Assembly (NCBI GenBank): GCA_905182395.1
Contig: CAJJBL010000018.1
Coordinates: 1-64,000, forward strand
From: an alpha proteobacterium SCGC AAA536-G10
GTDB taxonomy: Bacteria > Pseudomonadota > Alphaproteobacteria > Puniceispirillales > Marisalimonadaceae
Length of the DNA stretch: 64,000 nt
Reading direction: 5' to 3'
The notes beneath the pieces were generated by a model. It searched no databases and had not been told where the DNA came from. It saw only the letters and a list, made by a program, of their open reading frames with translations. A program made the position numbers and the translations under genes. Positions 1-64,000 of the stretch are shown here, in pieces (the first letter of the stretch is position 1; each line of letters begins with the position of its first letter).

Positions 1-104
1 TTCCAATTAGAAATTGCAGAAGATTTTATTTTTAAGTGATGGGCAACTTGACCTGTACCGCCAAGAAGAGAAATTAAATTTGAAATTTTATCATCTAAAG
101 TCAT
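1..104 (-). CDS. Small helix-turn-helix protein (3' part beyond window)
   Basis: The reading frame starts at an ATG on the minus strand and runs off the left edge after about 34 codons, so it is too short for the ORF track. The visible peptide contains GGTGQVAHHLKIKSSAISNW, which has the helix-turn-recognition-helix pattern of YdaS/Cro-like DNA-binding domains. It lies 67 nt downstream of ubiB on the same strand and could share its transcript. An upstream ATG at 115 is blocked by an in-frame TGA, which supports this start. The rest of the protein and any target are unknown; the HTH call rests on pattern only. Confidence 0.6.
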   Translation of the reverse strand, partial: MTLDDKISNLISLLGGTGQVAHHLKIKSSAISNW

Positions 105-171
105 GTTTTTCTCATAAATATTTATAATACATTAATATAATGAATAAATTATGAATATAATATGAATTATT

Positions 172-1620
172 TCATTTTTTGCTAATTAAATTGTCTATTT
201 TAAGTATTATTTCAGGTAATTTAAGTAATATTAGTTTGTTTTTATGAAACCATTCTTCTAAAATATTAAAAGGATCATTAGTTTCATCAATCCATTTTTT
301 TATTAATGGCCTAGATAGCTCCCACATATTTGTTTCTGGACTAAGTCCCCTTGCCGTACCTTCAGCCATTAACATTGTTTTTTGTAATAAAGAAAATTGT
401 GATTGAATCTCAATATTATACAATTTAGAAAGACCTAAAATTTGACCAAGTAATTTAGCTAAAGAAATATCACCTATAGGCTTGTTTAAAATAGGTGTTG
501 ATATGGCTCTAATTGCAAGAGCTAATTGTTCATGCGAAACATCTGATCCTAACATGTTAGCTTCAGAATGAATTTCAACAACTTTTTTATAATTTTTATC
601 TAGTAAATAAGTTAATAGAAGTGCAAGAAATTGACGATCTTTACTATTTAATCTTCCCATAATACCAAAATCTATTGGGATAAGCTTACCTTTTTTATCT
701 ATAAAAATATTTCCTGGATGCATATCTCCATGAAAAAAGCCATCACGAAAAACTTGAAGAAAAAAAACTTCAGCAGAAATATTTGTAATTTTATTAATAT
801 CATGATTATATTTTTTTAATGCAGGTAAATCGTCAATTTTTATTCCTTCAATATATTCTAAAACAAGCACTTTTTTACTTGTTAGGTTCCAAAAAATTTT
901 AGGTACTCTAAAGTTTGAATGATTTTTAAAATTTTCTGCTAATTCATCTGCTGCAGAAGCCTCCATTGTTAAATTTATTTCATTTAAAGAAATGTTAGAA
1001 AAAACTTCTACAGTTTGTGATAATTTTAATCTTTTACCTTCAGGTATTAAAAATTCAATACATTTTGAAGTCCAATAAAAAAATTTAAAATCTCTAAATA
1101 ATGTTATTTCAATTTTAGGCCTAAGAATTTTAATAGCTACTTTTTCACCATTTTTAAGAATACCTTTATGAACTTGAGCAACTGATGCCGCAGCAATAGG
1201 GGTTTCATTAAAAGACATAAATATATCATTTATTAATAATTTAGTTTCATTTTCAATAATTTCTTTTGCTATCAAACTAGAAAAAGGTTTGATATTATTT
1301 TGTAAATTTTTTAAATGTTTTGTTACTTCCGGCCCTAAAAGATCTGATCTGGTGGATAAAGCTTGCCCAAATTTAATATATCCAGGCCCTAATTCAACAA
1401 GACATTTTAAAAGTTTACTTCCTATTTCTTCATCATCATTTTTATAAATAAAAAAATTAAAAGTTCTAAGTATAAATTTTAATTTTTTAGGAATAATTTC
1501 AATATTTAAAATTAAAATTAAAGCCCCTGCTCTTGTTAATTTTATAAAAACTAAAATACTTTTTATAAAAAAAAAAGGTGTTTTCCATATGGAGGATTTT
1601 AATTTATTTTTAATATTCAT
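172..1620 (-). CDS. ubiB: UbiB, ubiquinone biosynthesis atypical kinase
   Basis: This is an ABC1/ADCK/UbiB-family protein, an atypical kinase-like ATPase needed for ubiquinone synthesis at the membrane. The family signature KFGQALSTR lies near residue 83, the catalytic-loop equivalent HGDMHPGN near residue 297, and IDFG (the metal-binding DFG) about 20 residues later. The C-terminus is hydrophobic, as expected for a membrane anchor. The ORF track begins at a TTG (1632). I prefer the ATG at 1620, whose A is shared with the ubiE stop (TAATG), a classic translational-coupling overlap, giving 482 residues. It is co-transcribed with ubiE, in the usual alphaproteobacterial pair. Confidence 0.95.
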   Translation of the reverse strand: MNIKNKLKSSIWKTPFFFIKSILVFIKLTRAGALILILNIEIIPKKLKFILRTFNFFIYKNDDEEIGSKLLKCLVELGPGYIKFGQALSTRSDLLGPEVTKHLKNLQNNIKPFSSLIAKEIIENETKLLINDIFMSFNETPIAAASVAQVHKGILKNGEKVAIKILRPKIEITLFRDFKFFYWTSKCIEFLIPEGKRLKLSQTVEVFSNISLNEINLTMEASAADELAENFKNHSNFRVPKIFWNLTSKKVLVLEYIEGIKIDDLPALKKYNHDINKITNISAEVFFLQVFRDGFFHGDMHPGNIFIDKKGKLIPIDFGIMGRLNSKDRQFLALLLTYLLDKNYKKVVEIHSEANMLGSDVSHEQLALAIRAISTPILNKPIGDISLAKLLGQILGLSKLYNIEIQSQFSLLQKTMLMAEGTARGLSPETNMWELSRPLIKKWIDETNDPFNILEEWFHKNKLILLKLPEIILKIDNLISKK

Positions 1621-2360
1621 TAAAATTTCCAACCAGAATGTAACGCAACAATCCCATTAGATAAATTTCGATATCTTATTCTAGAAAAACCTGCTTTAGA
1701 AAACATTTCTGATAGCTCAATTTGTTTAGGAAACATCCTTATTGATTCAACTAAGTATAAGTAAGCTTCTTTATTACCAGTAATTTTTTCTCCAATAAAA
1801 GGCATAAATTTAAATGACCACGTATCATATAGTTTTTTAAGAGAATCATTTTCAACTTTACTAAATTCTAAGCAAATGAAACGACCGCCTGGCTTAAGTA
1901 TACGAAAAATTTCTTTTAATGCTTTATCTCTATTTGTAATATTTCTAAGGCCAAAAGCAATACTTGCTCTATCAAAGCTGTTATCTGGTATTGGAATATT
2001 TTCGGCACTCGCAGCAACCCAGTGCATATTTATGTTATTTTCTTTATGTTTTAAGCCAGCACTTATCATTTCAAAGTTGACATCAATTACATATGCTGAT
2101 CCTCCACCGTATTCTATGAATTTTCTAGCTATATCTCCTGTGCCGCCAGCAATATCGGCTAATTTTTGATTTTTTTGAGGCGAAATCCAATTAATAAGTT
2201 CATTTTTCCAGATTCTATGGATCCCAAAACTAGTTAAATCATTCATTAAATCATATTTTAATGCAACAGAGTCAAAAACATTTTTTACTAGCTTTTGTTT
2301 TTCTTGTTTATTAACAGTTTGAAAACCAAAATCTATATTAGAGTTATCTGTAGATGACAT
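1620..2360 (-). CDS. ubiE: UbiE, C-methyltransferase of ubiquinone synthesis
   Basis: This SAM-dependent methyltransferase carries out the C-methylation step of ubiquinone (and menaquinone) biosynthesis. SAM motif I appears as ADIAGGTGDIA near residue 70, and the UbiE signatures YDLMNDLTSFGIHRIWK and FGLRNITNRDKAL are clear. At 246 residues it has normal family length. It is the first gene of a ubiE-ubiB operon reading left. The 85-nt gap to the divergent mutM must hold both promoters. The cytosolic enzyme probably works with the membrane Ubi complex, which also needs UbiG, encoded further right in this window. Confidence 0.97.
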   Translation of the reverse strand: MSSTDNSNIDFGFQTVNKQEKQKLVKNVFDSVALKYDLMNDLTSFGIHRIWKNELINWISPQKNQKLADIAGGTGDIARKFIEYGGGSAYVIDVNFEMISAGLKHKENNINMHWVAASAENIPIPDNSFDRASIAFGLRNITNRDKALKEIFRILKPGGRFICLEFSKVENDSLKKLYDTWSFKFMPFIGEKITGNKEAYLYLVESIRMFPKQIELSEMFSKAGFSRIRYRNLSNGIVALHSGWKF

Positions 2361-2445
2361 TATACCCTCAATTCCTATACAATAATAAATGAATATACTT
2401 TTTTTATAAACTATAAAAGATACTTAATTTAGAAAGAATGTAAAA

Positions 2446-3279
2446 ATGCCAGAATTACCTGAGGTTGAAACTGTTAGAATTGCTCTTTCTAAAATTATCT
2501 CAAGCTCAAAAGTAAAAAGTGTTGAAGTTCTAAGAAAAGACCTGAGATGGGAAATACCCGAAGATTTATCAGAAAAACTAAAAGATGATATTCTAGAAAC
2601 TCCTCTCAGAAGAGGAAAGTATATACTAATACCAACTTATAAAGGGAATATTTTATTAATACATTTAGGTATGAGTGGCCAAATCAAAATTCAGAATACT
2701 ATTCCTGATCTTCTAAAACATGATCATGTAAGAATTATAATTGAAAAAGGTAATAACAAATATTACTCTATTACATATAATGACCCACGAAGATTTGGGT
2801 ATATAGATTTATTTAAAAAAAAAGAAATTAATCAACATTTTCTATTAAAAAATTTAGGTGTTGAACCTCTTGATCAATTTTTAACAGTAGAATATTTACA
2901 ACAAATTTTTAAAAACAAAATTATTAATATAAAAAATGCATTATTGGATCAAAAAATTATTGCTGGAATAGGGAATATCTATGCAAGTGAAATTTTATAT
3001 AAAGCAAAAATTAGACCTGATAAAATTGTAAATAAGCTTAAATCAAAGGATTTAAGCTTATTAATTACGGCTACTAAAGATATTCTTGAGAAATCTATAA
3101 AAAAGGGTGGAACAACAATTAAAAATCACAAACAACCTAACGGAAAATTAGGATATTTTGTTCAAGATCTTTTAGTCTATGGAAAGAAAAACACTAGATG
3201 TAGTAATTGTAATAATATAATAGAATTTAAAGTAATGAATAACAGATCAACTTACTTTTGTAATAAATGTCAAAAATAA
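2446..3279 (+). CDS. mutM: MutM (Fpg), formamidopyrimidine-DNA glycosylase
   Basis: This base-excision repair enzyme removes 8-oxoguanine and formamidopyrimidines and nicks the abasic site. The N-terminus PELPEVETVR holds the catalytic Pro2 and Glu3 after Met removal. The conserved lysine lies in RRGKYI near residue 57, the DNA-binding loop in LLDQKIIAGIGNIYASEIL near residue 155, and the C-terminus ends in a C4 zinc finger (CSNC and CNKC). Length (277) is typical. It is divergent from ubiE and followed by rpsT after a 103-nt gap that carries a promoter-like sequence. Confidence 0.97.
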   Translation: MPELPEVETVRIALSKIISSSKVKSVEVLRKDLRWEIPEDLSEKLKDDILETPLRRGKYILIPTYKGNILLIHLGMSGQIKIQNTIPDLLKHDHVRIIIEKGNNKYYSITYNDPRRFGYIDLFKKKEINQHFLLKNLGVEPLDQFLTVEYLQQIFKNKIINIKNALLDQKIIAGIGNIYASEILYKAKIRPDKIVNKLKSKDLSLLITATKDILEKSIKKGGTTIKNHKQPNGKLGYFVQDLLVYGKKNTRCSNCNNIIEFKVMNNRSTYFCNKCQK

Positions 3280-3320
3280 TATTTTTAATATATCAAACAA
3301 ATTAATTGAATATTTAAAAC

Positions 3321-3350
3321 TTGACATAAAATCTATAATTATATATTTGC
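3321..3350 (+). promoter_or_regulatory. Probable sigma-70 promoter of rpsT
   Basis: A perfect -35 hexamer TTGACA (3321-3326) is followed by AT-rich -10 candidates TATATT (15-nt spacing) or TATTTG (17-nt spacing). It sits about 35-60 nt before the rpsT start, with no other gene between. The -35 match is seen directly; its use as a promoter is inferred. Confidence 0.5.
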
Positions 3351-3382
3351 TTATCAAAGAATATAAAAAAAAGGTTTTTTAA

Positions 3383-3646
3383 ATGGCAAATCATATTTCA
3401 TCCAAAAAAAGAATAAGGCGCAATTCTAGGATGGAGATAGTTAACAAAGTTAGAAAAAATAGAGTTAGGACCTTCATTAAAAAAGTAGAGCTAGCTATTT
3501 TAAATGGTGACAAATCTTTAGCAAATAATGCATTTAAAGTTGCTCAACCTGAAATGCATAGATCTGTTACTAAAGGCGTTTTTAAAAAAAATACGATATC
3601 ACGAAAATTATCAAGATTATCAACTAGAATTAAAAATATAGCTTAA
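3383..3646 (+). CDS. rpsT: 30S ribosomal protein S20
   Basis: This 87-residue, very basic protein starts MANHISSKKRIRRNSR and has the S20 three-helix layout, ending near KLSRLSTRIKNIA. S20 binds 16S rRNA near the base of the body of the 30S subunit. It appears to be a single-gene unit, with a promoter-like TTGACA upstream and a strong Rho-independent terminator just downstream. Its position directly before the dnaA region is common in Alphaproteobacteria. Confidence 0.97.
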   Translation: MANHISSKKRIRRNSRMEIVNKVRKNRVRTFIKKVELAILNGDKSLANNAFKVAQPEMHRSVTKGVFKKNTISRKLSRLSTRIKNIA

Positions 3647-3675
3647 TAATTTCAATAAATATAAAAAATAATTTT

Positions 3676-3698
3676 GGGGCTTTGCCCCTTTTTTTTTA
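3676..3698 (+). terminator. Rho-independent terminator after rpsT
   Basis: The stem GGGGC / GCCCC closes a TTT loop and is followed directly by a run of ten T. It lies 29 nt after the rpsT stop. It is one of only two clear intrinsic terminators I found in the window. Confidence 0.9.
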
Positions 3699-3910
3699 TA
3701 AAAAAACAATCAAATTAACGATTCGGACCAACTCAATATTATTAATTGTATTAATAGTAAATCATTAATAAATAAAATATTTATAAACCTTTTATATTAT
3801 TTATTTATTCTCTGTTTTAAATATAGAGAATCATAATAAATTCAACGTTATATGAATAATTTTTCAAAAAATAGATTAAGTATTTAATTTCAAAAAATTA
3901 TTAGTAAAAA

Positions 3911-3940
3911 TTTTTATAAATTTTTATAAATTTTTATAAA
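3911..3940. repeat. Three perfect 10-bp tandem repeats upstream of dnaA
   Basis: The unit TTTTTATAAA occurs three times head-to-tail without a mismatch, flanked by AAAAA on the left and a partial fourth unit TTTTA on the right. A 10-bp period places the A/T tracts on one face of the helix, which favours bending and easy melting. A DNA-unwinding element is a reasonable guess, but function is unproven. Confidence 0.8.
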
Positions 3941-4060
3941 TTTTAATACGTTGATTCTATTATATTTTTTTATCAATTTTAAAAATCAATTCTTTTATTT
4001 TTTTTATTATTTAATCTTGGATTGCGATTAGTTTACAGCAATATATATTAGTAAAAAACA

Positions 4061-4117
4061 AACAAATTAATTTGTTGCAGATTTAATAATACATGTTTCA
4101 ATAACAATTATATTGTT
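4061..4117. promoter_or_regulatory. Pair of related palindromes upstream of dnaA
   Basis: Two inverted repeats share the half-site AACAA/TTGTT: AACAAATTAATTTGTT (4061-4076, perfect 16-bp palindrome) and AACAATTATATTGTT (4103-4117, perfect arms around TAT). Their centres are about 42 bp apart, close to four helical turns, and the second ends 48 nt before the dnaA ATG. The arrangement resembles a double operator for a dimeric regulator. The regulator is unknown. Confidence 0.45.
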
Positions 4118-4165
4118 TGTAAAAGACTACATAATAGCATTTTCTTATAGAGACATATAATTACA

Positions 4166-5611
4166 ATGACACAAAATGAAGAACATAAAGAATTTGAAGA
4201 AAATAAGAAAAATTCAGATTTTTCTTATTTAAAAGATATTGTTTTTGATGGACAAAATTTATGGGAAGAAGTTAAATTTGAAATATCTCAAGATGTTAGA
4301 TCTATAGTTTGGAAAGCTTGGATAGAGCCACTTAAATTTATAAAATATGAACGTTCAATCCTTTATATTTCTGCAGAATCATATTTAATGTCAAGCAGAA
4401 TAGAAACACATTATTATGAAAAAATATTTTTAAAAGCAAAGAACAAATATCTTGATATTACAAGAATTGAAATCGTAAATATTAAAAATAGTCAGCTAAT
4501 TGATAAAAAAATAAATAAAGAAAAAAATACTTTTACTAGCTCAAATATTGATTTCGAAATTGATGAAAAAAAATCTTTTCTTACTAGTGCATCTATGCAA
4601 TTAAATTCAAAACTTACTTTTGATAGCTTTGTTGTTGGCAATTCTAATCAAATGCCATATGCAGCATCAAAAAGAGTTTGTGAAGCTTCATCTGAATATT
4701 ATAATCCCCTTTATCTTTATGGCCAAGTTGGTATAGGTAAAACACATTTATTGAATGCTATAGCTTTGGAGATAAAACAAAAATTTCCGAAACGTAAAGT
4801 TGTTTATATGTCAGCAGAAAGATTTATGTATCAGTTTATTAAATCTATTAGATCAAAAAACACAATACAATTTAAAGACGAATTTAGATCGGTGGATGTT
4901 TTGATGATTGATGATATCCAGTTTATTAGTGGAAAAGGATCTACTCAAGAAGAGTTTTTCTATACGTTTAATGATTTGATAGATCAAAAAAAGCAAATAA
5001 TAATTACTTCTAATAAAGCACCCGTAGAATTAACCGATCTAGATGAAAAGCTAAGATCAAGATTGGGAGGAGGTCTTGTTATTGATTTCAGACCAACTAA
5101 TTTTGATTTAAGACTTAAAATATTAAATAAAAAATCACATGCTTTATCTTTATTGCTACCACAAGAAGTTTTAGAATTTTTAGCGAATAAAATTGTTAGT
5201 AATATTAGAGAATTAGAAGGAGCGTTAAACAGAATATGTTCACATCATGAATTGACTGGTAAGGCAATAAGTATAGAAAATACAGAAGAATTATTATCAG
5301 ATTTATTAGCTGTAAATGAAAAACAAATTTCTATTGAATTTATTCAACAAAAAGTGTCGTCTTATTTTAATATAAATGTGTCAGAGATGGGGTCTCCAAG
5401 GCGTTCTATAAGTATTGCAAGGCCAAGGCAAATAGCCATGTATCTATGTAAAAAAAATACTAGTTTTTCTTATCCTGAGATAGGAAGGTCTTTTGGAGGG
5501 AAAGATCATACAACAGTAATACACGCAGTTAAAAAAATTGAAACGTTATCTAAAAAAGATAATAAATTACAAAATGCATTAGTAGATTTAACAAAGTTAA
5601 TGAGAACCTAA
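4166..5611 (+). CDS. dnaA: DnaA, chromosomal replication initiator
   Basis: DnaA binds origin boxes and opens the duplex to load the replicative helicase. The AAA+ core shows Walker A GQVGIGKTH, Walker B VLMIDDIQFI, and the sensor/box VII region LRSRLGGGLV. The C-terminal domain IV has the DNA-binding signature GRSFGGKDHTTVIHAV. The N-terminal domain I (WEEVKFEISQDV...WIEPLKF) is preceded by an extension of about 30 charged residues. It heads the dnaA-dnaN-recF-gyrB cluster and follows the long AT-rich region that probably carries its promoter. Confidence 0.98.
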   Translation: MTQNEEHKEFEENKKNSDFSYLKDIVFDGQNLWEEVKFEISQDVRSIVWKAWIEPLKFIKYERSILYISAESYLMSSRIETHYYEKIFLKAKNKYLDITRIEIVNIKNSQLIDKKINKEKNTFTSSNIDFEIDEKKSFLTSASMQLNSKLTFDSFVVGNSNQMPYAASKRVCEASSEYYNPLYLYGQVGIGKTHLLNAIALEIKQKFPKRKVVYMSAERFMYQFIKSIRSKNTIQFKDEFRSVDVLMIDDIQFISGKGSTQEEFFYTFNDLIDQKKQIIITSNKAPVELTDLDEKLRSRLGGGLVIDFRPTNFDLRLKILNKKSHALSLLLPQEVLEFLANKIVSNIRELEGALNRICSHHELTGKAISIENTEELLSDLLAVNEKQISIEFIQQKVSSYFNINVSEMGSPRRSISIARPRQIAMYLCKKNTSFSYPEIGRSFGGKDHTTVIHAVKKIETLSKKDNKLQNALVDLTKLMRT

Positions 5612-5737
5612 GTAAGTTTTTATATTTTATTTTTTACTATACATCATCTATGTAATTACTTGCTGTAATAAACAAAAAAATGCTATATATAGTATTAATT
5701 ATATAATTTATTTATTTATAGATTTTGAGGTTTCAAC

Positions 5738-6847
5738 ATGAAATTTACGATAGATAGAAGTTCATTTCTAAAACCCTTGGGACATATTTATTCTGTAGTA
5801 GAAAGAAGAAATACTATACCAATTTTATCAAATGTATTGATAGAGAGCGACGCTTCAAAAGTTTCTTTTACAGCAACAGATATGGATATGGATATTGTTG
5901 AAACTGTAGGCTGCATAGTATCAAGTCAGGGAAAACTTACTGTATCGGCACATACTTTATATGACATTGTTAGAAAATTACCTGATGGATCTGAAATTCA
6001 GATTGAGCTTATTGATTTAAATGTAGAAGTTTCGGCTGGTAAGTCTAGATTTATCCTTCCAACTTTACCAGTTGATGATTATCCAGTAATGACAGAAATA
6101 GAAAAAGGGAATGAATTCTCATTAGAAGCAGTTGATTTGGCTAATTTAATAGATAACACAAAGTTTGCTATTTCTTCAGAAGAAACAAGATATTATTTAA
6201 ATGGTATTTATTTACATGTGCCAGATATTAAAAGTGATAAATTAAGAGCTGTCGCTACTGACGGCCATCGTTTAGCTCAAGCAGAGGTTCCTATCCCTAA
6301 AGGTGCTGAAAATATGCCAGGGGTTATCCTTCCTAGGAAAGCAGTTGGAGAGGTAAGAAAACTAATAGATAGTACAGATGGATTAGTCACTATTATAATA
6401 TCTAAAACAAAAGCAAAATTTATTTTTCCTACCTCAATTTTAACTACAAAGTTAATAGATGGTTCTTTTCCGGATTATCAAAGAGTGGTTCCTAAAGAAA
6501 ACCTTAATAAGTTACTGGTTTCAAATTCTCATTTTTCTAAAGCTATTGATAGAGTATCAACTGTTTCAATGGAAAAATCTAGAGCTGTAAAATTATCTTT
6601 AAGTAATAATGTATTATTATTACAAGTTAATAGTCATGATCTTGGAAATGCGTCTGAAGAACTAGATGTAAATTATACTTCTGATCCCATAGATATAGGT
6701 TTTAATGCACGTTATCTTTTAGATATATCTGGGCAAATACAAGGTAAAGATATTGAACTATCATTATCAGATTCTGCTTCACCTGCATTAATTACCGATC
6801 CAGATCAGGAAGGTGTTATTTTTGTTTTAATGCCTATGAGAGTTTAG
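5738..6847 (+). CDS. dnaN: DNA polymerase III beta sliding clamp
   Basis: The beta clamp encircles DNA and tethers polymerase III. The protein is 369 residues, the normal size for three consecutive clamp domains. It starts MKFTIDRSSFLKPL and contains RNTIPILSNVLIE, ATDGHRLA and the C-terminal pocket region VIFVLMPMRV, which binds clamp-binding motifs of partner proteins. It lies 126 nt after dnaA, with an AT-rich gap that may hold its own promoter (TTGCTG, 18 nt, TATATA), and 8 nt before recF. Confidence 0.98.
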   Translation: MKFTIDRSSFLKPLGHIYSVVERRNTIPILSNVLIESDASKVSFTATDMDMDIVETVGCIVSSQGKLTVSAHTLYDIVRKLPDGSEIQIELIDLNVEVSAGKSRFILPTLPVDDYPVMTEIEKGNEFSLEAVDLANLIDNTKFAISSEETRYYLNGIYLHVPDIKSDKLRAVATDGHRLAQAEVPIPKGAENMPGVILPRKAVGEVRKLIDSTDGLVTIIISKTKAKFIFPTSILTTKLIDGSFPDYQRVVPKENLNKLLVSNSHFSKAIDRVSTVSMEKSRAVKLSLSNNVLLLQVNSHDLGNASEELDVNYTSDPIDIGFNARYLLDISGQIQGKDIELSLSDSASPALITDPDQEGVIFVLMPMRV

Positions 6848-6855
6848 TTTTTTTT

Positions 6856-8112
6856 ATGAAAAACTCTAAAAAAAAAACAAATATAAATGTGAATAACAAT
6901 ATTTTAAATTTTTTAAAAAAACCTAACAATAATAAAATCTCAAATAACTTTTATTTACAAAAATTAAATTTAAAACGATTTAGAAATCATTCTAAATTAA
7001 ATCTTGTCCTTCCAAATTCACCTGTTTTAATTTATGGAGAAAATGGTTGTGGTAAAACCAATATCTTAGAAGCAATATCGTTGTTAAATCCTGGAAAAGG
7101 TATTCGTAAATCAAAAACAGAAGATTACTTATTTAAAGATTCTTTGTCAGGCGATGATAATCAACTTTGGGGAGTAAATGCTGATTTATTTACACCTAAT
7201 GGTATAGTAAATATAGGAACTGGATCTAAAGAGAATTCATTCAATAAGTCTAGAAATATTAGAGTAAATTTTGAAAATAGCACTCAATTAACTGTTGGAA
7301 AAATATTTAAAATATCTTGGGTTACTCCACAAATGTGTATGTTATTTCAAGCAAGTATGAGTGAAAAAAGACGTTTTATTGATAGGCTTACTTCAGCATT
7401 AGACGCGTCTCATATTAATAGAATTTTTAGGTATGAAAAACTTCTTAGAGAAAGATCTAATATAATTCTACAATTTAAAAATGAAACCTTATGGTTGGCA
7501 ACCATAGAAAAACAAATTGCAGAACTAGCAGTGTCTATTATTGCTAGTAGGCAAAGTTTAATACAATTGTTAAATAGTTTGTATGAAGATGAATTAAATA
7601 GCCATTCTATAATACAAGACTTTCCTCCAGTTGAAATAAAAGTAAAAGGGGATATAGAAGATTTACTTTTAAAAACCTCTGCATTAAATGTTGAAGATAA
7701 TATTAAAATAGATCTTAAAAAATTAAGAAGTTCTGGAGACCTGTCTTTTGCTGGCCCGCATACTTCTCAGATTGAAATAATAAATAGAAAAAGTAATAAA
7801 AAGGGAGAAATGTCTTCAACTGGTGAACAGAAATTAATGTTAATTTCTATTATTTTGTCACATGCAAGGATGTTAAATATTCAATTTAATATGGCGCCAA
7901 TTTTATTATTAGATGATATAGTAGAGCATCTTGATGAAAAACATAAATATGCTTTATTTTTAGAAATATCAAAACATTATGCGCAGTCATGGTTTACAAG
8001 CACCAGTAAGGATGCATTTGAATTTTTTCCTAAAAACATAGAAAAAATTTTTCTTCCAAAAGTAATAAAAAGTTCTAATGGTTATTATGATTATCAAAAT
8101 GGAGACACATAA
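6856..8112 (+). CDS. recF: RecF, recombination mediator ATPase (N-terminally extended)
   Basis: RecF is an SMC-like ATPase that helps RecOR load RecA at single-strand gaps. Walker A is GENGCGKTN, the ABC-type signature lies in SSTGEQKLMLIS, and Walker B is PILLLDDIVEHLD (DIVEHLD replaces the more usual DVFSELD). The family core begins near residue 38 (LNLKRFRNHSKL). The first 35 or so residues are a low-complexity Asn/Lys stretch not usual in RecF, and there is no later in-frame ATG before the core, so the extension is either real or translation starts at a rarer codon. It abuts gyrB. Confidence 0.93.
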   Translation: MKNSKKKTNINVNNNILNFLKKPNNNKISNNFYLQKLNLKRFRNHSKLNLVLPNSPVLIYGENGCGKTNILEAISLLNPGKGIRKSKTEDYLFKDSLSGDDNQLWGVNADLFTPNGIVNIGTGSKENSFNKSRNIRVNFENSTQLTVGKIFKISWVTPQMCMLFQASMSEKRRFIDRLTSALDASHINRIFRYEKLLRERSNIILQFKNETLWLATIEKQIAELAVSIIASRQSLIQLLNSLYEDELNSHSIIQDFPPVEIKVKGDIEDLLLKTSALNVEDNIKIDLKKLRSSGDLSFAGPHTSQIEIINRKSNKKGEMSSTGEQKLMLISIILSHARMLNIQFNMAPILLLDDIVEHLDEKHKYALFLEISKHYAQSWFTSTSKDAFEFFPKNIEKIFLPKVIKSSNGYYDYQNGDT

Positions 8113-10548
<2,436 letters not shown>

Positions 10549-10553
10549 TAATA

Positions 10554-11786
10554 CTATTTTACTAAATTATCTTTTCTAACAATATGGTCAGATATTTGTT
10601 GAGCAGTAAAAGCGCTTAGTGTCCATCCCAGGTGACCATGACCTGTATTATAAAAAATACCTGGCAATTTCCCACTTCCCACTTTTGGAATCATACTAGG
10701 GGTCATTGGTCTTAGTCCAGCCCAAGGTATTGCATGTTCTGTTGAAATTAAGGGAAATAATTTATTACACCAATTGATTAACGGATTAATTCTATCAGCT
10801 CTTATATCTTGATTATATCCATTAAACTCTGCAGTTCCGGCAACTCTAAATCTATCTTTTCCAAGTCTGCTAGAAACTATCTTAGCTTTATCATCTAATA
10901 ATGATACATATGGAGCATTTTTAACACTTTTAGCGTCATTAAGAAGTAAAGTAATAGAATAGCCTTTAACAGGATAAATATTAACGTTATCACCTAATTT
11001 AGAAGCAAATTGTTTGCTCATAACGCCTGCACAAATAACAACACCATCATAATTAGTTTTATATTTTTTATTTTCAATTTGAAAATGAATTATAGGATTT
11101 ATTTTATTATGATCAATTAATGAAATTTCTGTATCATAATTAAATTTAACACCTTTTTTTTGACAAGCATCTGCTAGTGACTTTGTAAATTTATGAATGT
11201 CACCTGACATATCACTTTTAGTATAAAATCCACCTATAAAGCTTTTAAGGTTTATTGTTGGTTCAATTTTTTTAATTTCATCTAACGTTACTTCTTGTCT
11301 GGTTAATCCAGCTTCTTTTAGCCATTTACTTACTTCTCGCCCATGTTCTAGAGCTTTACGGTTATCACAAAGATGTAATATACCTTTTTCTTCAAGATTT
11401 AATTCAATATTTTCTGCTTTTAATATTCTTTTGAATTCAACTCTACTTTCAATAGCCATTTTGGCTGTTAGAATAGTATGATTTTTATGGTTAGGGATAT
11501 TGCTTATAAAACTAAATAACCAACTGAGTTTATGAAAACTAGGCTTAGGATTAAATAAAAGAGGCGCATCTTTCTGAAGCATCCATTTTAATCCAGTAAC
11601 TATAGTAGACCAACTATTCCATACTTCAGCATTACAAGCTGAGAGTTGTCCACCGTTGGCAAAACTAGTTTCCATTGCTGCATAACGGTTTTTTTCGAAT
11701 ACAGTAACTTCATATCCTTTTTCTAAAAGTTGATAAGCGGTAGTAATACCTGTTATACCAGCTCCAACAATAGCTATTTTTTTCAT
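10554..11786 (-). CDS. DadA-type FAD-dependent D-amino acid dehydrogenase / glycine-oxidising candidate
   Basis: This is a DAO-superfamily flavoprotein (410 residues). The N-terminal Rossmann motif is VGAGITGITTAYQLLEKGYEVTVFEK, followed by the DadA-like stretch ETSFANGGQLSACNAEVWNS and LKWMLQKDAPLLF. The C-terminal flavin-contact region is WAGLRPMTPSMIPKVG and GHGHLGWTLS. DadA enzymes oxidise D-amino acids to keto acids and feed electrons to quinones. The 5' leader is a tandem glycine riboswitch, so in this organism the true substrate may be glycine or a compound that yields or derives from it; that is inference. A GGAG Shine-Dalgarno lies 8 nt before the ATG. Confidence 0.9.
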   Translation of the reverse strand: MKKIAIVGAGITGITTAYQLLEKGYEVTVFEKNRYAAMETSFANGGQLSACNAEVWNSWSTIVTGLKWMLQKDAPLLFNPKPSFHKLSWLFSFISNIPNHKNHTILTAKMAIESRVEFKRILKAENIELNLEEKGILHLCDNRKALEHGREVSKWLKEAGLTRQEVTLDEIKKIEPTINLKSFIGGFYTKSDMSGDIHKFTKSLADACQKKGVKFNYDTEISLIDHNKINPIIHFQIENKKYKTNYDGVVICAGVMSKQFASKLGDNVNIYPVKGYSITLLLNDAKSVKNAPYVSLLDDKAKIVSSRLGKDRFRVAGTAEFNGYNQDIRADRINPLINWCNKLFPLISTEHAIPWAGLRPMTPSMIPKVGSGKLPGIFYNTGHGHLGWTLSAFTAQQISDHIVRKDNLVK

Positions 11787-11794
11787 AAAATTTA

Positions 11795-11993
11795 CTCCGT
11801 AACAAGCGTTGTATAATTACAACTTACCCCATCTGTCACGGAACCTGAAAGATTGACCAAGATTAAACTTAGCTTACCCCTTCGGTGGATGATTGATATC
11901 ATCTCTCTCCAGATTGTCTACTTTTGATGTTTCGGGTGCCTGAGAGTTTCCGGGGTGGTTGCTCCTTCGGCGGCTATAAAATAACTCTCTCAC
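11795..11993 (-). promoter_or_regulatory. Tandem glycine riboswitch controlling the dadA-like gene
   Basis: Read on the minus strand, two glycine aptamers follow each other. Aptamer I (about 11993-11912) has GAGAGAGTT, CGCCGAAGGAGCAA and CTCTCAGGCA. Aptamer II (about 11911-11824) has GGAGAGA, ACCGAAGGGGTAA, CTTTCAGG and GACAGATGGGG. These are the conserved core elements of both aptamers. Then come a small palindrome (11808-11823) and the dadA Shine-Dalgarno. TTCCGTGACA of aptamer II (11834-11843) can pair over 10 bp, with two wobbles, with TGTTACGGAG (11795-11804), which holds that Shine-Dalgarno. This suggests translational ON control by glycine. A promoter-like TTGTTA...TAAAAT lies upstream in 12000-12046. 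Confidence 0.93.
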
Positions 11994-12046
11994 AAAAAAA
12001 GACTAAGACAATTATCATTTTACAAATTTTATAATTAATAACAAGT

Positions 12047-12922
12047 TTATTTTTGTTTAATAGAGTTATTTTTTGTAACTATAAATACACCAATACTAGA
12101 TAAGAAAAGGCCAAAAATATCCAAGTGAGTAAAATTTTCTTGGAGAATTAAATAAGCCATAATAGCTGAAACAGGAGGAATTAAAAAAAATAAAGTAGAT
12201 GTTTTACCTGCATCATTATATTTCAGCATCCACATTAAAATTAAAAAAGCACCAAGAGAAATCACTAAAACTTGCCAAGTCATTGCTATTAAAAAAGATG
12301 ATGTAAAATTTATAAAATAATTTTCAAAACATATTGCCAATAATAAATGAAAAATAGAAGCTCCTAATGCTTGAAGAAAGTTATTAGCTGATAAAGACAA
12401 ATCATTAACAATTCTTTTTTGCCAAATTATACCTATAGAAGATGAAATTAACCCAACTAATCCAGAACATAAAGCTAAAATAGTTAAGTCATCATTTAAA
12501 TCGGATACAATCACTATAGCCGCTCCTAAAAAACCTATTAATATACCAAACCATTGGATTTTAGATAAAAATTCTTTTAAAATTTTTTGTGCAAGGACAG
12601 CCGTCATAATAGGTTGTAAAGATACAATCAATGCAATTATGCTCGCAGAAGCTCCTTTAGATAAAGCATAGAAAACTCCACCTAAATAGAAACCATGAAA
12701 AAGTATACCGCTAACTAAAGCTTCTAAAACAGATTTAAAACTAAAAAATTTTCTCTCAGAAAATAAAATAAAAAAAACAAAGAAAATAAAGGCAACTATT
12801 ATAAACCTGTAAGATAAAGCTATAAAAGGAGATGCATCTTCTACAATGATTTTACTAGTTATAAAAGCTGAAGACCAGAGTATAACAAAGATTAAAGGAA
12901 AAAAATTATTCAATTTAAGCAT
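12047..12922 (-). CDS. EamA/DMT-family transporter
   Basis: This integral membrane protein of 291 residues has about ten hydrophobic helices arranged as two EamA repeats, the drug/metabolite transporter fold. It begins LNNFFPLIFVILWSSAFITSKI, a typical EamA first helix, and the second repeat starts near LALCSGLVGLISSSIGIIWQK. Family members export amino acids or metabolites or take up various solutes; the substrate cannot be told from sequence. It lies upstream of the riboswitch-dadA unit on the same strand, but the riboswitch leader probably starts a separate transcript. Confidence 0.85.
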   Translation of the reverse strand: MLKLNNFFPLIFVILWSSAFITSKIIVEDASPFIALSYRFIIVAFIFFVFFILFSERKFFSFKSVLEALVSGILFHGFYLGGVFYALSKGASASIIALIVSLQPIMTAVLAQKILKEFLSKIQWFGILIGFLGAAIVIVSDLNDDLTILALCSGLVGLISSSIGIIWQKRIVNDLSLSANNFLQALGASIFHLLLAICFENYFINFTSSFLIAMTWQVLVISLGAFLILMWMLKYNDAGKTSTLFFLIPPVSAIMAYLILQENFTHLDIFGLFLSSIGVFIVTKNNSIKQK

Positions 12923-12961
12923 ATAATTATTTCATATAAGATATTGTATTTATAGTGTTAT

Positions 12962-13357
12962 TTATTTTTTAGGTTCAATAGGACCGTTTAATTCTAGCCA
13001 TCGAGAGAATCCTCCAAGTATATGAGAGGCATTAAGAAGTCCCATATCATTTGCTGTTTCAGTTGCTAATGCGGATCTCCAACCAGATGCACAATAAAAA
13101 ATAAAGTGGTAATTTTCATTAAAAATTTTTTTATGATAGGGACTATTAGGATCTATCCAAAATTCTAACATTCCTCTGGGAACATGCTTTGCATTTAAAA
13201 TACGACCTGAATTAGATATTTCTCTGATATCACGAAGATCAATAAATAAATTATTTTTATCAGAATGCATTTGAATAGCATTCTCAACAGATAAATTATT
13301 TATTTTACTTTTAGCATTTTCAACTAATTCTAAAACAGATTTTTTTATTTGGATCAT
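12962..13357 (-). CDS. Rhodanese-like sulfurtransferase domain protein
   Basis: This is a single rhodanese domain of 131 residues. The active-site loop is CASGWRSA near residue 90, with the catalytic Cys at its start; the CH2A-like region LFIDLRDIREISNSGRI precedes it. The protein ends in ILGGFSRWLELNGPI, typical of the fold. Such proteins carry sulfane sulfur as a persulfide, but the acceptor here is unknown. It lies 39 nt upstream of the EamA gene on the same strand and 50 nt downstream of the FAD oxidoreductase, so the three may form one transcript. Confidence 0.88.
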   Translation of the reverse strand: MIQIKKSVLELVENAKSKINNLSVENAIQMHSDKNNLFIDLRDIREISNSGRILNAKHVPRGMLEFWIDPNSPYHKKIFNENYHFIFYCASGWRSALATETANDMGLLNASHILGGFSRWLELNGPIEPKK

Positions 13358-13407
13358 TATTATATTCGCTAAACAGTTAAAATTTAATTGAAACTTACTG
13401 AAACTTA

Positions 13408-14361
13408 TTAGTTTAGTCTATGAAATATTAATTCAGCAGCTTTTTCGCCAGATATAAAAGCAGACTCAACCCTAGATCCTTCCATGAAATCGCCAGCTAT
13501 AGCTATAGGATAATTAGGATCAATCTGAATCCCTTTAGCAATATTATTTACTTTAGCATATTTCCAAAAATGTAGTTTACTATAGACAATTTGTGAACTA
13601 ATTAAATGATCAGATAGTTTAAAAATTTTAGGTAATTCATTAAGTATTTGGTCTTTAATAAAAAATTGATCTTTTATAAAATTTTCATTTGAAAAAATAG
13701 CATTGGCATGGATTGTCCAGCAATTTTTATCATTACTAGAAGCTAGCCAGCTAAGAATATTTGATTTATTTTTAGATAAGTCAAAATAAGAAGGAATAGT
13801 ATCAGGTAGACTTTTAAAAGCTAACATTAATGCAATGCAAGAATCATAGGAAGCTGTAGATAATACTTTGCTGAGATAAGGAAATTTGGTCATCAATTCT
13901 ATATTTTGAGGGGCTGGTAATGTAGATATTACAGCATCATAAGTATCTTCTTTTGAAGAATTTTCATACAAAACATTAATTTTTTTATTATTTTTAAATA
14001 TTCCAATTACTTTAGTTTTTTGTTTAACATAAATTTCATTTGATATAGAGCTTAAAAAATTTCGCATAGTTGGAAATCCACGGTATCTTTGTGGAGAAAA
14101 ATTTTCATATTTTTTAATATAATTTTTATTTATGTCCGACTTTAAAAGTTGATTAAAGTTTTTTGATCGAGCAGTAAAAAATTGAGCTCCATGAAAAAAG
14201 GTAAATTTATTATTTTCTTTTTCTTTAATATGAGTTGCTATCCTTCCACCTATGAAATCACCTTTATCAACAATGATTGTTTCCAATCCATATGATTTAA
14301 GCTTTCTTGATGCAGAAATTCCTGCTATTCCTGAACCAATAACAAGTATTTTTTTTGACAT
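13408..14361 (-). CDS. FAD-dependent amine-oxidase/renalase-like oxidoreductase
   Basis: The protein is 317 residues long. A dinucleotide-binding motif IGSGIAGISASRKL sits at the N-terminus, followed by IVDKGDFIGGRIAT, where the GGR motif is typical of the amine oxidase/protoporphyrinogen oxidase superfamily. FFHGAQFFTARS and the C-terminal IAGDFMEGSRVESAFISG resemble the bacterial renalase-like group. The substrate is unknown; bacterial renalases oxidise aberrant dihydronicotinamides, so an NAD(P)H-repair role is possible. It is divergent from the HAD gene, with a 54-nt shared promoter region. Confidence 0.8.
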   Translation of the reverse strand: MSKKILVIGSGIAGISASRKLKSYGLETIIVDKGDFIGGRIATHIKEKENNKFTFFHGAQFFTARSKNFNQLLKSDINKNYIKKYENFSPQRYRGFPTMRNFLSSISNEIYVKQKTKVIGIFKNNKKINVLYENSSKEDTYDAVISTLPAPQNIELMTKFPYLSKVLSTASYDSCIALMLAFKSLPDTIPSYFDLSKNKSNILSWLASSNDKNCWTIHANAIFSNENFIKDQFFIKDQILNELPKIFKLSDHLISSQIVYSKLHFWKYAKVNNIAKGIQIDPNYPIAIAGDFMEGSRVESAFISGEKAAELIFHRLN

Positions 14362-14415
14362 AATATCCCTTATATAAAGTTAAAAAATAGGATTTACTTA
14401 CTAGGATTTAAAAAA

Positions 14416-15411
14416 ATGAGTAATTACAATATAAAGACTGAATTTATACTAGAGAAATTTCAATTTGAAAATCAATTTTCTTTACCAATATCTAAAAATA
14501 TAAACGCGGAATCTGTAGTAAATATATATGAAGCAATGAGAAGTTTTTTTCCAATTTATCATAATTCAGAAAAAGAAACAATCGTAGCTCCAAGATTAGA
14601 AAATATATTAGAGAGCTTTGATGGTTTATTTTTAGACGCGTTCGGTGTTTTAAATGTTGGGCCTAAACTTATACCTGGCATTATTAAAACAATTGATAAA
14701 GCAAGAGACATGGGAATTACATTATTAGTTGTTACTAATGGAGCAAGTAATGACACTTCAAAGAAAAGAGATCAATTGTCATCGTTAGGATTAGAGTTTT
14801 CTTATGATGAAATAATTTCAAGCAGAGATGCCGCAGAAGTATTTTTATCATTTAATAAGCCAGAAGGTCCTCTAGGAGTTTTAGGTAATATTGGAAATAA
14901 ATTTACTATTCCAGATTTAGAATGTGTTGAATTAGAGCAAGACTATTCAATATTTGAAGAAATGAGTTCTTTTATACTTCTTGGAACGACTATGTGGGAT
15001 ACTATGTGGCAAGATATGTTGTTAAATTCATTAAAAGATAATCCTAGACCTTTATTTGTAGCTAATCCTGACATAGTGGCACCTCATGAAAATAAATTTA
15101 GCATGGAACCAGCTTATTTTATATCACATTTAATAGCTAATGGTGCCCATCTGCCTTTTTGGCTTGGCAAACCATTTCCAACAATATTTGAGTTAGCACT
15201 TAACAGAATGACAGAGTTAGCAGGGAGGCACTTGAATCTTTCAAGAATTGGAATGGTAGGTGATACTCTTCATACAGATATTTTAGGATCTAATAGTATT
15301 GGATTGAAGTCAGTTTTAATGACAAATCATGGTCTTTTTAGAAATGAAAATATTGCTAAAATGATAAAAAAAACTGGTATTATACCTGATTTTATTATTG
15401 AAGGACCATAA
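14416..15411 (+). CDS. HAD-superfamily class IIA hydrolase (TIGR01459-like)
   Basis: This is a 331-residue NagD-like HAD protein. Motif I near residue 72 reads FLDAFGVLNVG, motif II is VVTNGASN, and motif III/IV appears as GMVGDTLHTDILGSN, with a C2 cap between. The Asp two residues after the nucleophile, usual in phosphatases, is Phe here (DAF); the alphaproteobacterial HAD-IIA subgroup I would place it in also has an aromatic residue there. The substrate is unknown. About 65 residues precede the HAD core. It is followed 3 nt later by an ABC ATPase gene, implying one operon. Confidence 0.82.
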   Translation: MSNYNIKTEFILEKFQFENQFSLPISKNINAESVVNIYEAMRSFFPIYHNSEKETIVAPRLENILESFDGLFLDAFGVLNVGPKLIPGIIKTIDKARDMGITLLVVTNGASNDTSKKRDQLSSLGLEFSYDEIISSRDAAEVFLSFNKPEGPLGVLGNIGNKFTIPDLECVELEQDYSIFEEMSSFILLGTTMWDTMWQDMLLNSLKDNPRPLFVANPDIVAPHENKFSMEPAYFISHLIANGAHLPFWLGKPFPTIFELALNRMTELAGRHLNLSRIGMVGDTLHTDILGSNSIGLKSVLMTNHGLFRNENIAKMIKKTGIIPDFIIEGP

Positions 15412-15414
15412 CAA

Positions 15415-16197
15415 ATGATGGAATCATTAAAAAATGATTTAATTTTTAAAAACATATGTTTTTCATATTCATCAATGCAAAATAACATATGTGATAATTT
15501 AAATTTAACAATAAAAAGTGGTAAATTTACAAGTATATTAGGTCCCTCTGGGTCAGGTAAAACTTCTTTATTAAAGTTAGCTTCTGGGCTTCTAGAGCCC
15601 ATAAGTGGTAACATCAAATATAAAAATAAAAAAATATCTGAGTGTCCATTAAACGTTACTTTGGTACAACAAAACTCTTCATTAATGCCATGGTTAAGCG
15701 TATATAGAAATATAATATTAGGTAATAAAAATTATAAAAGTTCATTAGGTAATAAACTAATAAAGGATGTTGGCCTAGAAGGCTTTAAAGATTTTTACCC
15801 TCACCAGTTATCTGGAGGAATGTTACAAAGAGTTGCTATAGCAAGGGCTTTGATTTTTAAACCTAGACTTCTTCTATTGGACGAACCATTTGGTGCTTTA
15901 GATAATTTGAGTAGAGAATTAATAGCAACGGAACTTGTGGGAATAATTAAAAAAGAATTAGGAACTGTAGTAATGGTAACTCATTCAATTGAAGAAGCTG
16001 CTTTATTAAGTGATGAGGTATTAATAATGGGTAGAAATCCATTATGTTTAATAAAACGATGTACTCCTCCAAATATATCTGGCTCTAAATCATGGCAGAA
16101 ATTAGGTCTAAGAAAATCATTAGAGGTAAAAGACTTTCAAAACTATTTAAAAATAATAAGAAAAATATCATATGAAATAATAGAAAAAGGATTGTAA
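15415..16197 (+). CDS. Orphan ABC transporter ATPase, NitT/TauT type
   Basis: This is a 260-residue ABC nucleotide-binding protein. Walker A is GPSGSGKTSL, the Q-loop VQQNSSLMPWLSV, the signature LSGGMLQRVAIARAL, Walker B RLLLLDEPFGALD, and the H-loop VTHSIEEA. LSGGMLQR and the MPWLSV stretch are typical of nitrate/sulfonate/taurine-type (SsuB/TauB/ThiZ) importers. No permease or binding protein lies next to it. The YnjBC-like transporter in this window lacks an ATPase, but this protein does not look like YnjD, so pairing the two would be speculation. It overlaps no gene and is 3 nt from both neighbours. Confidence 0.88.
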   Translation: MMESLKNDLIFKNICFSYSSMQNNICDNLNLTIKSGKFTSILGPSGSGKTSLLKLASGLLEPISGNIKYKNKKISECPLNVTLVQQNSSLMPWLSVYRNIILGNKNYKSSLGNKLIKDVGLEGFKDFYPHQLSGGMLQRVAIARALIFKPRLLLLDEPFGALDNLSRELIATELVGIIKKELGTVVMVTHSIEEAALLSDEVLIMGRNPLCLIKRCTPPNISGSKSWQKLGLRKSLEVKDFQNYLKIIRKISYEIIEKGL

Positions 16198-16200
16198 ATT

Positions 16201-16974
16201 GTGATTTATAAAAATCAGACAATTTTAGTTACTGCATCAGCTAAAAGATTAGGCAAACATATCGTAACTGATTTAGTTAAATCTGGTTGGAATATTGCTT
16301 TACATTATAATCAGTCAAAAATTATTGCTGAGGAGACAGCTCATTCCTTAATTAAAATTGGTGGGAAGGTGACCTTGCATCAAGCTGATTTGTCAAAGTC
16401 AGATCAACTTACAAATTTAATAAATAATGTTAAGAAACTTAATTCACAATGGATTGGCTTAATAAATAATGCTGGATTATTTAAATATGATGATGGAATA
16501 AACTTTGATTTTGAAAATTTAAATGATCACATGTCAGTTAATTTTATAGCCCCCGCTATCTTAACTCAAGCTTTAGCAAGGTTTACAATTGAAAAACAAA
16601 AACAAGATAAAAAATTACAAGGAATGGTAATTAATATTTTAGATGCTAAAATATTTGGATTAAACCCAGATTACTATAGTTATACATTATCAAAGCAGGC
16701 CCTTTATGGTCTTACTAAAATGTCAGCCCTTTCATATGCGTCGTCTATAAGAGTAAATGGAATTGCTCCAGGTATTACTCTGCCCGCTCCTGGGCAAGAT
16801 AAAAATTTATTCCAACGTTCTCATAAACAAAACTTACTAAAATCATCAGCTACTGTAGAAGAGATTTTAAACGCTATTCAATTCTTAATTATATCTAAAT
16901 CTGTCACAGGTCATGTAACTCTTCTTGATGGAGGAGCTCATCTTGCCCCACCAAGAAGAGATGTTGGATTGTAA
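16201..16974 (+). CDS. Pteridine-reductase-type SDR (FolM/PTR1-like)
   Basis: This short-chain dehydrogenase has 257 residues and a GTG start 3 nt after the ABC gene. The cofactor motif is TASAKRLGKH and the NNAG motif is present (INNAGLF). The catalytic Tyr-Lys pair is in YTLSK. In place of the usual catalytic Ser there is Asp (INILDAKIFG), the hallmark of PTR1/FolM pteridine reductases, and RVNGIAPG follows. Dihydrobiopterin, dihydromonapterin or dihydrofolate is the likely substrate. The next gene is folB, which supports a pterin/folate role. Exact activity is inferred. Confidence 0.82.
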   Translation: MIYKNQTILVTASAKRLGKHIVTDLVKSGWNIALHYNQSKIIAEETAHSLIKIGGKVTLHQADLSKSDQLTNLINNVKKLNSQWIGLINNAGLFKYDDGINFDFENLNDHMSVNFIAPAILTQALARFTIEKQKQDKKLQGMVINILDAKIFGLNPDYYSYTLSKQALYGLTKMSALSYASSIRVNGIAPGITLPAPGQDKNLFQRSHKQNLLKSSATVEEILNAIQFLIISKSVTGHVTLLDGGAHLAPPRRDVGL

Positions 16975-16999
16975 TAAAAATTTCAAAAAAGAGAAAAAA

Positions 17000-17359
17000 A
17001 TGTTAAACATTAGAAAAAGAAAAATATTTATAAATAATTTTGAATTAATGGCATCAGTTGGTGCGTATGAAGTAGAAAAAGAACAAAAGCAAAAAATAAT
17101 TATAGATTTAGAGATTTATCTTACAAATGATTCTGAAACTAAAACAGATGAATTAAATCAAACCCAAGATTATAGCCAATTCAGAACATTAGTTAAAGAT
17201 ATTATCAATAGTAGACACTTTCAATTACTTGAAATACTTACAGATAAAATTTATGAAGAAATCATTAAAAATGAATTTGTTTTAGGAGTAAAAGTTAAAA
17301 TTACTAAACCTGATATATTTTATGATTGTGAAGTAGCCTACCAGCTTTCTAATATTTAA
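17000..17359 (+). CDS. folB: FolB, dihydroneopterin aldolase
   Basis: FolB cleaves dihydroneopterin to 6-hydroxymethyl-dihydropterin and glycolaldehyde in folate synthesis. The family core starts INNFELMASVGAYEVEKEQKQKIIIDLEI, with ILTDKIYEEI and VKVKITKPDIFYDCEVAY further on. The ORF track starts at 16925 inside the SDR gene. I chose the ATG at 17000 because the resulting 119 residues match the family length and GAG lies at a suitable distance upstream. It follows the pteridine-reductase-like gene by 25 nt and its stop overlaps that of gloB by 4 nt on the other strand. Confidence 0.92.
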   Translation: MLNIRKRKIFINNFELMASVGAYEVEKEQKQKIIIDLEIYLTNDSETKTDELNQTQDYSQFRTLVKDIINSRHFQLLEILTDKIYEEIIKNEFVLGVKVKITKPDIFYDCEVAYQLSNI

Positions 17360-18120
17360 AAGTTATCTTTTTGAGTTCGGATAGATTTAAAAATTTCTGA
17401 TGGGCTGCTTAAATTAAGTCCTATGGAAGAAGCAAAAGAATTTTCATTAGCTCTTAAAAATGGATTAATTTTTTTTTCATCTCCTAATAAGAATGGAATA
17501 GTTGGCAGTCCCTCATTTCTTTTATTATTAATATTGTTGTAAGCTTGTTTTAGTAATTGGTTATTAGGATCTATATGAATAGAAAATTTTGCATTAGATA
17601 ATGTATATTCGTGGCCACAGTATACTGTAGTATCGTCAGGTAGTAATTTTAATTTTAGAAGGCTATTCCACATTTCTTCCATCGTTCCTTCAAAAACTCG
17701 ACCACATCCTAAGTAAAACATTGTATCTCCTGAAAAAAGATATTTTTCTTCTGGTATATAAAAACATACATGACCTAAGGTATGCCCTGGGGTATGAATT
17801 GCTTTAGAATCGGCTCCTGCTATAGATATAGTATCACCATCTGAAACAAAAATATCTATATCTGATATACGGTCCTTTTCATACAAAGGTGCAATTAATT
17901 GTGATTTATATATTTTTTTAAGTTTAGAGTTACCACCGGTATGATCATGATGATGATGAGTATTAATAATTTGATCTAAATTCCAGTTTTTAGCTTTTAA
18001 GACCTTTATTACTGGATCAGCTTCGCCTGGATCTATTACAGCAGTAATATTTTGTTTATCATTATGTAATAAATAGATGTAATTATCAGACAAAGCGCTA
18101 ATTAGTTCTATATGAATCAT
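17356..18120 (-). CDS. gloB: GloB, hydroxyacylglutathione hydrolase (glyoxalase II)
   Basis: This metallo-beta-lactamase-fold enzyme hydrolyses S-lactoylglutathione in methylglyoxal detoxification. The metal motif THHHHDHTGG lies near residue 55. HTPGHTLGHVCFY, FSGDTMFYLGCGRVFEG and CGHEYTLSNAKF supply the remaining metal ligands and the glyoxalase II signature. At 254 residues it has family length, with the C-terminal HAGH domain (NPFLRA). It stands alone, converging on folB and divergent from the chorismate mutase gene across 147 nt. Confidence 0.96.
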   Translation of the reverse strand: MIHIELISALSDNYIYLLHNDKQNITAVIDPGEADPVIKVLKAKNWNLDQIINTHHHHDHTGGNSKLKKIYKSQLIAPLYEKDRISDIDIFVSDGDTISIAGADSKAIHTPGHTLGHVCFYIPEEKYLFSGDTMFYLGCGRVFEGTMEEMWNSLLKLKLLPDDTTVYCGHEYTLSNAKFSIHIDPNNQLLKQAYNNINNKRNEGLPTIPFLLGDEKKINPFLRANENSFASSIGLNLSSPSEIFKSIRTQKDNF

Positions 18121-18267
18121 TTTTTTCCTATTTAGTTAATTGATTTAAGTATTGGTTTTTTAAAAACATTAATTTAAAATAAAGCATATTTTTATAATTA
18201 TTATAATCAAAAAGTTTATTTTATTAATTTTAGGTATATAAGTTAAAAAATAATAAAAAGGAATGAA

Positions 18268-18795
18268 ATGAATAATATAGAATTAGATACTCTTCGAGTC
18301 AAAATTGATGATATTGATTTTCAATTATCAAATCTATTAAAAGAAAGACAATCTTTAGCATCTAAAATAATGATTGCAAAAAAAGGAAATTCTCCTTTTG
18401 ATCCTGAAAGAGAAGAAAAAGTTATAGAAAAGGTAGTTACTTTTGGGTTAGATAAGTTTTTAGTTGAAAAAATATGGCGTCAGATAATATCATCAAATTT
18501 ATCATTACAAAAAAAATTAAAAATAGGTGTGGCAGGTAATGATGATGAAATTAAATCTTCTTATTTAGGCCATTTTGGTAATTATTTTGATACAACTTAT
18601 TTTTCTAGTGTTATCAGTTTATTAGCTTCATTAGAAAAGAAAGATATAGAAATAGGCTTTATAAATAATGACAATATAAAAAAAATTGAAAATGAAAGCG
18701 ATATTAAAGTTAACTTTCAAGTTATAGCTAATATTCCGTTGTATAAAAAACCTGATCAACAACAATATAATATTATTAAACTTAAAATGAATTAA
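18268..18795 (+). CDS. AroQ-type chorismate mutase with degenerate C-terminal domain
   Basis: Residues 1-90 form an AroQ chorismate mutase helical domain (LDTLRVKIDDIDFQLSNLLKERQSLASKI and PFDPEREEKVI), converting chorismate to prephenate. Residues 95-175 (LKIGVAGNDDEIKSSYLGHFG...) resemble a shortened, degraded prephenate-dehydratase-like N-lobe; I see no intact catalytic TRF motif. It heads a tight operon with hisC and tyrA, fitting tyrosine/phenylalanine synthesis. Relatives in this gene context are usually longer (by memory about 270-300 residues), so this one looks C-terminally reduced. An earlier ATG at 18263 hits a stop at once. Confidence 0.82.
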   Translation: MNNIELDTLRVKIDDIDFQLSNLLKERQSLASKIMIAKKGNSPFDPEREEKVIEKVVTFGLDKFLVEKIWRQIISSNLSLQKKLKIGVAGNDDEIKSSYLGHFGNYFDTTYFSSVISLLASLEKKDIEIGFINNDNIKKIENESDIKVNFQVIANIPLYKKPDQQQYNIIKLKMN

Positions 18796-18811
18796 TTATA
18801 GGTATTTATCA

Positions 18812-19900
18812 ATGTTATTTCCTTCTGTGAAAAGCAGTATAGAAAATTTAAAATCTTATAAACCCAATTTTGGAAAAGTCAAAAATATAAAAGTAATTAG
18901 ACTATCCGCAAATGAAGGTGCATTGGGCACTTCAGCAAAGGCAATTAAAGCAATTAATTCTTTTTCTACTGATTTACATAGATATCCTCCTCAAGTAAGT
19001 GAAGATTTAGTTAACGCAATTGCAAAAAGATATTCTCTTGATAGAGATAAAATTATTTTAGGAAATGGTTCAGATGAATTAATTGCAATTATAGCACAAG
19101 CCTATCTTAGTTCGGAGGATGAAGCTATTTATACAGAGTATGGTTTTTTACAATTTCCACAACAAATTTCAATTGTTGGCGCAAAAGGCGTAATAGCTAA
19201 AGATAATAAATTAACAGTTAGTGTTGATAATATACTTTCTAAAATTAACAAGAAAACAAAGTTAGTTTTTCTTGCTAATGCTAATAATCCTACTGGTACA
19301 TTTATATCAAAAGATGATATAATAAGGCTTCATCAAGGCATGCCTTCAAATGTTTTGCTTGTTTATGACGCAGCTTATAGTGAATTTATTATTGACCCTG
19401 ATTATATTGATGGAAGCTATTTAGTCAATCAATATGACAATGTCATTATGTTAAGAACATTTTCGAAAATGCATGGTTTAGCTTCATTAAGGCTTGGTTG
19501 GGCATATTGTTCTAGCTATATTTTAAATAATCTTATGAAGGTTAGAGGGCCATTTAGTGTTAATGTTGCTGCCATGATAGCGGGAAAGGCTGCAATTGAA
19601 GATATTGATTTTCAGAAAAAATCAGTAGAGCACAATATAAACTGGATGGCTTGGATAAAAAAAGAATTAAAAAAAATAGGGTTAACATATCAATCATCTG
19701 TTACTAATTTTCTACTAATAAAATTTCCTTGTGAAAAACAAAAAACTGCTGAAAATGCAGAGATTTTTTTAGCAAAGCGTGGAATTTTAGTTAGAAATAT
19801 GTCTGGATATAATTTACCAAGCTATTTAAGAGTTTCATTAGGTACAGAAGAGGAAAACATGATTTTTATAAAAGAATTAAAAAGCTTTATAGATAATTAA
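18812..19900 (+). CDS. hisC: HisC-type aminotransferase (histidinol-phosphate/aromatic)
   Basis: This is a PLP-dependent class I/II aminotransferase of 362 residues. RLSANEGALGTS is the N-terminal substrate-gate motif, GNGSDELI binds the cofactor phosphate region, NANNPTG and VYDAAYSEF follow, and the Schiff-base lysine is in RTFSKMHGLASLRLGWAY. Members of this family act on histidinol phosphate, and in this operon (chorismate mutase before, prephenate dehydrogenase after) the enzyme probably also transaminates prephenate or phenylpyruvate. It is 16 nt from the first gene and 2 nt from tyrA. Confidence 0.92.
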   Translation: MLFPSVKSSIENLKSYKPNFGKVKNIKVIRLSANEGALGTSAKAIKAINSFSTDLHRYPPQVSEDLVNAIAKRYSLDRDKIILGNGSDELIAIIAQAYLSSEDEAIYTEYGFLQFPQQISIVGAKGVIAKDNKLTVSVDNILSKINKKTKLVFLANANNPTGTFISKDDIIRLHQGMPSNVLLVYDAAYSEFIIDPDYIDGSYLVNQYDNVIMLRTFSKMHGLASLRLGWAYCSSYILNNLMKVRGPFSVNVAAMIAGKAAIEDIDFQKKSVEHNINWMAWIKKELKKIGLTYQSSVTNFLLIKFPCEKQKTAENAEIFLAKRGILVRNMSGYNLPSYLRVSLGTEEENMIFIKELKSFIDN

Positions 19901-19902
19901 TA

Positions 19903-20781
19903 ATGGCTTTAATTTATAAAAAGGTATGTGTAATAGGATTAGGACTTATTGGAACTTCAATTCTTCATGCTATTAAAGCAAAAGAAGATAAGAATATTAT
20001 TACTTTGGCATACGACATTAACTCGAATCATAGAGACATAGTTTCTAAAATGAACATTGCCTCTCTAGTCTGTGATAAAATAGAAAATGCTATTAACGAT
20101 GCTGATTTAATTATTTTATCAATCCCTGTAGGCTCAATGTCTAATGTAGCAAAGTTAATATCCTCATATTTAAAAGAAGGTGCTATAATTACAGATACTG
20201 GTTCTACTAAACAATCTGTAATTAAAGATATACAGCCAAACCTTCCAAAAAACGTTCATTTTATTCCTTCTCATCCACTTGCAGGGACAGAGTATTCAGG
20301 TCCTCAAGCAGGGTTTGGAACTTTATTTGAAAACCGTTACTGGCTTTTAATATCTGATATAGAAACAAAAAAAACAAAACAATTAGGATCTTTTTTCACA
20401 AAATTAGGAGCAATGGTAGAAATAATTAATGCTAATTATCATGATAGAATTTTAGCAATTACATCTCATTTACCACATTTAATTGCTTATACTATAGTTG
20501 GAACAGCTTCCGATTTAGAATCTGATTTAAAAAATGATGTTATTAGATACTCAGCATCAGGTTTTAGAGATTTTACTAGGCTTGCTTCATCAGACCCAAT
20601 AATGTGGAGAGATATTTTTATTCATAACTCTGATGCTGTTCTAGAGATGCTTCAGAGATTTAATGAAGATTTATCGGATTTACAAAAAGCTATTAGAAAG
20701 CAAGATGCAGACAAGCTGCATTCATTTTTCTCAAGAACAAGGTCCATTAGAAAAAAAATAATAGATGCTGGTCAAAGTTAA
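19903..20781 (+). CDS. tyrA: Prephenate/arogenate (cyclohexadienyl) dehydrogenase
   Basis: This enzyme oxidatively decarboxylates prephenate or arogenate on the way to tyrosine, using NAD(P). The Rossmann motif is IGLGLIGTSIL, and the signatures TDTGSTKQSVI and FIPSHPLAGTEYSGP hold the catalytic His. ITSHLPHLIAY and the C-terminal GFRDFTRLASSDPIMWRDIF complete the family pattern. The 292-residue length fits the TyrA/TyrC type without a fused mutase domain. It ends directly against the stop of ydcF on the opposite strand (TAATTA), leaving no room for a terminator. Confidence 0.94.
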   Translation: MALIYKKVCVIGLGLIGTSILHAIKAKEDKNIITLAYDINSNHRDIVSKMNIASLVCDKIENAINDADLIILSIPVGSMSNVAKLISSYLKEGAIITDTGSTKQSVIKDIQPNLPKNVHFIPSHPLAGTEYSGPQAGFGTLFENRYWLLISDIETKKTKQLGSFFTKLGAMVEIINANYHDRILAITSHLPHLIAYTIVGTASDLESDLKNDVIRYSASGFRDFTRLASSDPIMWRDIFIHNSDAVLEMLQRFNEDLSDLQKAIRKQDADKLHSFFSRTRSIRKKIIDAGQS

Positions 20782-21405
20782 TTAAAACAGAATTTTAGAA
20801 ATGTTAATTCTTGATTTGGCTATTAGAAATTTACAGTATTCTAATAATATTAATGAAAATGTTTCATATGAATATATCCAATTATTAATATTGTGTTTTT
20901 CAGGAGTAATAGGGTATTTAATAATTTTTAAGTTAGGCATTTTATTTTTAAATTCTAAAACAGCTCTTGGCATATGATAGTTACTAGTAATAAGAATAAG
21001 TTGTTTTATATTATTTTTATTAACCCATATCAGGGTTTCTATTGCATTCGAACGAGTGTTTTGAGATTTATTATCTAGTTCTAGGCAGCATTCAATAAAT
21101 ATATTCAGTGGATCATTTTTTGATAATAGTTTATTTACATTTGATTTTGTAAAACCTTTGCCAGTACCACTAATAAGTATATCAATATTCATTGATCCCA
21201 ATTTACTAAAATTTTTAATTAATTTTAACCCTTCCTTAATTCTATTTGATCCCCCTGTTAGAATGACAACGTTCTCTGCTTCTTTAATAGAATATTCTGT
21301 AAGAGATTGAACTTGCTCTTTATACTTTAATAATCCAGTACAAAAATAAATAAATATAATTATAAAAATTAGTAAAAAAAATACTTTAAAAATATGTTTG
21401 TTCAT
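20782..21405 (-). CDS. YdcF/SanA-like (DUF218) membrane-anchored protein
   Basis: This 207-residue protein has an N-terminal membrane anchor (about residues 7-25) followed by a DUF218 domain. The domain is recognised by VILTGGSNRIKEGLKLI at its start, the central ILISGTGKG, the ENTRSNA-like QNTRSNAIETLIWV, and LITSNYHMPRAVLEF. Biochemical function is not firmly known; SanA and ElyC relatives affect the cell envelope and lipid-II-related steps. It is divergent from the zinc-ribbon membrane protein gene. In many alphaproteobacteria both sit next to ftsEX, which is absent here. Confidence 0.85.
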   Translation of the reverse strand: MNKHIFKVFFLLIFIIIFIYFCTGLLKYKEQVQSLTEYSIKEAENVVILTGGSNRIKEGLKLIKNFSKLGSMNIDILISGTGKGFTKSNVNKLLSKNDPLNIFIECCLELDNKSQNTRSNAIETLIWVNKNNIKQLILITSNYHMPRAVLEFKNKMPNLKIIKYPITPEKHNINNWIYSYETFSLILLEYCKFLIAKSRINISKILF

Positions 21406-21460
21406 AAATATATCATTCTAATAGTTTGAAACATGTTGGCAAAAAAAAATTGGTTAGTAT

Positions 21461-21483
21461 ATAATAAAAATATATTTTATTAT
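21461..21483 (+). repeat. AT-only inverted repeat before the zinc-ribbon gene RBS
   Basis: ATAATAAAA and TTTTATTAT form 9-bp perfect arms around a 5-nt centre, ending a few bases before the AAGGG Shine-Dalgarno of the downstream gene. All pairs are A-T, so a chance origin is possible in this composition. Confidence 0.45.
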
Positions 21484-21500
21484 TTCTAAGGGTACTATTG

Positions 21501-22379
21501 ATGAGAGAGACGTGTAAGTCATGTGGAACTGTATTTGATTTAGATGAAAACACGCTATCTAATGAAGTGCATTGGTTAAAATGTAGTGTTTGTAATGAAA
21601 AGTGGATTCCATCAACTAAAAATAATAATACAACAATAGAAAATAAAATCACTACAATTGATTATAAAGAAAAGTTAAAAGAAGCACCGTCTAAAAGTTT
21701 CAATAATAATGAAATTAATAAAGTTAAAAATGAGCTTGCTTCAATTAAATTTGCTGTAGAAAACAACTCTAAAAAAATGTCTGATTCAAAAAATTCTATA
21801 TTAAATCTAAAAAACCAATCTGTTGCAGAAATTGCTAATGAACTGGCTGCTTCAAAATTAAAAAATGATCCTTTGCAAGAAAGTAAACGAAAAGAAAAAA
21901 ATAATGTAACTAAAACTAAAAAAATTAAAATTTATCCTTTAGTTTTAGTTACATTATTTTTTTCTTTAGGAGTATCTGTTTTTTTTAGATCTGCCATTCT
22001 TGGTTATAGTTATAAATACTTGCCGTCACATACTAAAGAATATAATCAAAAAATTAATGATTTTTTTCAATTTATTAAATTACCAATTATGGCTGAATTA
22101 AATCATATTAAAATAGTAGACTTCAGTGCAACTTTTCAAAAAAATACTGTCAAATTTATAGGTATCCTAAAAAATAATTCGTCTAGGCCAATTTTAGTAC
22201 CAAAGATTAAAGTTATAGCAGTTACTGAAGATGGAAAAATTTTGATTGAAAAAATTATACCATTGATAGCTAAAGTATTATTGCCATTTTCTCAAATTGA
22301 ATTTAATGATGTTATAAAAACAAAATTTAAACAGGAAAATATAAGAGTAAGAGTAACTCTTTTAAAACAAGTATTTTAA
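21501..22379 (+). CDS. MJ0042-type zinc-ribbon, single-TM protein with DUF3426-like tail
   Basis: The N-terminus carries a four-cysteine zinc ribbon (CKSC...CSVC) of the MJ0042 type. A charged, Lys/Asn-rich linker follows. One membrane helix lies around residues 143-165 (YPLVLVTLFFSLGVSVFF). The periplasmic tail (FSATFQKNTVKFIGILKNNSSRPI...) resembles DUF3426. The ORF track starts at a TTG; the ATG at 21501 has AAGGG upstream and is preferred (292 residues). Function is unknown. Relatives commonly sit beside ftsE/ftsX, so an envelope or division-linked role is a guess. Confidence 0.85.
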   Translation: MRETCKSCGTVFDLDENTLSNEVHWLKCSVCNEKWIPSTKNNNTTIENKITTIDYKEKLKEAPSKSFNNNEINKVKNELASIKFAVENNSKKMSDSKNSILNLKNQSVAEIANELAASKLKNDPLQESKRKEKNNVTKTKKIKIYPLVLVTLFFSLGVSVFFRSAILGYSYKYLPSHTKEYNQKINDFFQFIKLPIMAELNHIKIVDFSATFQKNTVKFIGILKNNSSRPILVPKIKVIAVTEDGKILIEKIIPLIAKVLLPFSQIEFNDVIKTKFKQENIRVRVTLLKQVF

Positions 22380-22381
22380 TT

Positions 22382-23644
22382 TTAAAAATATTTTAACAAA
22401 ATTTCTTTTTTAATTAATTTTTCAATACTTTCAGTTTTTTTAATTAAATATTCTTTATTATTATATATTATAATTTCATTAGCGTCAGCTCGGGCATTAT
22501 AATTGGAACTCATTACTGAAGCGTATGCTCCAACAGTCCTTATTGCTAAAAAATCATTATTATCAACACTTTGAATTTTTCTATCTAAAGCTATAAAATC
22601 TCCAGTTTCACAAATAGGGCCTACAATATCAGCTGTGATTTTATGATTATGATTAATATTAACAGGTTCTACTTCATGAAAAGCTTCATATAAGGTTGGC
22701 CGAATTAAATTATTCATTGCGGCATCAACTATAATAAATTTTTTATCATTGTTTTTCTTATTTCTTATTACTTTTGTTACAAGAATACCTGCCTCAGCAA
22801 TTAAACTTCTTCCAGGTTCAAAACTAAGATTATAGTCAGAGTTTAAAAATAAATCAGTGACAATTTTTCTGTATTTTGAAAAATCAGGAGGGATATTATT
22901 TTGATAATTGATCCCAATGCCGCCTCCAAGGTCTAAGCTTGGTACTTGAAAGTTATTTTTTTTTAATTCATCAGCCAAAGACTTAAGACTAGAATATGCT
23001 GTAAAAAAATAATCAAAATCAAAAATTTGTGACCCAATGTGAACGGCTAATCCAACGGGATTAATGTAATCTAAATCATGAAGTCTTTGGTATATTGTCT
23101 TTACATTTTCAAAGTTAATGCCAAACTTTGTACTCTTTTCTCCTGTAGATATTTTTTTATGTGTATTAGGAGAAATGTCAACGTTTATTCTAAGACATAT
23201 GTTAGCTGTAATTTTAAGTTTAGAGGCTATTCTTTGAATATCATTAAGTTCTTCTTCAGATTCAATATTAAATTGTAAAATATTATTTTTAAGAGCTAAT
23301 TCAATTTCGGTATTTTCTTTTCCTACTCCTGAAAATATTATTTTTTTTGGAGAAACACCCGCCGCAATACATTTTTTAAATTCTCCAATGGAAACTATGT
23401 CTGCCCCACATCCTAATTTTGCGAAATAACTAATTATACTTATTGAATCATTTGCTTTAACAGCGTAATGTATATTCCCTTTTACAGGACTAACTGCATC
23501 TAAAAATGCTTCATATCTTTGTTTCATTAAGCCGGTATCGTATATAAATAATGGAGTGCCGTATTTTTTAGCTAAATCACTAATTTTTAAGTCTTGCACG
23601 CAGAGTGTTTGATTATGATCTCTATAGAAACCTGGTAAATTCAT
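22382..23644 (-). CDS. lysA: LysA, diaminopimelate decarboxylase
   Basis: LysA makes lysine from meso-diaminopimelate with PLP. The PLP lysine is in HYAVKANDS near residue 60. GADIVSIGEF, HIGSQI, DLGGGIGI and EPGRSLIAEAG bind cofactor phosphate and substrate, and the CETGDFIALDR motif supplies the active-site Cys from the partner subunit. Length (420) is typical. It is the last gene of argH-lptM-lysA, 9 nt after lptM, an order that is widespread in alphaproteobacteria. It converges with the zinc-ribbon gene at 2 nt spacing. Confidence 0.97.
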   Translation of the reverse strand: MNLPGFYRDHNQTLCVQDLKISDLAKKYGTPLFIYDTGLMKQRYEAFLDAVSPVKGNIHYAVKANDSISIISYFAKLGCGADIVSIGEFKKCIAAGVSPKKIIFSGVGKENTEIELALKNNILQFNIESEEELNDIQRIASKLKITANICLRINVDISPNTHKKISTGEKSTKFGINFENVKTIYQRLHDLDYINPVGLAVHIGSQIFDFDYFFTAYSSLKSLADELKKNNFQVPSLDLGGGIGINYQNNIPPDFSKYRKIVTDLFLNSDYNLSFEPGRSLIAEAGILVTKVIRNKKNNDKKFIIVDAAMNNLIRPTLYEAFHEVEPVNINHNHKITADIVGPICETGDFIALDRKIQSVDNNDFLAIRTVGAYASVMSSNYNARADANEIIIYNNKEYLIKKTESIEKLIKKEILLKYF

Positions 23645-23653
23645 TTTATTAAC

Positions 23654-23764
23654 TTAATTCATTTTAATAATTTGAGATGGCTTTATAGGATCAGATTTTC
23701 TCCCGCAACCTGAAAATGATATAGATATCAATAATACAGAAATAATGATTATAACTTTACTCAT
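23654..23764 (-). CDS. lptM: LptM-like small lipoprotein
   Basis: This 36-codon gene is missing from the ORF track. It encodes a hydrophobic signal sequence ending in the lipobox SFSGC, followed directly by GRKSDPIKPSQ, which matches the LptM pattern (CG.KGPLY.P) just after the lipidated Cys. LptM assists assembly of the LPS translocon LptDE in the outer membrane of E. coli. The gene sits between argH and lysA, the usual place of this lipoprotein in Proteobacteria (next to lysA or dapF). The rest of the mature peptide is only about ten residues, very short even for this family. Confidence 0.85.
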   Translation of the reverse strand: MSKVIIIISVLLISISFSGCGRKSDPIKPSQIIKMN

Positions 23765-23775
23765 AATTTATTAAT

Positions 23776-25206
23776 TTAATCCTTTAAAAATCTTTTTTTT
23801 GCTTCTTTAACAGCGTTCATTACGTTTGTAGGTGCTGTACCTCCATATGAAACTCTACTTGCAACAGAATTTTTAATTTTTAAAACTGCTAATCCACTTT
23901 TATCTATTGTTGGTATAATATCTTGCATTTCTTTTAAAGATAGATCTTCAAGATTACAATCTTTTTTCTCCGCTAATAAAACAATTTCACCTGTAATTCT
24001 ATGAGCATCTCTAAAAGGAATTTTTAATTTAGTCACTAAATAGTCAGCTAAATCTGTCGCTGTAGGAAAACCTTTTTGAAGAGCAGACAGCATATTTTTA
24101 GGAATGGGCTCTAAACCATTAATCATTCCTTCCATATTTATAACACATAATTTTATTGAGTTTACTGTATCAAAAATAGGCTCTTTATCTTCTTGCATAT
24201 CTTTTCCATAAGTCATCGGAAGACCTTTTAAAACTGTCATTAAGTTTATTAAATTACCAAAAATTCTTCCTGGTTTAGCTCTTATCAATTCTGCTGCATC
24301 AGGGTTCCTTTTTTGAGGCATAATACTTGATCCAGTAGTATAGTTTTCAGGTAATTTAATAAAATTAAATCTATCTGATGACCAGATAACTAATTCTTCA
24401 GCTAATCTAGATAGATGTATTGCTATTAAAGAAGCTGATGAAATAAATTCTACTGCAAAATCTCTATCAGAAACTGCATCCATAGAGTTTGCAGTAGGTC
24501 TATCAAAATCAAGTTTATCAGCTACAAAGTGACGATCAATAGGATAACTTGTGCCAGCTAATGCGGCAGAACCAAGAGGAAGTTCATTTAACCTTTTTCT
24601 ACAATCTACTAATCTACTTCTGTCTCTACCTAGCATTTCTACATAAGCAAGAAGATGATGCCCAAATGTAACTGGTTGAGCAACTTGTAGGTGAGTGTAC
24701 CCAGGCATTAATAAATTATAATGAAGTTCTGCTTTATAGATAAGGGCACTTTGTAGTGATTTGATATCAATTTCAATTTCATCTATTCTTTTTCTCAACC
24801 ATAATTTTATATCTGTTGCAACTTGATCATTTCTTGATCGTGCTGTATGAAGTTTTTTCCCTGGCTCTCCAATTATATCAACTAATCTTGTCTCGATATT
24901 CATATGAATATCTTCTAATTTTATAGAAAAAACGAATTTATTATCTGTTATTTCCTTTTTAATTTGATTAAGACCATTTTTAATTAAAGTGTAATCTTTT
25001 TTAGTAATAATTTTTTGGTTAGATAACATTTCTGCATGAACAATTGAACATTCAATATCTTCAATATAAAGTTTTTTATCAAATTGAATTGATGCATTAA
25101 ACTCTTCCATTAATTCATTTGAGGATGAAGAAAATCGTCCTCCCCAGATTTTACTATTATTTATTTTATCAATGTTTTTTTTTGTCATGTATATATCTGT
25201 TTTCAT
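23776..25206 (-). CDS. argH: ArgH, argininosuccinate lyase
   Basis: ArgH splits argininosuccinate into arginine and fumarate, the last step of arginine synthesis. The core starts KIWGGRFSSSSNELMEEFNAS. HTARSRNDQVATDIKLW, PGYTHLQVAQPVTFGHH and the superfamily signature GSSIMPQKRNPD (flexible catalytic loop) are all present. The start is uncertain: ATG at 25206 gives six extra residues and an internal ATG (MTKKN, 25188) is equally plausible; neither has a strong Shine-Dalgarno. It is divergent from the TlpA-like gene; lptM and lysA follow on the same strand. Confidence 0.97.
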   Translation of the reverse strand: MKTDIYMTKKNIDKINNSKIWGGRFSSSSNELMEEFNASIQFDKKLYIEDIECSIVHAEMLSNQKIITKKDYTLIKNGLNQIKKEITDNKFVFSIKLEDIHMNIETRLVDIIGEPGKKLHTARSRNDQVATDIKLWLRKRIDEIEIDIKSLQSALIYKAELHYNLLMPGYTHLQVAQPVTFGHHLLAYVEMLGRDRSRLVDCRKRLNELPLGSAALAGTSYPIDRHFVADKLDFDRPTANSMDAVSDRDFAVEFISSASLIAIHLSRLAEELVIWSSDRFNFIKLPENYTTGSSIMPQKRNPDAAELIRAKPGRIFGNLINLMTVLKGLPMTYGKDMQEDKEPIFDTVNSIKLCVINMEGMINGLEPIPKNMLSALQKGFPTATDLADYLVTKLKIPFRDAHRITGEIVLLAEKKDCNLEDLSLKEMQDIIPTIDKSGLAVLKIKNSVASRVSYGGTAPTNVMNAVKEAKKRFLKD

Positions 25207-25227
25207 TAAAATTTTTAAGTGTTTAAG

Positions 25228-25247
25228 TACTATAATAGTTTATAGTA
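25228..25247. promoter_or_regulatory. Palindrome between divergent argH and TlpA-like genes
   Basis: TACTATAA and TTATAGTA are perfect 8-bp arms around TAGT, placed 22 nt from the argH ATG and 45 nt from the TlpA-like ATG. It could be a shared operator or simply overlapping -10 boxes (TATAAT is within it on the plus strand). AT-richness makes chance occurrence plausible. Confidence 0.35.
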
Positions 25248-25291
25248 TTTCTTTAAAAGAAATTAGTATTTATTTTAAAGAAAGGCAAACA

Positions 25292-25828
25292 ATGAAGATA
25301 TTTGGAATTCGTCAAAAAAAAATATTTATATTTATATTTATTTTGATTATCAGCGGTAATGCTTTAGCTAATGATGTGTTAAAAAAAACAGATCTAAATT
25401 CAAAGTTTCCAATTATCAAAATAATTAATAATCAAGGTAACCCTTTTACTTTAAAATTTGATAATTTTTCAAAAAACAATGGGTACGTAATAAATTTTTG
25501 GGCAACATGGTGTGTGCCTTGTAAAAAAGAATTACCTGATCTTAATTTGCTACACTTAAAGCTTATAGAGCATAAAATTGATGTTATTACAGTTTCAATT
25601 GATAATAAAAGAATAGAAGAACAGCTAGTTTTTTTGTCTGACAATGGAGCTTCAGATTTAGTAAGTGTTTTTGATAAAAAAATGGCCTTATATAAGGCGT
25701 TGAATTTAAGAGGTATTCCAACAACTCTTTTAGTAGACAGAAATGGTTACATAGTATCAAAACACGAGGGAATTTTAGAATGGGGAAAGCCAAGAGTTAT
25801 TAGTAATATTTTGAATTTATTTAATTAA
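25292..25828 (+). CDS. TlpA/ResA-like periplasmic thioredoxin
   Basis: The protein has an N-terminal signal/anchor (about residues 8-26, ending ALA) and a TlpA-type thioredoxin fold. The redox motif CVPC sits in FWATWCVPCKKELPDL. GIPTTLLVDRNGYIV contains the conserved cis-Pro. Such proteins reduce disulfides outside the membrane, often for cytochrome c or copper-centre maturation; ctaA in the same window is a reminder that the cell makes heme-copper oxidase, but no direct link is shown. The track starts 40 codons upstream; I chose the ATG at 25292 because of the AAAGG motif before it and the signal peptide that then starts correctly. Confidence 0.87.
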   Translation: MKIFGIRQKKIFIFIFILIISGNALANDVLKKTDLNSKFPIIKIINNQGNPFTLKFDNFSKNNGYVINFWATWCVPCKKELPDLNLLHLKLIEHKIDVITVSIDNKRIEEQLVFLSDNGASDLVSVFDKKMALYKALNLRGIPTTLLVDRNGYIVSKHEGILEWGKPRVISNILNLFN

Positions 25829-26746
25829 CTTTTCTAATTCTGGAACCGCTTTAAATAAATCATCTGCAAGCCCGTAATCAGATACTGTAAAAATTGGAGC
25901 GTCCTCATCTTTATTGATTGCCACAATTACTTTACTATCTTTCATTCCTGCTAAATGTTGAATGGCTCCTGAAATTCCTGCTGCTATGTAAAGATCTGGT
26001 GCCACTACTTTTCCTGTTTGACCAACTTGCCAGTCATTGGGAACATATCCCGCATCAACGGCAGCTCTACTCGCACCCATAGCCGCACCTAGTTTGTCGG
26101 CAAGTTTTTCAAGAATTTGAAAGTTTTCACTTGAACCAAGGCCTCTTCCACCAGAAACCACAATATCTGCAGCTGTTAATTCTGGGCGTTCATTTTTTGA
26201 CAGCTCTGAGCTAATATATTTAGTTAAATTAGTTATTTCAGAAGATAAAATTTCTATTTTTGCAGCTTCTTTTTCACCAAACGTTGCTTTTTCAAAAGCT
26301 GTTGTTCTAACAGTTATAACTTTACATGTATCACTACTTCTAACAGTTGCAATAGCATTTCCTGCATATATAGGCCTTTTAAAAGTATTATGATCAATTA
26401 TTTCTATGACATCTGGGATTATCATGACATCTAAGAGAGCAGCTAAACGAGGTGCAGTATTTTTCCCATTAGCGGTGTTTGCAAAGAATATATGAGTATA
26501 ATCTTTAGATACGGATTGAATAAGAGTAGAAATATTTTCTGCTAAAGGGTTTTCGTAAACTTTATTATTACAAAATAATACTTTATTTAAACCTTCAATT
26601 TTATTTCCACTATCAATAACATCTTGGCAATCATTTCCTATTACAAAAAGGTCAACTGTACCAATTTGTTTTGCTGCATTTACAGCATTTAAAGTTGCAG
26701 GTAATATTTCATCATTATTATGTTCTGCAATTACTAAAACATTCAT
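25817..26746 (-). CDS. etfA: Electron transfer flavoprotein alpha subunit
   Basis: EtfA (309 residues) binds FAD and, with EtfB, passes electrons from acyl-CoA and other dehydrogenases to ETF-ubiquinone oxidoreductase. The C-terminal FAD domain has VSGGRGLGSSENF, GASRAAVDAGYVPNDWQVGQTGKVVAPDLYIA and the family signature GISGAIQHLAGMKDSKVIVAINKD. It follows etfB by 20 nt and is the last gene of the yggT-folD-HIG1-cobO-etfBA run. Its stop overlaps the TlpA-like gene by 12 nt on the opposite strand. Confidence 0.97.
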   Translation of the reverse strand: MNVLVIAEHNNDEILPATLNAVNAAKQIGTVDLFVIGNDCQDVIDSGNKIEGLNKVLFCNNKVYENPLAENISTLIQSVSKDYTHIFFANTANGKNTAPRLAALLDVMIIPDVIEIIDHNTFKRPIYAGNAIATVRSSDTCKVITVRTTAFEKATFGEKEAAKIEILSSEITNLTKYISSELSKNERPELTAADIVVSGGRGLGSSENFQILEKLADKLGAAMGASRAAVDAGYVPNDWQVGQTGKVVAPDLYIAAGISGAIQHLAGMKDSKVIVAINKDEDAPIFTVSDYGLADDLFKAVPELEKLIK

Positions 26747-26766
26747 GTTTAATATCCTTTATAATT

Positions 26767-27516
26767 TTATATAACTTTTGCTTCATTTTGTAATTTATCA
26801 AACAGTTCTTCTACTGTTTTAACCATTATACCAGCTTCTCTTTTTGAAGGCTCTTCAACTTTTAAGATTTCTAGTTTTTGTGTAATATCTATTTTGAGGT
26901 CATTTACTTTAATTTCATTAATTGGTTTTTTCTTTGCTTTCATAATATTAGGCAGACTAGCATATCTTGGCTCATTTAATCTTAAGTCAGTAGTTATAAT
27001 AGCTGGCAAAGTAATTTCTATGTTTTCAGTTCCACCGTCAACTTCACGGCTTACCTTTGCTGTTTTATCAGTAATTTCAACTTTACTTGCAAAAGTGGCT
27101 TGTGGCCAATTTAATAGAGCTGAGATCATTTGGCCGGTAGCATTCATGTCATCGTCAATAGCTTGTTTGCCTAATATCATTAAATCAATATTTTCTTTTT
27201 TAGCTATAGAGGCAATTATTTTAGCAACCGTTAACGGTTCTAAAGTATCATTAACTTCAACAAATATCCCTGAATCAGCTCCCATTGCAAGAGCATTTCT
27301 AATTGTCTCTTGAACTTGAGTAACGCCTATTGAAATAGCTATTACTTCTGATGCAATTCCTTTTTCTTTAAGCCTTAATGCTTCTTCTACTGCAATTTCA
27401 TCAAAAGGATTCATAGACATTTTAACATTATCTAATTCTATGCCAGATTCATCGTTTTTAACTCTAACTTTAACATTATAATCGACAACTCTTTTAACAG
27501 GAACAAGAATTTTCAA
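26767..27516 (-). CDS. etfB: Electron transfer flavoprotein beta subunit
   Basis: EtfB (249 residues) is the AMP-binding partner of EtfA. It begins [20 protein letters not shown] and contains [34 protein letters not shown] and the ETF-beta signature around [40 protein letters not shown]. An AGGAG Shine-Dalgarno lies upstream. It is preceded by cobO after a 35-nt gap, an arrangement often seen in alphaproteobacteria. Confidence 0.97.
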
Positions 27517-27551
27517 GTTAAACTCCTTTAATATAACTTTTGTATTTTAAA

Positions 27552-28136
27552 TTACTTTTGATTTAAACCAGGTATCCATAAAACATCATTTTTTCCGTTT
27601 TCATTCATAACGCGACATAAAACAAAGAGCAAGTCTGATAATCGATTTAAATAAATTAAAGATTGATTATTAATCATCTCATTATTAGCTAATGATGAAA
27701 CTATTCTCTCTGCTCTTCTTGCAATTGTTCTAGCTAAATGCAACCAAGCGGAAGCTTCAGAGCCACCTGGTAAAATAAAAGAATTTAGTGGATTTATATT
27801 ATTATTGTATTCATCAATTTTTTTTTCAAGAAGTGTAATTTGGTTTTCTTTAATTCTAAGAGGAGGGTATTTAGGTTTTTTTTCAGATATTGGAGTAGAC
27901 AAATCAGCTCCTAAATCAAATAAATCATTTTGAATATCTCTAATTAATTTTTGTATCCCTTCATTATGATTACTTTTTTCTATATAAAAATATACTAAAC
28001 CTAAAGTTGAGTTTAATTCGTCTACTGTTCCATATGCCTCAGGCCTTAAAGAGTGTTTTGAAACTCTACTACCATCAGTCAAGCCTGTTGTTCCATCATC
28101 TCCGGTTCGTGTGTATATTTTATTAATTTTAACCAT
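27552..28136 (-). CDS. PduO-type ATP:cob(I)alamin adenosyltransferase
   Basis: This enzyme transfers the adenosyl group of ATP to cob(I)alamin, forming adenosylcobalamin. PduO-family motifs are TRTGDDGTTGLTDGSRVSK at the N-terminus (ATP site), GTVDELNSTLGLV, and FILPGGSEASAWLHLARTIARRAERIV. Length (194) is typical. It shows that the cell uses B12 coenzymes, whether made or salvaged. It overlaps the HIG1-domain gene by 8 nt and precedes etfB, a conserved alphaproteobacterial neighbourhood. Confidence 0.93.
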   Translation of the reverse strand: MVKINKIYTRTGDDGTTGLTDGSRVSKHSLRPEAYGTVDELNSTLGLVYFYIEKSNHNEGIQKLIRDIQNDLFDLGADLSTPISEKKPKYPPLRIKENQITLLEKKIDEYNNNINPLNSFILPGGSEASAWLHLARTIARRAERIVSSLANNEMINNQSLIYLNRLSDLLFVLCRVMNENGKNDVLWIPGLNQK

Positions 28137-28332
28137 TTGTATACCTTTTGTACAATAATAGACAAACGAAAATAAGAATTGCTATTGCTTGAAAAACAAT
28201 GCGGTATCTCATTATCAAATTGCTTTTAGATTTATTATATTCTCCACCTCTTACCATAGTTATTAGGCCCCAAGCAAGAATGGCTACTACTACAAATAAA
28301 GAGATGAATAACGTAACATTATACCAATCCAT
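28129..28332 (-). CDS. HIG1-domain twin-transmembrane small protein
   Basis: This 67-residue protein has two membrane helices (about residues 7-27 and 47-62) joined by a short charged loop with NLIMRYRIVFQAIA, the HIG1-type R-x-R-x-x-x-Q pattern. Mitochondrial HIG1 proteins associate with cytochrome c oxidase and respiratory supercomplexes; the bacterial version is little studied. It sits between folD (2 nt) and the PduO-type gene (8-nt overlap), so translation is probably coupled. Confidence 0.88.
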   Translation of the reverse strand: MDWYNVTLFISLFVVVAILAWGLITMVRGGEYNKSKSNLIMRYRIVFQAIAILIFVCLLLYKRYTNG

Positions 28333-28334
28333 TA

Positions 28335-29252
28335 CTACATACTTTCCAGAATATTGATAAAAGGATCTTTTTTATTAAGAAATGCAGCTTTAAGAGTATT
28401 GTGCATTAAACACGCAATTGTCATAGGACCTACGCCACCAGGAACAGGAGTTATTTTATCAACAATATCAAACACTTTATTATAATTAACATCGCCAACT
28501 AACTTTGATTTATTATTTTTTATAGAAAGATCGTTTTGTTCTATTCTATTAATTCCAACATCAATGATAATTGCATTTTTTTTGATATAATCTTCATTTA
28601 TCATTTCAGGCTTACCTATAGCAGCAATTAATATGTCTGCTTTTTTACAAGTTTCAATAAGATTTATTGTTTTTGAATGAGCTATAGTTACTGTACAGTT
28701 TGATGATAATAATAAAGATGCCATAGGTTTGCCAACAATATTTGATCTTCCTATGATGACAGCATTTTTACCTGTTAAATCGGGTATTTCTTTTTTTAAC
28801 ATATAAAAACAACCAAGGGGTGTGCATGGTATGAAACTAGGACTGCCCATAAAGAGATTGCCATAGTTAGTTGGATGAAATCCATCAACATCTTTTTCTG
28901 GATTAATAGTTTGTATTACTAATTTTTCTGATATGTGTTTCGGAAGAGGGAGCTGAACCAAAATTCCATGAACATCAGGGTTATTATTTAATTCAATAAT
29001 TTTATCCAAAAGTATATTTTCATATACTTCGTTAGAAAAAGTTATTTTCAGAGAATTTATGTTGTTTTTATTAGCGGTTATTATTTTATTTTTTACATAA
29101 ACTTCACTTGCGGGATCGTTGCCTATTAAAACAACAGCTAAAGTAGGCTTTTTGCTATACTTTTTAATATAATCAACACTTAATGGGTAAATTTTCTTGA
29201 GAAGATTGTCTGCATGAATTTTTCCGTTTATAATTTTATCATTAGTTTCCAT
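28335..29252 (-). CDS. folD: FolD, methylenetetrahydrofolate dehydrogenase/cyclohydrolase
   Basis: FolD interconverts 5,10-methylene-, methenyl- and 10-formyl-tetrahydrofolate. Signature 1 is seen as SEVYVKNKIITANK with the catalytic Lys, then HGILVQLPLPKHI, DVDGFHPTNYGNL, the NADP site VIGRSNIVGKPMASLLL, and the C-terminal PVPGGVGPMTIACLM. Length (305) is normal. It follows yggT by 9 nt and precedes the HIG1 gene by 2 nt. Confidence 0.97.
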   Translation of the reverse strand: METNDKIINGKIHADNLLKKIYPLSVDYIKKYSKKPTLAVVLIGNDPASEVYVKNKIITANKNNINSLKITFSNEVYENILLDKIIELNNNPDVHGILVQLPLPKHISEKLVIQTINPEKDVDGFHPTNYGNLFMGSPSFIPCTPLGCFYMLKKEIPDLTGKNAVIIGRSNIVGKPMASLLLSSNCTVTIAHSKTINLIETCKKADILIAAIGKPEMINEDYIKKNAIIIDVGINRIEQNDLSIKNNKSKLVGDVNYNKVFDIVDKITPVPGGVGPMTIACLMHNTLKAAFLNKKDPFINILESM

Positions 29253-29261
29253 AAATTATTT

Positions 29262-29546
29262 TTATAACCCTAATCTAAAGTCATTCAATAAATTTTTTAA
29301 AAAGCTTAACAAAAGAATGACAATAACAGGTGATAAATCCATGCTACCAATCATTGGAATATATCGCCTAATTTTACCTAACACAGGTTCATGAATACTT
29401 AAAAGTGCGCGAAAAATAGTGCTTATCAGTTTGTTGTTGCTATTAATCAATTGAAATTGGATTAACAGTCCCATAATTACATATGCAAATAATGTGTATA
29501 AATAGAGAGATATAATTTCATTTATCAATATTAATAGAGCATTCAT
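29262..29546 (-). CDS. YggT-family membrane protein
   Basis: This 94-residue protein has two hydrophobic segments flanking LLSIHEPVLGKIRRYIPMIGSMDLSPVIVILLL, the YggT consensus (PxxxxIRxxxPxxGxxDxSPxxxxL). YggT proteins are small inner-membrane proteins linked to osmotic tolerance, division or photosystem assembly in different groups; function here is unknown. It is the first gene of the leftward run to etfA, and the 139-nt gap to ynjB holds promoters for both directions. Confidence 0.9.
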   Translation of the reverse strand: MNALLILINEIISLYLYTLFAYVIMGLLIQFQLINSNNKLISTIFRALLSIHEPVLGKIRRYIPMIGSMDLSPVIVILLLSFLKNLLNDFRLGL

Positions 29547-29685
29547 TTTTTCTAATTTTCTTAATTTTTAATTAATTCTTTTGTTTTAAATAGTGTTTAA
29601 AAATAATTTTACTATAGTTAAATTCAAATGTTTGTCTATTATATATTCTTATATCTAGAATACAAAATTTAACAGGTTTTTTATA

Positions 29686-30960
29686 ATGAAAAATATTAAA
29701 AGTAAAAGAAATTCCTATAAATTATTCTTTAATTTTTTTTTTCTAATATTTATTTATTGCAACCCTATCTTTGCTTTAGAAAATGAATCTCAATCTATAG
29801 AAAATAATATAAAAATTAATGATAATTGGAAAATTATATTAAATAAGGCTTCAGGCAAAACTATTTTTTTTCATGCATGGGGTGGAGGAAAAAATATTAA
29901 TTCTTATATAAAATGGGCTTCTAAAGAGGTAATGCAGAGATATAACATTAAAGTTAATCATGTAAAAATTTCTGATACATCTAATGTTGTTGCTCGAATA
30001 TTATCAGAGAAAACAGCAGGGAAACATAAAAATGGTGCTGTCGATTTAATTTGGATTAACGGTGAAAATTTTTCTTTTATGCAAAAACATAAACTACTTT
30101 TTAAAGATAATTGGATAATGAATTTACCCGAGACAAATAACATGGATTTTATAAGTAATCCTAGCTTACTTAACGACTTTGGAATACCAACAAATGGAAT
30201 GGAGATGCCATGGGGTGTATCTCAATTAAACTTTTATTATGATAGTAAATATTTAAAATATCCTCCTAAATCGGCGATAGAACTGAAAAAATATATCATT
30301 AATAATAAAGGTAGATTTACATTTCCACAACCGCCAGATTTTGTAGGCACAAGTTTCTTAAAACAAGTTTTAATTGAATTAATTGAAGATAAATCTGTTT
30401 TAAAATCAACTTATGTTAAAGACAGGCACGAAGATTTATTAACTCCTTTATGGACGTGGTTAAATGATGTAACCCCATTTCTTTGGAGAAAGGGAATAAA
30501 TTATCCAACAAATTATATGTCATTAACACAATTGGTTGCTGATAGAGAAATTGATATTGGAATGGCATTTAATATTGCACATGCATCCAATGCTATTTCA
30601 GAGGGAAGATTACCTAAAACTATTCGAGGGTACATTCACAAAAAAGGTACTTTAGCCAATGTACATTTTTTATCAATACCTTACAATTCTTCTAAAAAAG
30701 CCGCTTCACAGGTTTTTATAAACTTTTTAATTTCTCCTGAAGCACAAATAAAAAAACAAAACAAAGATATTTGGGGAGACCCAAGTGTGTTATCCATGAA
30801 TAAAATGCTTCCAGAGTGGAAAAATAAATTTAAAAACCTTTCTAAAGGAATAGCAACATTGAGCAATGAAGAATTACAACTTAAACTTGAAGAGCCCCAT
30901 CCTTCTTGGGTAAAAGTGATTGAAAGTAAATGGATAGAAAAGTTTGGCTCAAGTAAGTAA
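29686..30960 (+). CDS. YnjB-like ABC transporter substrate-binding protein
   Basis: This 424-residue exported protein has an N-terminal signal peptide (about residues 10-30). The mature part starts with ASGKTIFFHAWGGGKNINSYIKWAS and HKNGAVDLIWINGENFSFMQKHKLLF, close to the YnjB family (COG4134). Later segments PWGVSQLNFYYD, FTFPQPPDFVGTSFLKQVL and FLISPEAQIKKQ also fit. YnjB belongs to the iron/thiamine/putrescine-like binding-protein cluster, but its substrate is not settled. It is followed 7 nt later by the matching permease. Confidence 0.85.
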   Translation: MKNIKSKRNSYKLFFNFFFLIFIYCNPIFALENESQSIENNIKINDNWKIILNKASGKTIFFHAWGGGKNINSYIKWASKEVMQRYNIKVNHVKISDTSNVVARILSEKTAGKHKNGAVDLIWINGENFSFMQKHKLLFKDNWIMNLPETNNMDFISNPSLLNDFGIPTNGMEMPWGVSQLNFYYDSKYLKYPPKSAIELKKYIINNKGRFTFPQPPDFVGTSFLKQVLIELIEDKSVLKSTYVKDRHEDLLTPLWTWLNDVTPFLWRKGINYPTNYMSLTQLVADREIDIGMAFNIAHASNAISEGRLPKTIRGYIHKKGTLANVHFLSIPYNSSKKAASQVFINFLISPEAQIKKQNKDIWGDPSVLSMNKMLPEWKNKFKNLSKGIATLSNEELQLKLEEPHPSWVKVIESKWIEKFGSSK

Positions 30961-30967
30961 TTATTGA

Positions 30968-32653
30968 ATGAAAACAAAATATTATAATAGATTGTTAAAG
31001 TTTATTTTATTTTTATTTACTTTAATTATATTGTCTCCAACTTTTATTGGTTTTTTAGGAGTTCTTTTTCCAGCTTTTGGATATTTTCCTGCTCTAGGAG
31101 GCAATTATTTTTCGTTGAACTTCTTTAATGATTTATTTTTAATTCCAGGAATAAAAAAATCATTACTGTTATCTCTTTTTATAGGCTTTTTTTCAACTCT
31201 TTTAGCCTTATTTTTTTCTCAGTTAATTCTTTTATATATTTTTAATACCAAAATTTTTTATTACCTTAAAATTATAATATCACCTCTTGTAGCTTTGCCT
31301 CATATTACAATGGCCGTAGGCTTGCTTTTTCTGCTTTCACCAAGTGGCTTTATTGTTAGAGCATTATCTCCATGGTTAACCGGTTATGATAGGCCTCCTG
31401 ACTTTTATCTTATTCCTGATGAATTTGGATTAAGTTTGATTTTAGGTTTAGTGCTGAAAGAAATCCCATTTTTTTTATTAACTTCGATTGCAGCACTAGA
31501 GCAGTTTCCAGCAAAAAAGCTATTTAACGTTGGAAAATCTTTGCAACATTCTAATTTTTCAACATGGTGTCTAATAATTTTTCCTAATTTATATAATAAA
31601 ATTAGATTAGTTATATTTATTGTTATGGCGTTTACTTCTTCGGTTATAGATATGGCTTTAGTGTTATCTCCATCAACTCCATCAACATTATCCATCAGGA
31701 TTTTACAATTTTATCAATCAACAGAAACCAATTCTATTTTTATTGCGTCTAATTTAGCTTTAGTTCAAGTAATAATTATAATTATTCTTATGCTAACTTG
31801 GAAATTAATAGAAATGATTATAAAACATAATTATTTTTTCTTATTTTCAATAAAATTTTTGCCCCGTAAAAAATATTTTTTAGAAAAATATTTTTTTAGT
31901 TTAGGTCTATTTTTAATATTCTTGTCAATATTAGGTATAATCAACTCTTTCTTTTGGGGAATAGGTAATAATTGGTATTTTCCAAATGTGTATCCTGAAA
32001 CATATACTTTAGATCATATCATAAGTTTTTTTAATGAAAATAAAGTTATAATATTAAACTCTTTGTCTATAGCTTTGATTGTTTCTATTTTATCAATTTT
32101 TATTATCATAATCTGGATAGAATCTTGTGATTATTTAAGTATTAATAAACCTTATTTAGAGTTTCTAATATTCATCCCATTATTTATTCCTCAGATTTCA
32201 TTATTAATAGGCCTTCAAACTTTTTTAATTAAAGTAGGGTTCCAAAATTATTTTTTTTCATTGATTTTTATAGAAATTCTATATGTTATTCCATATTGTT
32301 TGATATTATTAGGGCCAGCATTAAGGGGAATAAATAAAGATTTTTTATCTATAGGAGCAAGTTTAGGTAAGACAAGAATTCAAAGATTATTCCTAATAAA
32401 AATACCTTTGATTGTATCCACATTGTTAACTTCTTTTGCCATTGGCATCATTATTTCTTTATCATTATACACACCTGTTTATTTTATTGGGGCAGGGAGA
32501 ATAACAACTCTAACAGTTGAAACTTTAAATTTAGCAACAAGTGGTTTAAGACAGGATCTTGGTGTAGCAACAATTTTTCAGATAATCATTCCTATTTTTA
32601 TACTTTTAATAGTAGCTTATCTTAATAAGAAATTTACTAAATGGGTTTTTTAA
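30968..32653 (+). CDS. YnjC-like ABC transporter permease, two fused halves
   Basis: This 561-residue protein has about twelve membrane helices in two homologous halves, each with a permease EAA-type loop (SIAALEQFPAKKLFNVGKSLQ in the first half; LRGINKDFLSIGASLGKTRIQRLFLIKIPL in the second). Fused permeases of this type are found in YnjC, ThiP and SfuB; pairing with a YnjB-like protein favours YnjC. A YnjD-type ATPase would be expected next but the following gene encodes a DJ-1-like protein, so the motor subunit must come from elsewhere. Sequence is highly AT-rich, as is usual for membrane proteins here. Confidence 0.85.
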   Translation: MKTKYYNRLLKFILFLFTLIILSPTFIGFLGVLFPAFGYFPALGGNYFSLNFFNDLFLIPGIKKSLLLSLFIGFFSTLLALFFSQLILLYIFNTKIFYYLKIIISPLVALPHITMAVGLLFLLSPSGFIVRALSPWLTGYDRPPDFYLIPDEFGLSLILGLVLKEIPFFLLTSIAALEQFPAKKLFNVGKSLQHSNFSTWCLIIFPNLYNKIRLVIFIVMAFTSSVIDMALVLSPSTPSTLSIRILQFYQSTETNSIFIASNLALVQVIIIIILMLTWKLIEMIIKHNYFFLFSIKFLPRKKYFLEKYFFSLGLFLIFLSILGIINSFFWGIGNNWYFPNVYPETYTLDHIISFFNENKVIILNSLSIALIVSILSIFIIIIWIESCDYLSINKPYLEFLIFIPLFIPQISLLIGLQTFLIKVGFQNYFFSLIFIEILYVIPYCLILLGPALRGINKDFLSIGASLGKTRIQRLFLIKIPLIVSTLLTSFAIGIIISLSLYTPVYFIGAGRITTLTVETLNLATSGLRQDLGVATIFQIIIPIFILLIVAYLNKKFTKWVF

Positions 32654-32668
32654 AATTATTTACATTGC

Positions 32669-32697
32669 TTGAAAAGCTAACTTAAATCTTTTATAGA
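32669..32697 (+). promoter_or_regulatory. Candidate sigma-70 promoter before DJ-1-like gene
   Basis: TTGAAA and TATAGA are separated by exactly 17 nt within the 73-nt gap after the permease gene, about 30 nt before the next start. The spacing and hexamers fit; use is inferred. Confidence 0.4.
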
Positions 32698-32726
32698 ACG
32701 ATCATATAACTTTTTAGGAGAATATT

Positions 32727-33287
32727 TTGTCAAACAGATCAGCCTTCAAGGGTAAAAAAATTGCTATCATGGTCGCAAGTGGTTTTAATGAAGAACAATT
32801 TTTAATTATCCAAAAAACATTGTTAGCAGCTGAAGCCTCTTATGTAATTATCTCAAGAGATATAGGCACTACAAATGGTTGGGCTTCTAATCAGTGGGGG
32901 TTATCTTATCCAGTTGATAAATCTCTCTCCGAAACTCTAGCAATTGATTATGATGCTTTGATTGTTCCTGGAGGGTCCAATCAAATTGACACATTAAGTA
33001 ATGATCTTCATGCCAGAAGAATTTTAAGAGCATTTTTGAGAGAGCATGAGCCAGTTGCTTTGGCTGGAATTTCAACAATGTTGTTAACTACTATTGATGC
33101 TGCAAAAGATAGAAAGATAGCGGCATCAGATGCTGATAGCGCATTATTAATAGCAGCAGGCGCTGAAATAATTGATAAACCTACAGTCAGAGATAAAAAC
33201 TTGATAACTGCAACTAGTGGTGATGCAGGTATTTCTGAGCTTTTAGATATGTTAGCCCAAGCAATTGAAGAAACTAAAAATAATTAG
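32727..33287 (+). CDS. DJ-1/PfpI-superfamily protein lacking the nucleophilic cysteine
   Basis: The start is a TTG, chosen because AGGAG lies 6 nt before it and the next ATG would remove the first beta-strand. The 186 residues show the DJ-1/PfpI fold: KKIAIMVASGFNEEQF, DYDALIVPGGSNQID and, at the nucleophile elbow, VALAGISTMLLTT in place of the usual A(I/V)CHGP. There is no cysteine anywhere in the protein, so it cannot be a Cys-dependent protease or glyoxalase. It resembles the DJ-1-like C-terminal domain of large-subunit catalases. A binding or structural role is possible; function unknown. Confidence 0.8.
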   Translation: MSNRSAFKGKKIAIMVASGFNEEQFLIIQKTLLAAEASYVIISRDIGTTNGWASNQWGLSYPVDKSLSETLAIDYDALIVPGGSNQIDTLSNDLHARRILRAFLREHEPVALAGISTMLLTTIDAAKDRKIAASDADSALLIAAGAEIIDKPTVRDKNLITATSGDAGISELLDMLAQAIEETKNN

Positions 33288-33296
33288 AGACTTATT

Positions 33297-33494
33297 TTGA
33301 TAAAAAAAAAATCTATTAATAGAATCAGTCCTTGCATTGGAATATGTGTTTTGGATATTGATACTGACTTTTGTATTGGTTGCTTGAGATCTAGTAAAGA
33401 AATTGCTATTTGGTCTCAAATCGATGATAAAAAAGCAAGACATATTATGAAAGAGATAAAAAATAGAAATATTAATAAAAATTTATCAAGTTAA
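33297..33494 (+). CDS. DUF1289 family small cysteine-rich protein
   Basis: This 65-residue protein has the DUF1289 pattern SPCIGICVLDIDTDFCIGCLRSSKEIAIWSQI, with four cysteines that could bind a metal or iron-sulfur cluster. The start is TTG; no ATG lies before the first conserved cysteine. It follows the DJ-1-like gene by 9 nt and precedes aspS by 18 nt, so all three may be co-transcribed. Function of the family is unknown. Confidence 0.88.
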   Translation: MIKKKSINRISPCIGICVLDIDTDFCIGCLRSSKEIAIWSQIDDKKARHIMKEIKNRNINKNLSS

Positions 33495-33512
33495 AAATCA
33501 TAGGAATTTAAA

Positions 33513-35282
33513 ATGCATAAATATAGAACTCACAAGTGTAACCAACTTAGATATGAAGACGTTAAAGAAATTGTTAGATTATCAGGCTGGGTTCATAGGA
33601 AACGAGATCATGGACAACTAATATTTATAGATTTAAGAGATCATTATGGCCTCACTCAAGTTGTTGTAGATTCTTCAAATACATATTTCTCAATTGTTGA
33701 AAACATTTCTCTCGAAAGTGTAATAACTATTACTGGAACGGTTGTTAAAAGATCAGATGAAACAATTAATAAAAATTTGCCAACGGGAGAAATTGAAGTA
33801 AATTTATCTGAATTAGATATAATCTCAAAAGCAGAAAATTTGCCGTTACAAGTTAATTCTGAAGAAGATTATGGCGAAGAAACCAGAATGAAGTTTAGAT
33901 ATCTTGATTTAAGAAGAAATAGACCGCATTCAAACATAGTTTTAAGATCAAACGTAATACAGACTATTAGAAATAAAATGGTAGATTTAGGTTTTATTGA
34001 ATTTCAAACACCTATTTTAACAGCCTCAAGTCCTGAAGGAGCAAGAGATTTTTTAGTTCCATCAAGATTAAATAAAGGAAAATTTTATGCTTTACCACAA
34101 GCACCTCAACAATTTAAACAGCTTATTATGGTTTCTGGTTTCGATAAATATTTCCAGATAGCTCCTTGTTTTAGAGATGAAGATAGTCGAGCCGACAGAT
34201 CTCCAGGTGAATTTTATCAATTAGATCTAGAGATGTCATACGTTCAACAAGAAGATGTTTTTGAAGTAGTTGAACCGGTTATTAGAGAAGTTTTCGAAAC
34301 ATTCTCCTCAAAAAAAATAGATAAAATCTTTCCTACAATCACCTATGCAGAGTCAATGTTAAAATATGGTAATGATAAACCTGATCTAAGGTTTAAATTA
34401 GAAATTAAAGATGTCACTGAAATTTTTAAAGATTCAGGGTTTAGTATATTTGCTAATTCTATTGAGAAAGGTTCATTGGTTAGAGCTATTCCTGGTCCTG
34501 GATGTGGATCAAGATCTGTTGCTGACAGAATGAATAGCTGGGCTCAATCTGAAGGTGCCCCGGGAATGGGTTATATAATTTATAATGAAAATACTGCAAA
34601 AGGGCCTGTTGCTAATGCTTTAGGGATAGAAGAAGCTATGAGTATGAAAGAGTTATTTCATTTAAAAGATGGTGATGCCTTATTTTTTTCATGTTCAACT
34701 GAAATTGAAGCTGCGAATTTAGCTGGAAAGGCGCGAGTAAAGATTGCAACAGATCAAAAGTTAATTGAAGAAGATGTTTTTAAATTTTGCTGGATAGTTG
34801 ATTATCCTATGTTTGAAAAAGATAATAATACAGGTAAAATTGAGTTTTCACATAACCCTTTTTCTATGCCTCAGGGTGGAATGGATGCTTTAGAAACAAA
34901 AGACCCTCTCGACATATTAGCTTTTCAATATGATTTAGTTTGCAATGGTATAGAGTTGTCTTCAGGAGCCATAAGAAACCATGTTCCAGAAATTATGTAT
35001 AAAGCTTTTGAAATTGCTGGTCATAAACCTGAAGTTGTAGATAATAAATTTCCTGGATTAATCAGTGCATTTAAATTTGGAGCGCCTCCTCATGGAGGAA
35101 TAGCTCCAGGTATAGATAGAATAGTAATGATGTTAGCTGATGAACCAAATATTCGTGAAGTAATTTTATTTCCTATGACAGGCAAGGCTGAAGACTTAAT
35201 GATGAATGCTCCAAGTCACGTTAATGAATTGCAGCTTAAAGAGCTTGGAATTAAATTAGATAATAAAATTAAAATGAATTAG
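33513..35282 (+). CDS. aspS: Aspartyl-tRNA synthetase, predicted non-discriminating
   Basis: This bacterial-type AspRS (589 residues) charges tRNA-Asp. The N-terminal OB-fold domain has [19 protein letters not shown]. Class II motif 2 is [23 protein letters not shown], the GAD insertion domain lies in the middle, and motif 3 is [16 protein letters not shown]. The His in RDHG (Leu in the discriminating E. coli enzyme) is the residue associated with enzymes that also form Asp-tRNA-Asn for GatCAB; this is inference. It abuts the ctaA stop on the other strand with no gap. Confidence 0.96.
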
Positions 35283-36329
35283 TTACTGTTTTAGTAAATA
35301 AATTCTATGTATACTGAATGTCAAAATTAAAAATAAAATAATGGCACCTGTTTGGTGAAGAACACCTAAATGTACGGGCACCATTTTTATTAAAGTAATA
35401 ATGCCTAAAAAGAATTGAATGGATACTGTAATTCCCAGTAACAAGATAATTCTTTTCATTTTTATATCATTTTTATAGTTATAATTCTTAAAACCAAAAA
35501 TTAATATATTAATCAAAGTAAATAGAGCTAGGTGTCTGTGATGAAATTGAGCAGATGCAGGGTTTTCAAAGGGATCTAGTAATTTATATTCACCATAATT
35601 TTCTGGAATAAAGCCATCTCCCATAAAAGGATACTCATTATATAGTAATCCTGCGTCCATTCCTGCAACAAAAGCTCCGGCAATAATTGTAATTGAGAGT
35701 ATAGCTAAGATAAAAAAATTATAATTAAGTTTCATCTTTACTGAACCTTCTTGTAAATCAAGAAATGTCCAAGTTAAAAGAAATAATATTAAAAAAGCAT
35801 TAGATAAATGTATGGCTAATCGGTATTGAGAAACAGTTGGATCATTAACTAATCCTGACTTTACCATCCACCAACCTATTAGACCTTGAATTCCACCAAG
35901 AAATAAAATAAAAATTGTTCTTTTCAATAGAAATTTAGGAAAAATTTTAACAGTTATAAAAAAGATAAAGGGGATAATAAATATAATTCCAATCAATCTT
36001 CCCCATAATCTATGAAAGTATTCCCAAAAGAAAATATTTTTAAAACTAGATAAATCCATTCCATTGTTTTTAAGAATATATTCTGGTGAAGTCATATATA
36101 GATTAAAAATTCTATTCCATTCAGCATCATTAAGTGGAGGAAGAAAACCCCATAAAGGTCTCCATTCTACCATTGACAGTCCTGATTCTGTTAATCTTGT
36201 TATTCCTCCTATACTAATCATAAGTCCTACCATAATTATCAAAGTAATAAGCCAATAGGAAATATATCGTGATGACAGAAAATCAGCATTGTCAAAATTA
36301 ATACTGTGTTTGTTTAATTTTTTATTCAT
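35283..36329 (-). CDS. ctaA: Heme A synthase (COX15/CtaA)
   Basis: CtaA oxidises the C8 methyl of heme O to give heme A for cytochrome aa3 oxidase. The 348-residue protein has eight predicted membrane helices and starts its core with GGITRLTESGLSMVEWRPLWGFLPPLNDAEW, the hallmark of alphaproteobacterial/mitochondrial COX15. Conserved histidines are seen in FHRLWGRLIG, HLSNAF, FHHRHLA and HLGVLHQTGA. It implies an aa3-type terminal oxidase. Divergent from groES over 153 nt. Confidence 0.95.
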   Translation of the reverse strand: MNKKLNKHSINFDNADFLSSRYISYWLITLIIMVGLMISIGGITRLTESGLSMVEWRPLWGFLPPLNDAEWNRIFNLYMTSPEYILKNNGMDLSSFKNIFFWEYFHRLWGRLIGIIFIIPFIFFITVKIFPKFLLKRTIFILFLGGIQGLIGWWMVKSGLVNDPTVSQYRLAIHLSNAFLILFLLTWTFLDLQEGSVKMKLNYNFFILAILSITIIAGAFVAGMDAGLLYNEYPFMGDGFIPENYGEYKLLDPFENPASAQFHHRHLALFTLINILIFGFKNYNYKNDIKMKRIILLLGITVSIQFFLGIITLIKMVPVHLGVLHQTGAIILFLILTFSIHRIYLLKQ

Positions 36330-36389
36330 AGCTAATAAATGATATATAATTTTAAAAAAACAATCTTTTTAATATTTTTTTTATTTAAT

Positions 36390-36420
36390 CTTGAAAGATG
36401 ATATTTTTTTCTTATTTAAG
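36390..36420 (+). promoter_or_regulatory. RpoH (sigma-32) heat-shock promoter of groESL
   Basis: CTTG (36390-36393), 17 nt, then CTTATTTAAG (36411-36420) matches every defined position of the alphaproteobacterial RpoH consensus CTTG-N17/18-CYTATNTNNG. It lies 63 nt before the groES ATG. No CIRCE operator is visible between it and the gene, so control is probably by RpoH alone rather than HrcA. Confidence 0.85.
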
Positions 36421-36482
36421 ACACATCAGTAATATTATTGTTATTGTTATTAAATTAACTTAATTAATTAGGGAGATACGGC

Positions 36483-36770
36483 ATGAAGTTTAGGCCACTT
36501 CACGATCGAGTTGTTGTAGAACGTCTCGAAGCAGAAGAAAAAACTGCAAGTGGAATTATTATTCCAGATTCAGCGCAAGAAAAGCCAATGCAAGGAAAGA
36601 TTGTTGCTGCAGGTTCAGGAGCGCGTGACGAAACAGGTAAAATTCAGCCTTTGGACGTAAAAGAGGGTGATGTTGTTCTGTTTGGAAAATGGTCCGGTAC
36701 AGAAGTTAAGCTTGATGGAAAAGATCTGTTGATCATGAAAGAAAGCGATATTATGGGAATTATGGGTTAA
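36483..36770 (+). CDS. groES: Co-chaperonin GroES
   Basis: GroES caps the GroEL folding chamber. The 95-residue protein starts [35 protein letters not shown], with the mobile loop that binds GroEL, and ends [15 protein letters not shown]-like Shine-Dalgarno (AGGGAGA) precedes the ATG. It is 49 nt upstream of groEL in the standard operon and sits behind the RpoH-type promoter. Confidence 0.98.
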
Positions 36771-36807
36771 TTTAATCCATTAAATGAATAATTGAATTAT
36801 AATTTGA

Positions 36808-38496
<1,689 letters not shown>

Positions 38497-38520
38497 CGCT
38501 ATCTAAAAATATTAATTTAA

Positions 38521-38558
38521 AAAAACACCTCTTTACTTTTTTAGAGGTGTTTTTTTTT
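38521..38558 (+). terminator. Rho-independent terminator after groEL
   Basis: A 12-bp perfect stem (AAAAACACCTCT / AGAGGTGTTTTT) with a 10-nt loop leads into a run of T. It lies 24 nt after the groEL stop, and its A/T shape means it might act in both directions. Confidence 0.92.
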
Positions 38559-38644
38559 GCTAAAAAATGTAAAAAATGAAAATTTGTTGCGTCAGTTGAC
38601 TATCTAAGTTAGCAATAATAAACATTTTATAAGAAGATGAAATC

Positions 38645-40246
38645 ATGATTAGTATTGAAACTCAAGAACTAGCAGAAAAAGCTAATTCTTGGCCATTTGT
38701 TGAAGCTAGGAATTTAAGAGATAGATTAATTAAATTTAATTCTTTAGCAGGATTACCAAATGAACAACCAGTATTATTTGAAACTGGTTATGGTCCATCA
38801 GGACTTCCTCACATTGGAACATTTGGAGAGGTTGCTAGAACTCGAATGGTACAATATGCATTTCAAGTTCTAACCGGAAGAGAAACAAAATTAATATGTT
38901 TTTCTGATGATATGGATGGTTTTCGTAAAGTTCCTGAAAATGTTCCAAATCAAGAAATATTAAAAAATTATCTCGAACAACCTTTAACTAAAGTTCCAGA
39001 CCCTTTTAATCAATATGATAGTTTTGGAAATTATAATAACGCTAAGCTCAAAGAATTTCTTGATAAATTTGGGTTTAAATATGAATTTATCTCTGCCACT
39101 GATTATTATAAAGCAGGTAAATTTGATGATGCATTGAAGCAGATTTTAAAAAATTATGAAAAAATAAAAAGTATAATAATGCCTACTTTAGGAAAAGAAA
39201 GGCAAGAAACATATAGTCCTTTTTTACCAATTTGTCCTATTACGGAAAAGGTTTTGCAAGTAAATATAACATCTATTAATATTGAAGATTCAACTATTAG
39301 TTATATTGATCAGATTTCACAAGATTTAAAGACGGTTTCAATCCTTGGAGGCTCATGTAAGTTACAATGGAAATGCGACTGGGCTATGCGATGGTTGGCC
39401 TTAGGTGTCGACTATGAAATGGCAGGTAAAGATTTGTCTGAAAGCGTTATACTTTCTAGTAAAATCCTTAAAGTGCTTGGTAGAAATCCGCCTTCGGGAT
39501 TTTCTTACGAACTTTTTCTCGATAGTAATGGAGAAAAAATATCTAAATCTAAAGGAAATGGATTATCGATTGAAGAATGGTTGAGATATGGAACTCCTGA
39601 ATCTTTAAGTTTATTTATGTTTAATAATCCTAAAAGAGCTAAAAAACTATATTTTGATATAATTCCAAAAACAACAGATGAGTATTTTTCTCATCTTAAA
39701 AAATTTTATGAACAAACAATTGATCAATATATAGAAAATCCTGTTTGGCATCTTCATCAAGGAAATCCTCCAAAGATAGAATTTCCTGTAACTTATACTT
39801 TATTATTAAATTTAGCTTCTGTCTGTCACGCAGAGGATAATGATATAATATGGGGTTATATATCAAGATATGAACCGAATTTAAAAAAAGATAAAGAGTT
39901 AGACGCGTTGATATCTTTGGCAGTAAATTATTATAATGAAAAAATTGCACCTACAAAAAAATATAGATTGCCTTCTGAACTTGAAAAGAGAGGTATATTG
40001 CAATTAATTGAAGCTTTATCCAAATTAGATGACACTGTTTCATCAGATGAAATCCAATCAATCGTATTTTCTATAGGTAAAAATTTAGAATATGAAAATT
40101 TACGTGATTGGTTTAAAGGTCTATATGAAACAGTTTTAGGTCAATCGGATGGCCCCAGAATGGGCAGTTTTATAAAATTATATGGTATTTATTCAACTAA
40201 AGCTTTGTTAGAGCAAGTTTTAGAAGGTGCTTTAGTAAAAAGTTAG
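38645..40246 (+). CDS. lysS: Class I lysyl-tRNA synthetase
   Basis: This is the archaeal-type (class I) LysRS, also found in alphaproteobacteria and spirochaetes in place of the class II enzyme. The HIGH-like motif is in GYGPSGLPHIGTFGE near residue 55, and the KMSKS motif is KISKSKGNGLS near residue 300. A cysteine-containing insert (CPITEKVLQ and CKLQWKCDWAMRW) resembles the zinc-binding part of these enzymes. Length (533) fits. It has its own upstream gap after the groEL terminator and is followed by pyrD 7 nt later. Confidence 0.95.
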   Translation: MISIETQELAEKANSWPFVEARNLRDRLIKFNSLAGLPNEQPVLFETGYGPSGLPHIGTFGEVARTRMVQYAFQVLTGRETKLICFSDDMDGFRKVPENVPNQEILKNYLEQPLTKVPDPFNQYDSFGNYNNAKLKEFLDKFGFKYEFISATDYYKAGKFDDALKQILKNYEKIKSIIMPTLGKERQETYSPFLPICPITEKVLQVNITSINIEDSTISYIDQISQDLKTVSILGGSCKLQWKCDWAMRWLALGVDYEMAGKDLSESVILSSKILKVLGRNPPSGFSYELFLDSNGEKISKSKGNGLSIEEWLRYGTPESLSLFMFNNPKRAKKLYFDIIPKTTDEYFSHLKKFYEQTIDQYIENPVWHLHQGNPPKIEFPVTYTLLLNLASVCHAEDNDIIWGYISRYEPNLKKDKELDALISLAVNYYNEKIAPTKKYRLPSELEKRGILQLIEALSKLDDTVSSDEIQSIVFSIGKNLEYENLRDWFKGLYETVLGQSDGPRMGSFIKLYGIYSTKALLEQVLEGALVKS

Positions 40247-40253
40247 GTTTATT

Positions 40254-41372
40254 ATGATTTGGAAGTTTATAACTTATTTTGTTCGTAAGCTAAATCCTGA
40301 AACAGCTCATAAAATAAGTTTGTTATCTCTTAAAATAGGCTTTAGTCCAAAATTAAATCTTATTGTTTTACCAACAACTATAAAATCAATTAACTTTAGC
40401 AATCCATTGGGATTAGCTGCTGGTTTTGATAAAAATGCTGCCGTTATTAAAGGTGTGCATCATTTAAATTTTGGCTTTATGGAAGTTGGGACAATAACTC
40501 CACTTCCACAATATGGTAATCCTAAGCCTAGAGTATTTAGATTAAATGAAGATCAAGCAATCATTAATAGAAATGGTTTTAATAATATAGGAATGATTGA
40601 AGCAAGAAAAAATTTAGTTGAATATAGAAAAAAAAATCCAGTTGGAGGAAAATTTATTGTAGGTATTAATATTGGACCTAATAAAAATAGTAGCGATAGA
40701 GTGAATGACTATAAATTATTATCACAAGAGCTATCTCAATTTGCAGACTATATTTCAATAAATATATCATCTCCAAATACACCAAACTTAAGAGATTTTC
40801 ATGAAGCTAAACAGTTAAAAAAAGTAATTGATGCTGTAAAAAATGGTCTTGTAAACTCTAATAAAAATAATATTCAAGTTCCTATTTTTTTAAAAATTGC
40901 TCCAGATATTGATGATATTAGTCTAGATCAAATAATAAAAACTGCTCATTTGCAAAATCTTTCAGCGTTAATAATATCAAATACAACTATAGAAAGACAC
41001 TCTAGCCTTCAATCAAAAAATATTTATGAAATAGGAGGTTTATCCGGCAAACCTTTATTTATGAAATCTACTAATTTATTATCTAAAGCAAATCAAATTA
41101 TTAAAGCAAAGAATTATAGTCTTCAATTAGTAGCAGCTGGAGGAGTTTCTGATCATTATACAGCTTATGCAAAAATATTATCTGGAGCTAATCTGGTTCA
41201 ACTTTATACTGCAATGACTTATAGTGGACCAATGATTGGAGATAATATTATTAATGGTATTATCAGTTTGATGAAGCGTGATAAAGTTTCAGACTTAAAA
41301 AATATAAGAGGCATTGCATCTGACGAAAATATTGCTATAAAAATGGCTAAGAATGGAATTCAATCAGTATAA
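40254..41372 (+). CDS. pyrD: PyrD, quinone-dependent dihydroorotate dehydrogenase (class 2)
   Basis: PyrD oxidises dihydroorotate to orotate in pyrimidine synthesis and passes electrons to ubiquinone at the inner membrane. An N-terminal amphipathic segment (IWKFITYFVRKLNPETAHKISLLSLK) is the class 2 membrane-binding domain. FSNPLGLAAGFDKNA and FGFMEVGTITPLPQYGNPKPR bind FMN; ISINISSPNTPNLRDF contains the catalytic Ser. The C-terminus has AAGGVSDHYTAYAKILSGANLVQLYTA. It likely shares the lysS transcript. Confidence 0.96.
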   Translation: MIWKFITYFVRKLNPETAHKISLLSLKIGFSPKLNLIVLPTTIKSINFSNPLGLAAGFDKNAAVIKGVHHLNFGFMEVGTITPLPQYGNPKPRVFRLNEDQAIINRNGFNNIGMIEARKNLVEYRKKNPVGGKFIVGINIGPNKNSSDRVNDYKLLSQELSQFADYISINISSPNTPNLRDFHEAKQLKKVIDAVKNGLVNSNKNNIQVPIFLKIAPDIDDISLDQIIKTAHLQNLSALIISNTTIERHSSLQSKNIYEIGGLSGKPLFMKSTNLLSKANQIIKAKNYSLQLVAAGGVSDHYTAYAKILSGANLVQLYTAMTYSGPMIGDNIINGIISLMKRDKVSDLKNIRGIASDENIAIKMAKNGIQSV

Positions 41373-41408
41373 AATTTAATGTTAATATTAGTGATTATTT
41401 CATTTTAC

Positions 41409-41437
41409 TTGACCTTTATTCATGCATAATTTATATA
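41409..41437 (+). promoter_or_regulatory. Sigma-70 promoter of rpmB
   Basis: TTGACC, a 17-nt spacer and TATATA lie in the 96-nt gap between pyrD and rpmB, about 32 nt before the start codon. Good hexamers and ideal spacing; promoter use is inferred. Confidence 0.65.
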
Positions 41438-41468
41438 AACAATCTCAATTACTTAAAGGTTAAAAATA

Positions 41469-41753
41469 ATGTCTAGAGTTTGTGAAATTTCTGGTAAAAG
41501 TGTAATGAGTGGTAATAATGTTAGCCATGCAAAAAATAGAACTAGAAGAAAATTTTTACCTAATCTTCAAAACGTAAAGCTATATAGTAAAATTTTAGAT
41601 GCCTTTATAAGCATGAGAATTTGCGTTCGTTCTTTAAAGACTGTCGAGAAAAACGGCGGCTTAGACAATTATTTAATGAAGTCAAGTAATAGAGTTTTGG
41701 CACCTGAAGCACAAGCAATTAAAAAAACAATGCTTAAAGCAGGAAAAAACTAA
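41469..41753 (+). CDS. rpmB: 50S ribosomal protein L28
   Basis: L28 is a small basic protein of the large subunit. The 94 residues start MSRVCEISGKSVMSGNNVSHAKNRTRRKFLPNLQNVKLYS, the alphaproteobacterial L28 pattern, and continue with MRICVRSLKTVEKNGGLDNYLM. An AAAGG Shine-Dalgarno precedes the ATG. It has its own promoter-like sequence and converges on cobT at 11 nt spacing; rpmB next to cobT is a frequent alphaproteobacterial arrangement. Confidence 0.97.
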   Translation: MSRVCEISGKSVMSGNNVSHAKNRTRRKFLPNLQNVKLYSKILDAFISMRICVRSLKTVEKNGGLDNYLMKSSNRVLAPEAQAIKKTMLKAGKN

Positions 41754-41764
41754 TCTGAAAATAT

Positions 41765-43603
41765 TTAGGTTTTTTCTTCATTAAAAAGATCAGCTAATTG
41801 TTCTATTAGTGCTCCTCCCAATTGTTCAGCATCTGTAAGTGTTACAGCTTTATTGTAGTATCTTGTAACATCATGACCAATACCAATAGCAACTAACTCA
41901 ACAGGTGATTTATTTTCAATAAAAGAAATAACTTGTTTTAGATGCTGTTCTAAATAGTTGCCGCTATTAGAAGATAACGTTGTATCATCTACAGGAGCTC
42001 CATCGCTAATAACCATTAAGATTTTTCTATCCTCTAATCGCCCTAATAATCTTTCATGAGCCCATAATAAAGCTTCTCCATCAATATTTTCTTTTAAAAT
42101 TCCTTCTCTAAGCATTAAACCAAGTGAGTTTTTTGCTCTCCTCCATGGGGCATCTGCAGCTTTATAAATAATATGTCTTAAATCGTTTAATCTTCCTGGA
42201 TAAGCAGGTTTGCCATCATTAATCCATTGTTCTCTGGATTGACCACCTTTCCAGGCTTTAGTAGTAAACCCAAGTATCTCAACTTTAACTCCACATCTCT
42301 CTAGAGTTCTAGCCATTATATCTGCGCATATAGCCGCTATTGTGATTGGTCGACCTCGCATTGAACCAGAGTTATCTATTAATAAGGTAACTACCGTATC
42401 ACGAAATTTCATATCTTTTTCTTGTTTGTAAGAAAGTGGAAATAAAGGTTGGGTAATAATGCGAGCTAGCTTTCCAGCATCTAACATTCCTTCTTCAAGA
42501 TCAAAATTCCAAGATCTATTCTGTCTTGCTTGTAATTTTCTTTGAAGCTTATTTGCTAATCTTGCTATTGCGCCTTGTAATGTTTCTAATTGTTTATCTA
42601 AAGTGCTTCTAAGTCTATTTAACTCTTCTTCCTCACAAAGGTCTGTGGCATTAACAATTTCATCATATTTTGTAGAAAAAACTTGATAATGATAATTAGC
42701 TTTGTTTTTATCTGAATTATGACCTGTAAGTGGGTTAGATGCTACTTCCCCTTCTCCTTCCCCATCTTGATTTTCAGTTTCAGAGTCTTGGGTTTCTCCT
42801 TCTATTTCGCTTTGATCATCATTAGCATCACTTCCTCCATCTAGCCCCGCTTCTTGATCATCCTCAGATTCACCTTCAGCTGATGAGCTGCTATCTTCAT
42901 TTTCATTTTCATCAGAATTATTATCTTCATTATTATCTTCATTATCTCCGTCATTATTAGTATCATTCTCTCCAATTTCTGCTTGTAAGGCAGCCAATAG
43001 CTCTCTTGTTTTTTTTCCAAAAATTTCTTGATCAGAAATATTTTCGGATAACTGATTTAATATATTACCAATTCTACTGTTGATCCAAGGACGCCATTTC
43101 TCTAAAGAAATAGATGTATTTTTAGGAGGCTTAGTGCCAGAAATTTTTTCTCTCATTACTAGATGTAAAGCATTAACTAAAGCTTCTTTATCATCACCTC
43201 CAGGAATGGGTAAAATTTTTTCTTTAAACTTATTGTCTAGTAAGCTTTTTAAATTATTTTTTAATCCGGTAAGATTTTTGCTTCCAACCGCCTCAATACG
43301 GGCTTCTTCAGCAATTTGAAATATTTGAGATGATAGATCAGAGTTAGGTGATAGCTTTGAATGTAAAACAGGATCATGATACCTGATTTTTAAAGCTATT
43401 TGATCAGACTCGCCTCTTATTTTAGATATAGTCTCTTGATCTAATTCTTTAATAATTTGAGGTAATCTTATTTCTTTAGAAGATAATTGGCTACTTGTGC
43501 CAGAGAATTTAATTTCTCTTTCATTAATTTTATCCCCTGAAATTGCTTTTAATGTGGCAGCAGTGGCAATTTGAAATTGAGTATATTTTGATTTTTCATT
43601 CAT
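41765..43603 (-). CDS. cobT: CobT, cobaltochelatase-type VWA subunit
   Basis: CobT (612 residues) is the von Willebrand A-domain partner of the AAA+ CobS; with CobN they insert cobalt into hydrogenobyrinic acid diamide in aerobic B12 synthesis. The MIDAS motif is [11 protein letters not shown] near residue 405, with [10 protein letters not shown] near residue 535. A long, extremely acidic low-complexity linker (Asp/Glu/Asn/Ser, about residues 215-300) separates the N-terminal domain from the rest. It follows cobS by 11 nt. No CobN or other cob gene of the ring pathway is in the window, so the ring target is unproven. Confidence 0.93.
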
Positions 43604-43614
43604 ATTAATATTTG

Positions 43615-44625
43615 TTAATCATTATTTGCATTAACTGTAATAATTAAATCTCTTCCAAAACATCTTTGATAATATTCAGACACTATTGGTCTTTCCATTT
43701 CATCACACTTATTTAAGAATGTTAGTTTAAAGGCTAAATCTATATCTTCAATAATATTAGTATTTTCAGCCCAAGTAATTACTGTTCTTGGAGACATAAC
43801 AGTTGAGAGATCCCCTGACATAAATCCATTCCTAGTTAATTCAGCAATAGCTACCATTGATTTTATTTTTTGTTTTCCTTCTTCATTATTAAAGTTTGGA
43901 ACCTTCGAAATGACAATTTTTTCTTCAGCTTCTGAAGGTAAATAATTTAAAGTAGAAACAATGGACCATCTATCCATTTGGCCTTGATTAATTTGCTGTG
44001 TTCCATGATATAATCCAGTTGTATCACCTAATCCAACAGTATTAGCTGTAGCAAAAAGTCTAAAGTTTTGATGAGGAGTGATAACTCTGTTATTATCTAA
44101 AAGTGTTAACTTACCCGCAACTTCTAGTACTCTTTGGATTACAAACATAACATCAGCTCTTCCTGCATCATATTCATCGAATACAATTGCTACTGGGTTC
44201 TGTAATGCCCATGGAAGAACACCTTCTCTAAATTCGGTAATTTGTTTGCCATCCTTAAGAACAATAGCATCTTTACCAACTAGATCTAAACGGCTTATGT
44301 GGCTATCTAAGTTTACCCTAACGCATGGCCAATTTAATCTTGCAGCAACTTGCTCTATATGAGTGGACTTACCTGTACCATGATAGCCTTGTATCATAAC
44401 TCTTCTGTTATATAAAAAGCCAGCGAGTATAGCTTTTGTAGTTACTTCATCAAATAAGTAAGAATTATCAATTTCTGGAACAAACTTAGTTTTCTCTTTA
44501 AAACCAAATATTTTCATATTCGTTTTAAAGCCAAATGTTTTTTTAGAGTCTAATTCTAGGGAAAGAGATTTAGGAAACGTATCACTTTCAAAATCCATTG
44601 TGTTAGTTAAACTAACTTCATTCAT
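43615..44625 (-). CDS. cobS: CobS, cobaltochelatase-type AAA+ ATPase
   Basis: CobS is a MoxR-like AAA+ ATPase that powers the CobNST metal chelatase. Walker A is [13 protein letters not shown], Walker [13 protein letters not shown], and [33 protein letters not shown] is a highly conserved CobS stretch. The ORF track begins at 44646; I prefer the ATG at 44625 because GGAG lies 8 nt before it, whereas the upstream ATG has no Shine-Dalgarno. It is between the J-domain gene (5 nt downstream of that gene's stop if the upstream start is used, 25 nt with mine) and cobT. Confidence 0.94.
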
Positions 44626-44650
44626 AATATTATCTCCAAATTTCATTGTT

Positions 44651-45193
44651 TTATTTATTTTTTTTTGATTCTGTAAATGATTTTATAATTATTTTATAGG
44701 CATTTGATATAATAACAAATTTATCTTTGTTAATTTCATTTTTAATATTTTGTTGAGCATCTGGATGCCACTTTTTAGCTAGTACTTTATATCTAGTTTT
44801 AACTTCTTTCAAGGTGCTATCTTGATTAATTCCAAGAACTTTAAACGATTCATCTAATTTCTTATTTTTAACCTGGTTTTTAACTTTATTTTTTTGTTGA
44901 TCAAAAAAATCAAATGCCTTTTGAAAGTTTTGGTTTATAGGCATGGTTCCAAACTTCCAACTTGGTCTGTCCCAGGTAACTGCCTTTCTTATCTCAATTT
45001 CCAATTCTTCTGCGTTTAATCCTTCAAAATAATTCCATGATTTATTAAAATCTTTAACATGATCAATACAGAAATAAAAATATTCATTAAGCTTTTCTCT
45101 AGATTTAGGGGCAGGATATATTCCTATTTCATCACAACTTTGATTTTCACAAATTCTATCTATAATTTCTTTTTGTTTTTTATTTTTTAACAT
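44651..45193 (-). CDS. J-domain protein upstream of cobS
   Basis: This 180-residue protein has an N-terminal Cys-containing region of unknown fold (CENQSCDEIGIYPAPKSREKLNEYFYFCIDHVKDFNKSWNYF) and a C-terminal J-domain (about residues 113-175) with KKWHPDA holding the HPD motif that stimulates DnaK. It is the first gene of J-domain-cobS-cobT and divergent from bolA. This linkage is conserved in alphaproteobacteria and suggests that the chaperone system serves the AAA+/VWA complex; that is inference. Confidence 0.9.
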   Translation of the reverse strand: MLKNKKQKEIIDRICENQSCDEIGIYPAPKSREKLNEYFYFCIDHVKDFNKSWNYFEGLNAEELEIEIRKAVTWDRPSWKFGTMPINQNFQKAFDFFDQQKNKVKNQVKNKKLDESFKVLGINQDSTLKEVKTRYKVLAKKWHPDAQQNIKNEINKDKFVIISNAYKIIIKSFTESKKNK

Positions 45194-45286
45194 AATTAAT
45201 CTTTAAATTTTTTTTAACTATAGAATTCTGATTTAGCACGTGCAACAGTGTATTTCATTTTTTTTAAATTAAATGGAGTTTCAATT

Positions 45287-45565
45287 ATGAATAGAAAAGC
45301 AAGAATAGAAAGTCTGATTATAAATGAAATTAATCCAGAATTTTTTTCAATTAAAGATGTATCTGAAGAACATAGAGGTCATCGAAGCTTTAAAGATGGC
45401 GTAGAGAGTCATTTTGATATTACTGTAGTAACAGATAAGTTTTCTGATAAAAATAAGATTGAACGTCATAGGATAATTAACAAGCTCTTAAAAGAAGAGT
45501 TTTTATTAGATTTGCACTCGGTAACTTTAAAGGCTTATTCTTTAAAAGAGTATAATAAAGGTTAA
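45287..45565 (+). CDS. bolA: BolA-family protein
   Basis: BolA proteins work with monothiol glutaredoxins in iron-sulfur trafficking and also affect gene regulation. The 92 residues contain DVSEEHRGHRSFKDGVESHFDITVVTDKF and RIINKLLKEEF...LHSVTLKAYS, the BolA fold with its conserved His. The track starts 13 codons earlier; the ATG at 45287 has GGAG upstream and gives the usual family length. Divergent from the J-domain gene across 93 nt. Confidence 0.92.
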   Translation: MNRKARIESLIINEINPEFFSIKDVSEEHRGHRSFKDGVESHFDITVVTDKFSDKNKIERHRIINKLLKEEFLLDLHSVTLKAYSLKEYNKG

Positions 45566-45572
45566 GAATTTA

Positions 45573-46841
45573 TTATAATTCAGTATTAATTCCAATTTCA
45601 TTCCATAAACGTAATTGAGAAATATAATTACCTTTTTTTTGTAAAACTCTAAATCTAATTTCAAAAAATCTAAACTCTTGTCCAGGCTCAGGTATTGTTT
45701 TAGATTCATGTAATATTAATCCAGCTATAGTATTTGCATTTTCATCTGGTAAATTCCAACCTAAGGATCTATTTAAATCTCTTATTGTGACAGATCCATC
45801 CGTGATAAGAGAGCCATCTGGTTGGAGTTTAACTCCTTTGACATGAATATCTGTTTCATCGTCGATATCACCAACAATTTCTTCTAAAATATCTTCTAAT
45901 GTAACAATTCCTCGAAAATCACCATATTCATCAACAACAACAGCAAAATGTTCTCTTCTTGCTCTAAATATTTCTAATTGATCAAATAGAAGTGTGGTTT
46001 CAGGAGCAAAATAAGGTTGAATCATTAACTCAGATAAATTTATTGTATCTAGATTTTTAAAGTTTCGTCTCCTAAGACTCCTAAATAATTCTTTTGCATG
46101 TAGAATTCCAATGATATTATCAGGGCTTCCTGAATATATAGGAAGTCTTGTAAAAGGACTTTCCCCTACAAGTTTAAATATTAATTCAGGTGGAGACTTC
46201 GAGTCAATCATGGTCACAGCGCCACGATGTGTCATCACAGCTTCAATAGTGACGGCGTCCATGTCAAGCATGCTTGACATCATTTTCCCTCTCTCTTTAG
46301 CTTTTATTTCATTGCCTGCATGTAATCTAATCATGCCCCTTAGTTCTTCAGTTTTGGCTTCTTCATCCTCAACTTTAGGTCCAGACACAAATTTAGCTAG
46401 TCTTTCTGTGATAATGGTAGCAGGAGTTAAAACAAAGATAATAATATTTATTATTGGAGCAACAGTTAATGCCAATTTATCTGCATGACTGAATGCATAT
46501 GTCTTTGGAATGACTTCAGCAAAAATGACTAATATAACAGTCATTAAAATCGTTACAAAAATTAATCCAAAATCAGAAAAATAATTAATAGCAAAGCTAG
46601 TGGAGTATACTGAAGCAATTACGTTTACTAAATTATTACCAATAAGCAGTGAACTTATCATTTTTTCTTTTTTTATTAATATTTTTTCAATAATGACTGC
46701 TCTTTTACTACCCTGAAGAGCAAGTTCATGAATTCTTGCCTCAGAAACAGCGGTGAGAGCTGTTTCTGAACTAGAAAAAAATGCAGATAAAATAATTAAT
46801 ATTATAATAATTGAAATAAAAACGAAAGTTTCAGGCATCAT
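45573..46841 (-). CDS. HlyC/CorC (CNNM-CBS) family transporter
   Basis: This 422-residue membrane protein has an N-terminal CNNM/DUF21 domain with about four hydrophobic segments (starting SIIIILIILSAFFSSSETALTAVSEARI), two CBS domains (MTHRGAVTMI and LSELMIQPYFAPE...FAVVVDEYGDFRGIVTLEDILEEIVG) and a C-terminal CorC_HlyC domain (SVTIRDLNRSLGW). Such proteins are linked to Mg2+/Co2+ efflux or sodium-coupled magnesium transport. Translation is coupled to aroB by a 4-nt overlap. Confidence 0.9.
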   Translation of the reverse strand: MMPETFVFISIIIILIILSAFFSSSETALTAVSEARIHELALQGSKRAVIIEKILIKKEKMISSLLIGNNLVNVIASVYSTSFAINYFSDFGLIFVTILMTVILVIFAEVIPKTYAFSHADKLALTVAPIINIIIFVLTPATIITERLAKFVSGPKVEDEEAKTEELRGMIRLHAGNEIKAKERGKMMSSMLDMDAVTIEAVMTHRGAVTMIDSKSPPELIFKLVGESPFTRLPIYSGSPDNIIGILHAKELFRSLRRRNFKNLDTINLSELMIQPYFAPETTLLFDQLEIFRARREHFAVVVDEYGDFRGIVTLEDILEEIVGDIDDETDIHVKGVKLQPDGSLITDGSVTIRDLNRSLGWNLPDENANTIAGLILHESKTIPEPGQEFRFFEIRFRVLQKKGNYISQLRLWNEIGINTEL

Positions 46842-47971
46842 ATTTCTTCAGTTAAAAAGTTTTTTATAATTTCTGTGTTGACGTCTTTTTTAATAAAAGA
46901 TTCTCCAATTTTATTATTTAAAATAAAAGTTAATTTATTATTTCTAGTTTTTTTATCATATTTAAATTTATCGAACATTTCATCGGATGAAAATAGTAAA
47001 TTAGGTATATCTTTTATAGCAGTAGGAAGGCCAGATTTTTTAAACAGGGCTTTTACTCTTTCAACTTCAGATTCTAAGCAAAACCCTAATTTTTTAGAAA
47101 AGCTGAATGCCATGCAAATTCCTATTGCTACGGCTTCTCCATGAATTATTTTTTTGTCATAATTTCCAATTGATTCTATAGCATGCCCAAAAGTATGACC
47201 AAGATTTAATAGTGCTCTTTTGCCGATTTCTTTTTCATCGTCTTGTATAATATCAGACTTTATAGAGCATGATGTAATTATTACTTTGTTAAGACTTATG
47301 TCATTAAGATTTAAGATTTTTTCAAAATTATCTTCTAACCAAATAAAAAAACTTTTATCTTTAATTAGACCATATTTAATGACTTCTGCAAAACCAGCTC
47401 TTAATTCTCTTCTTGGAAGAGTTTTGAGAATTGAAGTGTCAGCTATTACGGCTAATGGTTGATGAAATGTTCCGATTAAGTTTTTACCTAAACTACCATT
47501 CACACCTGTTTTTCCTCCAACAGAACTATCTACTTGAGATAATAAAGTAGTAGGTATTTGTATAAAATCTATACCTCTTAATAAAATAGATGATGCAAAA
47601 CCCGCTATATCTCCTACAACTCCTCCTCCAAAAGCTATTAAAAGAGTATCTCTATCAATATCAAAAGATAAAACACTTTCTAAAATATTAGTAAGTTGAG
47701 ACATGGTTTTAGTTTTGTCTCCCCCTGAAATTGCCATCAGATTTACTGAGGCAGCCTCTTTTTTTATTGATTGAATAAATCGATCAAAATGACTGTTAGT
47801 ACTTTTATTAATTGAAAAAAAATCATCATGAATAACAATCAACTTTTTATTGTTAATATATTTTTTTAATAGCTCTCCAGCCTGAATTAATAAATTATTA
47901 CCAACAAAAATAGGATATGAAGATTTGTTAATTTTTTTATTTATATTAACATTTATAATTTCTGGATTCAT
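46838..47971 (-). CDS. aroB: AroB, 3-dehydroquinate synthase
   Basis: AroB turns DAHP into 3-dehydroquinate, using NAD as a catalytic cofactor and a metal ion. AFGGGVVGDIAGFASSILLRGIDFIQIPTTLLSQVDSSVGGKTGVN is the NAD/substrate-binding core, KNLIGTFHQP follows, and metal ligands are in LNLGHTFGHAIE and HGEAVAIG. Length (377) is normal. It lies 23 nt after aroK and overlaps the transporter gene by 4 nt: the standard alphaproteobacterial aroK-aroB-hlyC order. Confidence 0.97.
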   Translation of the reverse strand: MNPEIINVNINKKINKSSYPIFVGNNLLIQAGELLKKYINNKKLIVIHDDFFSINKSTNSHFDRFIQSIKKEAASVNLMAISGGDKTKTMSQLTNILESVLSFDIDRDTLLIAFGGGVVGDIAGFASSILLRGIDFIQIPTTLLSQVDSSVGGKTGVNGSLGKNLIGTFHQPLAVIADTSILKTLPRRELRAGFAEVIKYGLIKDKSFFIWLEDNFEKILNLNDISLNKVIITSCSIKSDIIQDDEKEIGKRALLNLGHTFGHAIESIGNYDKKIIHGEAVAIGICMAFSFSKKLGFCLESEVERVKALFKKSGLPTAIKDIPNLLFSSDEMFDKFKYDKKTRNNKLTFILNNKIGESFIKKDVNTEIIKNFLTEEI

Positions 47972-47994
47972 TTTTAAAGTCTTTTTTTAATATT

Positions 47995-48546
47995 TTATTG
48001 TGCGCTTATTTCTATAATCTTATCTATTATTTGTTTTGTTGAAAGTGTATCTGTATCTAATTTATAATGAGCTAAAAGATAATGCTTTGTCCTCTTTTTT
48101 AAAATTTTATTTAAAGATGCTTTGATATCTCCCTGTATCATAGGTCTTTTTGAGGCATCTCCAACCCTTTTAATTAAAGTGCTAATAGAAGTGTTTAGCC
48201 ATATTACTTTTGTGTATTTTAGTAATAAGCTTCTAGTATCTGGATTATCAAATCCACCTCCACCAATACTAATTATTGCTTTCTCATTCTTTTTTTTAGA
48301 TTGTTCAATAGCATTCCATATCTGTTCTTTTTCAACTTTTCTAAAAAAAATCTCGCCATGAATTGTAAATATGTCTCTAATAGTTAAACTAAATTTTTTT
48401 TCAATTAATACATCACTATCATAAAAACTATAATCGAGCTCATGAGCAACTAAATTTCCAAATTTAGTTTTCCCTGTGCCCATCATTCCTATTAAGGTTA
48501 TTAGATTATGTTCATTTTTTATTAGTTTATTGATATTTTTTAACAT
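47995..48546 (-). CDS. aroK: AroK, shikimate kinase
   Basis: AroK phosphorylates shikimate at O3. Walker A is GMMGTGKTKFGN near residue 20, the shikimate-binding DSDVLIE follows, then FRKVEKE and ISIGGGGF, and the lid arginines are in RPMIQGD. Length (183) is typical. It is the first gene of aroK-aroB-transporter, divergent from the small membrane protein gene at 48705. Confidence 0.96.
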   Translation of the reverse strand: MLKNINKLIKNEHNLITLIGMMGTGKTKFGNLVAHELDYSFYDSDVLIEKKFSLTIRDIFTIHGEIFFRKVEKEQIWNAIEQSKKKNEKAIISIGGGGFDNPDTRSLLLKYTKVIWLNTSISTLIKRVGDASKRPMIQGDIKASLNKILKKRTKHYLLAHYKLDTDTLSTKQIIDKIIEISAQ

Positions 48547-48668
48547 TTAAATCAACTAAATCAAATATTTTTATTTGTACATTATATTATTAAAAAAATT
48601 TTAATGTATAATTAAATATTAGAAATAATCAATATTAAATATTTTTAGACAAAAACTCGCCATAATTT

Positions 48669-48724
48669 AAAATTATAAGTTAATCGAATATATATAGGAA
48701 AAAAATGAAAAATTATAAGTTAAT
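48669..48724. repeat. 16-bp direct repeat around the start of the small membrane protein gene
   Basis: AAAATTATAAGTTAAT occurs at 48669-48684 and again at 48709-48724, 40 bp apart. The first copy is in the leader and the second covers codons 2-7 of the 46-residue gene. It may be a small duplication. Confidence 0.7.
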
Positions 48725-48845
48725 AGTAATATTTTTTATCATATTTGCTGGTGCATTAACATTTTTGATAACATCTATAGAAATGCCTGTTCCTAAAAAA
48801 GAGATAACTAAAACATTAGACATTAATCATGATTCAGTTAAATAA
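48705..48845 (+). CDS. Small single-TM protein upstream of periplasmic protein gene
   Basis: This 46-codon gene is missing from the ORF track. It begins MKNYKLIVIFFIIFAGALTFLITS (a membrane helix), then IEMPVPKKEITKTLD. The pattern helix-(E/D)-x-P-x-P-...-(V/E)-x-K recalls tiny alphaproteobacterial proteins encoded beside aroK with a WDIPAPTQ.VEKVI-type motif; this comparison is from memory. It has an AGGA Shine-Dalgarno (TATAGGAAAAAAATG) and overlaps the next gene by 17 nt, suggesting coupled translation. Function unknown. Confidence 0.72.
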   Translation: MKNYKLIVIFFIIFAGALTFLITSIEMPVPKKEITKTLDINHDSVK

Positions 48846-50520
48846 ATTATTTATGCGTAATTTTTTTGTAAAAAACACTTTCAAATATTGTTTCTTAATT
48901 TTTTTAATTCTGCCAATAAATGTTTCTCTTTCGCAAGAAAAAGCTATTAAAAAAGATAAACTTTCATCTGTTAGTAAAAAACTTAATGTTTCAGTAAGTA
49001 ACTTAGATACGCCTTCAATAGGATCTATAGGAGTTAGAACAAGAGTAAATGATGTTATGCAATTAGATGTCTGGCAAGACATGAGCGCATCAGAAATTAT
49101 TCAACAATTAAATGATATACCTGACGTTGTTTCGAGTCATAATCTTCAATCTCTATTAATCGATTTATATTTGAGCACATCTAATCCACCTAAAGGGAGT
49201 ACAGATGAAATCATTAAATTTGTAGAGACTAAGCTTATCAAAATACGTAATAGCGGTCAAAATGATAAATTATATCAAATTATTAAACAATTACCTCAAG
49301 GAAAAAGATGGGAAATATGGAGACGTTGGTTAACTGAATATGAATTTTTAACTCATCGGGATAAAGAAACATGTGAACGAGTGAAAACAGAGTTGGCAAA
49401 TAAGAATGATTATTTCTGGCAAATGAGTCGAATATTCTGTCTCTCAATAGAAAATAAACTTAGTCAAGCTCAGCTTACATTGGATTTAATTAAGTCTAAA
49501 GGGTTTTCAAATTTAGCATTTGAAAATTTATTTAAAATTATAAATGGTGAGAAAATAAATTTTGTTTTTGATAATAATAATAATTTTAAAATGGAACCCA
49601 TTCATATTATTATGATGGATACCCTTAAAATTCCTATAAAAGTGAATTTTATTGCTGACTTTGGTGTAGAGTATACTAGTGCTCTTTTGGATTTGATATA
49701 CCTGTCTCCTAAAGCAAGATCCTTTCTGTTAGATAAACAAATAAATTACCAACAAGTTTCTTCAGAAACAATTATTGAGAACTATAAATCTGTAAGTAGT
49801 GGCTCTTTAGATATTCAGAAAAACTTTTCTTTATTTTTAGAGAGCCCTACAGGATATAATAGGGCTAATGTTTGGTTGTCAGTTGTGGCATTAAATGATG
49901 ATATCAAGAAAGCTGAAATAATTCTTAAGATAATCAAACATGAAATGACCCTGGGTAGATTGTCATATGTAATTAATATGTATTTACCTGTATTAGAAAG
50001 TATGAATAGTGCCTCATTAACAAAAGAGTTAAATGTATCAATACAAAAAATAAAAATAGCAGCTAATCCTAGTGTATTTTTAAATGACAATCTTGCAAAT
50101 ATTATTATGTTAAAAAAAGATACCGAATGGAATTGGGATATACTTTTAAAAGAAAACGCTTGGCAGTTAATTCCAGTTTTCGAAAATGCTGGCATGCTTC
50201 AACCTAAGTCTTTAAATTGGCTTAATGTTCTTAATAAAAATAAACAAGAAAATGTAGAAGAGCAAAAGTATAATAAATGGAATATAAACTCTAGTTTAGA
50301 AACATTTCTTTTAACGAAAGCTATCGAAGAAGCTTCTAATAATGATAATAAAACATTAGCATTAATTTTATTAGCTAGGTTAATTGGTAACAATCCTTTT
50401 GTAGATTTTGATATTAGTCAGCTTTTAACTATTAGAAAATCTTTATATAAATTAGGATTTGTAGATTTAGCAAATAATCTTACTGTTGAAATAATGACTG
50501 CAAAATTAATAAAATTTTAG
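48829..50520 (+). CDS. Exported helical protein of unknown function
   Basis: The 563-residue protein has a signal peptide (about residues 14-36, ending NVSLSQ). The mature part starts with a conserved-looking motif (SIGSIGVRTRVNDVMQLDVWQDMSASEIIQQLNDIP) and is otherwise all helical with repeated Leu/Asn-rich segments. Larger GC-rich relatives near aroK/xerD in Rhodospirillales-like genomes (some labelled antifreeze glycopeptide polyprotein by automated pipelines) share the N-terminal layout as I recall it. No catalytic motif is visible. It overlaps the tiny membrane protein gene and precedes xerD by 11 nt. Confidence 0.75.
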   Translation: MIQLNKLFMRNFFVKNTFKYCFLIFLILPINVSLSQEKAIKKDKLSSVSKKLNVSVSNLDTPSIGSIGVRTRVNDVMQLDVWQDMSASEIIQQLNDIPDVVSSHNLQSLLIDLYLSTSNPPKGSTDEIIKFVETKLIKIRNSGQNDKLYQIIKQLPQGKRWEIWRRWLTEYEFLTHRDKETCERVKTELANKNDYFWQMSRIFCLSIENKLSQAQLTLDLIKSKGFSNLAFENLFKIINGEKINFVFDNNNNFKMEPIHIIMMDTLKIPIKVNFIADFGVEYTSALLDLIYLSPKARSFLLDKQINYQQVSSETIIENYKSVSSGSLDIQKNFSLFLESPTGYNRANVWLSVVALNDDIKKAEIILKIIKHEMTLGRLSYVINMYLPVLESMNSASLTKELNVSIQKIKIAANPSVFLNDNLANIIMLKKDTEWNWDILLKENAWQLIPVFENAGMLQPKSLNWLNVLNKNKQENVEEQKYNKWNINSSLETFLLTKAIEEASNNDNKTLALILLARLIGNNPFVDFDISQLLTIRKSLYKLGFVDLANNLTVEIMTAKLIKF

Positions 50521-50531
50521 CTAGGAATTTT

Positions 50532-51491
50532 ATGATTACAAACAATAATTCTGAAGATAAACATGGAAGTGATTTGATTCAAAAATTAATTAACACTCTA
50601 AGTCTAGAAAGAGGGCTTTCTGAAAACACTAAAAAGGCATATAAAAATGACTTATATTATATGATTAAGTCATTTTCTAATCAAGGCATAAGCTTTATTA
50701 ATGCCAACGAAACTGATTTCCAAAAATTATTTACTACTTTTAAAGCTAAGAATTTGAAAGTTACTTCATTAAGTAGAAAGCTTTCTTCTTTCAAATGCTT
50801 TTATCAATTTTTAATAGAAGAAAATTATATTAGTGTTAATCCTTTAAATAACATTGATGGCTTTAAATATCAAAAAAACTTACCTAGTGCATTATCAGAA
50901 AATGAAATATCTTTACTTTTAAAAAAAGCTAGAGAGGATTTCAATAACTCAAATAAAAAATTAAAATCTTTAAGAACATTAACAGTCCTAGAAATTTTAT
51001 ATTCAACAGGCATGCGGGTCACCGAACTTTTAAATCTTCCACTATCTGATTTTATTAATTTAAATGACAAATTACAAATAAAAGGTAAAGGTGGAGTTTT
51101 TAGAATTGTTTTTTTTAATAAAGAGGCCAAAAGCATTATTCATTCGTGGATAAAATATAGAGATAGGGAAGAGTTATTTAATAATAACAGATATATGTTT
51201 CCAGAACGAGAAGGTTTAGGCCATATATCAAGACAAATAATATATAAAGATTTAATGGATTTATCAATTAGTATAGGTTTTAATATTAAAAATGTTTCAC
51301 CGCATAAAATCAGGCATTCATTTGCAACTCATCTACTTAATCGAGGAGCAGATCTTCGTTCTCTGCAAAAGCTTTTAGGCCATGCTGATATAAGTACTAC
51401 AGAAATTTATACATTAGTAGAGCCTGATAGGCTTTCAGGGCTGGTAAAAGATATTCATCCTCTTCGTAACATTGAATTTAAAAATAAATAA
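50532..51491 (+). CDS. xerD: XerD-type tyrosine recombinase
   Basis: This tyrosine recombinase (319 residues) resolves chromosome dimers at dif with XerC and FtsK. The N-terminal SAM-like core-binding domain spans about residues 12-110. Catalytic residues are Arg in TGMRVTELL, Lys in IKGKGG, HKIRH, the GH of LGHADISTTEIY, and the final Tyr in that segment. Its operon position between the exported protein and accA marks it as the housekeeping recombinase rather than a phage integrase. XerD versus XerC is decided by context and overall feel only. Confidence 0.9.
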   Translation: MITNNNSEDKHGSDLIQKLINTLSLERGLSENTKKAYKNDLYYMIKSFSNQGISFINANETDFQKLFTTFKAKNLKVTSLSRKLSSFKCFYQFLIEENYISVNPLNNIDGFKYQKNLPSALSENEISLLLKKAREDFNNSNKKLKSLRTLTVLEILYSTGMRVTELLNLPLSDFINLNDKLQIKGKGGVFRIVFFNKEAKSIIHSWIKYRDREELFNNNRYMFPEREGLGHISRQIIYKDLMDLSISIGFNIKNVSPHKIRHSFATHLLNRGADLRSLQKLLGHADISTTEIYTLVEPDRLSGLVKDIHPLRNIEFKNK

Positions 51492-51502
51492 GGTTTATAA
51501 TT

Positions 51503-52447
51503 ATGATTAGACATTTTTTGTCATTCGAAAAACAAATTTCAGATTTAGAAGGTAAAATAGAAGAGTTGAGACATATTTCTTCTGGAAGCAACATAAATAT
51601 TTCTGAAGAAATTGGTAAGTTACAAAGTGCAGTTTCTAGTGAATTAAAATCAACGTATTCACAATTAAGTGCGTGGCAGAAAGTTCAAGTTGCAAGACAT
51701 CCAGAAAGACCACATTTTCAAGATATAATAAACTATTTATTTGATGATTACATACCTTTATCTGGAGATAGAAGTTTTGCTGATGACAATGCATTAACAG
51801 GAGGGACAGCTTTTTTTAGAGGTAAAAGTGTTGTCATTATTGGGATAGATAAAGGCAAAGATACTAATGATAGAGTATTTAAAAATTTTGGTATGGCAAG
51901 ACCTGAAGGCTATAGAAAAGCCGTTAGATTGATGGAGCTTGCAAATCAATTTTCTATGCCTGTATTAATGTTTGTGGATACTGCAGGAGCTTATCCTGGC
52001 AAAGGGGCTGAAGAGAGAGGACAAGCTGAAGCAATAGCTAAATGTATTCAAAAAAGTTTAGAAATAAGTGTGCCAACAATTTCTGTAATTACAGGAGAAG
52101 GAGGTTCTGGTGGTGCTATCGCTTTAGCCGTAGCAAATAATATTTTAATGTTAGAGCATGCAATTTACTCTGTAATATCTCCTGAGGGATGTGCATCTAT
52201 TTTATGGAGAAGTGCTGGCAATGCTGAACAAGCGGCTGAAGCATTAAAGTTAACAGCTCAAGACATGAAGAAGTTTAAAATAATAGATGAAATAATTCCA
52301 GAGCCGATCGGAGGGGCTCATAGAGACCCTAAAGCTGTCATTCAAAAAATAGGAGACGTTCTTGAACGAAGATTATTGAACTTATTATCATTAAAAAAAG
52401 ATGAATTGTTATTATTAAAAGAAGAAAAATTTCTACAAATCGGTTAA
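51503..52447 (+). CDS. accA: Acetyl-CoA carboxylase carboxyltransferase alpha subunit
   Basis: AccA with AccD transfers the carboxyl group from biotin to acetyl-CoA, the first step in fatty acid synthesis. It starts FLSFEKQISDLEGKIEEL and contains QVARHPERPHFQDII, FGMARPEGYRKAVRLMELA, FVDTAGAYPGKGAEERGQAEAIA, and GEGGSGGAIALAVAN. Length (314) is typical. It follows xerD by 11 nt. Its end overlaps the convergent nitrilase gene by 15 nt. Confidence 0.97.
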   Translation: MIRHFLSFEKQISDLEGKIEELRHISSGSNINISEEIGKLQSAVSSELKSTYSQLSAWQKVQVARHPERPHFQDIINYLFDDYIPLSGDRSFADDNALTGGTAFFRGKSVVIIGIDKGKDTNDRVFKNFGMARPEGYRKAVRLMELANQFSMPVLMFVDTAGAYPGKGAEERGQAEAIAKCIQKSLEISVPTISVITGEGGSGGAIALAVANNILMLEHAIYSVISPEGCASILWRSAGNAEQAAEALKLTAQDMKKFKIIDEIIPEPIGGAHRDPKAVIQKIGDVLERRLLNLLSLKKDELLLLKEEKFLQIG

Positions 52448-53275
52448 GTATTTTCTTTGTGCATTCAAATTAGGAATGGCTAATCTTGCTTCTTTAACTA
52501 TATCTAAATTAATTTTGGCATTTATTAAATTTGTTTCTTTTTTAGCATCTGCTATAATTTTTCCCCAAGGTGAAATGATTAAAGAGTGACCATAAGTCTT
52601 TCTTCCTTTGCAATGGGTACCAGTTTGAGCAGGAGCTATGATAAAACATCCTGTTTCAATTGCCCTAGCTCTAAGTAGTGTATGCCAATGAAGTTTTCCT
52701 GTATTTTTTGAAAAAGCAGAAGGAACAGTAATTATTTCTGCACCATTAATAGCTAAATCCTGAAATAGTTTTGGAAATCTAAGGTCATAACAAATTGTCA
52801 TTCCTATTTTTACTATTTTTTGGAGCTTAACTTTGGCCAAAACAGCTTTAGACCCTGGAGAGTAAGTATCAGATTCTTTGTAACTTTCACCATTAGGTAA
52901 ATTAACATCAAACATATGTATTTTATCGTATTTATAGAGTGTCTTTCCATTTGGTCCAATTAAGAAAGATCTGTTAGTTATTTTGTTATTTGTTTTTATT
53001 GGCAAAGAGCCAATTAAAATATGAACTGAGTTGGTTTTAGCTATTTCTTTTAAAATTTTTAAACTTATATTTTCAGACTGAGTTTTGGCTAATTTTATAG
53101 TATTTAAAGGATCTCCTTGTATAGCAGTGGCACACTCAGGTAAGGCAATAATGTCAGAACCTAAATCAATAGCCTTATTTATTAAAGGTTTAATCATTTC
53201 TAGGGTATGTAATTCATTTGTTGTGGAAGTGTATTGAAGACATGAAACAGAAATTACATTTGATTTATCATACAT
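52433..53275 (-). CDS. Nitrilase-superfamily amidohydrolase (Nit1/Nit2-like)
   Basis: This 280-residue carbon-nitrogen hydrolase has the catalytic triad Glu (IALPECAT), Lys (YDKIHMFDV) and Cys (GMTICYDLRFP). RARAIETGCFIIAPAQTGTH and GHSLIISPWGKIIAD fit the Nit branch, whose known activities include hydrolysis of deaminated glutathione. A glutathione link suits its neighbour grxC, which overlaps its start by 8 nt. Substrate is inferred. Confidence 0.9.
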   Translation of the reverse strand: MYDKSNVISVSCLQYTSTTNELHTLEMIKPLINKAIDLGSDIIALPECATAIQGDPLNTIKLAKTQSENISLKILKEIAKTNSVHILIGSLPIKTNNKITNRSFLIGPNGKTLYKYDKIHMFDVNLPNGESYKESDTYSPGSKAVLAKVKLQKIVKIGMTICYDLRFPKLFQDLAINGAEIITVPSAFSKNTGKLHWHTLLRARAIETGCFIIAPAQTGTHCKGRKTYGHSLIISPWGKIIADAKKETNLINAKINLDIVKEARLAIPNLNAQRKYLTDL

Positions 53276-53531
53276 TTAATTCTTCTAATTTACCTAGTTT
53301 TTCAAGATTGAATAAATCATCACATCCTCCAATATGTTTTTTTCCAAAAAATATTTGTGGTACTGAAGTTTTCCCATTGGATTTAGCTATCATTTCTTTT
53401 TTTAGATTATAGTCTTCATCAACATCAATTTCTTGAAATGGAATGTTTTTATTTATTAATAAATTCCTTGCTTTGTAGCAATAACCACATAATGAACTTG
53501 AATACATAATAACTTGGGAGTTTTTTATCAT
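53268..53531 (-). CDS. grxC: Glutaredoxin 3-type dithiol glutaredoxin
   Basis: This 87-residue glutaredoxin has the active site CGYC in MYSSSLCGYCYKARNLL, the TSVPQIF cis-Pro segment and the glutathione-binding GGCDDLFNLE. The motif CGYC differs slightly from the usual CPYC, which may alter redox potential. It reduces protein or glutathione disulfides in the cytosol. The gene lies between mutT and the nitrilase gene; grxC next to a Nit-type amidase is typical in alphaproteobacteria. Confidence 0.93.
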   Translation of the reverse strand: MIKNSQVIMYSSSLCGYCYKARNLLINKNIPFQEIDVDEDYNLKKEMIAKSNGKTSVPQIFFGKKHIGGCDDLFNLEKLGKLEELNV

Positions 53532-53562
53532 AAATAATCCTTTAAATTATAAATCTTATTAT

Positions 53563-53985
53563 TTAATTTAATAATAAATCTTGTAAACTATAAATTAAAG
53601 AATCATCTGCTGGAGGCATATTATATTCTCTTAACTTATTTGCTTTAACCCATTTTATAGGATTGTTTTCCATAGACATAGGCGTTCCATCCCATCTTCT
53701 ACAAATATATAAAAGTAACAATAAATTAAATTCCTCATACTTAAATTCAGAAAAGGTAAGAGGTGCAATACACTTATTGTTAATGTTAATATTCAACTCT
53801 TCTTTAATTTCTCTTACAAGAGCATTTTCAGGGCTTTCATTTTTTTCTATTTTTCCACCAGGAAATTCCCATAATCCAGCTAAGTGTTTTTTCTTTGGTC
53901 TTTTTGCTATTAACACTTGATCATTGGCGTCTATTAAAGCAATAGCAGCAACAATTATTAAATTTTTAGGATCTGTAATCTGCAT
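53563..53985 (-). CDS. mutT: MutT-like NUDIX hydrolase (8-oxo-dGTPase)
   Basis: The protein is 140 residues long with the full NUDIX box GGKIEKNESPENALVREIKEELNI preceded by LWEFP. MutT clears 8-oxo-dGTP from the nucleotide pool, complementing MutM encoded elsewhere in this window. RPKKKHLAGLWEFPGGKIE is the canonical MutT-type approach to the box. It overlaps the end of argJ by 20 nt, an unusually long overlap but common for this gene pair's close linkage. Confidence 0.9.
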   Translation of the reverse strand: MQITDPKNLIIVAAIALIDANDQVLIAKRPKKKHLAGLWEFPGGKIEKNESPENALVREIKEELNININNKCIAPLTFSEFKYEEFNLLLLLYICRRWDGTPMSMENNPIKWVKANKLREYNMPPADDSLIYSLQDLLLN

Positions 53986-55198
53986 TTATACTAATATATT
54001 CATGAGTTAAGTCACAAGTGTAAACAGTTGCACGTGATTTTCCTACTCCAACGTCAGCAGAAATTATAATTTCTTTTTCTTGAAGATGCTTTGTTGCAAT
54101 TATTTCTGAATAGTTTTCTGCTTTCATTCCATTGTTTGTAACTAGTTCATCACCTATATAAATCTTAATTTTATCTCTATCTGCTCGTTCACCAGATTTT
54201 CCAATTGCCATTATAATTCTACCCCAATTTGCATCTTCCCCAGCTATAGCTGTCTTAACTAAAGGAGAGTTGGCGATAGAAAAACCAATTTTTTGAGCTG
54301 CCTTTTTTGAACTGGCGCCACTTATATTAATTGTTATAAACTTTGAAGCTCCTTCTCCATCTTTTACTATTAGCTTTGCTAAGTCTAGCATTAGACTGTT
54401 TAGATTTTCTTTAAAATTATTTAAACGCTTTTCAGATACATTTTTAATTTGATGATGTTTTGCTTTTCTTGTTGAAGCAAATAAAACAGTATCGCTTGTT
54501 GAAGTGTCGCTATCCACCGTAATGGAATTAAAACTTTTTTCATTAGCTTTTTGGAGTAATTGCTGGAGGATATCAGATGAAATATTAGCATTCGTAAAAA
54601 TAAAACCTAACATTGTAGCCATATTAGGTGCAATCATGCCTGATCCTTTAGCAATTCCAATTATATCAACTTCTACATCATCAATTAAACATTTTCGTGA
54701 TGAAATTTTTGAGAAAGTATCAGTAGTTCTAATGGTATCTGCAGCTTTTAGCCAGTTTGTTTCATGATTAGAATTCATACCTTTTAGGCCATTAATAATA
54801 AGTTCTGGATTTAAAACTTCACCAATAACTCCAGTAGAAGCCATAAACACTTCATGAGGGTTACAGTTTATTTTGTTAGATAAAAAATCAGTAACAATAT
54901 CAACAGTTTTTTCGCCTAAATGACCAGTAAATGCATTGGCATTCCCAGAATTAACTATAATAGCTCTAACTGATGGTTTTTCAGATGATATTAAATTATT
55001 TTTACTGTGAATGACTGGAGCACTGGCAGTTAATGATTTAGTGAAAACTCCTGCTATAGCACTACCTTCATCAAGTTGAATTAAGAGAAGGTCATCTTTG
55101 TTTTTAAAGGGTTTTTTTATGCCTGAAAAAATAGTAGATAATTTAATACCATCTAAATTATTTGTACTTTCAACTTCATTGCTTTTGTTTTTATTCAT
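53966..55198 (-). CDS. argJ: ArgJ, ornithine acetyltransferase (bifunctional)
   Basis: ArgJ transfers the acetyl group from N-acetylornithine to glutamate, closing the cyclic arginine pathway. The precursor self-cleaves before the Thr in IAPNMATMLGF, which then acts as nucleophile near residue 195. VNSGNANAFTG supplies the oxyanion-hole region, and GEDANWGRIIMAIGKSG is a conserved beta-chain stretch. The N-terminus (LDGIKLSTIFSGIKK) is typical. It lies 18 nt after the PrsA-like gene. With argH in the same window, arginine synthesis is supported. Confidence 0.96.
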   Translation of the reverse strand: MNKNKSNEVESTNNLDGIKLSTIFSGIKKPFKNKDDLLLIQLDEGSAIAGVFTKSLTASAPVIHSKNNLISSEKPSVRAIIVNSGNANAFTGHLGEKTVDIVTDFLSNKINCNPHEVFMASTGVIGEVLNPELIINGLKGMNSNHETNWLKAADTIRTTDTFSKISSRKCLIDDVEVDIIGIAKGSGMIAPNMATMLGFIFTNANISSDILQQLLQKANEKSFNSITVDSDTSTSDTVLFASTRKAKHHQIKNVSEKRLNNFKENLNSLMLDLAKLIVKDGEGASKFITINISGASSKKAAQKIGFSIANSPLVKTAIAGEDANWGRIIMAIGKSGERADRDKIKIYIGDELVTNNGMKAENYSEIIATKHLQEKEIIISADVGVGKSRATVYTCDLTHEYISINADYRS

Positions 55199-55216
55199 AG
55201 CATTGCTTTTTAAAAA

Positions 55217-56056
55217 TTAATTGTTGACCTTCTTAGCCACATCTTCAAATTTATTTATTATAATTTTTTGATTTTTTTTAATTTCTTTTTCTAAATTAAC
55301 CAATGATTTTTTTTTAATCATATTTATAATTTCTGGTTCTATTTCTGTAAAATTTTTAGGTTGAGATATTCTAACGTCATTTAATTTAATAATATGAAAC
55401 CCAAATTTAGTTTTGACAGGTTCCTTTGTAATTTGACCCTTATTAAGTATAAATGTTGCCTTTTCAAATTCTTTAACCATTTGTCCAGAACTAAACCAAC
55501 CTAGTTTGCCTCCAGTTTTCCCAGAAGGTCCAACAGAGAATTCTTTTGCCAAGTCAGAGAATGAGGCTTTATTATTTAATTTTTTAATAATATTTAAAGC
55601 CTCTTTTTCTTCTTTTACTAGAATATGGCTCGCATTATATTCTTTTGAAGATTTAAACGATTTTAAATAATTATTATAAAAATTTTTAAGATTTTTTTTA
55701 TCTAATTTCTGGCTTAGATAACTGTTAAGCCAATACTTTGCCATTATTTGTTCTTTACGTTTGTTAATTTCAGAAAGAACTTTTTTGTTTTTATCTAAGT
55801 TTTCTTTATAAGCTTGTTGAGCAATAAGATGTTGATTGATTAGTTCGTTAACTATGTTTGGATATAAACTAGGAAGAGGTTGCTCTTTAATTTTTGAAGG
55901 CAACTTTTCAAGAGCCATTAAAACATCTTTAGCTGAAATAATGTGATCATTGACTTGTGCTGCAATGACTTTGTTTGGATCTTGAGCAAAAGCAGAATTA
56001 AATGATAAAATAAAAAGTAATTTGATAATAATAAAAGTTTTTTTTAAACAAGACAT
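55217..56056 (-). CDS. PrsA/SurA-like parvulin peptidyl-prolyl isomerase
   Basis: This 279-residue exported foldase has a signal peptide (about residues 6-24, ending AFAQ), a SurA-N-like helical domain and one parvulin domain: ASHILVKEEKEALNII, FSDLAKEFSVGPSGKTGGKLGWFSSGQMVKEFEKATFIL and GFHIIKLND. Such proteins assist folding in the periplasm. It is divergent from secA, so an exported-protein chaperone and the export motor share one 137-nt control region; argJ follows downstream. Confidence 0.92.
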   Translation of the reverse strand: MSCLKKTFIIIKLLFILSFNSAFAQDPNKVIAAQVNDHIISAKDVLMALEKLPSKIKEQPLPSLYPNIVNELINQHLIAQQAYKENLDKNKKVLSEINKRKEQIMAKYWLNSYLSQKLDKKNLKNFYNNYLKSFKSSKEYNASHILVKEEKEALNIIKKLNNKASFSDLAKEFSVGPSGKTGGKLGWFSSGQMVKEFEKATFILNKGQITKEPVKTKFGFHIIKLNDVRISQPKNFTEIEPEIINMIKKKSLVNLEKEIKKNQKIIINKFEDVAKKVNN

Positions 56057-56140
56057 TCAATTATATTCCAACTATAAGTTTTTTTATAATTTTTTACATT
56101 TTTTTTCTATGCTATACAAGAAATCATGATTTTTATTTAT

Positions 56141-56181
56141 ATTATTTAAAGAATATATGAAATAAATATTCTTTAAATAAT
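56141..56181 (+). promoter_or_regulatory. 16-bp perfect inverted repeat directly before the secA RBS
   Basis: ATTATTTAAAGAATAT (56141-56156) and ATATTCTTTAAATAAT (56166-56181) are exact reverse complements with a 9-nt loop ATGAAATAA. The right arm ends one base before the secA Shine-Dalgarno GGAG (56183-56186). The loop itself reads ATG-AAA-TAA, a start, one codon and a stop. It may be an RNA hairpin that controls secA translation or a DNA operator shared with the divergent foldase gene. It has no T-run and is not a terminator. Confidence 0.85.
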
Positions 56182-56193
56182 TGGAGTTCTATA

Positions 56194-58791
56194 ATGTTCA
56201 AAAAAATAACGTCCAAATTTTTTTCTTCATCCAATGATAGGCAAATTAATAAATTTAGACCTATTGTTGATAAGATTAACAAGTTTGAAAATCAATTAGC
56301 TGTGTTAAAAGACAAAGAATTAAAACTAAAAACTATTGAATTTAGAAACCGATTATCAAAAGGAGAAACTTTAGAAGACATTCTTCCAGAAGCTTTTGCT
56401 ACAGTTAGAGAGGCGGCTAAAAGAACTTTAAATCAAAGACATTTTGATGTTCAGTTAATAGGAGGTCTCGTATTACATAATGGAAAAATAGCTGAAATGA
56501 AGACAGGTGAAGGTAAAACTTTAGTTGCTACATTGGCTTGCTATCTTAATGCATTAGAAGGAAAAGGGGTTCACGTTGTTACAGTTAATGATTATTTAGC
56601 AAAAAGAGATTCTGAATGGATGGGAAAAGTTCATGAATTCTTGGGTATGACTGTAGGTTGTGTTGTTTCTGAGATTGATGATCAAGAAAGAAGATTGGCT
56701 TATAAGGCAGACATAACTTATGGAACCAACAATGAATTTGGTTTTGATTATCTTAGAGATAATATGAAATATAGTTTGGATGAAATGGTTCAAAGGCCGT
56801 TTAATTTTGCTATTGTTGATGAAGTTGATTCTATTTTAATTGATGAAGCTAGAACACCATTAATTATTTCAGGCCAATCAGAAGATTCTTCTATATTGTA
56901 TAAATCAATAGATAAATTTATACCTTCTCTTGAAAAAGATGATTATGAATTAGATGAAAAGCAGAGAACTTGCAACTTAACTGATAAAGGCATTGAGAGT
57001 ATTGAAGAATCTTTAAAAAAAGTTGGTTTAATTGAAGATGGCACTCTCTACGATATAAAAAATATTTCTTTTTTACATCATATAAACCAAGCTCTAAGAG
57101 CTCATATGTTATTTAAAAAAAATACGCATTATATGGTTAAAAATGATAATGTTATCATAATTGATGAGTTCACTGGACGAGCTATGGAAGGTCGTAGATT
57201 TGGAGAAGGTCAGCATCAGGCAATAGAAGCGAAAGAAAATGTTACTGTTCAGGCTGAAAACCAAACATTAGCAAGCGTTACTTTTCAAAATTATTTTAGG
57301 ATGTATCCAAAATTATCAGGAATGACAGGAACTGCCTTAACAGAAGAAGGTGAGTTCTCCGAAATATATAAGTTAGATGTTATAGATGTTCCTACTAATT
57401 TAAAGGTTGCTAGACTAGACAGCAATGATGAGATTTATAAAACTAATGAAGAAAGAGATGATGCTGTTGTTAATCTAATTGAAGAATGTCAAAAAAATAA
57501 CCAGCCAGTTTTAGTTGGAACAGTTTCTATAGAGAAGTCTGAAGTGTTATCAAAATTACTTAGTCAAAAGAAAATTATACATGAAGTTTTGAACGCTAAG
57601 TTTCATGAACAAGAGGCTAAGATAATTGGATACGCTGGAATGCCTAGAGCAGTTACAATTGCTACTAATATGGCAGGAAGAGGAACTGATATTCAATTAG
57701 GTGGTAATTTAGAAATAAGGCAGTCTAAAGAAATTGATTTATCATCTAAAAAATATGAGCAGGAATTGCAAGATTTAAAATTAGATATTGAAGAAAAAAG
57801 AAATGTGGCTCTTGCTGGCGGTGGTTTATACGTTATCGGAACAGAACGACATGAAAGTAGAAGAATAGACAATCAATTAAGAGGAAGAACTGGACGTCAA
57901 GGTGATCCAGGCGCCTCAAAGTTTTTGTTGTCTTTACAAGATGACTTGATGAGAATTTTTGGATCTGATCGTTTGGAATCAATGTTAAGTAAGCTGGGTC
58001 TAGAAAAAGGTGAGGCGATTGTTCATCCTTGGATTAATAAAGCTGTAGAAAAAGCACAAGGTAAGGTTGAGGCTCATAATTTTGAAATTAGAAAGCAGTT
58101 GTTAAAGTTTGACGATGTTATGAATGATCAAAGAAAAGTTATCTTTGATCAAAGAAAAGAAATTATGAGATCTGATGATATTAGTGAAATGGTTTCAGAT
58201 ATGCGTCATGAAGTTATTGAGAATTTCGTTGTGCAATCTATTCCTAGTCAAAGTTACCATGATCAATGGGATGCAGATGGGCTTAATGAAAACATAACAA
58301 ATCATTTAGGTCTAAATATTCCTGTAAAAAATTGGATTAAAGAAGATGGAATTGTAGAGCAAGAAATTATTAATCGCTTAAATGATATGTCAGATAAATT
58401 CATGGCCGAAAGAGCTGTTAATTTTGGTATAAATTTGTTTAGGCAGGCAGAGAAAACTTTATTGCTTCAAGTATTAGACCAATGTTGGAAAGATCATTTA
58501 TTAATGTTAGATCAAATGAGACAATCTATTGGCTTAAGAGCGTATGCGCAAAAAGATCCATTAAATGAGTATAAAAGAGAAGCGTTTGAACTTTTTGAAA
58601 ATATGCTTGAAAAACTAAGAAAAACAATCACAGCGGTTTTGTCTAACATTCAAATAAGTAAAGAAGAAACAGTTTCTAATTCACAAATTGATGAAAACAA
58701 AGATGTAATCAATAATGGCAAAACTTCTAGAAATGCAATTTGTCCATGTGGTTCAGGAAAAAAATACAAGCATTGTCATGGTAAATTTTAA
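56194..58791 (+). CDS. secA: SecA, preprotein translocase ATPase
   Basis: SecA drives proteins through SecYEG. Walker A is [13 protein letters not shown], the DEAD-like box is [16 protein letters not shown], and NBD2 has [15 protein letters not shown] and [25 protein letters not shown]. The C-terminus ends in a zinc-binding SEC-C tail, [16 protein letters not shown], which contacts SecB and ribosomes. Length (865) is slightly shorter than many proteobacterial SecAs because the C-terminal linker is short. It follows a conspicuous inverted repeat and has a GGAG Shine-Dalgarno. Confidence 0.98.
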
Positions 58792-58805
58792 ATTTAATAA
58801 ATAAA

Positions 58806-59288
58806 ATGATTAAATACACACTTAAATGTAAATCGACATATTGTTCAAATCAAAATAATTTTGATGGTTGGTTTCGAAACATGGAATCTTTTGAAAAGCA
58901 AAAATCTAAAGATTTAATACTTTGTCCATTATGTGGAAGTGATGACATTATAAAATCTTTATCAACTCCTGCTTTAAGCTCATCTAAAAATAAATTGTCT
59001 GCTGCTCAAGTAGAGAAAGATGACAGAGGAGACAAAAAAAATACTTCTTCAGTTGAGGTAAACGACAAAATGAACAAAGCTTCAATAATTTTAAGAGCTA
59101 TTAAGAAAGAAATTCAAAAGAACTCAGAATATGTAGGCAATAATTTTGCAAAAGAAGCTCGTTCAATTAAAGAAGGTGAAACCAAAGAAAGATCTATATA
59201 TGGTCATGGCACAAATAAAGAAATTGAAGAGTTAAAAGACGAAGGTATTAATATTTTAAATATTCCCTGGGTTCCTGATGACCATTAA
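58806..59288 (+). CDS. DUF1178 family protein
   Basis: This 160-residue protein has an N-terminal Cys-rich region (LKCKSTYCSNQNNFDGWFRNMESFEKQK...LCPLCGSDDIIKSLSTPAL) that resembles a zinc ribbon, a Lys/Ser-rich middle, and a conserved C-terminus (YVGNNFAKEARSIKEGETKERSIYGHGTNKEIEELKDEGINILNIPW). This is the DUF1178 pattern found in alphaproteobacteria; function is unknown. It follows secA by 14 nt and converges on ubiG. Confidence 0.88.
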   Translation: MIKYTLKCKSTYCSNQNNFDGWFRNMESFEKQKSKDLILCPLCGSDDIIKSLSTPALSSSKNKLSAAQVEKDDRGDKKNTSSVEVNDKMNKASIILRAIKKEIQKNSEYVGNNFAKEARSIKEGETKERSIYGHGTNKEIEELKDEGINILNIPWVPDDH

Positions 59289-59298
59289 ATCATTTGAT

Positions 59299-60072
59299 TT
59301 ATTTTATATTAATGCCTGCTAATCCATAGTTTACCTGTATATTCCTCGATAATTTAAATTCACCAAATTCTTTATTTATCAAGTTATGCATTTTAAAAGT
59401 AGGAATAAATCCAGTTTTGTCATCTAAAATTATTTTATGTTTTGCTGCTTCTTCTATAAGTTGATTAGGAGAAATAAATTTTTTAGGATCGTGAGTTCCT
59501 TTTGGAAGGATACTTAATACGTCTTCAGCAAAAAATTTTCCCAATAAAACACCTAAAACTGACTGATTTATTGTAGTAAGAACTACTAAGCCACCTGGTT
59601 TAGATAGCTTTGAGATGTCTGATAAAAACAAATCTCTGTTATTCACATGTTCAATAACTTCTGATGCAATAACGATATCAAATTGATTATTTAGATTTAA
59701 ATTTTCAGATTTAATTAATGCAGCTGTGTCCATGCATTTAAAATCTATTTGTAATCTACTTTTTTGTGAATGCAAGGTAGCTGATTTAATTGCCATATCA
59801 GAGGCATCTATGCCTGTTACTTTAGCTCCAAGTCTGCACAATGGTTCTGATAAAATCCCTCCTCCACAACCAATATCTAAACATTTTAAACCTTTAAGTA
59901 TGTTGCCTTCAGAATTATTTTTTGAAGAAACTCTTTTAGAATTTCTTAAAATAAACTCTATTCTTGCTCTAGACATTTTATGTAAAGCTGAAAATGGGCC
60001 TGATTTGTCCCACCATTTATTGCTTAATGCAGAAAATTGTTCTATTTCTTTTTGGTCTATTGTATTAATCAT
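59299..60072 (-). CDS. ubiG: UbiG, O-methyltransferase of ubiquinone synthesis
   Basis: UbiG carries out both O-methylations in ubiquinone synthesis. SAM motif I is LDIGCGGGILSEPL near residue 66. The N-terminus FSALSNKWWDKSGPFSALHKMSRARIEFI is the strong UbiG signature, with IASEVIEHV and LSILPKGTHDPKKFISP further on. Length (257) is normal. It is divergent from lysC over 71 nt, a linkage conserved in alphaproteobacteria. Confidence 0.96.
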   Translation of the reverse strand: MINTIDQKEIEQFSALSNKWWDKSGPFSALHKMSRARIEFILRNSKRVSSKNNSEGNILKGLKCLDIGCGGGILSEPLCRLGAKVTGIDASDMAIKSATLHSQKSRLQIDFKCMDTAALIKSENLNLNNQFDIVIASEVIEHVNNRDLFLSDISKLSKPGGLVVLTTINQSVLGVLLGKFFAEDVLSILPKGTHDPKKFISPNQLIEEAAKHKIILDDKTGFIPTFKMHNLINKEFGEFKLSRNIQVNYGLAGINIK

Positions 60073-60143
60073 TTTTTGAATACTTGTACTTATTTAATTT
60101 AAATTGATAAACATAAATTTTAAAACAGAAAGATAACAGAGAT

Positions 60144-61364
60144 TTGGAATTATTGGTATTGAAATTTGGAGGCACTTCTGTCGCTAATATTGATCGAATA
60201 AAAGCTGTGGCATTAAAGATAAAGTCAGAAGTAGAAAAAAAAAATAAGATTATTGCAGTGGTTTCGGCTATGTCAGGTGTAACAAATGATCTTGTTAGTC
60301 TTGTAAAACAAGCTTCTGAAACTTACGAATCATCTGAGTATGACGCGGTTTTATCTTCTGGAGAACAGGTAACATCTGCCTTGTTATCAATAGCTCTTCA
60401 ATCTCTTGGAATAAAATCTCGTTCATGGCTCGGTTGGCAAATACCTATTATTACTAATGACGTTCATGGGAATGCTAGAATAAAAGAAATTAAGAAAGAA
60501 AATATCTTGAAATCGCTAGATAATGGATTTGTAACTATCGTTTCTGGGTTTCAAGGGATTTCAAGCAAGAATAGAATTACTACTTTAGGTAGAGGTGGAT
60601 CAGATACATCTGCGGTAGCTTTGGCGGCAGCATTTTCAGCTGATCGATGTGATATCTATACAGATGTTGATGGTATTTATACAACAGATCCGAGAATAGT
60701 AAAAAATGCAAAAAAATTAGATTATATCACCTATGAAGAAATGTTAGAGCTTGCATCTCAAGGAGCTAAAGTCCTTCATACAAGATCTGTTGCTTTGGCT
60801 ATGAAATATTCAGTTAAGCTCAGAGTGTTAAGTAGTTTTCAAAACCTACCTGGAACGACTGTTGTTAATGAGGAGCATAATATGGAAAAATCTGAAATTA
60901 TTGGGATAGCTCATAACCCTAATGAAGCTAAAATAACAATTTCTATAGTGCCTGACAAACCTGGGCAGGCTGCATTGATTTTTGGAGCTTTAGCTGACAA
61001 AGGAATAAATGTAGATATGATTGTTCAGTCATCAACAATTGATAACAGTTCAACTGATATAACTTTTACTATTCCAGAAAATGATTTAATTTTAGCTCAA
61101 GGTATTCTTAAAAACATTCAGAATGAAATTGGATTTTCTCAAGTTACTAGTGATATTAACGTTGTTAAAATTTCTATAGTAGGTAATGCTATGAGAAGTC
61201 AGCCAGGTATAGCAAAAACTATGTTCGCAACTTTAGCTAATAACCAAATAAACATACATGTTATTTCAACTAGTGAAATTAAAATATCAGTGCTTGTATC
61301 TTCAGATTACACGGAATTAGCCATGAGGTCTCTTCACACAGCCTTTAGTTTAGATAAAAAATAA
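60144..61364 (+). CDS. lysC: LysC, aspartate kinase
   Basis: LysC phosphorylates aspartate, the entry step to lysine, threonine and methionine. It starts at a TTG and reads MELLVLKFGGTSVAN; no ATG lies nearby and the kinase motif begins at residue 7, so the TTG is likely real. GRGGSDTSAVALAAAF and CDIYTDVDGIYTTDPRIV complete the kinase domain (about residues 1-240). Two ACT domains follow (DKPGQAALIFGALADKGINVDMI and IVGNAMRSQPGIAKTMFATLA), which bind feedback inhibitors. With lysA it supports lysine synthesis. Confidence 0.96.
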   Translation: MELLVLKFGGTSVANIDRIKAVALKIKSEVEKKNKIIAVVSAMSGVTNDLVSLVKQASETYESSEYDAVLSSGEQVTSALLSIALQSLGIKSRSWLGWQIPIITNDVHGNARIKEIKKENILKSLDNGFVTIVSGFQGISSKNRITTLGRGGSDTSAVALAAAFSADRCDIYTDVDGIYTTDPRIVKNAKKLDYITYEEMLELASQGAKVLHTRSVALAMKYSVKLRVLSSFQNLPGTTVVNEEHNMEKSEIIGIAHNPNEAKITISIVPDKPGQAALIFGALADKGINVDMIVQSSTIDNSSTDITFTIPENDLILAQGILKNIQNEIGFSQVTSDINVVKISIVGNAMRSQPGIAKTMFATLANNQINIHVISTSEIKISVLVSSDYTELAMRSLHTAFSLDKK

Positions 61365-61464
61365 TATTTTACTACTTTATATTGCATTAAATTTACACAT
61401 AATAAATCATTGGTTGATTTAAGATCAAACTCAATATAAAATATAACAAATTTATGGAGCGCAC

Positions 61465-62529
61465 ATGGATTCTGATAATAGCAAGGAAAACAAAACTTTG
61501 TTAGATCCTTCTTCTATTAATGATACATCTGTATCAGATAGGATAACTGAGGCATTTGACACTGTTCAATTATCTGCTATTGGCAAGATGTGTTTAGACG
61601 CTAGAGTTAAAAAAAGTTTAACACAAGAGCAAGCAAGTTCAATACTTAAACTTAGAGTTAAAATTATAAAAGACTTTGAAAACGGTGATGATATTGAATT
61701 ACCTGGATTAACTTATAAAGTAGGTTTTGTCAGATCTTATGCTCGTTTATTAGGTTTAGATGGAGATTATTTAGTACAAGAATACACATCTAGTATAGAA
61801 TTGGGTGGCTTGAAAGAAGAATATAATTTTCTTACCCCAAGAGTTGAAAGAAAAAAACTTTTACCTTTGGGAGCGCTCTTTTCTTTTTTTGTTGCTTTAA
61901 TTATTTATTCTGGTTGGTATTATAGTGAACGAGTTCAAATAGTAGAAAGTAAAAATAGCGATATGGCTATGAAAGAATTCGAAAATTATGAAATAATACA
62001 AGAAAATAAAAAAAAATATGAAGATGTTATAATAAAGCAAAAGCAAGATGAAAGCTTACAAGTTTCTAATTTATCTAAAGAGATTTTATTAACTAAAGCA
62101 AAAACAGACCTTACAAATTTTTTGGGGAATTCAAATTCAACTATTTCTAATATAAAAGATAATGAAAAAATAATTTTTAAAGATGATATTAAGCCTATTA
62201 TTAATACATCTAAAAATATATCAAGTGAATTGTCTGCTATAGCTAAAGAAAGAGATCCAAGTTCAGAAATGATAATTAAAGCCTTTGGCAATAGTTGGAT
62301 TGAAATTGAGGATATAGATGGTCATATTGTAATGACAAGGTTAATGAGGCCTGGTGAAACTTATGTAGTTCCTAAAAAGAGCGGCTTGACTTTTAATACG
62401 GGGAACGCTGGAGGTCTATCATTATCATATGGTAATATTACAATACCTTCTTTAGGTAAAGTAGGAGAGATAATTAGTGCTCGTCCATTAAATATTGAAG
62501 CCTTTAAAGACAAACAAATTATCAATTAA
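61465..62529 (+). CDS. RodZ-like HTH membrane protein
   Basis: This 354-residue protein has an N-terminal Xre-like HTH_25 domain (about residues 40-110: LTQEQASSILKLRVKIIKDFENGDDIELPGLTYKVGFVRSYARLLGLD), one membrane helix around 133-151 (LPLGALFSFFVALIIYSGWYY), a long charged linker and a C-terminal DUF4115 domain (SWIEIEDIDGHIVMTRLMRPGETYVVP...). RodZ links MreB to cell-shape control. Its place before ispG-hisS is canonical. The GGAG Shine-Dalgarno is well placed. Confidence 0.9.
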   Translation: MDSDNSKENKTLLDPSSINDTSVSDRITEAFDTVQLSAIGKMCLDARVKKSLTQEQASSILKLRVKIIKDFENGDDIELPGLTYKVGFVRSYARLLGLDGDYLVQEYTSSIELGGLKEEYNFLTPRVERKKLLPLGALFSFFVALIIYSGWYYSERVQIVESKNSDMAMKEFENYEIIQENKKKYEDVIIKQKQDESLQVSNLSKEILLTKAKTDLTNFLGNSNSTISNIKDNEKIIFKDDIKPIINTSKNISSELSAIAKERDPSSEMIIKAFGNSWIEIEDIDGHIVMTRLMRPGETYVVPKKSGLTFNTGNAGGLSLSYGNITIPSLGKVGEIISARPLNIEAFKDKQIIN

Positions 62530-62553
62530 TTACTTATTATAAACAATAAGTAA
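62530..62553 (+). repeat. Hairpin between the RodZ-like gene and ispG
   Basis: TTACTTATT and AATAAGTAA form a 9-bp perfect stem with a 6-nt loop starting at the base after the stop codon. No T-run follows, so it looks like an intercistronic stem (mRNA end or processing element) rather than an intrinsic terminator. Confidence 0.55.
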
Positions 62554-62592
62554 CCACTTATTTATTAAATATATTGGTTTCAAGGAAATTTA

Positions 62593-63690
62593 ATGAGCAT
62601 TAGACCATATAGAAACATAGAACGAAGAAAATCAAGAAAAATTAAAGTAGGTAATATTTTGGTTGGAGGAGATGCTCCAATTAGTGTTCAGACTATGACT
62701 AATACTCTTACCACTGATATAAATGGAACAATTAAGCAAATTGAAAAATCAGCAGAGGCAGGAGCTGATATTATAAGAGTTTCTTGTCCAGACAAGGAAT
62801 CAACCATTGCATTGCGTCAAATAGTTAAGTTATCGCCTATTCCAATTATTGCTGATATTCATTATCATTATCTTAGAGCTGTTGAGGCAGCGGATGCGGG
62901 TGCTGCATGTTTGAGGATTAATCCAGGTAATATAGGCAACGTAGATAAAGTAAAAGAAGTTATTAATGCAGCTAAAGTTAATGATGTTTCTATTAGAATA
63001 GGTGTAAACGCCGGATCATTAGAAAAAAAAATTCTTGAAAAGTATGGAGAGCCAACGCCAGAGGCGCTTGTTGAATCTGCTTTAAATCATATTCAAATTT
63101 TAAAGGATCATGATTTTGATCAATATAAAATTAGCGTAAAGGCTTCAGACGTGTTTTTAGCAGTAGCAGCATATACTCAACTAGCGGATATTGTTGATTG
63201 TCCCTTGCATATTGGTATTACAGAAGCTGGAAGCCTTAGATCTGGGACAATTAAGTCAGCGATTGGATTAGGAAATTTATTATGGGCTGGAATAGGAGAT
63301 ACGATAAGAGTATCTTTGTCTGCAGAACCTTATGAGGAAGTTAAAGCTGGATACGAAATTCTAAAATCTTTAGGGCTACGAAGAAGAGGTGTAACTGTTA
63401 TTTCTTGTCCATCATGTGCTAGGCAACAATTTGACGTGATTAGAACTGTCCAAGAAGTAGAAGAAAGACTTGAGCATATAACTGAATCAATAACAGTTTC
63501 AATTATTGGCTGTATTGTTAATGGACCTGGTGAAGCAAGAGAAACAGACATAGGATTAACAGGCGGAGGAAAAGGTTCTCATCAAATATATGTAAATGGT
63601 ATTACAGATCATATAATCAGGAATGAAAATGTTGCAGATTATATAGTCGATTTTGTACAAGATAAGATCTCACAAAGAAATATAAGTTAA
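62593..63690 (+). CDS. ispG: IspG, 4-hydroxy-3-methylbut-2-enyl diphosphate synthase
   Basis: IspG converts MEcPP to HMBPP in the MEP isoprenoid pathway, using a 4Fe-4S cluster. It begins [28 protein letters not shown]. The TIM-barrel has [12 protein letters not shown] and LRINPGNIG. The C-terminal cluster domain shows [12 protein letters not shown] and the third cysteine in [19 protein letters not shown]. Length (365) fits the proteobacterial type. AGGAAA lies upstream of the ATG, and hisS follows after 45 nt. Confidence 0.97.
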
Positions 63691-63735
63691 AATTAAAATG
63701 TATAATGTTTTATTTATTAATATCATGGACTTATA

Positions 63736-64000
63736 ATGGATAAGCTTAGGACAGTTAGAGGTGTTAATGACTTATTAGCTGAAACTCTAAATAATCATAA
63801 CTTTGTAATAAATAAAGGTTTAAATATTTCTAAGAAATATTGTTATTCTCAAATTGATACACCTATTTTTGAATTTTCTGAAATTTTTACAAAACCATTG
63901 GGTAAAACTAGCGACATTGTAACAAAGGAAAATTATACCTTTGAAGATAGAAGCGGTGATTTATTAATGCTAAGACCTGAGGGCACCTCAGGTGTTGTAA
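63736..64000 (+). CDS. hisS: Histidyl-tRNA synthetase (3' part beyond window)
   Basis: The first 88 codons run off the right edge. MDKLRTVRGVNDLLAETLNNHNFV has the HisRS RGxxD start, and YSQIDTPIFEFSEIFTKPLGKTSDIVTKENYTFEDRSGDLLMLRPEGTSGVV contains class II motif 1 and the beginning of the RPEGT motif. An ATG at 63725 is blocked by a stop after two codons, which supports 63736. The ispG-hisS order is standard in alphaproteobacteria. Confidence 0.95.
   Translation, partial: MDKLRTVRGVNDLLAETLNNHNFVINKGLNISKKYCYSQIDTPIFEFSEIFTKPLGKTSDIVTKENYTFEDRSGDLLMLRPEGTSGVV

Follow-up and report, generated by a model that had tools for sequence, protein, structure and literature searches.

The leader of dadA in the window, the whole 64,000-nucleotide stretch of alphaproteobacterial DNA analysed here, is probably a tandem glycine riboswitch that acts as a translational ON switch; this reading is well supported by comparison with homologous leaders. 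Across the sequences compared, a predicted glycine riboswitch is the rule for the PRK12409 subfamily of the gene product in alpha-, beta- and gamma-Proteobacteria. The chances appear about even that the name 'D-amino acid dehydrogenase' is wrong for PRK12409 and that the enzyme is a glycine dehydrogenase, which would replace the glycine cleavage system in the SAR116 family of the window, with the single glycine riboswitch of the genome placed on dadA and not on gcvT.

The Rfam covariance model identified two adjoining RF00504 aptamers on the minus strand, directly upstream of dadA. The whole-window scan returned aptamer II alone, and both aptamers exceeded the cut-off in a whole-genome search. 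They are the only RF00504 matches in the genome of the window (1.43 Mb, 123 contigs, 85% complete). The earlier note had read a tandem glycine riboswitch at this place and had named the Rfam scan as a test that could refute it; the model matched, and both scores lie above the RF00504 gathering score of 32 bits. The position of the element was confirmed, but its 5' limit had been understated because P0 and P1 of aptamer I extend to about 12010. The features of the leader and the gene are as follows, in the direction of transcription.

12006..12010, minus strand: P0 leader strand UGUCU, which pairs with the linker AGACA (11919-11915)
11918..12004, minus strand: glycine aptamer I (RF00504), 55.6 bits
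11991..12001, minus strand: 5' strand of P1 of aptamer I; the 3' strand lies at about 11929-11921
11823..11922, minus strand: glycine aptamer II (RF00504), 59.1 bits
11915..11919, minus strand: P0 linker strand AGACA, partner of UGUCU
11910..11914, minus strand: 5' strand AUCUG of P1 of aptamer II, from the covariance-model alignment; invariant in 50 leaders
11833..11843, minus strand: anti-Shine-Dalgarno strand UUCCGUGACAG, consisting of J3/1 and the first bases of the 3' strand of P1 of aptamer II
11831..11835, minus strand: 3' strand CAGAU of P1 of aptamer II, from the covariance-model alignment; its CAG (11835-11833) is common to the anti-Shine-Dalgarno strand
11808..11823, minus strand: nested hairpin GUUGUA-AUUA-UACAAC within the masking stem, from the minimum free energy (MFE) fold
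11795..11805, minus strand: UUGUUACGGAG, the complement of the anti-Shine-Dalgarno strand including the Shine-Dalgarno (SD) sequence, which pairs with 11843-11833
10554..11786, minus strand: dadA-type FAD-dependent dehydrogenase of 410 amino acids, PRK12409 subfamily (NF009074; DAO domain PF01266)

The tandem aptamers are thus accompanied by a P0 leader-linker helix, as in the kink-turn tandem glycine riboswitches. Pairing was tabulated over 50 aligned SAR116 leaders. One pair of P0 is A-U in 36 leaders and G-C in 14, which is a double change, and UCU:AGA replaces UCA:UGA in the genus of the window. P1 of aptamer I is paired in 96% of cells with G-C/A-U exchanges; in the genus of the window it is broken by an internal mismatch. 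P2 of aptamer II is paired in 100% of cells, and double changes are present. The stability of the full-leader fold is not unusual (z = -1.18). In the MFE fold of the window, the U-rich 5' part of the leader pairs over the start codon, and only this genus has the longer U-run. A promoter-like TTGTTA-16-TAAAAT is located just upstream of the leader (12044-12017, minus strand) and is no better than chance. An EamA transporter gene lies further upstream on the same strand and ends at 12047.

The anti-SD strand (11843-11833) and the downstream segment (11805-11795) form 11 unbroken pairs, or 12 counting a flanking base. The Shine-Dalgarno sequence GGAG is located at 11798-11795, 8 nt from the ATG of dadA, and is included in these pairs, so the complementarity that the earlier note saw between the 3' strand of aptamer II and the dadA SD segment is real. 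When the 38-nt downstream segment was shuffled with its dinucleotides kept, the 12-pair stem was equalled in 38 of 20,000 cases. The masked state and the aptamer state are mutually exclusive because the mask uses CAG (11835-11833) of P1 of aptamer II together with the J3/1 core.

The mask is conserved in the 50 SAR116 leaders, where 96% of cells are paired and one pair is G-C in 33, A-U in 13, and G-U in 3. The mean identity of the SD-side pairing segment is 0.88, compared with 0.63 for the adjoining linker. Anchoring the register at the SD gives pairing in 88.6% of cells, and sliding it by 1-4 bases gives at most 54%. Partner shuffling within the SAR116 family at a fixed register was not significant (3019/10,000; 22 family patterns). 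This shuffle carries no information, since the aptamer holds its strand nearly constant, and the compensatory changes inside the family are found mainly at one pair. A wider comparison was made by a cross-lineage permutation, which covered 40 different aptamer strands of alpha-, beta- and gamma-Proteobacteria. The summed complementarity to the own SD was 600 against a swapped mean of 460, and the own partners were ahead in 20,000 of 20,000 permutations, with lineage composition uncontrolled. The 32 non-family leaders alone gave 449 for own and 349 for swapped partners, with 0 of 20,000 permutations reaching the own value, again with lineage composition uncontrolled. The J3/1 strand and its SD partner are CCGUGAC/GUCACGG in SAR116, CCAUGACAG/CUGUCAUGG in another SAR116 genus, CCGAGACAG/UUGUCUCGG in Acetobacteraceae, CCAAAC/GUUUGG in Burkholderiales, and CCAGAAC/GUUCUGG in Stutzerimonas. 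Single distant leaders are individually weak when their stems are compared with shuffled SD regions (11 of 60 at p <= 0.05), and the mask is not seen in every one of them.

The complementarity could be a by-product of a conserved J3/1 meeting a G-rich SD. Many leaders carry CC in J3/1, SDs carry GG, and the family-only shuffle was not significant. However, the complementarity reaches past the GG and tracks the lineage-specific changes of J3/1, and the own partners led in every cross-lineage permutation; we regard a by-product as very improbable. The earlier note would have been refuted by the lack of an alternative pairing in homologous leaders, and the pairing proved to be conserved with compensatory change in both related and distant ones. 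The aptamer and SD-masking pairings are mutually exclusive and conserved by compensation, as expected for a translational ON switch.

According to the proposed mechanism, the J3/1-P1 strand of aptamer II would pair with the SD segment in the absence of glycine, and translation of dadA would be blocked. When glycine is bound and the two aptamers are joined by P0, P1 of aptamer II and the aptamer core would hold the masking strand. The SD would then be free as it is transcribed, and DadA would be made when glycine is abundant. The control is most likely translational because no terminator-like site is present in the window at 11700-12200 and the stem contains the SD. Terminator-based control is known from some glycine riboswitches, chiefly those of Firmicutes, and masking can secondarily expose an mRNA to Rho. 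Intrinsic or Rho-dependent termination in place of ribosome-binding-site masking is nevertheless very improbable here: besides the lack of a terminator-like site in that interval, the conserved stem holds the SD close to the start codon and no U-tract follows it.

The direction of the proposed translational switch follows from its design. Glycine binding should unmask the SD because the glycine-bound aptamer needs the masking strand. In nearest-neighbour calculations, which have no ligand, tertiary or kinetic terms, the state with P1 of aptamer II lies 7-16 kcal/mol (median 11.9) above the masked state. In nearest-neighbour constraint folding, imposing P1 of aptamer II raised the accessibility of the SD by >0.1 in 26 of the 50 leaders. 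Since the masked state is favoured by 7-16 kcal/mol, switching would need to be co-transcriptional; if the modelled energies are right, aptamer II has to be captured by glycine while the SD segment is still untranscribed. We infer such co-transcriptional action from the folding model. The ON switch of the earlier note is therefore retained in part: the anti-SD strand does lie in aptamer II and the design predicts ON, but folding keeps the SD masked, and the ON direction is drawn from the design. It is improbable that glycine instead turns dadA off through a ligand-bound fold that masks the start region. In roughly half of the leaders, the SD was not predicted to become more accessible when P1 of aptamer II was imposed, and glycine OFF switches have been described for transporter genes (PMC6944388). 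Against this, the sole conserved SD-masking strand is needed by the aptamer core and P1 of aptamer II, so ligand binding should compete with masking, and ON switching is typical of degradation genes (PMC6944388).

The protein encoded by dadA passes the NF009074/PRK12409 model with 633 bits (cut-off 494). It stays below the cut-offs of canonical DadA (NF001933; 319 < 383 bits) and of the glycine oxidase ThiO (TIGR02352; 141 < 251 bits). Like both of these, it is an FAD enzyme of the DAO fold, a group that deaminates small amino acids; unlike them, it falls in PRK12409/NF009074. Its named homologues come from SAR116-cluster genomes, and the closest solved structures are distant glycine oxidases only.

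Of the 58 genomes of the family of the window, 53 have RF00504; in 52 of these it is a tandem, and in the remaining one the match sits at the end of a contig. The tandem lies directly before dadA in all 52 family genomes in which the downstream sequence could be read. Outside SAR116, RF00504 is upstream of dadA in 59 of the 60 best homologues of the PRK12409 subfamily, which include those of Rhodobacteraceae, Rhizobiales, Burkholderiales, Halomonadaceae, Stutzerimonas, Marinobacter, and Granulosicoccus. The expectation in the earlier note that a DadA-type target is uncommon was thus mistaken. The sole one of these 60 without RF00504 near the gene is from a Limnohabitans MAG (L080). In Phyllobacterium salinisoli, dadA has a cobalamin riboswitch (L070:1466-1645, minus strand; 107.6 bits) on the opposite strand, some 1.4 kb upstream of the gene. 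Beyond the family, 31 riboswitch loci were read in the order: 16 are before gcvT, 14 are before dadA, and one runs off a contig end; every riboswitch of the order with a readable target precedes gcvT or dadA. Lower-scoring dadA paralogues in two genomes (G070 and G092; 248 and 272 bits) have no adjoining riboswitch, and the riboswitches of those genomes are on gcvT. Two dadA frames (G077:C21:14914-16131 and G081:C4:68885-70093) have one TAA in the matched stretch despite an upstream riboswitch, possibly because of decay or an assembly error.

Searches for the glycine cleavage system gave no GcvT match over the cut-off in the 58 family genomes. The longer sub-cut-off matches were in frames of about 370 and of 460-1023 amino acids, lengths that we take to be those of DmdA- and dimethylglycine-dehydrogenase-like proteins; the best one (G016), in a frame of 794 amino acids, scored 233.2 bits where 235.85 are required. 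For GDC-P, the same 58 genomes gave just 20-29-bit matches to part of frames of about 600 amino acids, and none was full length. GcvH was found in none of the 10 family genomes that are at least 85% complete, and GcvP was likewise absent from these 10, bar one fragment of 17.6 bits. As a positive control, the Gcv searches gave matches in 10 of 14 control genomes. At the level of the order, over-cut-off matches in 55 genomes were divided into dadA only (22), gcvP only (19), both (3), and neither (11), a near-exclusion with a Fisher p of 1.1e-4 when relatedness is ignored. The genomes of genus g18 (G096-G102), most of them near-complete, lack gcvP, the PRK12409 dadA and the glycine riboswitch altogether, and two have a gcvH match. 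In G061 and G062 (genus g6), the riboswitch precedes dadA, and gcvP lies on another contig. Three further genomes (G063, G074, and G075) have gcvP without any RF00504 match.

The gene control and the absence of the glycine cleavage system suggest that DadA may dispose of glycine. Whether glycine is the main substrate of the PRK12409 enzyme is, in our judgement, evenly balanced. The enzyme would convert glycine into glyoxylate and ammonia, with the electrons passing to the respiratory chain, and the glyoxylate would enter central metabolism via malate synthase G. In the SAR116 family of the window, DadA would stand in for the missing glycine cleavage system. Malate synthase G was found in 42 of 43 genomes that are at least 90% complete; the genome of the window (85% complete) gave no match, and a genus-mate has the enzyme. 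Against this route, the fold family comprises both D-amino acid dehydrogenases and glycine oxidases, and the order includes the three genomes with both dadA and gcvP and the 11 with neither. It is possible, at a tentative level, that the riboswitch works as described and that the enzyme oxidises D-alanine, D-serine or sarcosine, glycine merely signalling amino-acid excess. The NCBIfam name is that of a D-amino acid dehydrogenase, no sequence feature that proves glycine specificity was found in PRK12409 DadA, and the glycine oxidases among the closest solved structures are distant. Such a substrate fits less well with a glycine riboswitch that is near-universal before the subfamily in three classes, with low-scoring paralogues that have no adjoining riboswitch, and with the near-exclusion of dadA and gcvP.

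The riboswitch class, the tandem layout, and SD masking are already known. The leader shares with the gcvT-type tandem of Vibrio and Bacillus two aptamers with a conserved core, a short linker, the P0 helix, and a predicted ON response for glycine use. It differs in its target, which is dadA in place of gcvT or a transporter gene, and in that the mask strand and the SD sequence are lineage-specific. Reported targets of glycine riboswitches include gcv, transporters, glcB, and serC (PMC2211319; PMC3766115; PMC6944388; PMC12452182). Kazanov 2007 described a SAR11 glycine riboswitch on glcB, the malate synthase gene (PMC2211319). That riboswitch likewise belongs to streamlined marine alphaproteobacteria and has a non-gcv target at glyoxylate-malate metabolism (PMC2211319; PMC5069720). 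However, SAR11 has both gcvT and glcB as targets, whereas here the only target is an enzyme that may turn glycine into glyoxylate, in a family that lacks the glycine cleavage system. Among open-access papers, none was found that links a glycine riboswitch to a D-amino acid dehydrogenase, and the association with dadA may already be recorded elsewhere.

The useful point is that, across the subfamily, a glycine sensor is tied to an enzyme whose annotation points to D-amino acids, and that an abundant marine clade has lost the glycine cleavage system. It offers a direct, testable correction of the annotation and a proposal for how SAR116 may route the carbon and nitrogen of glycine.
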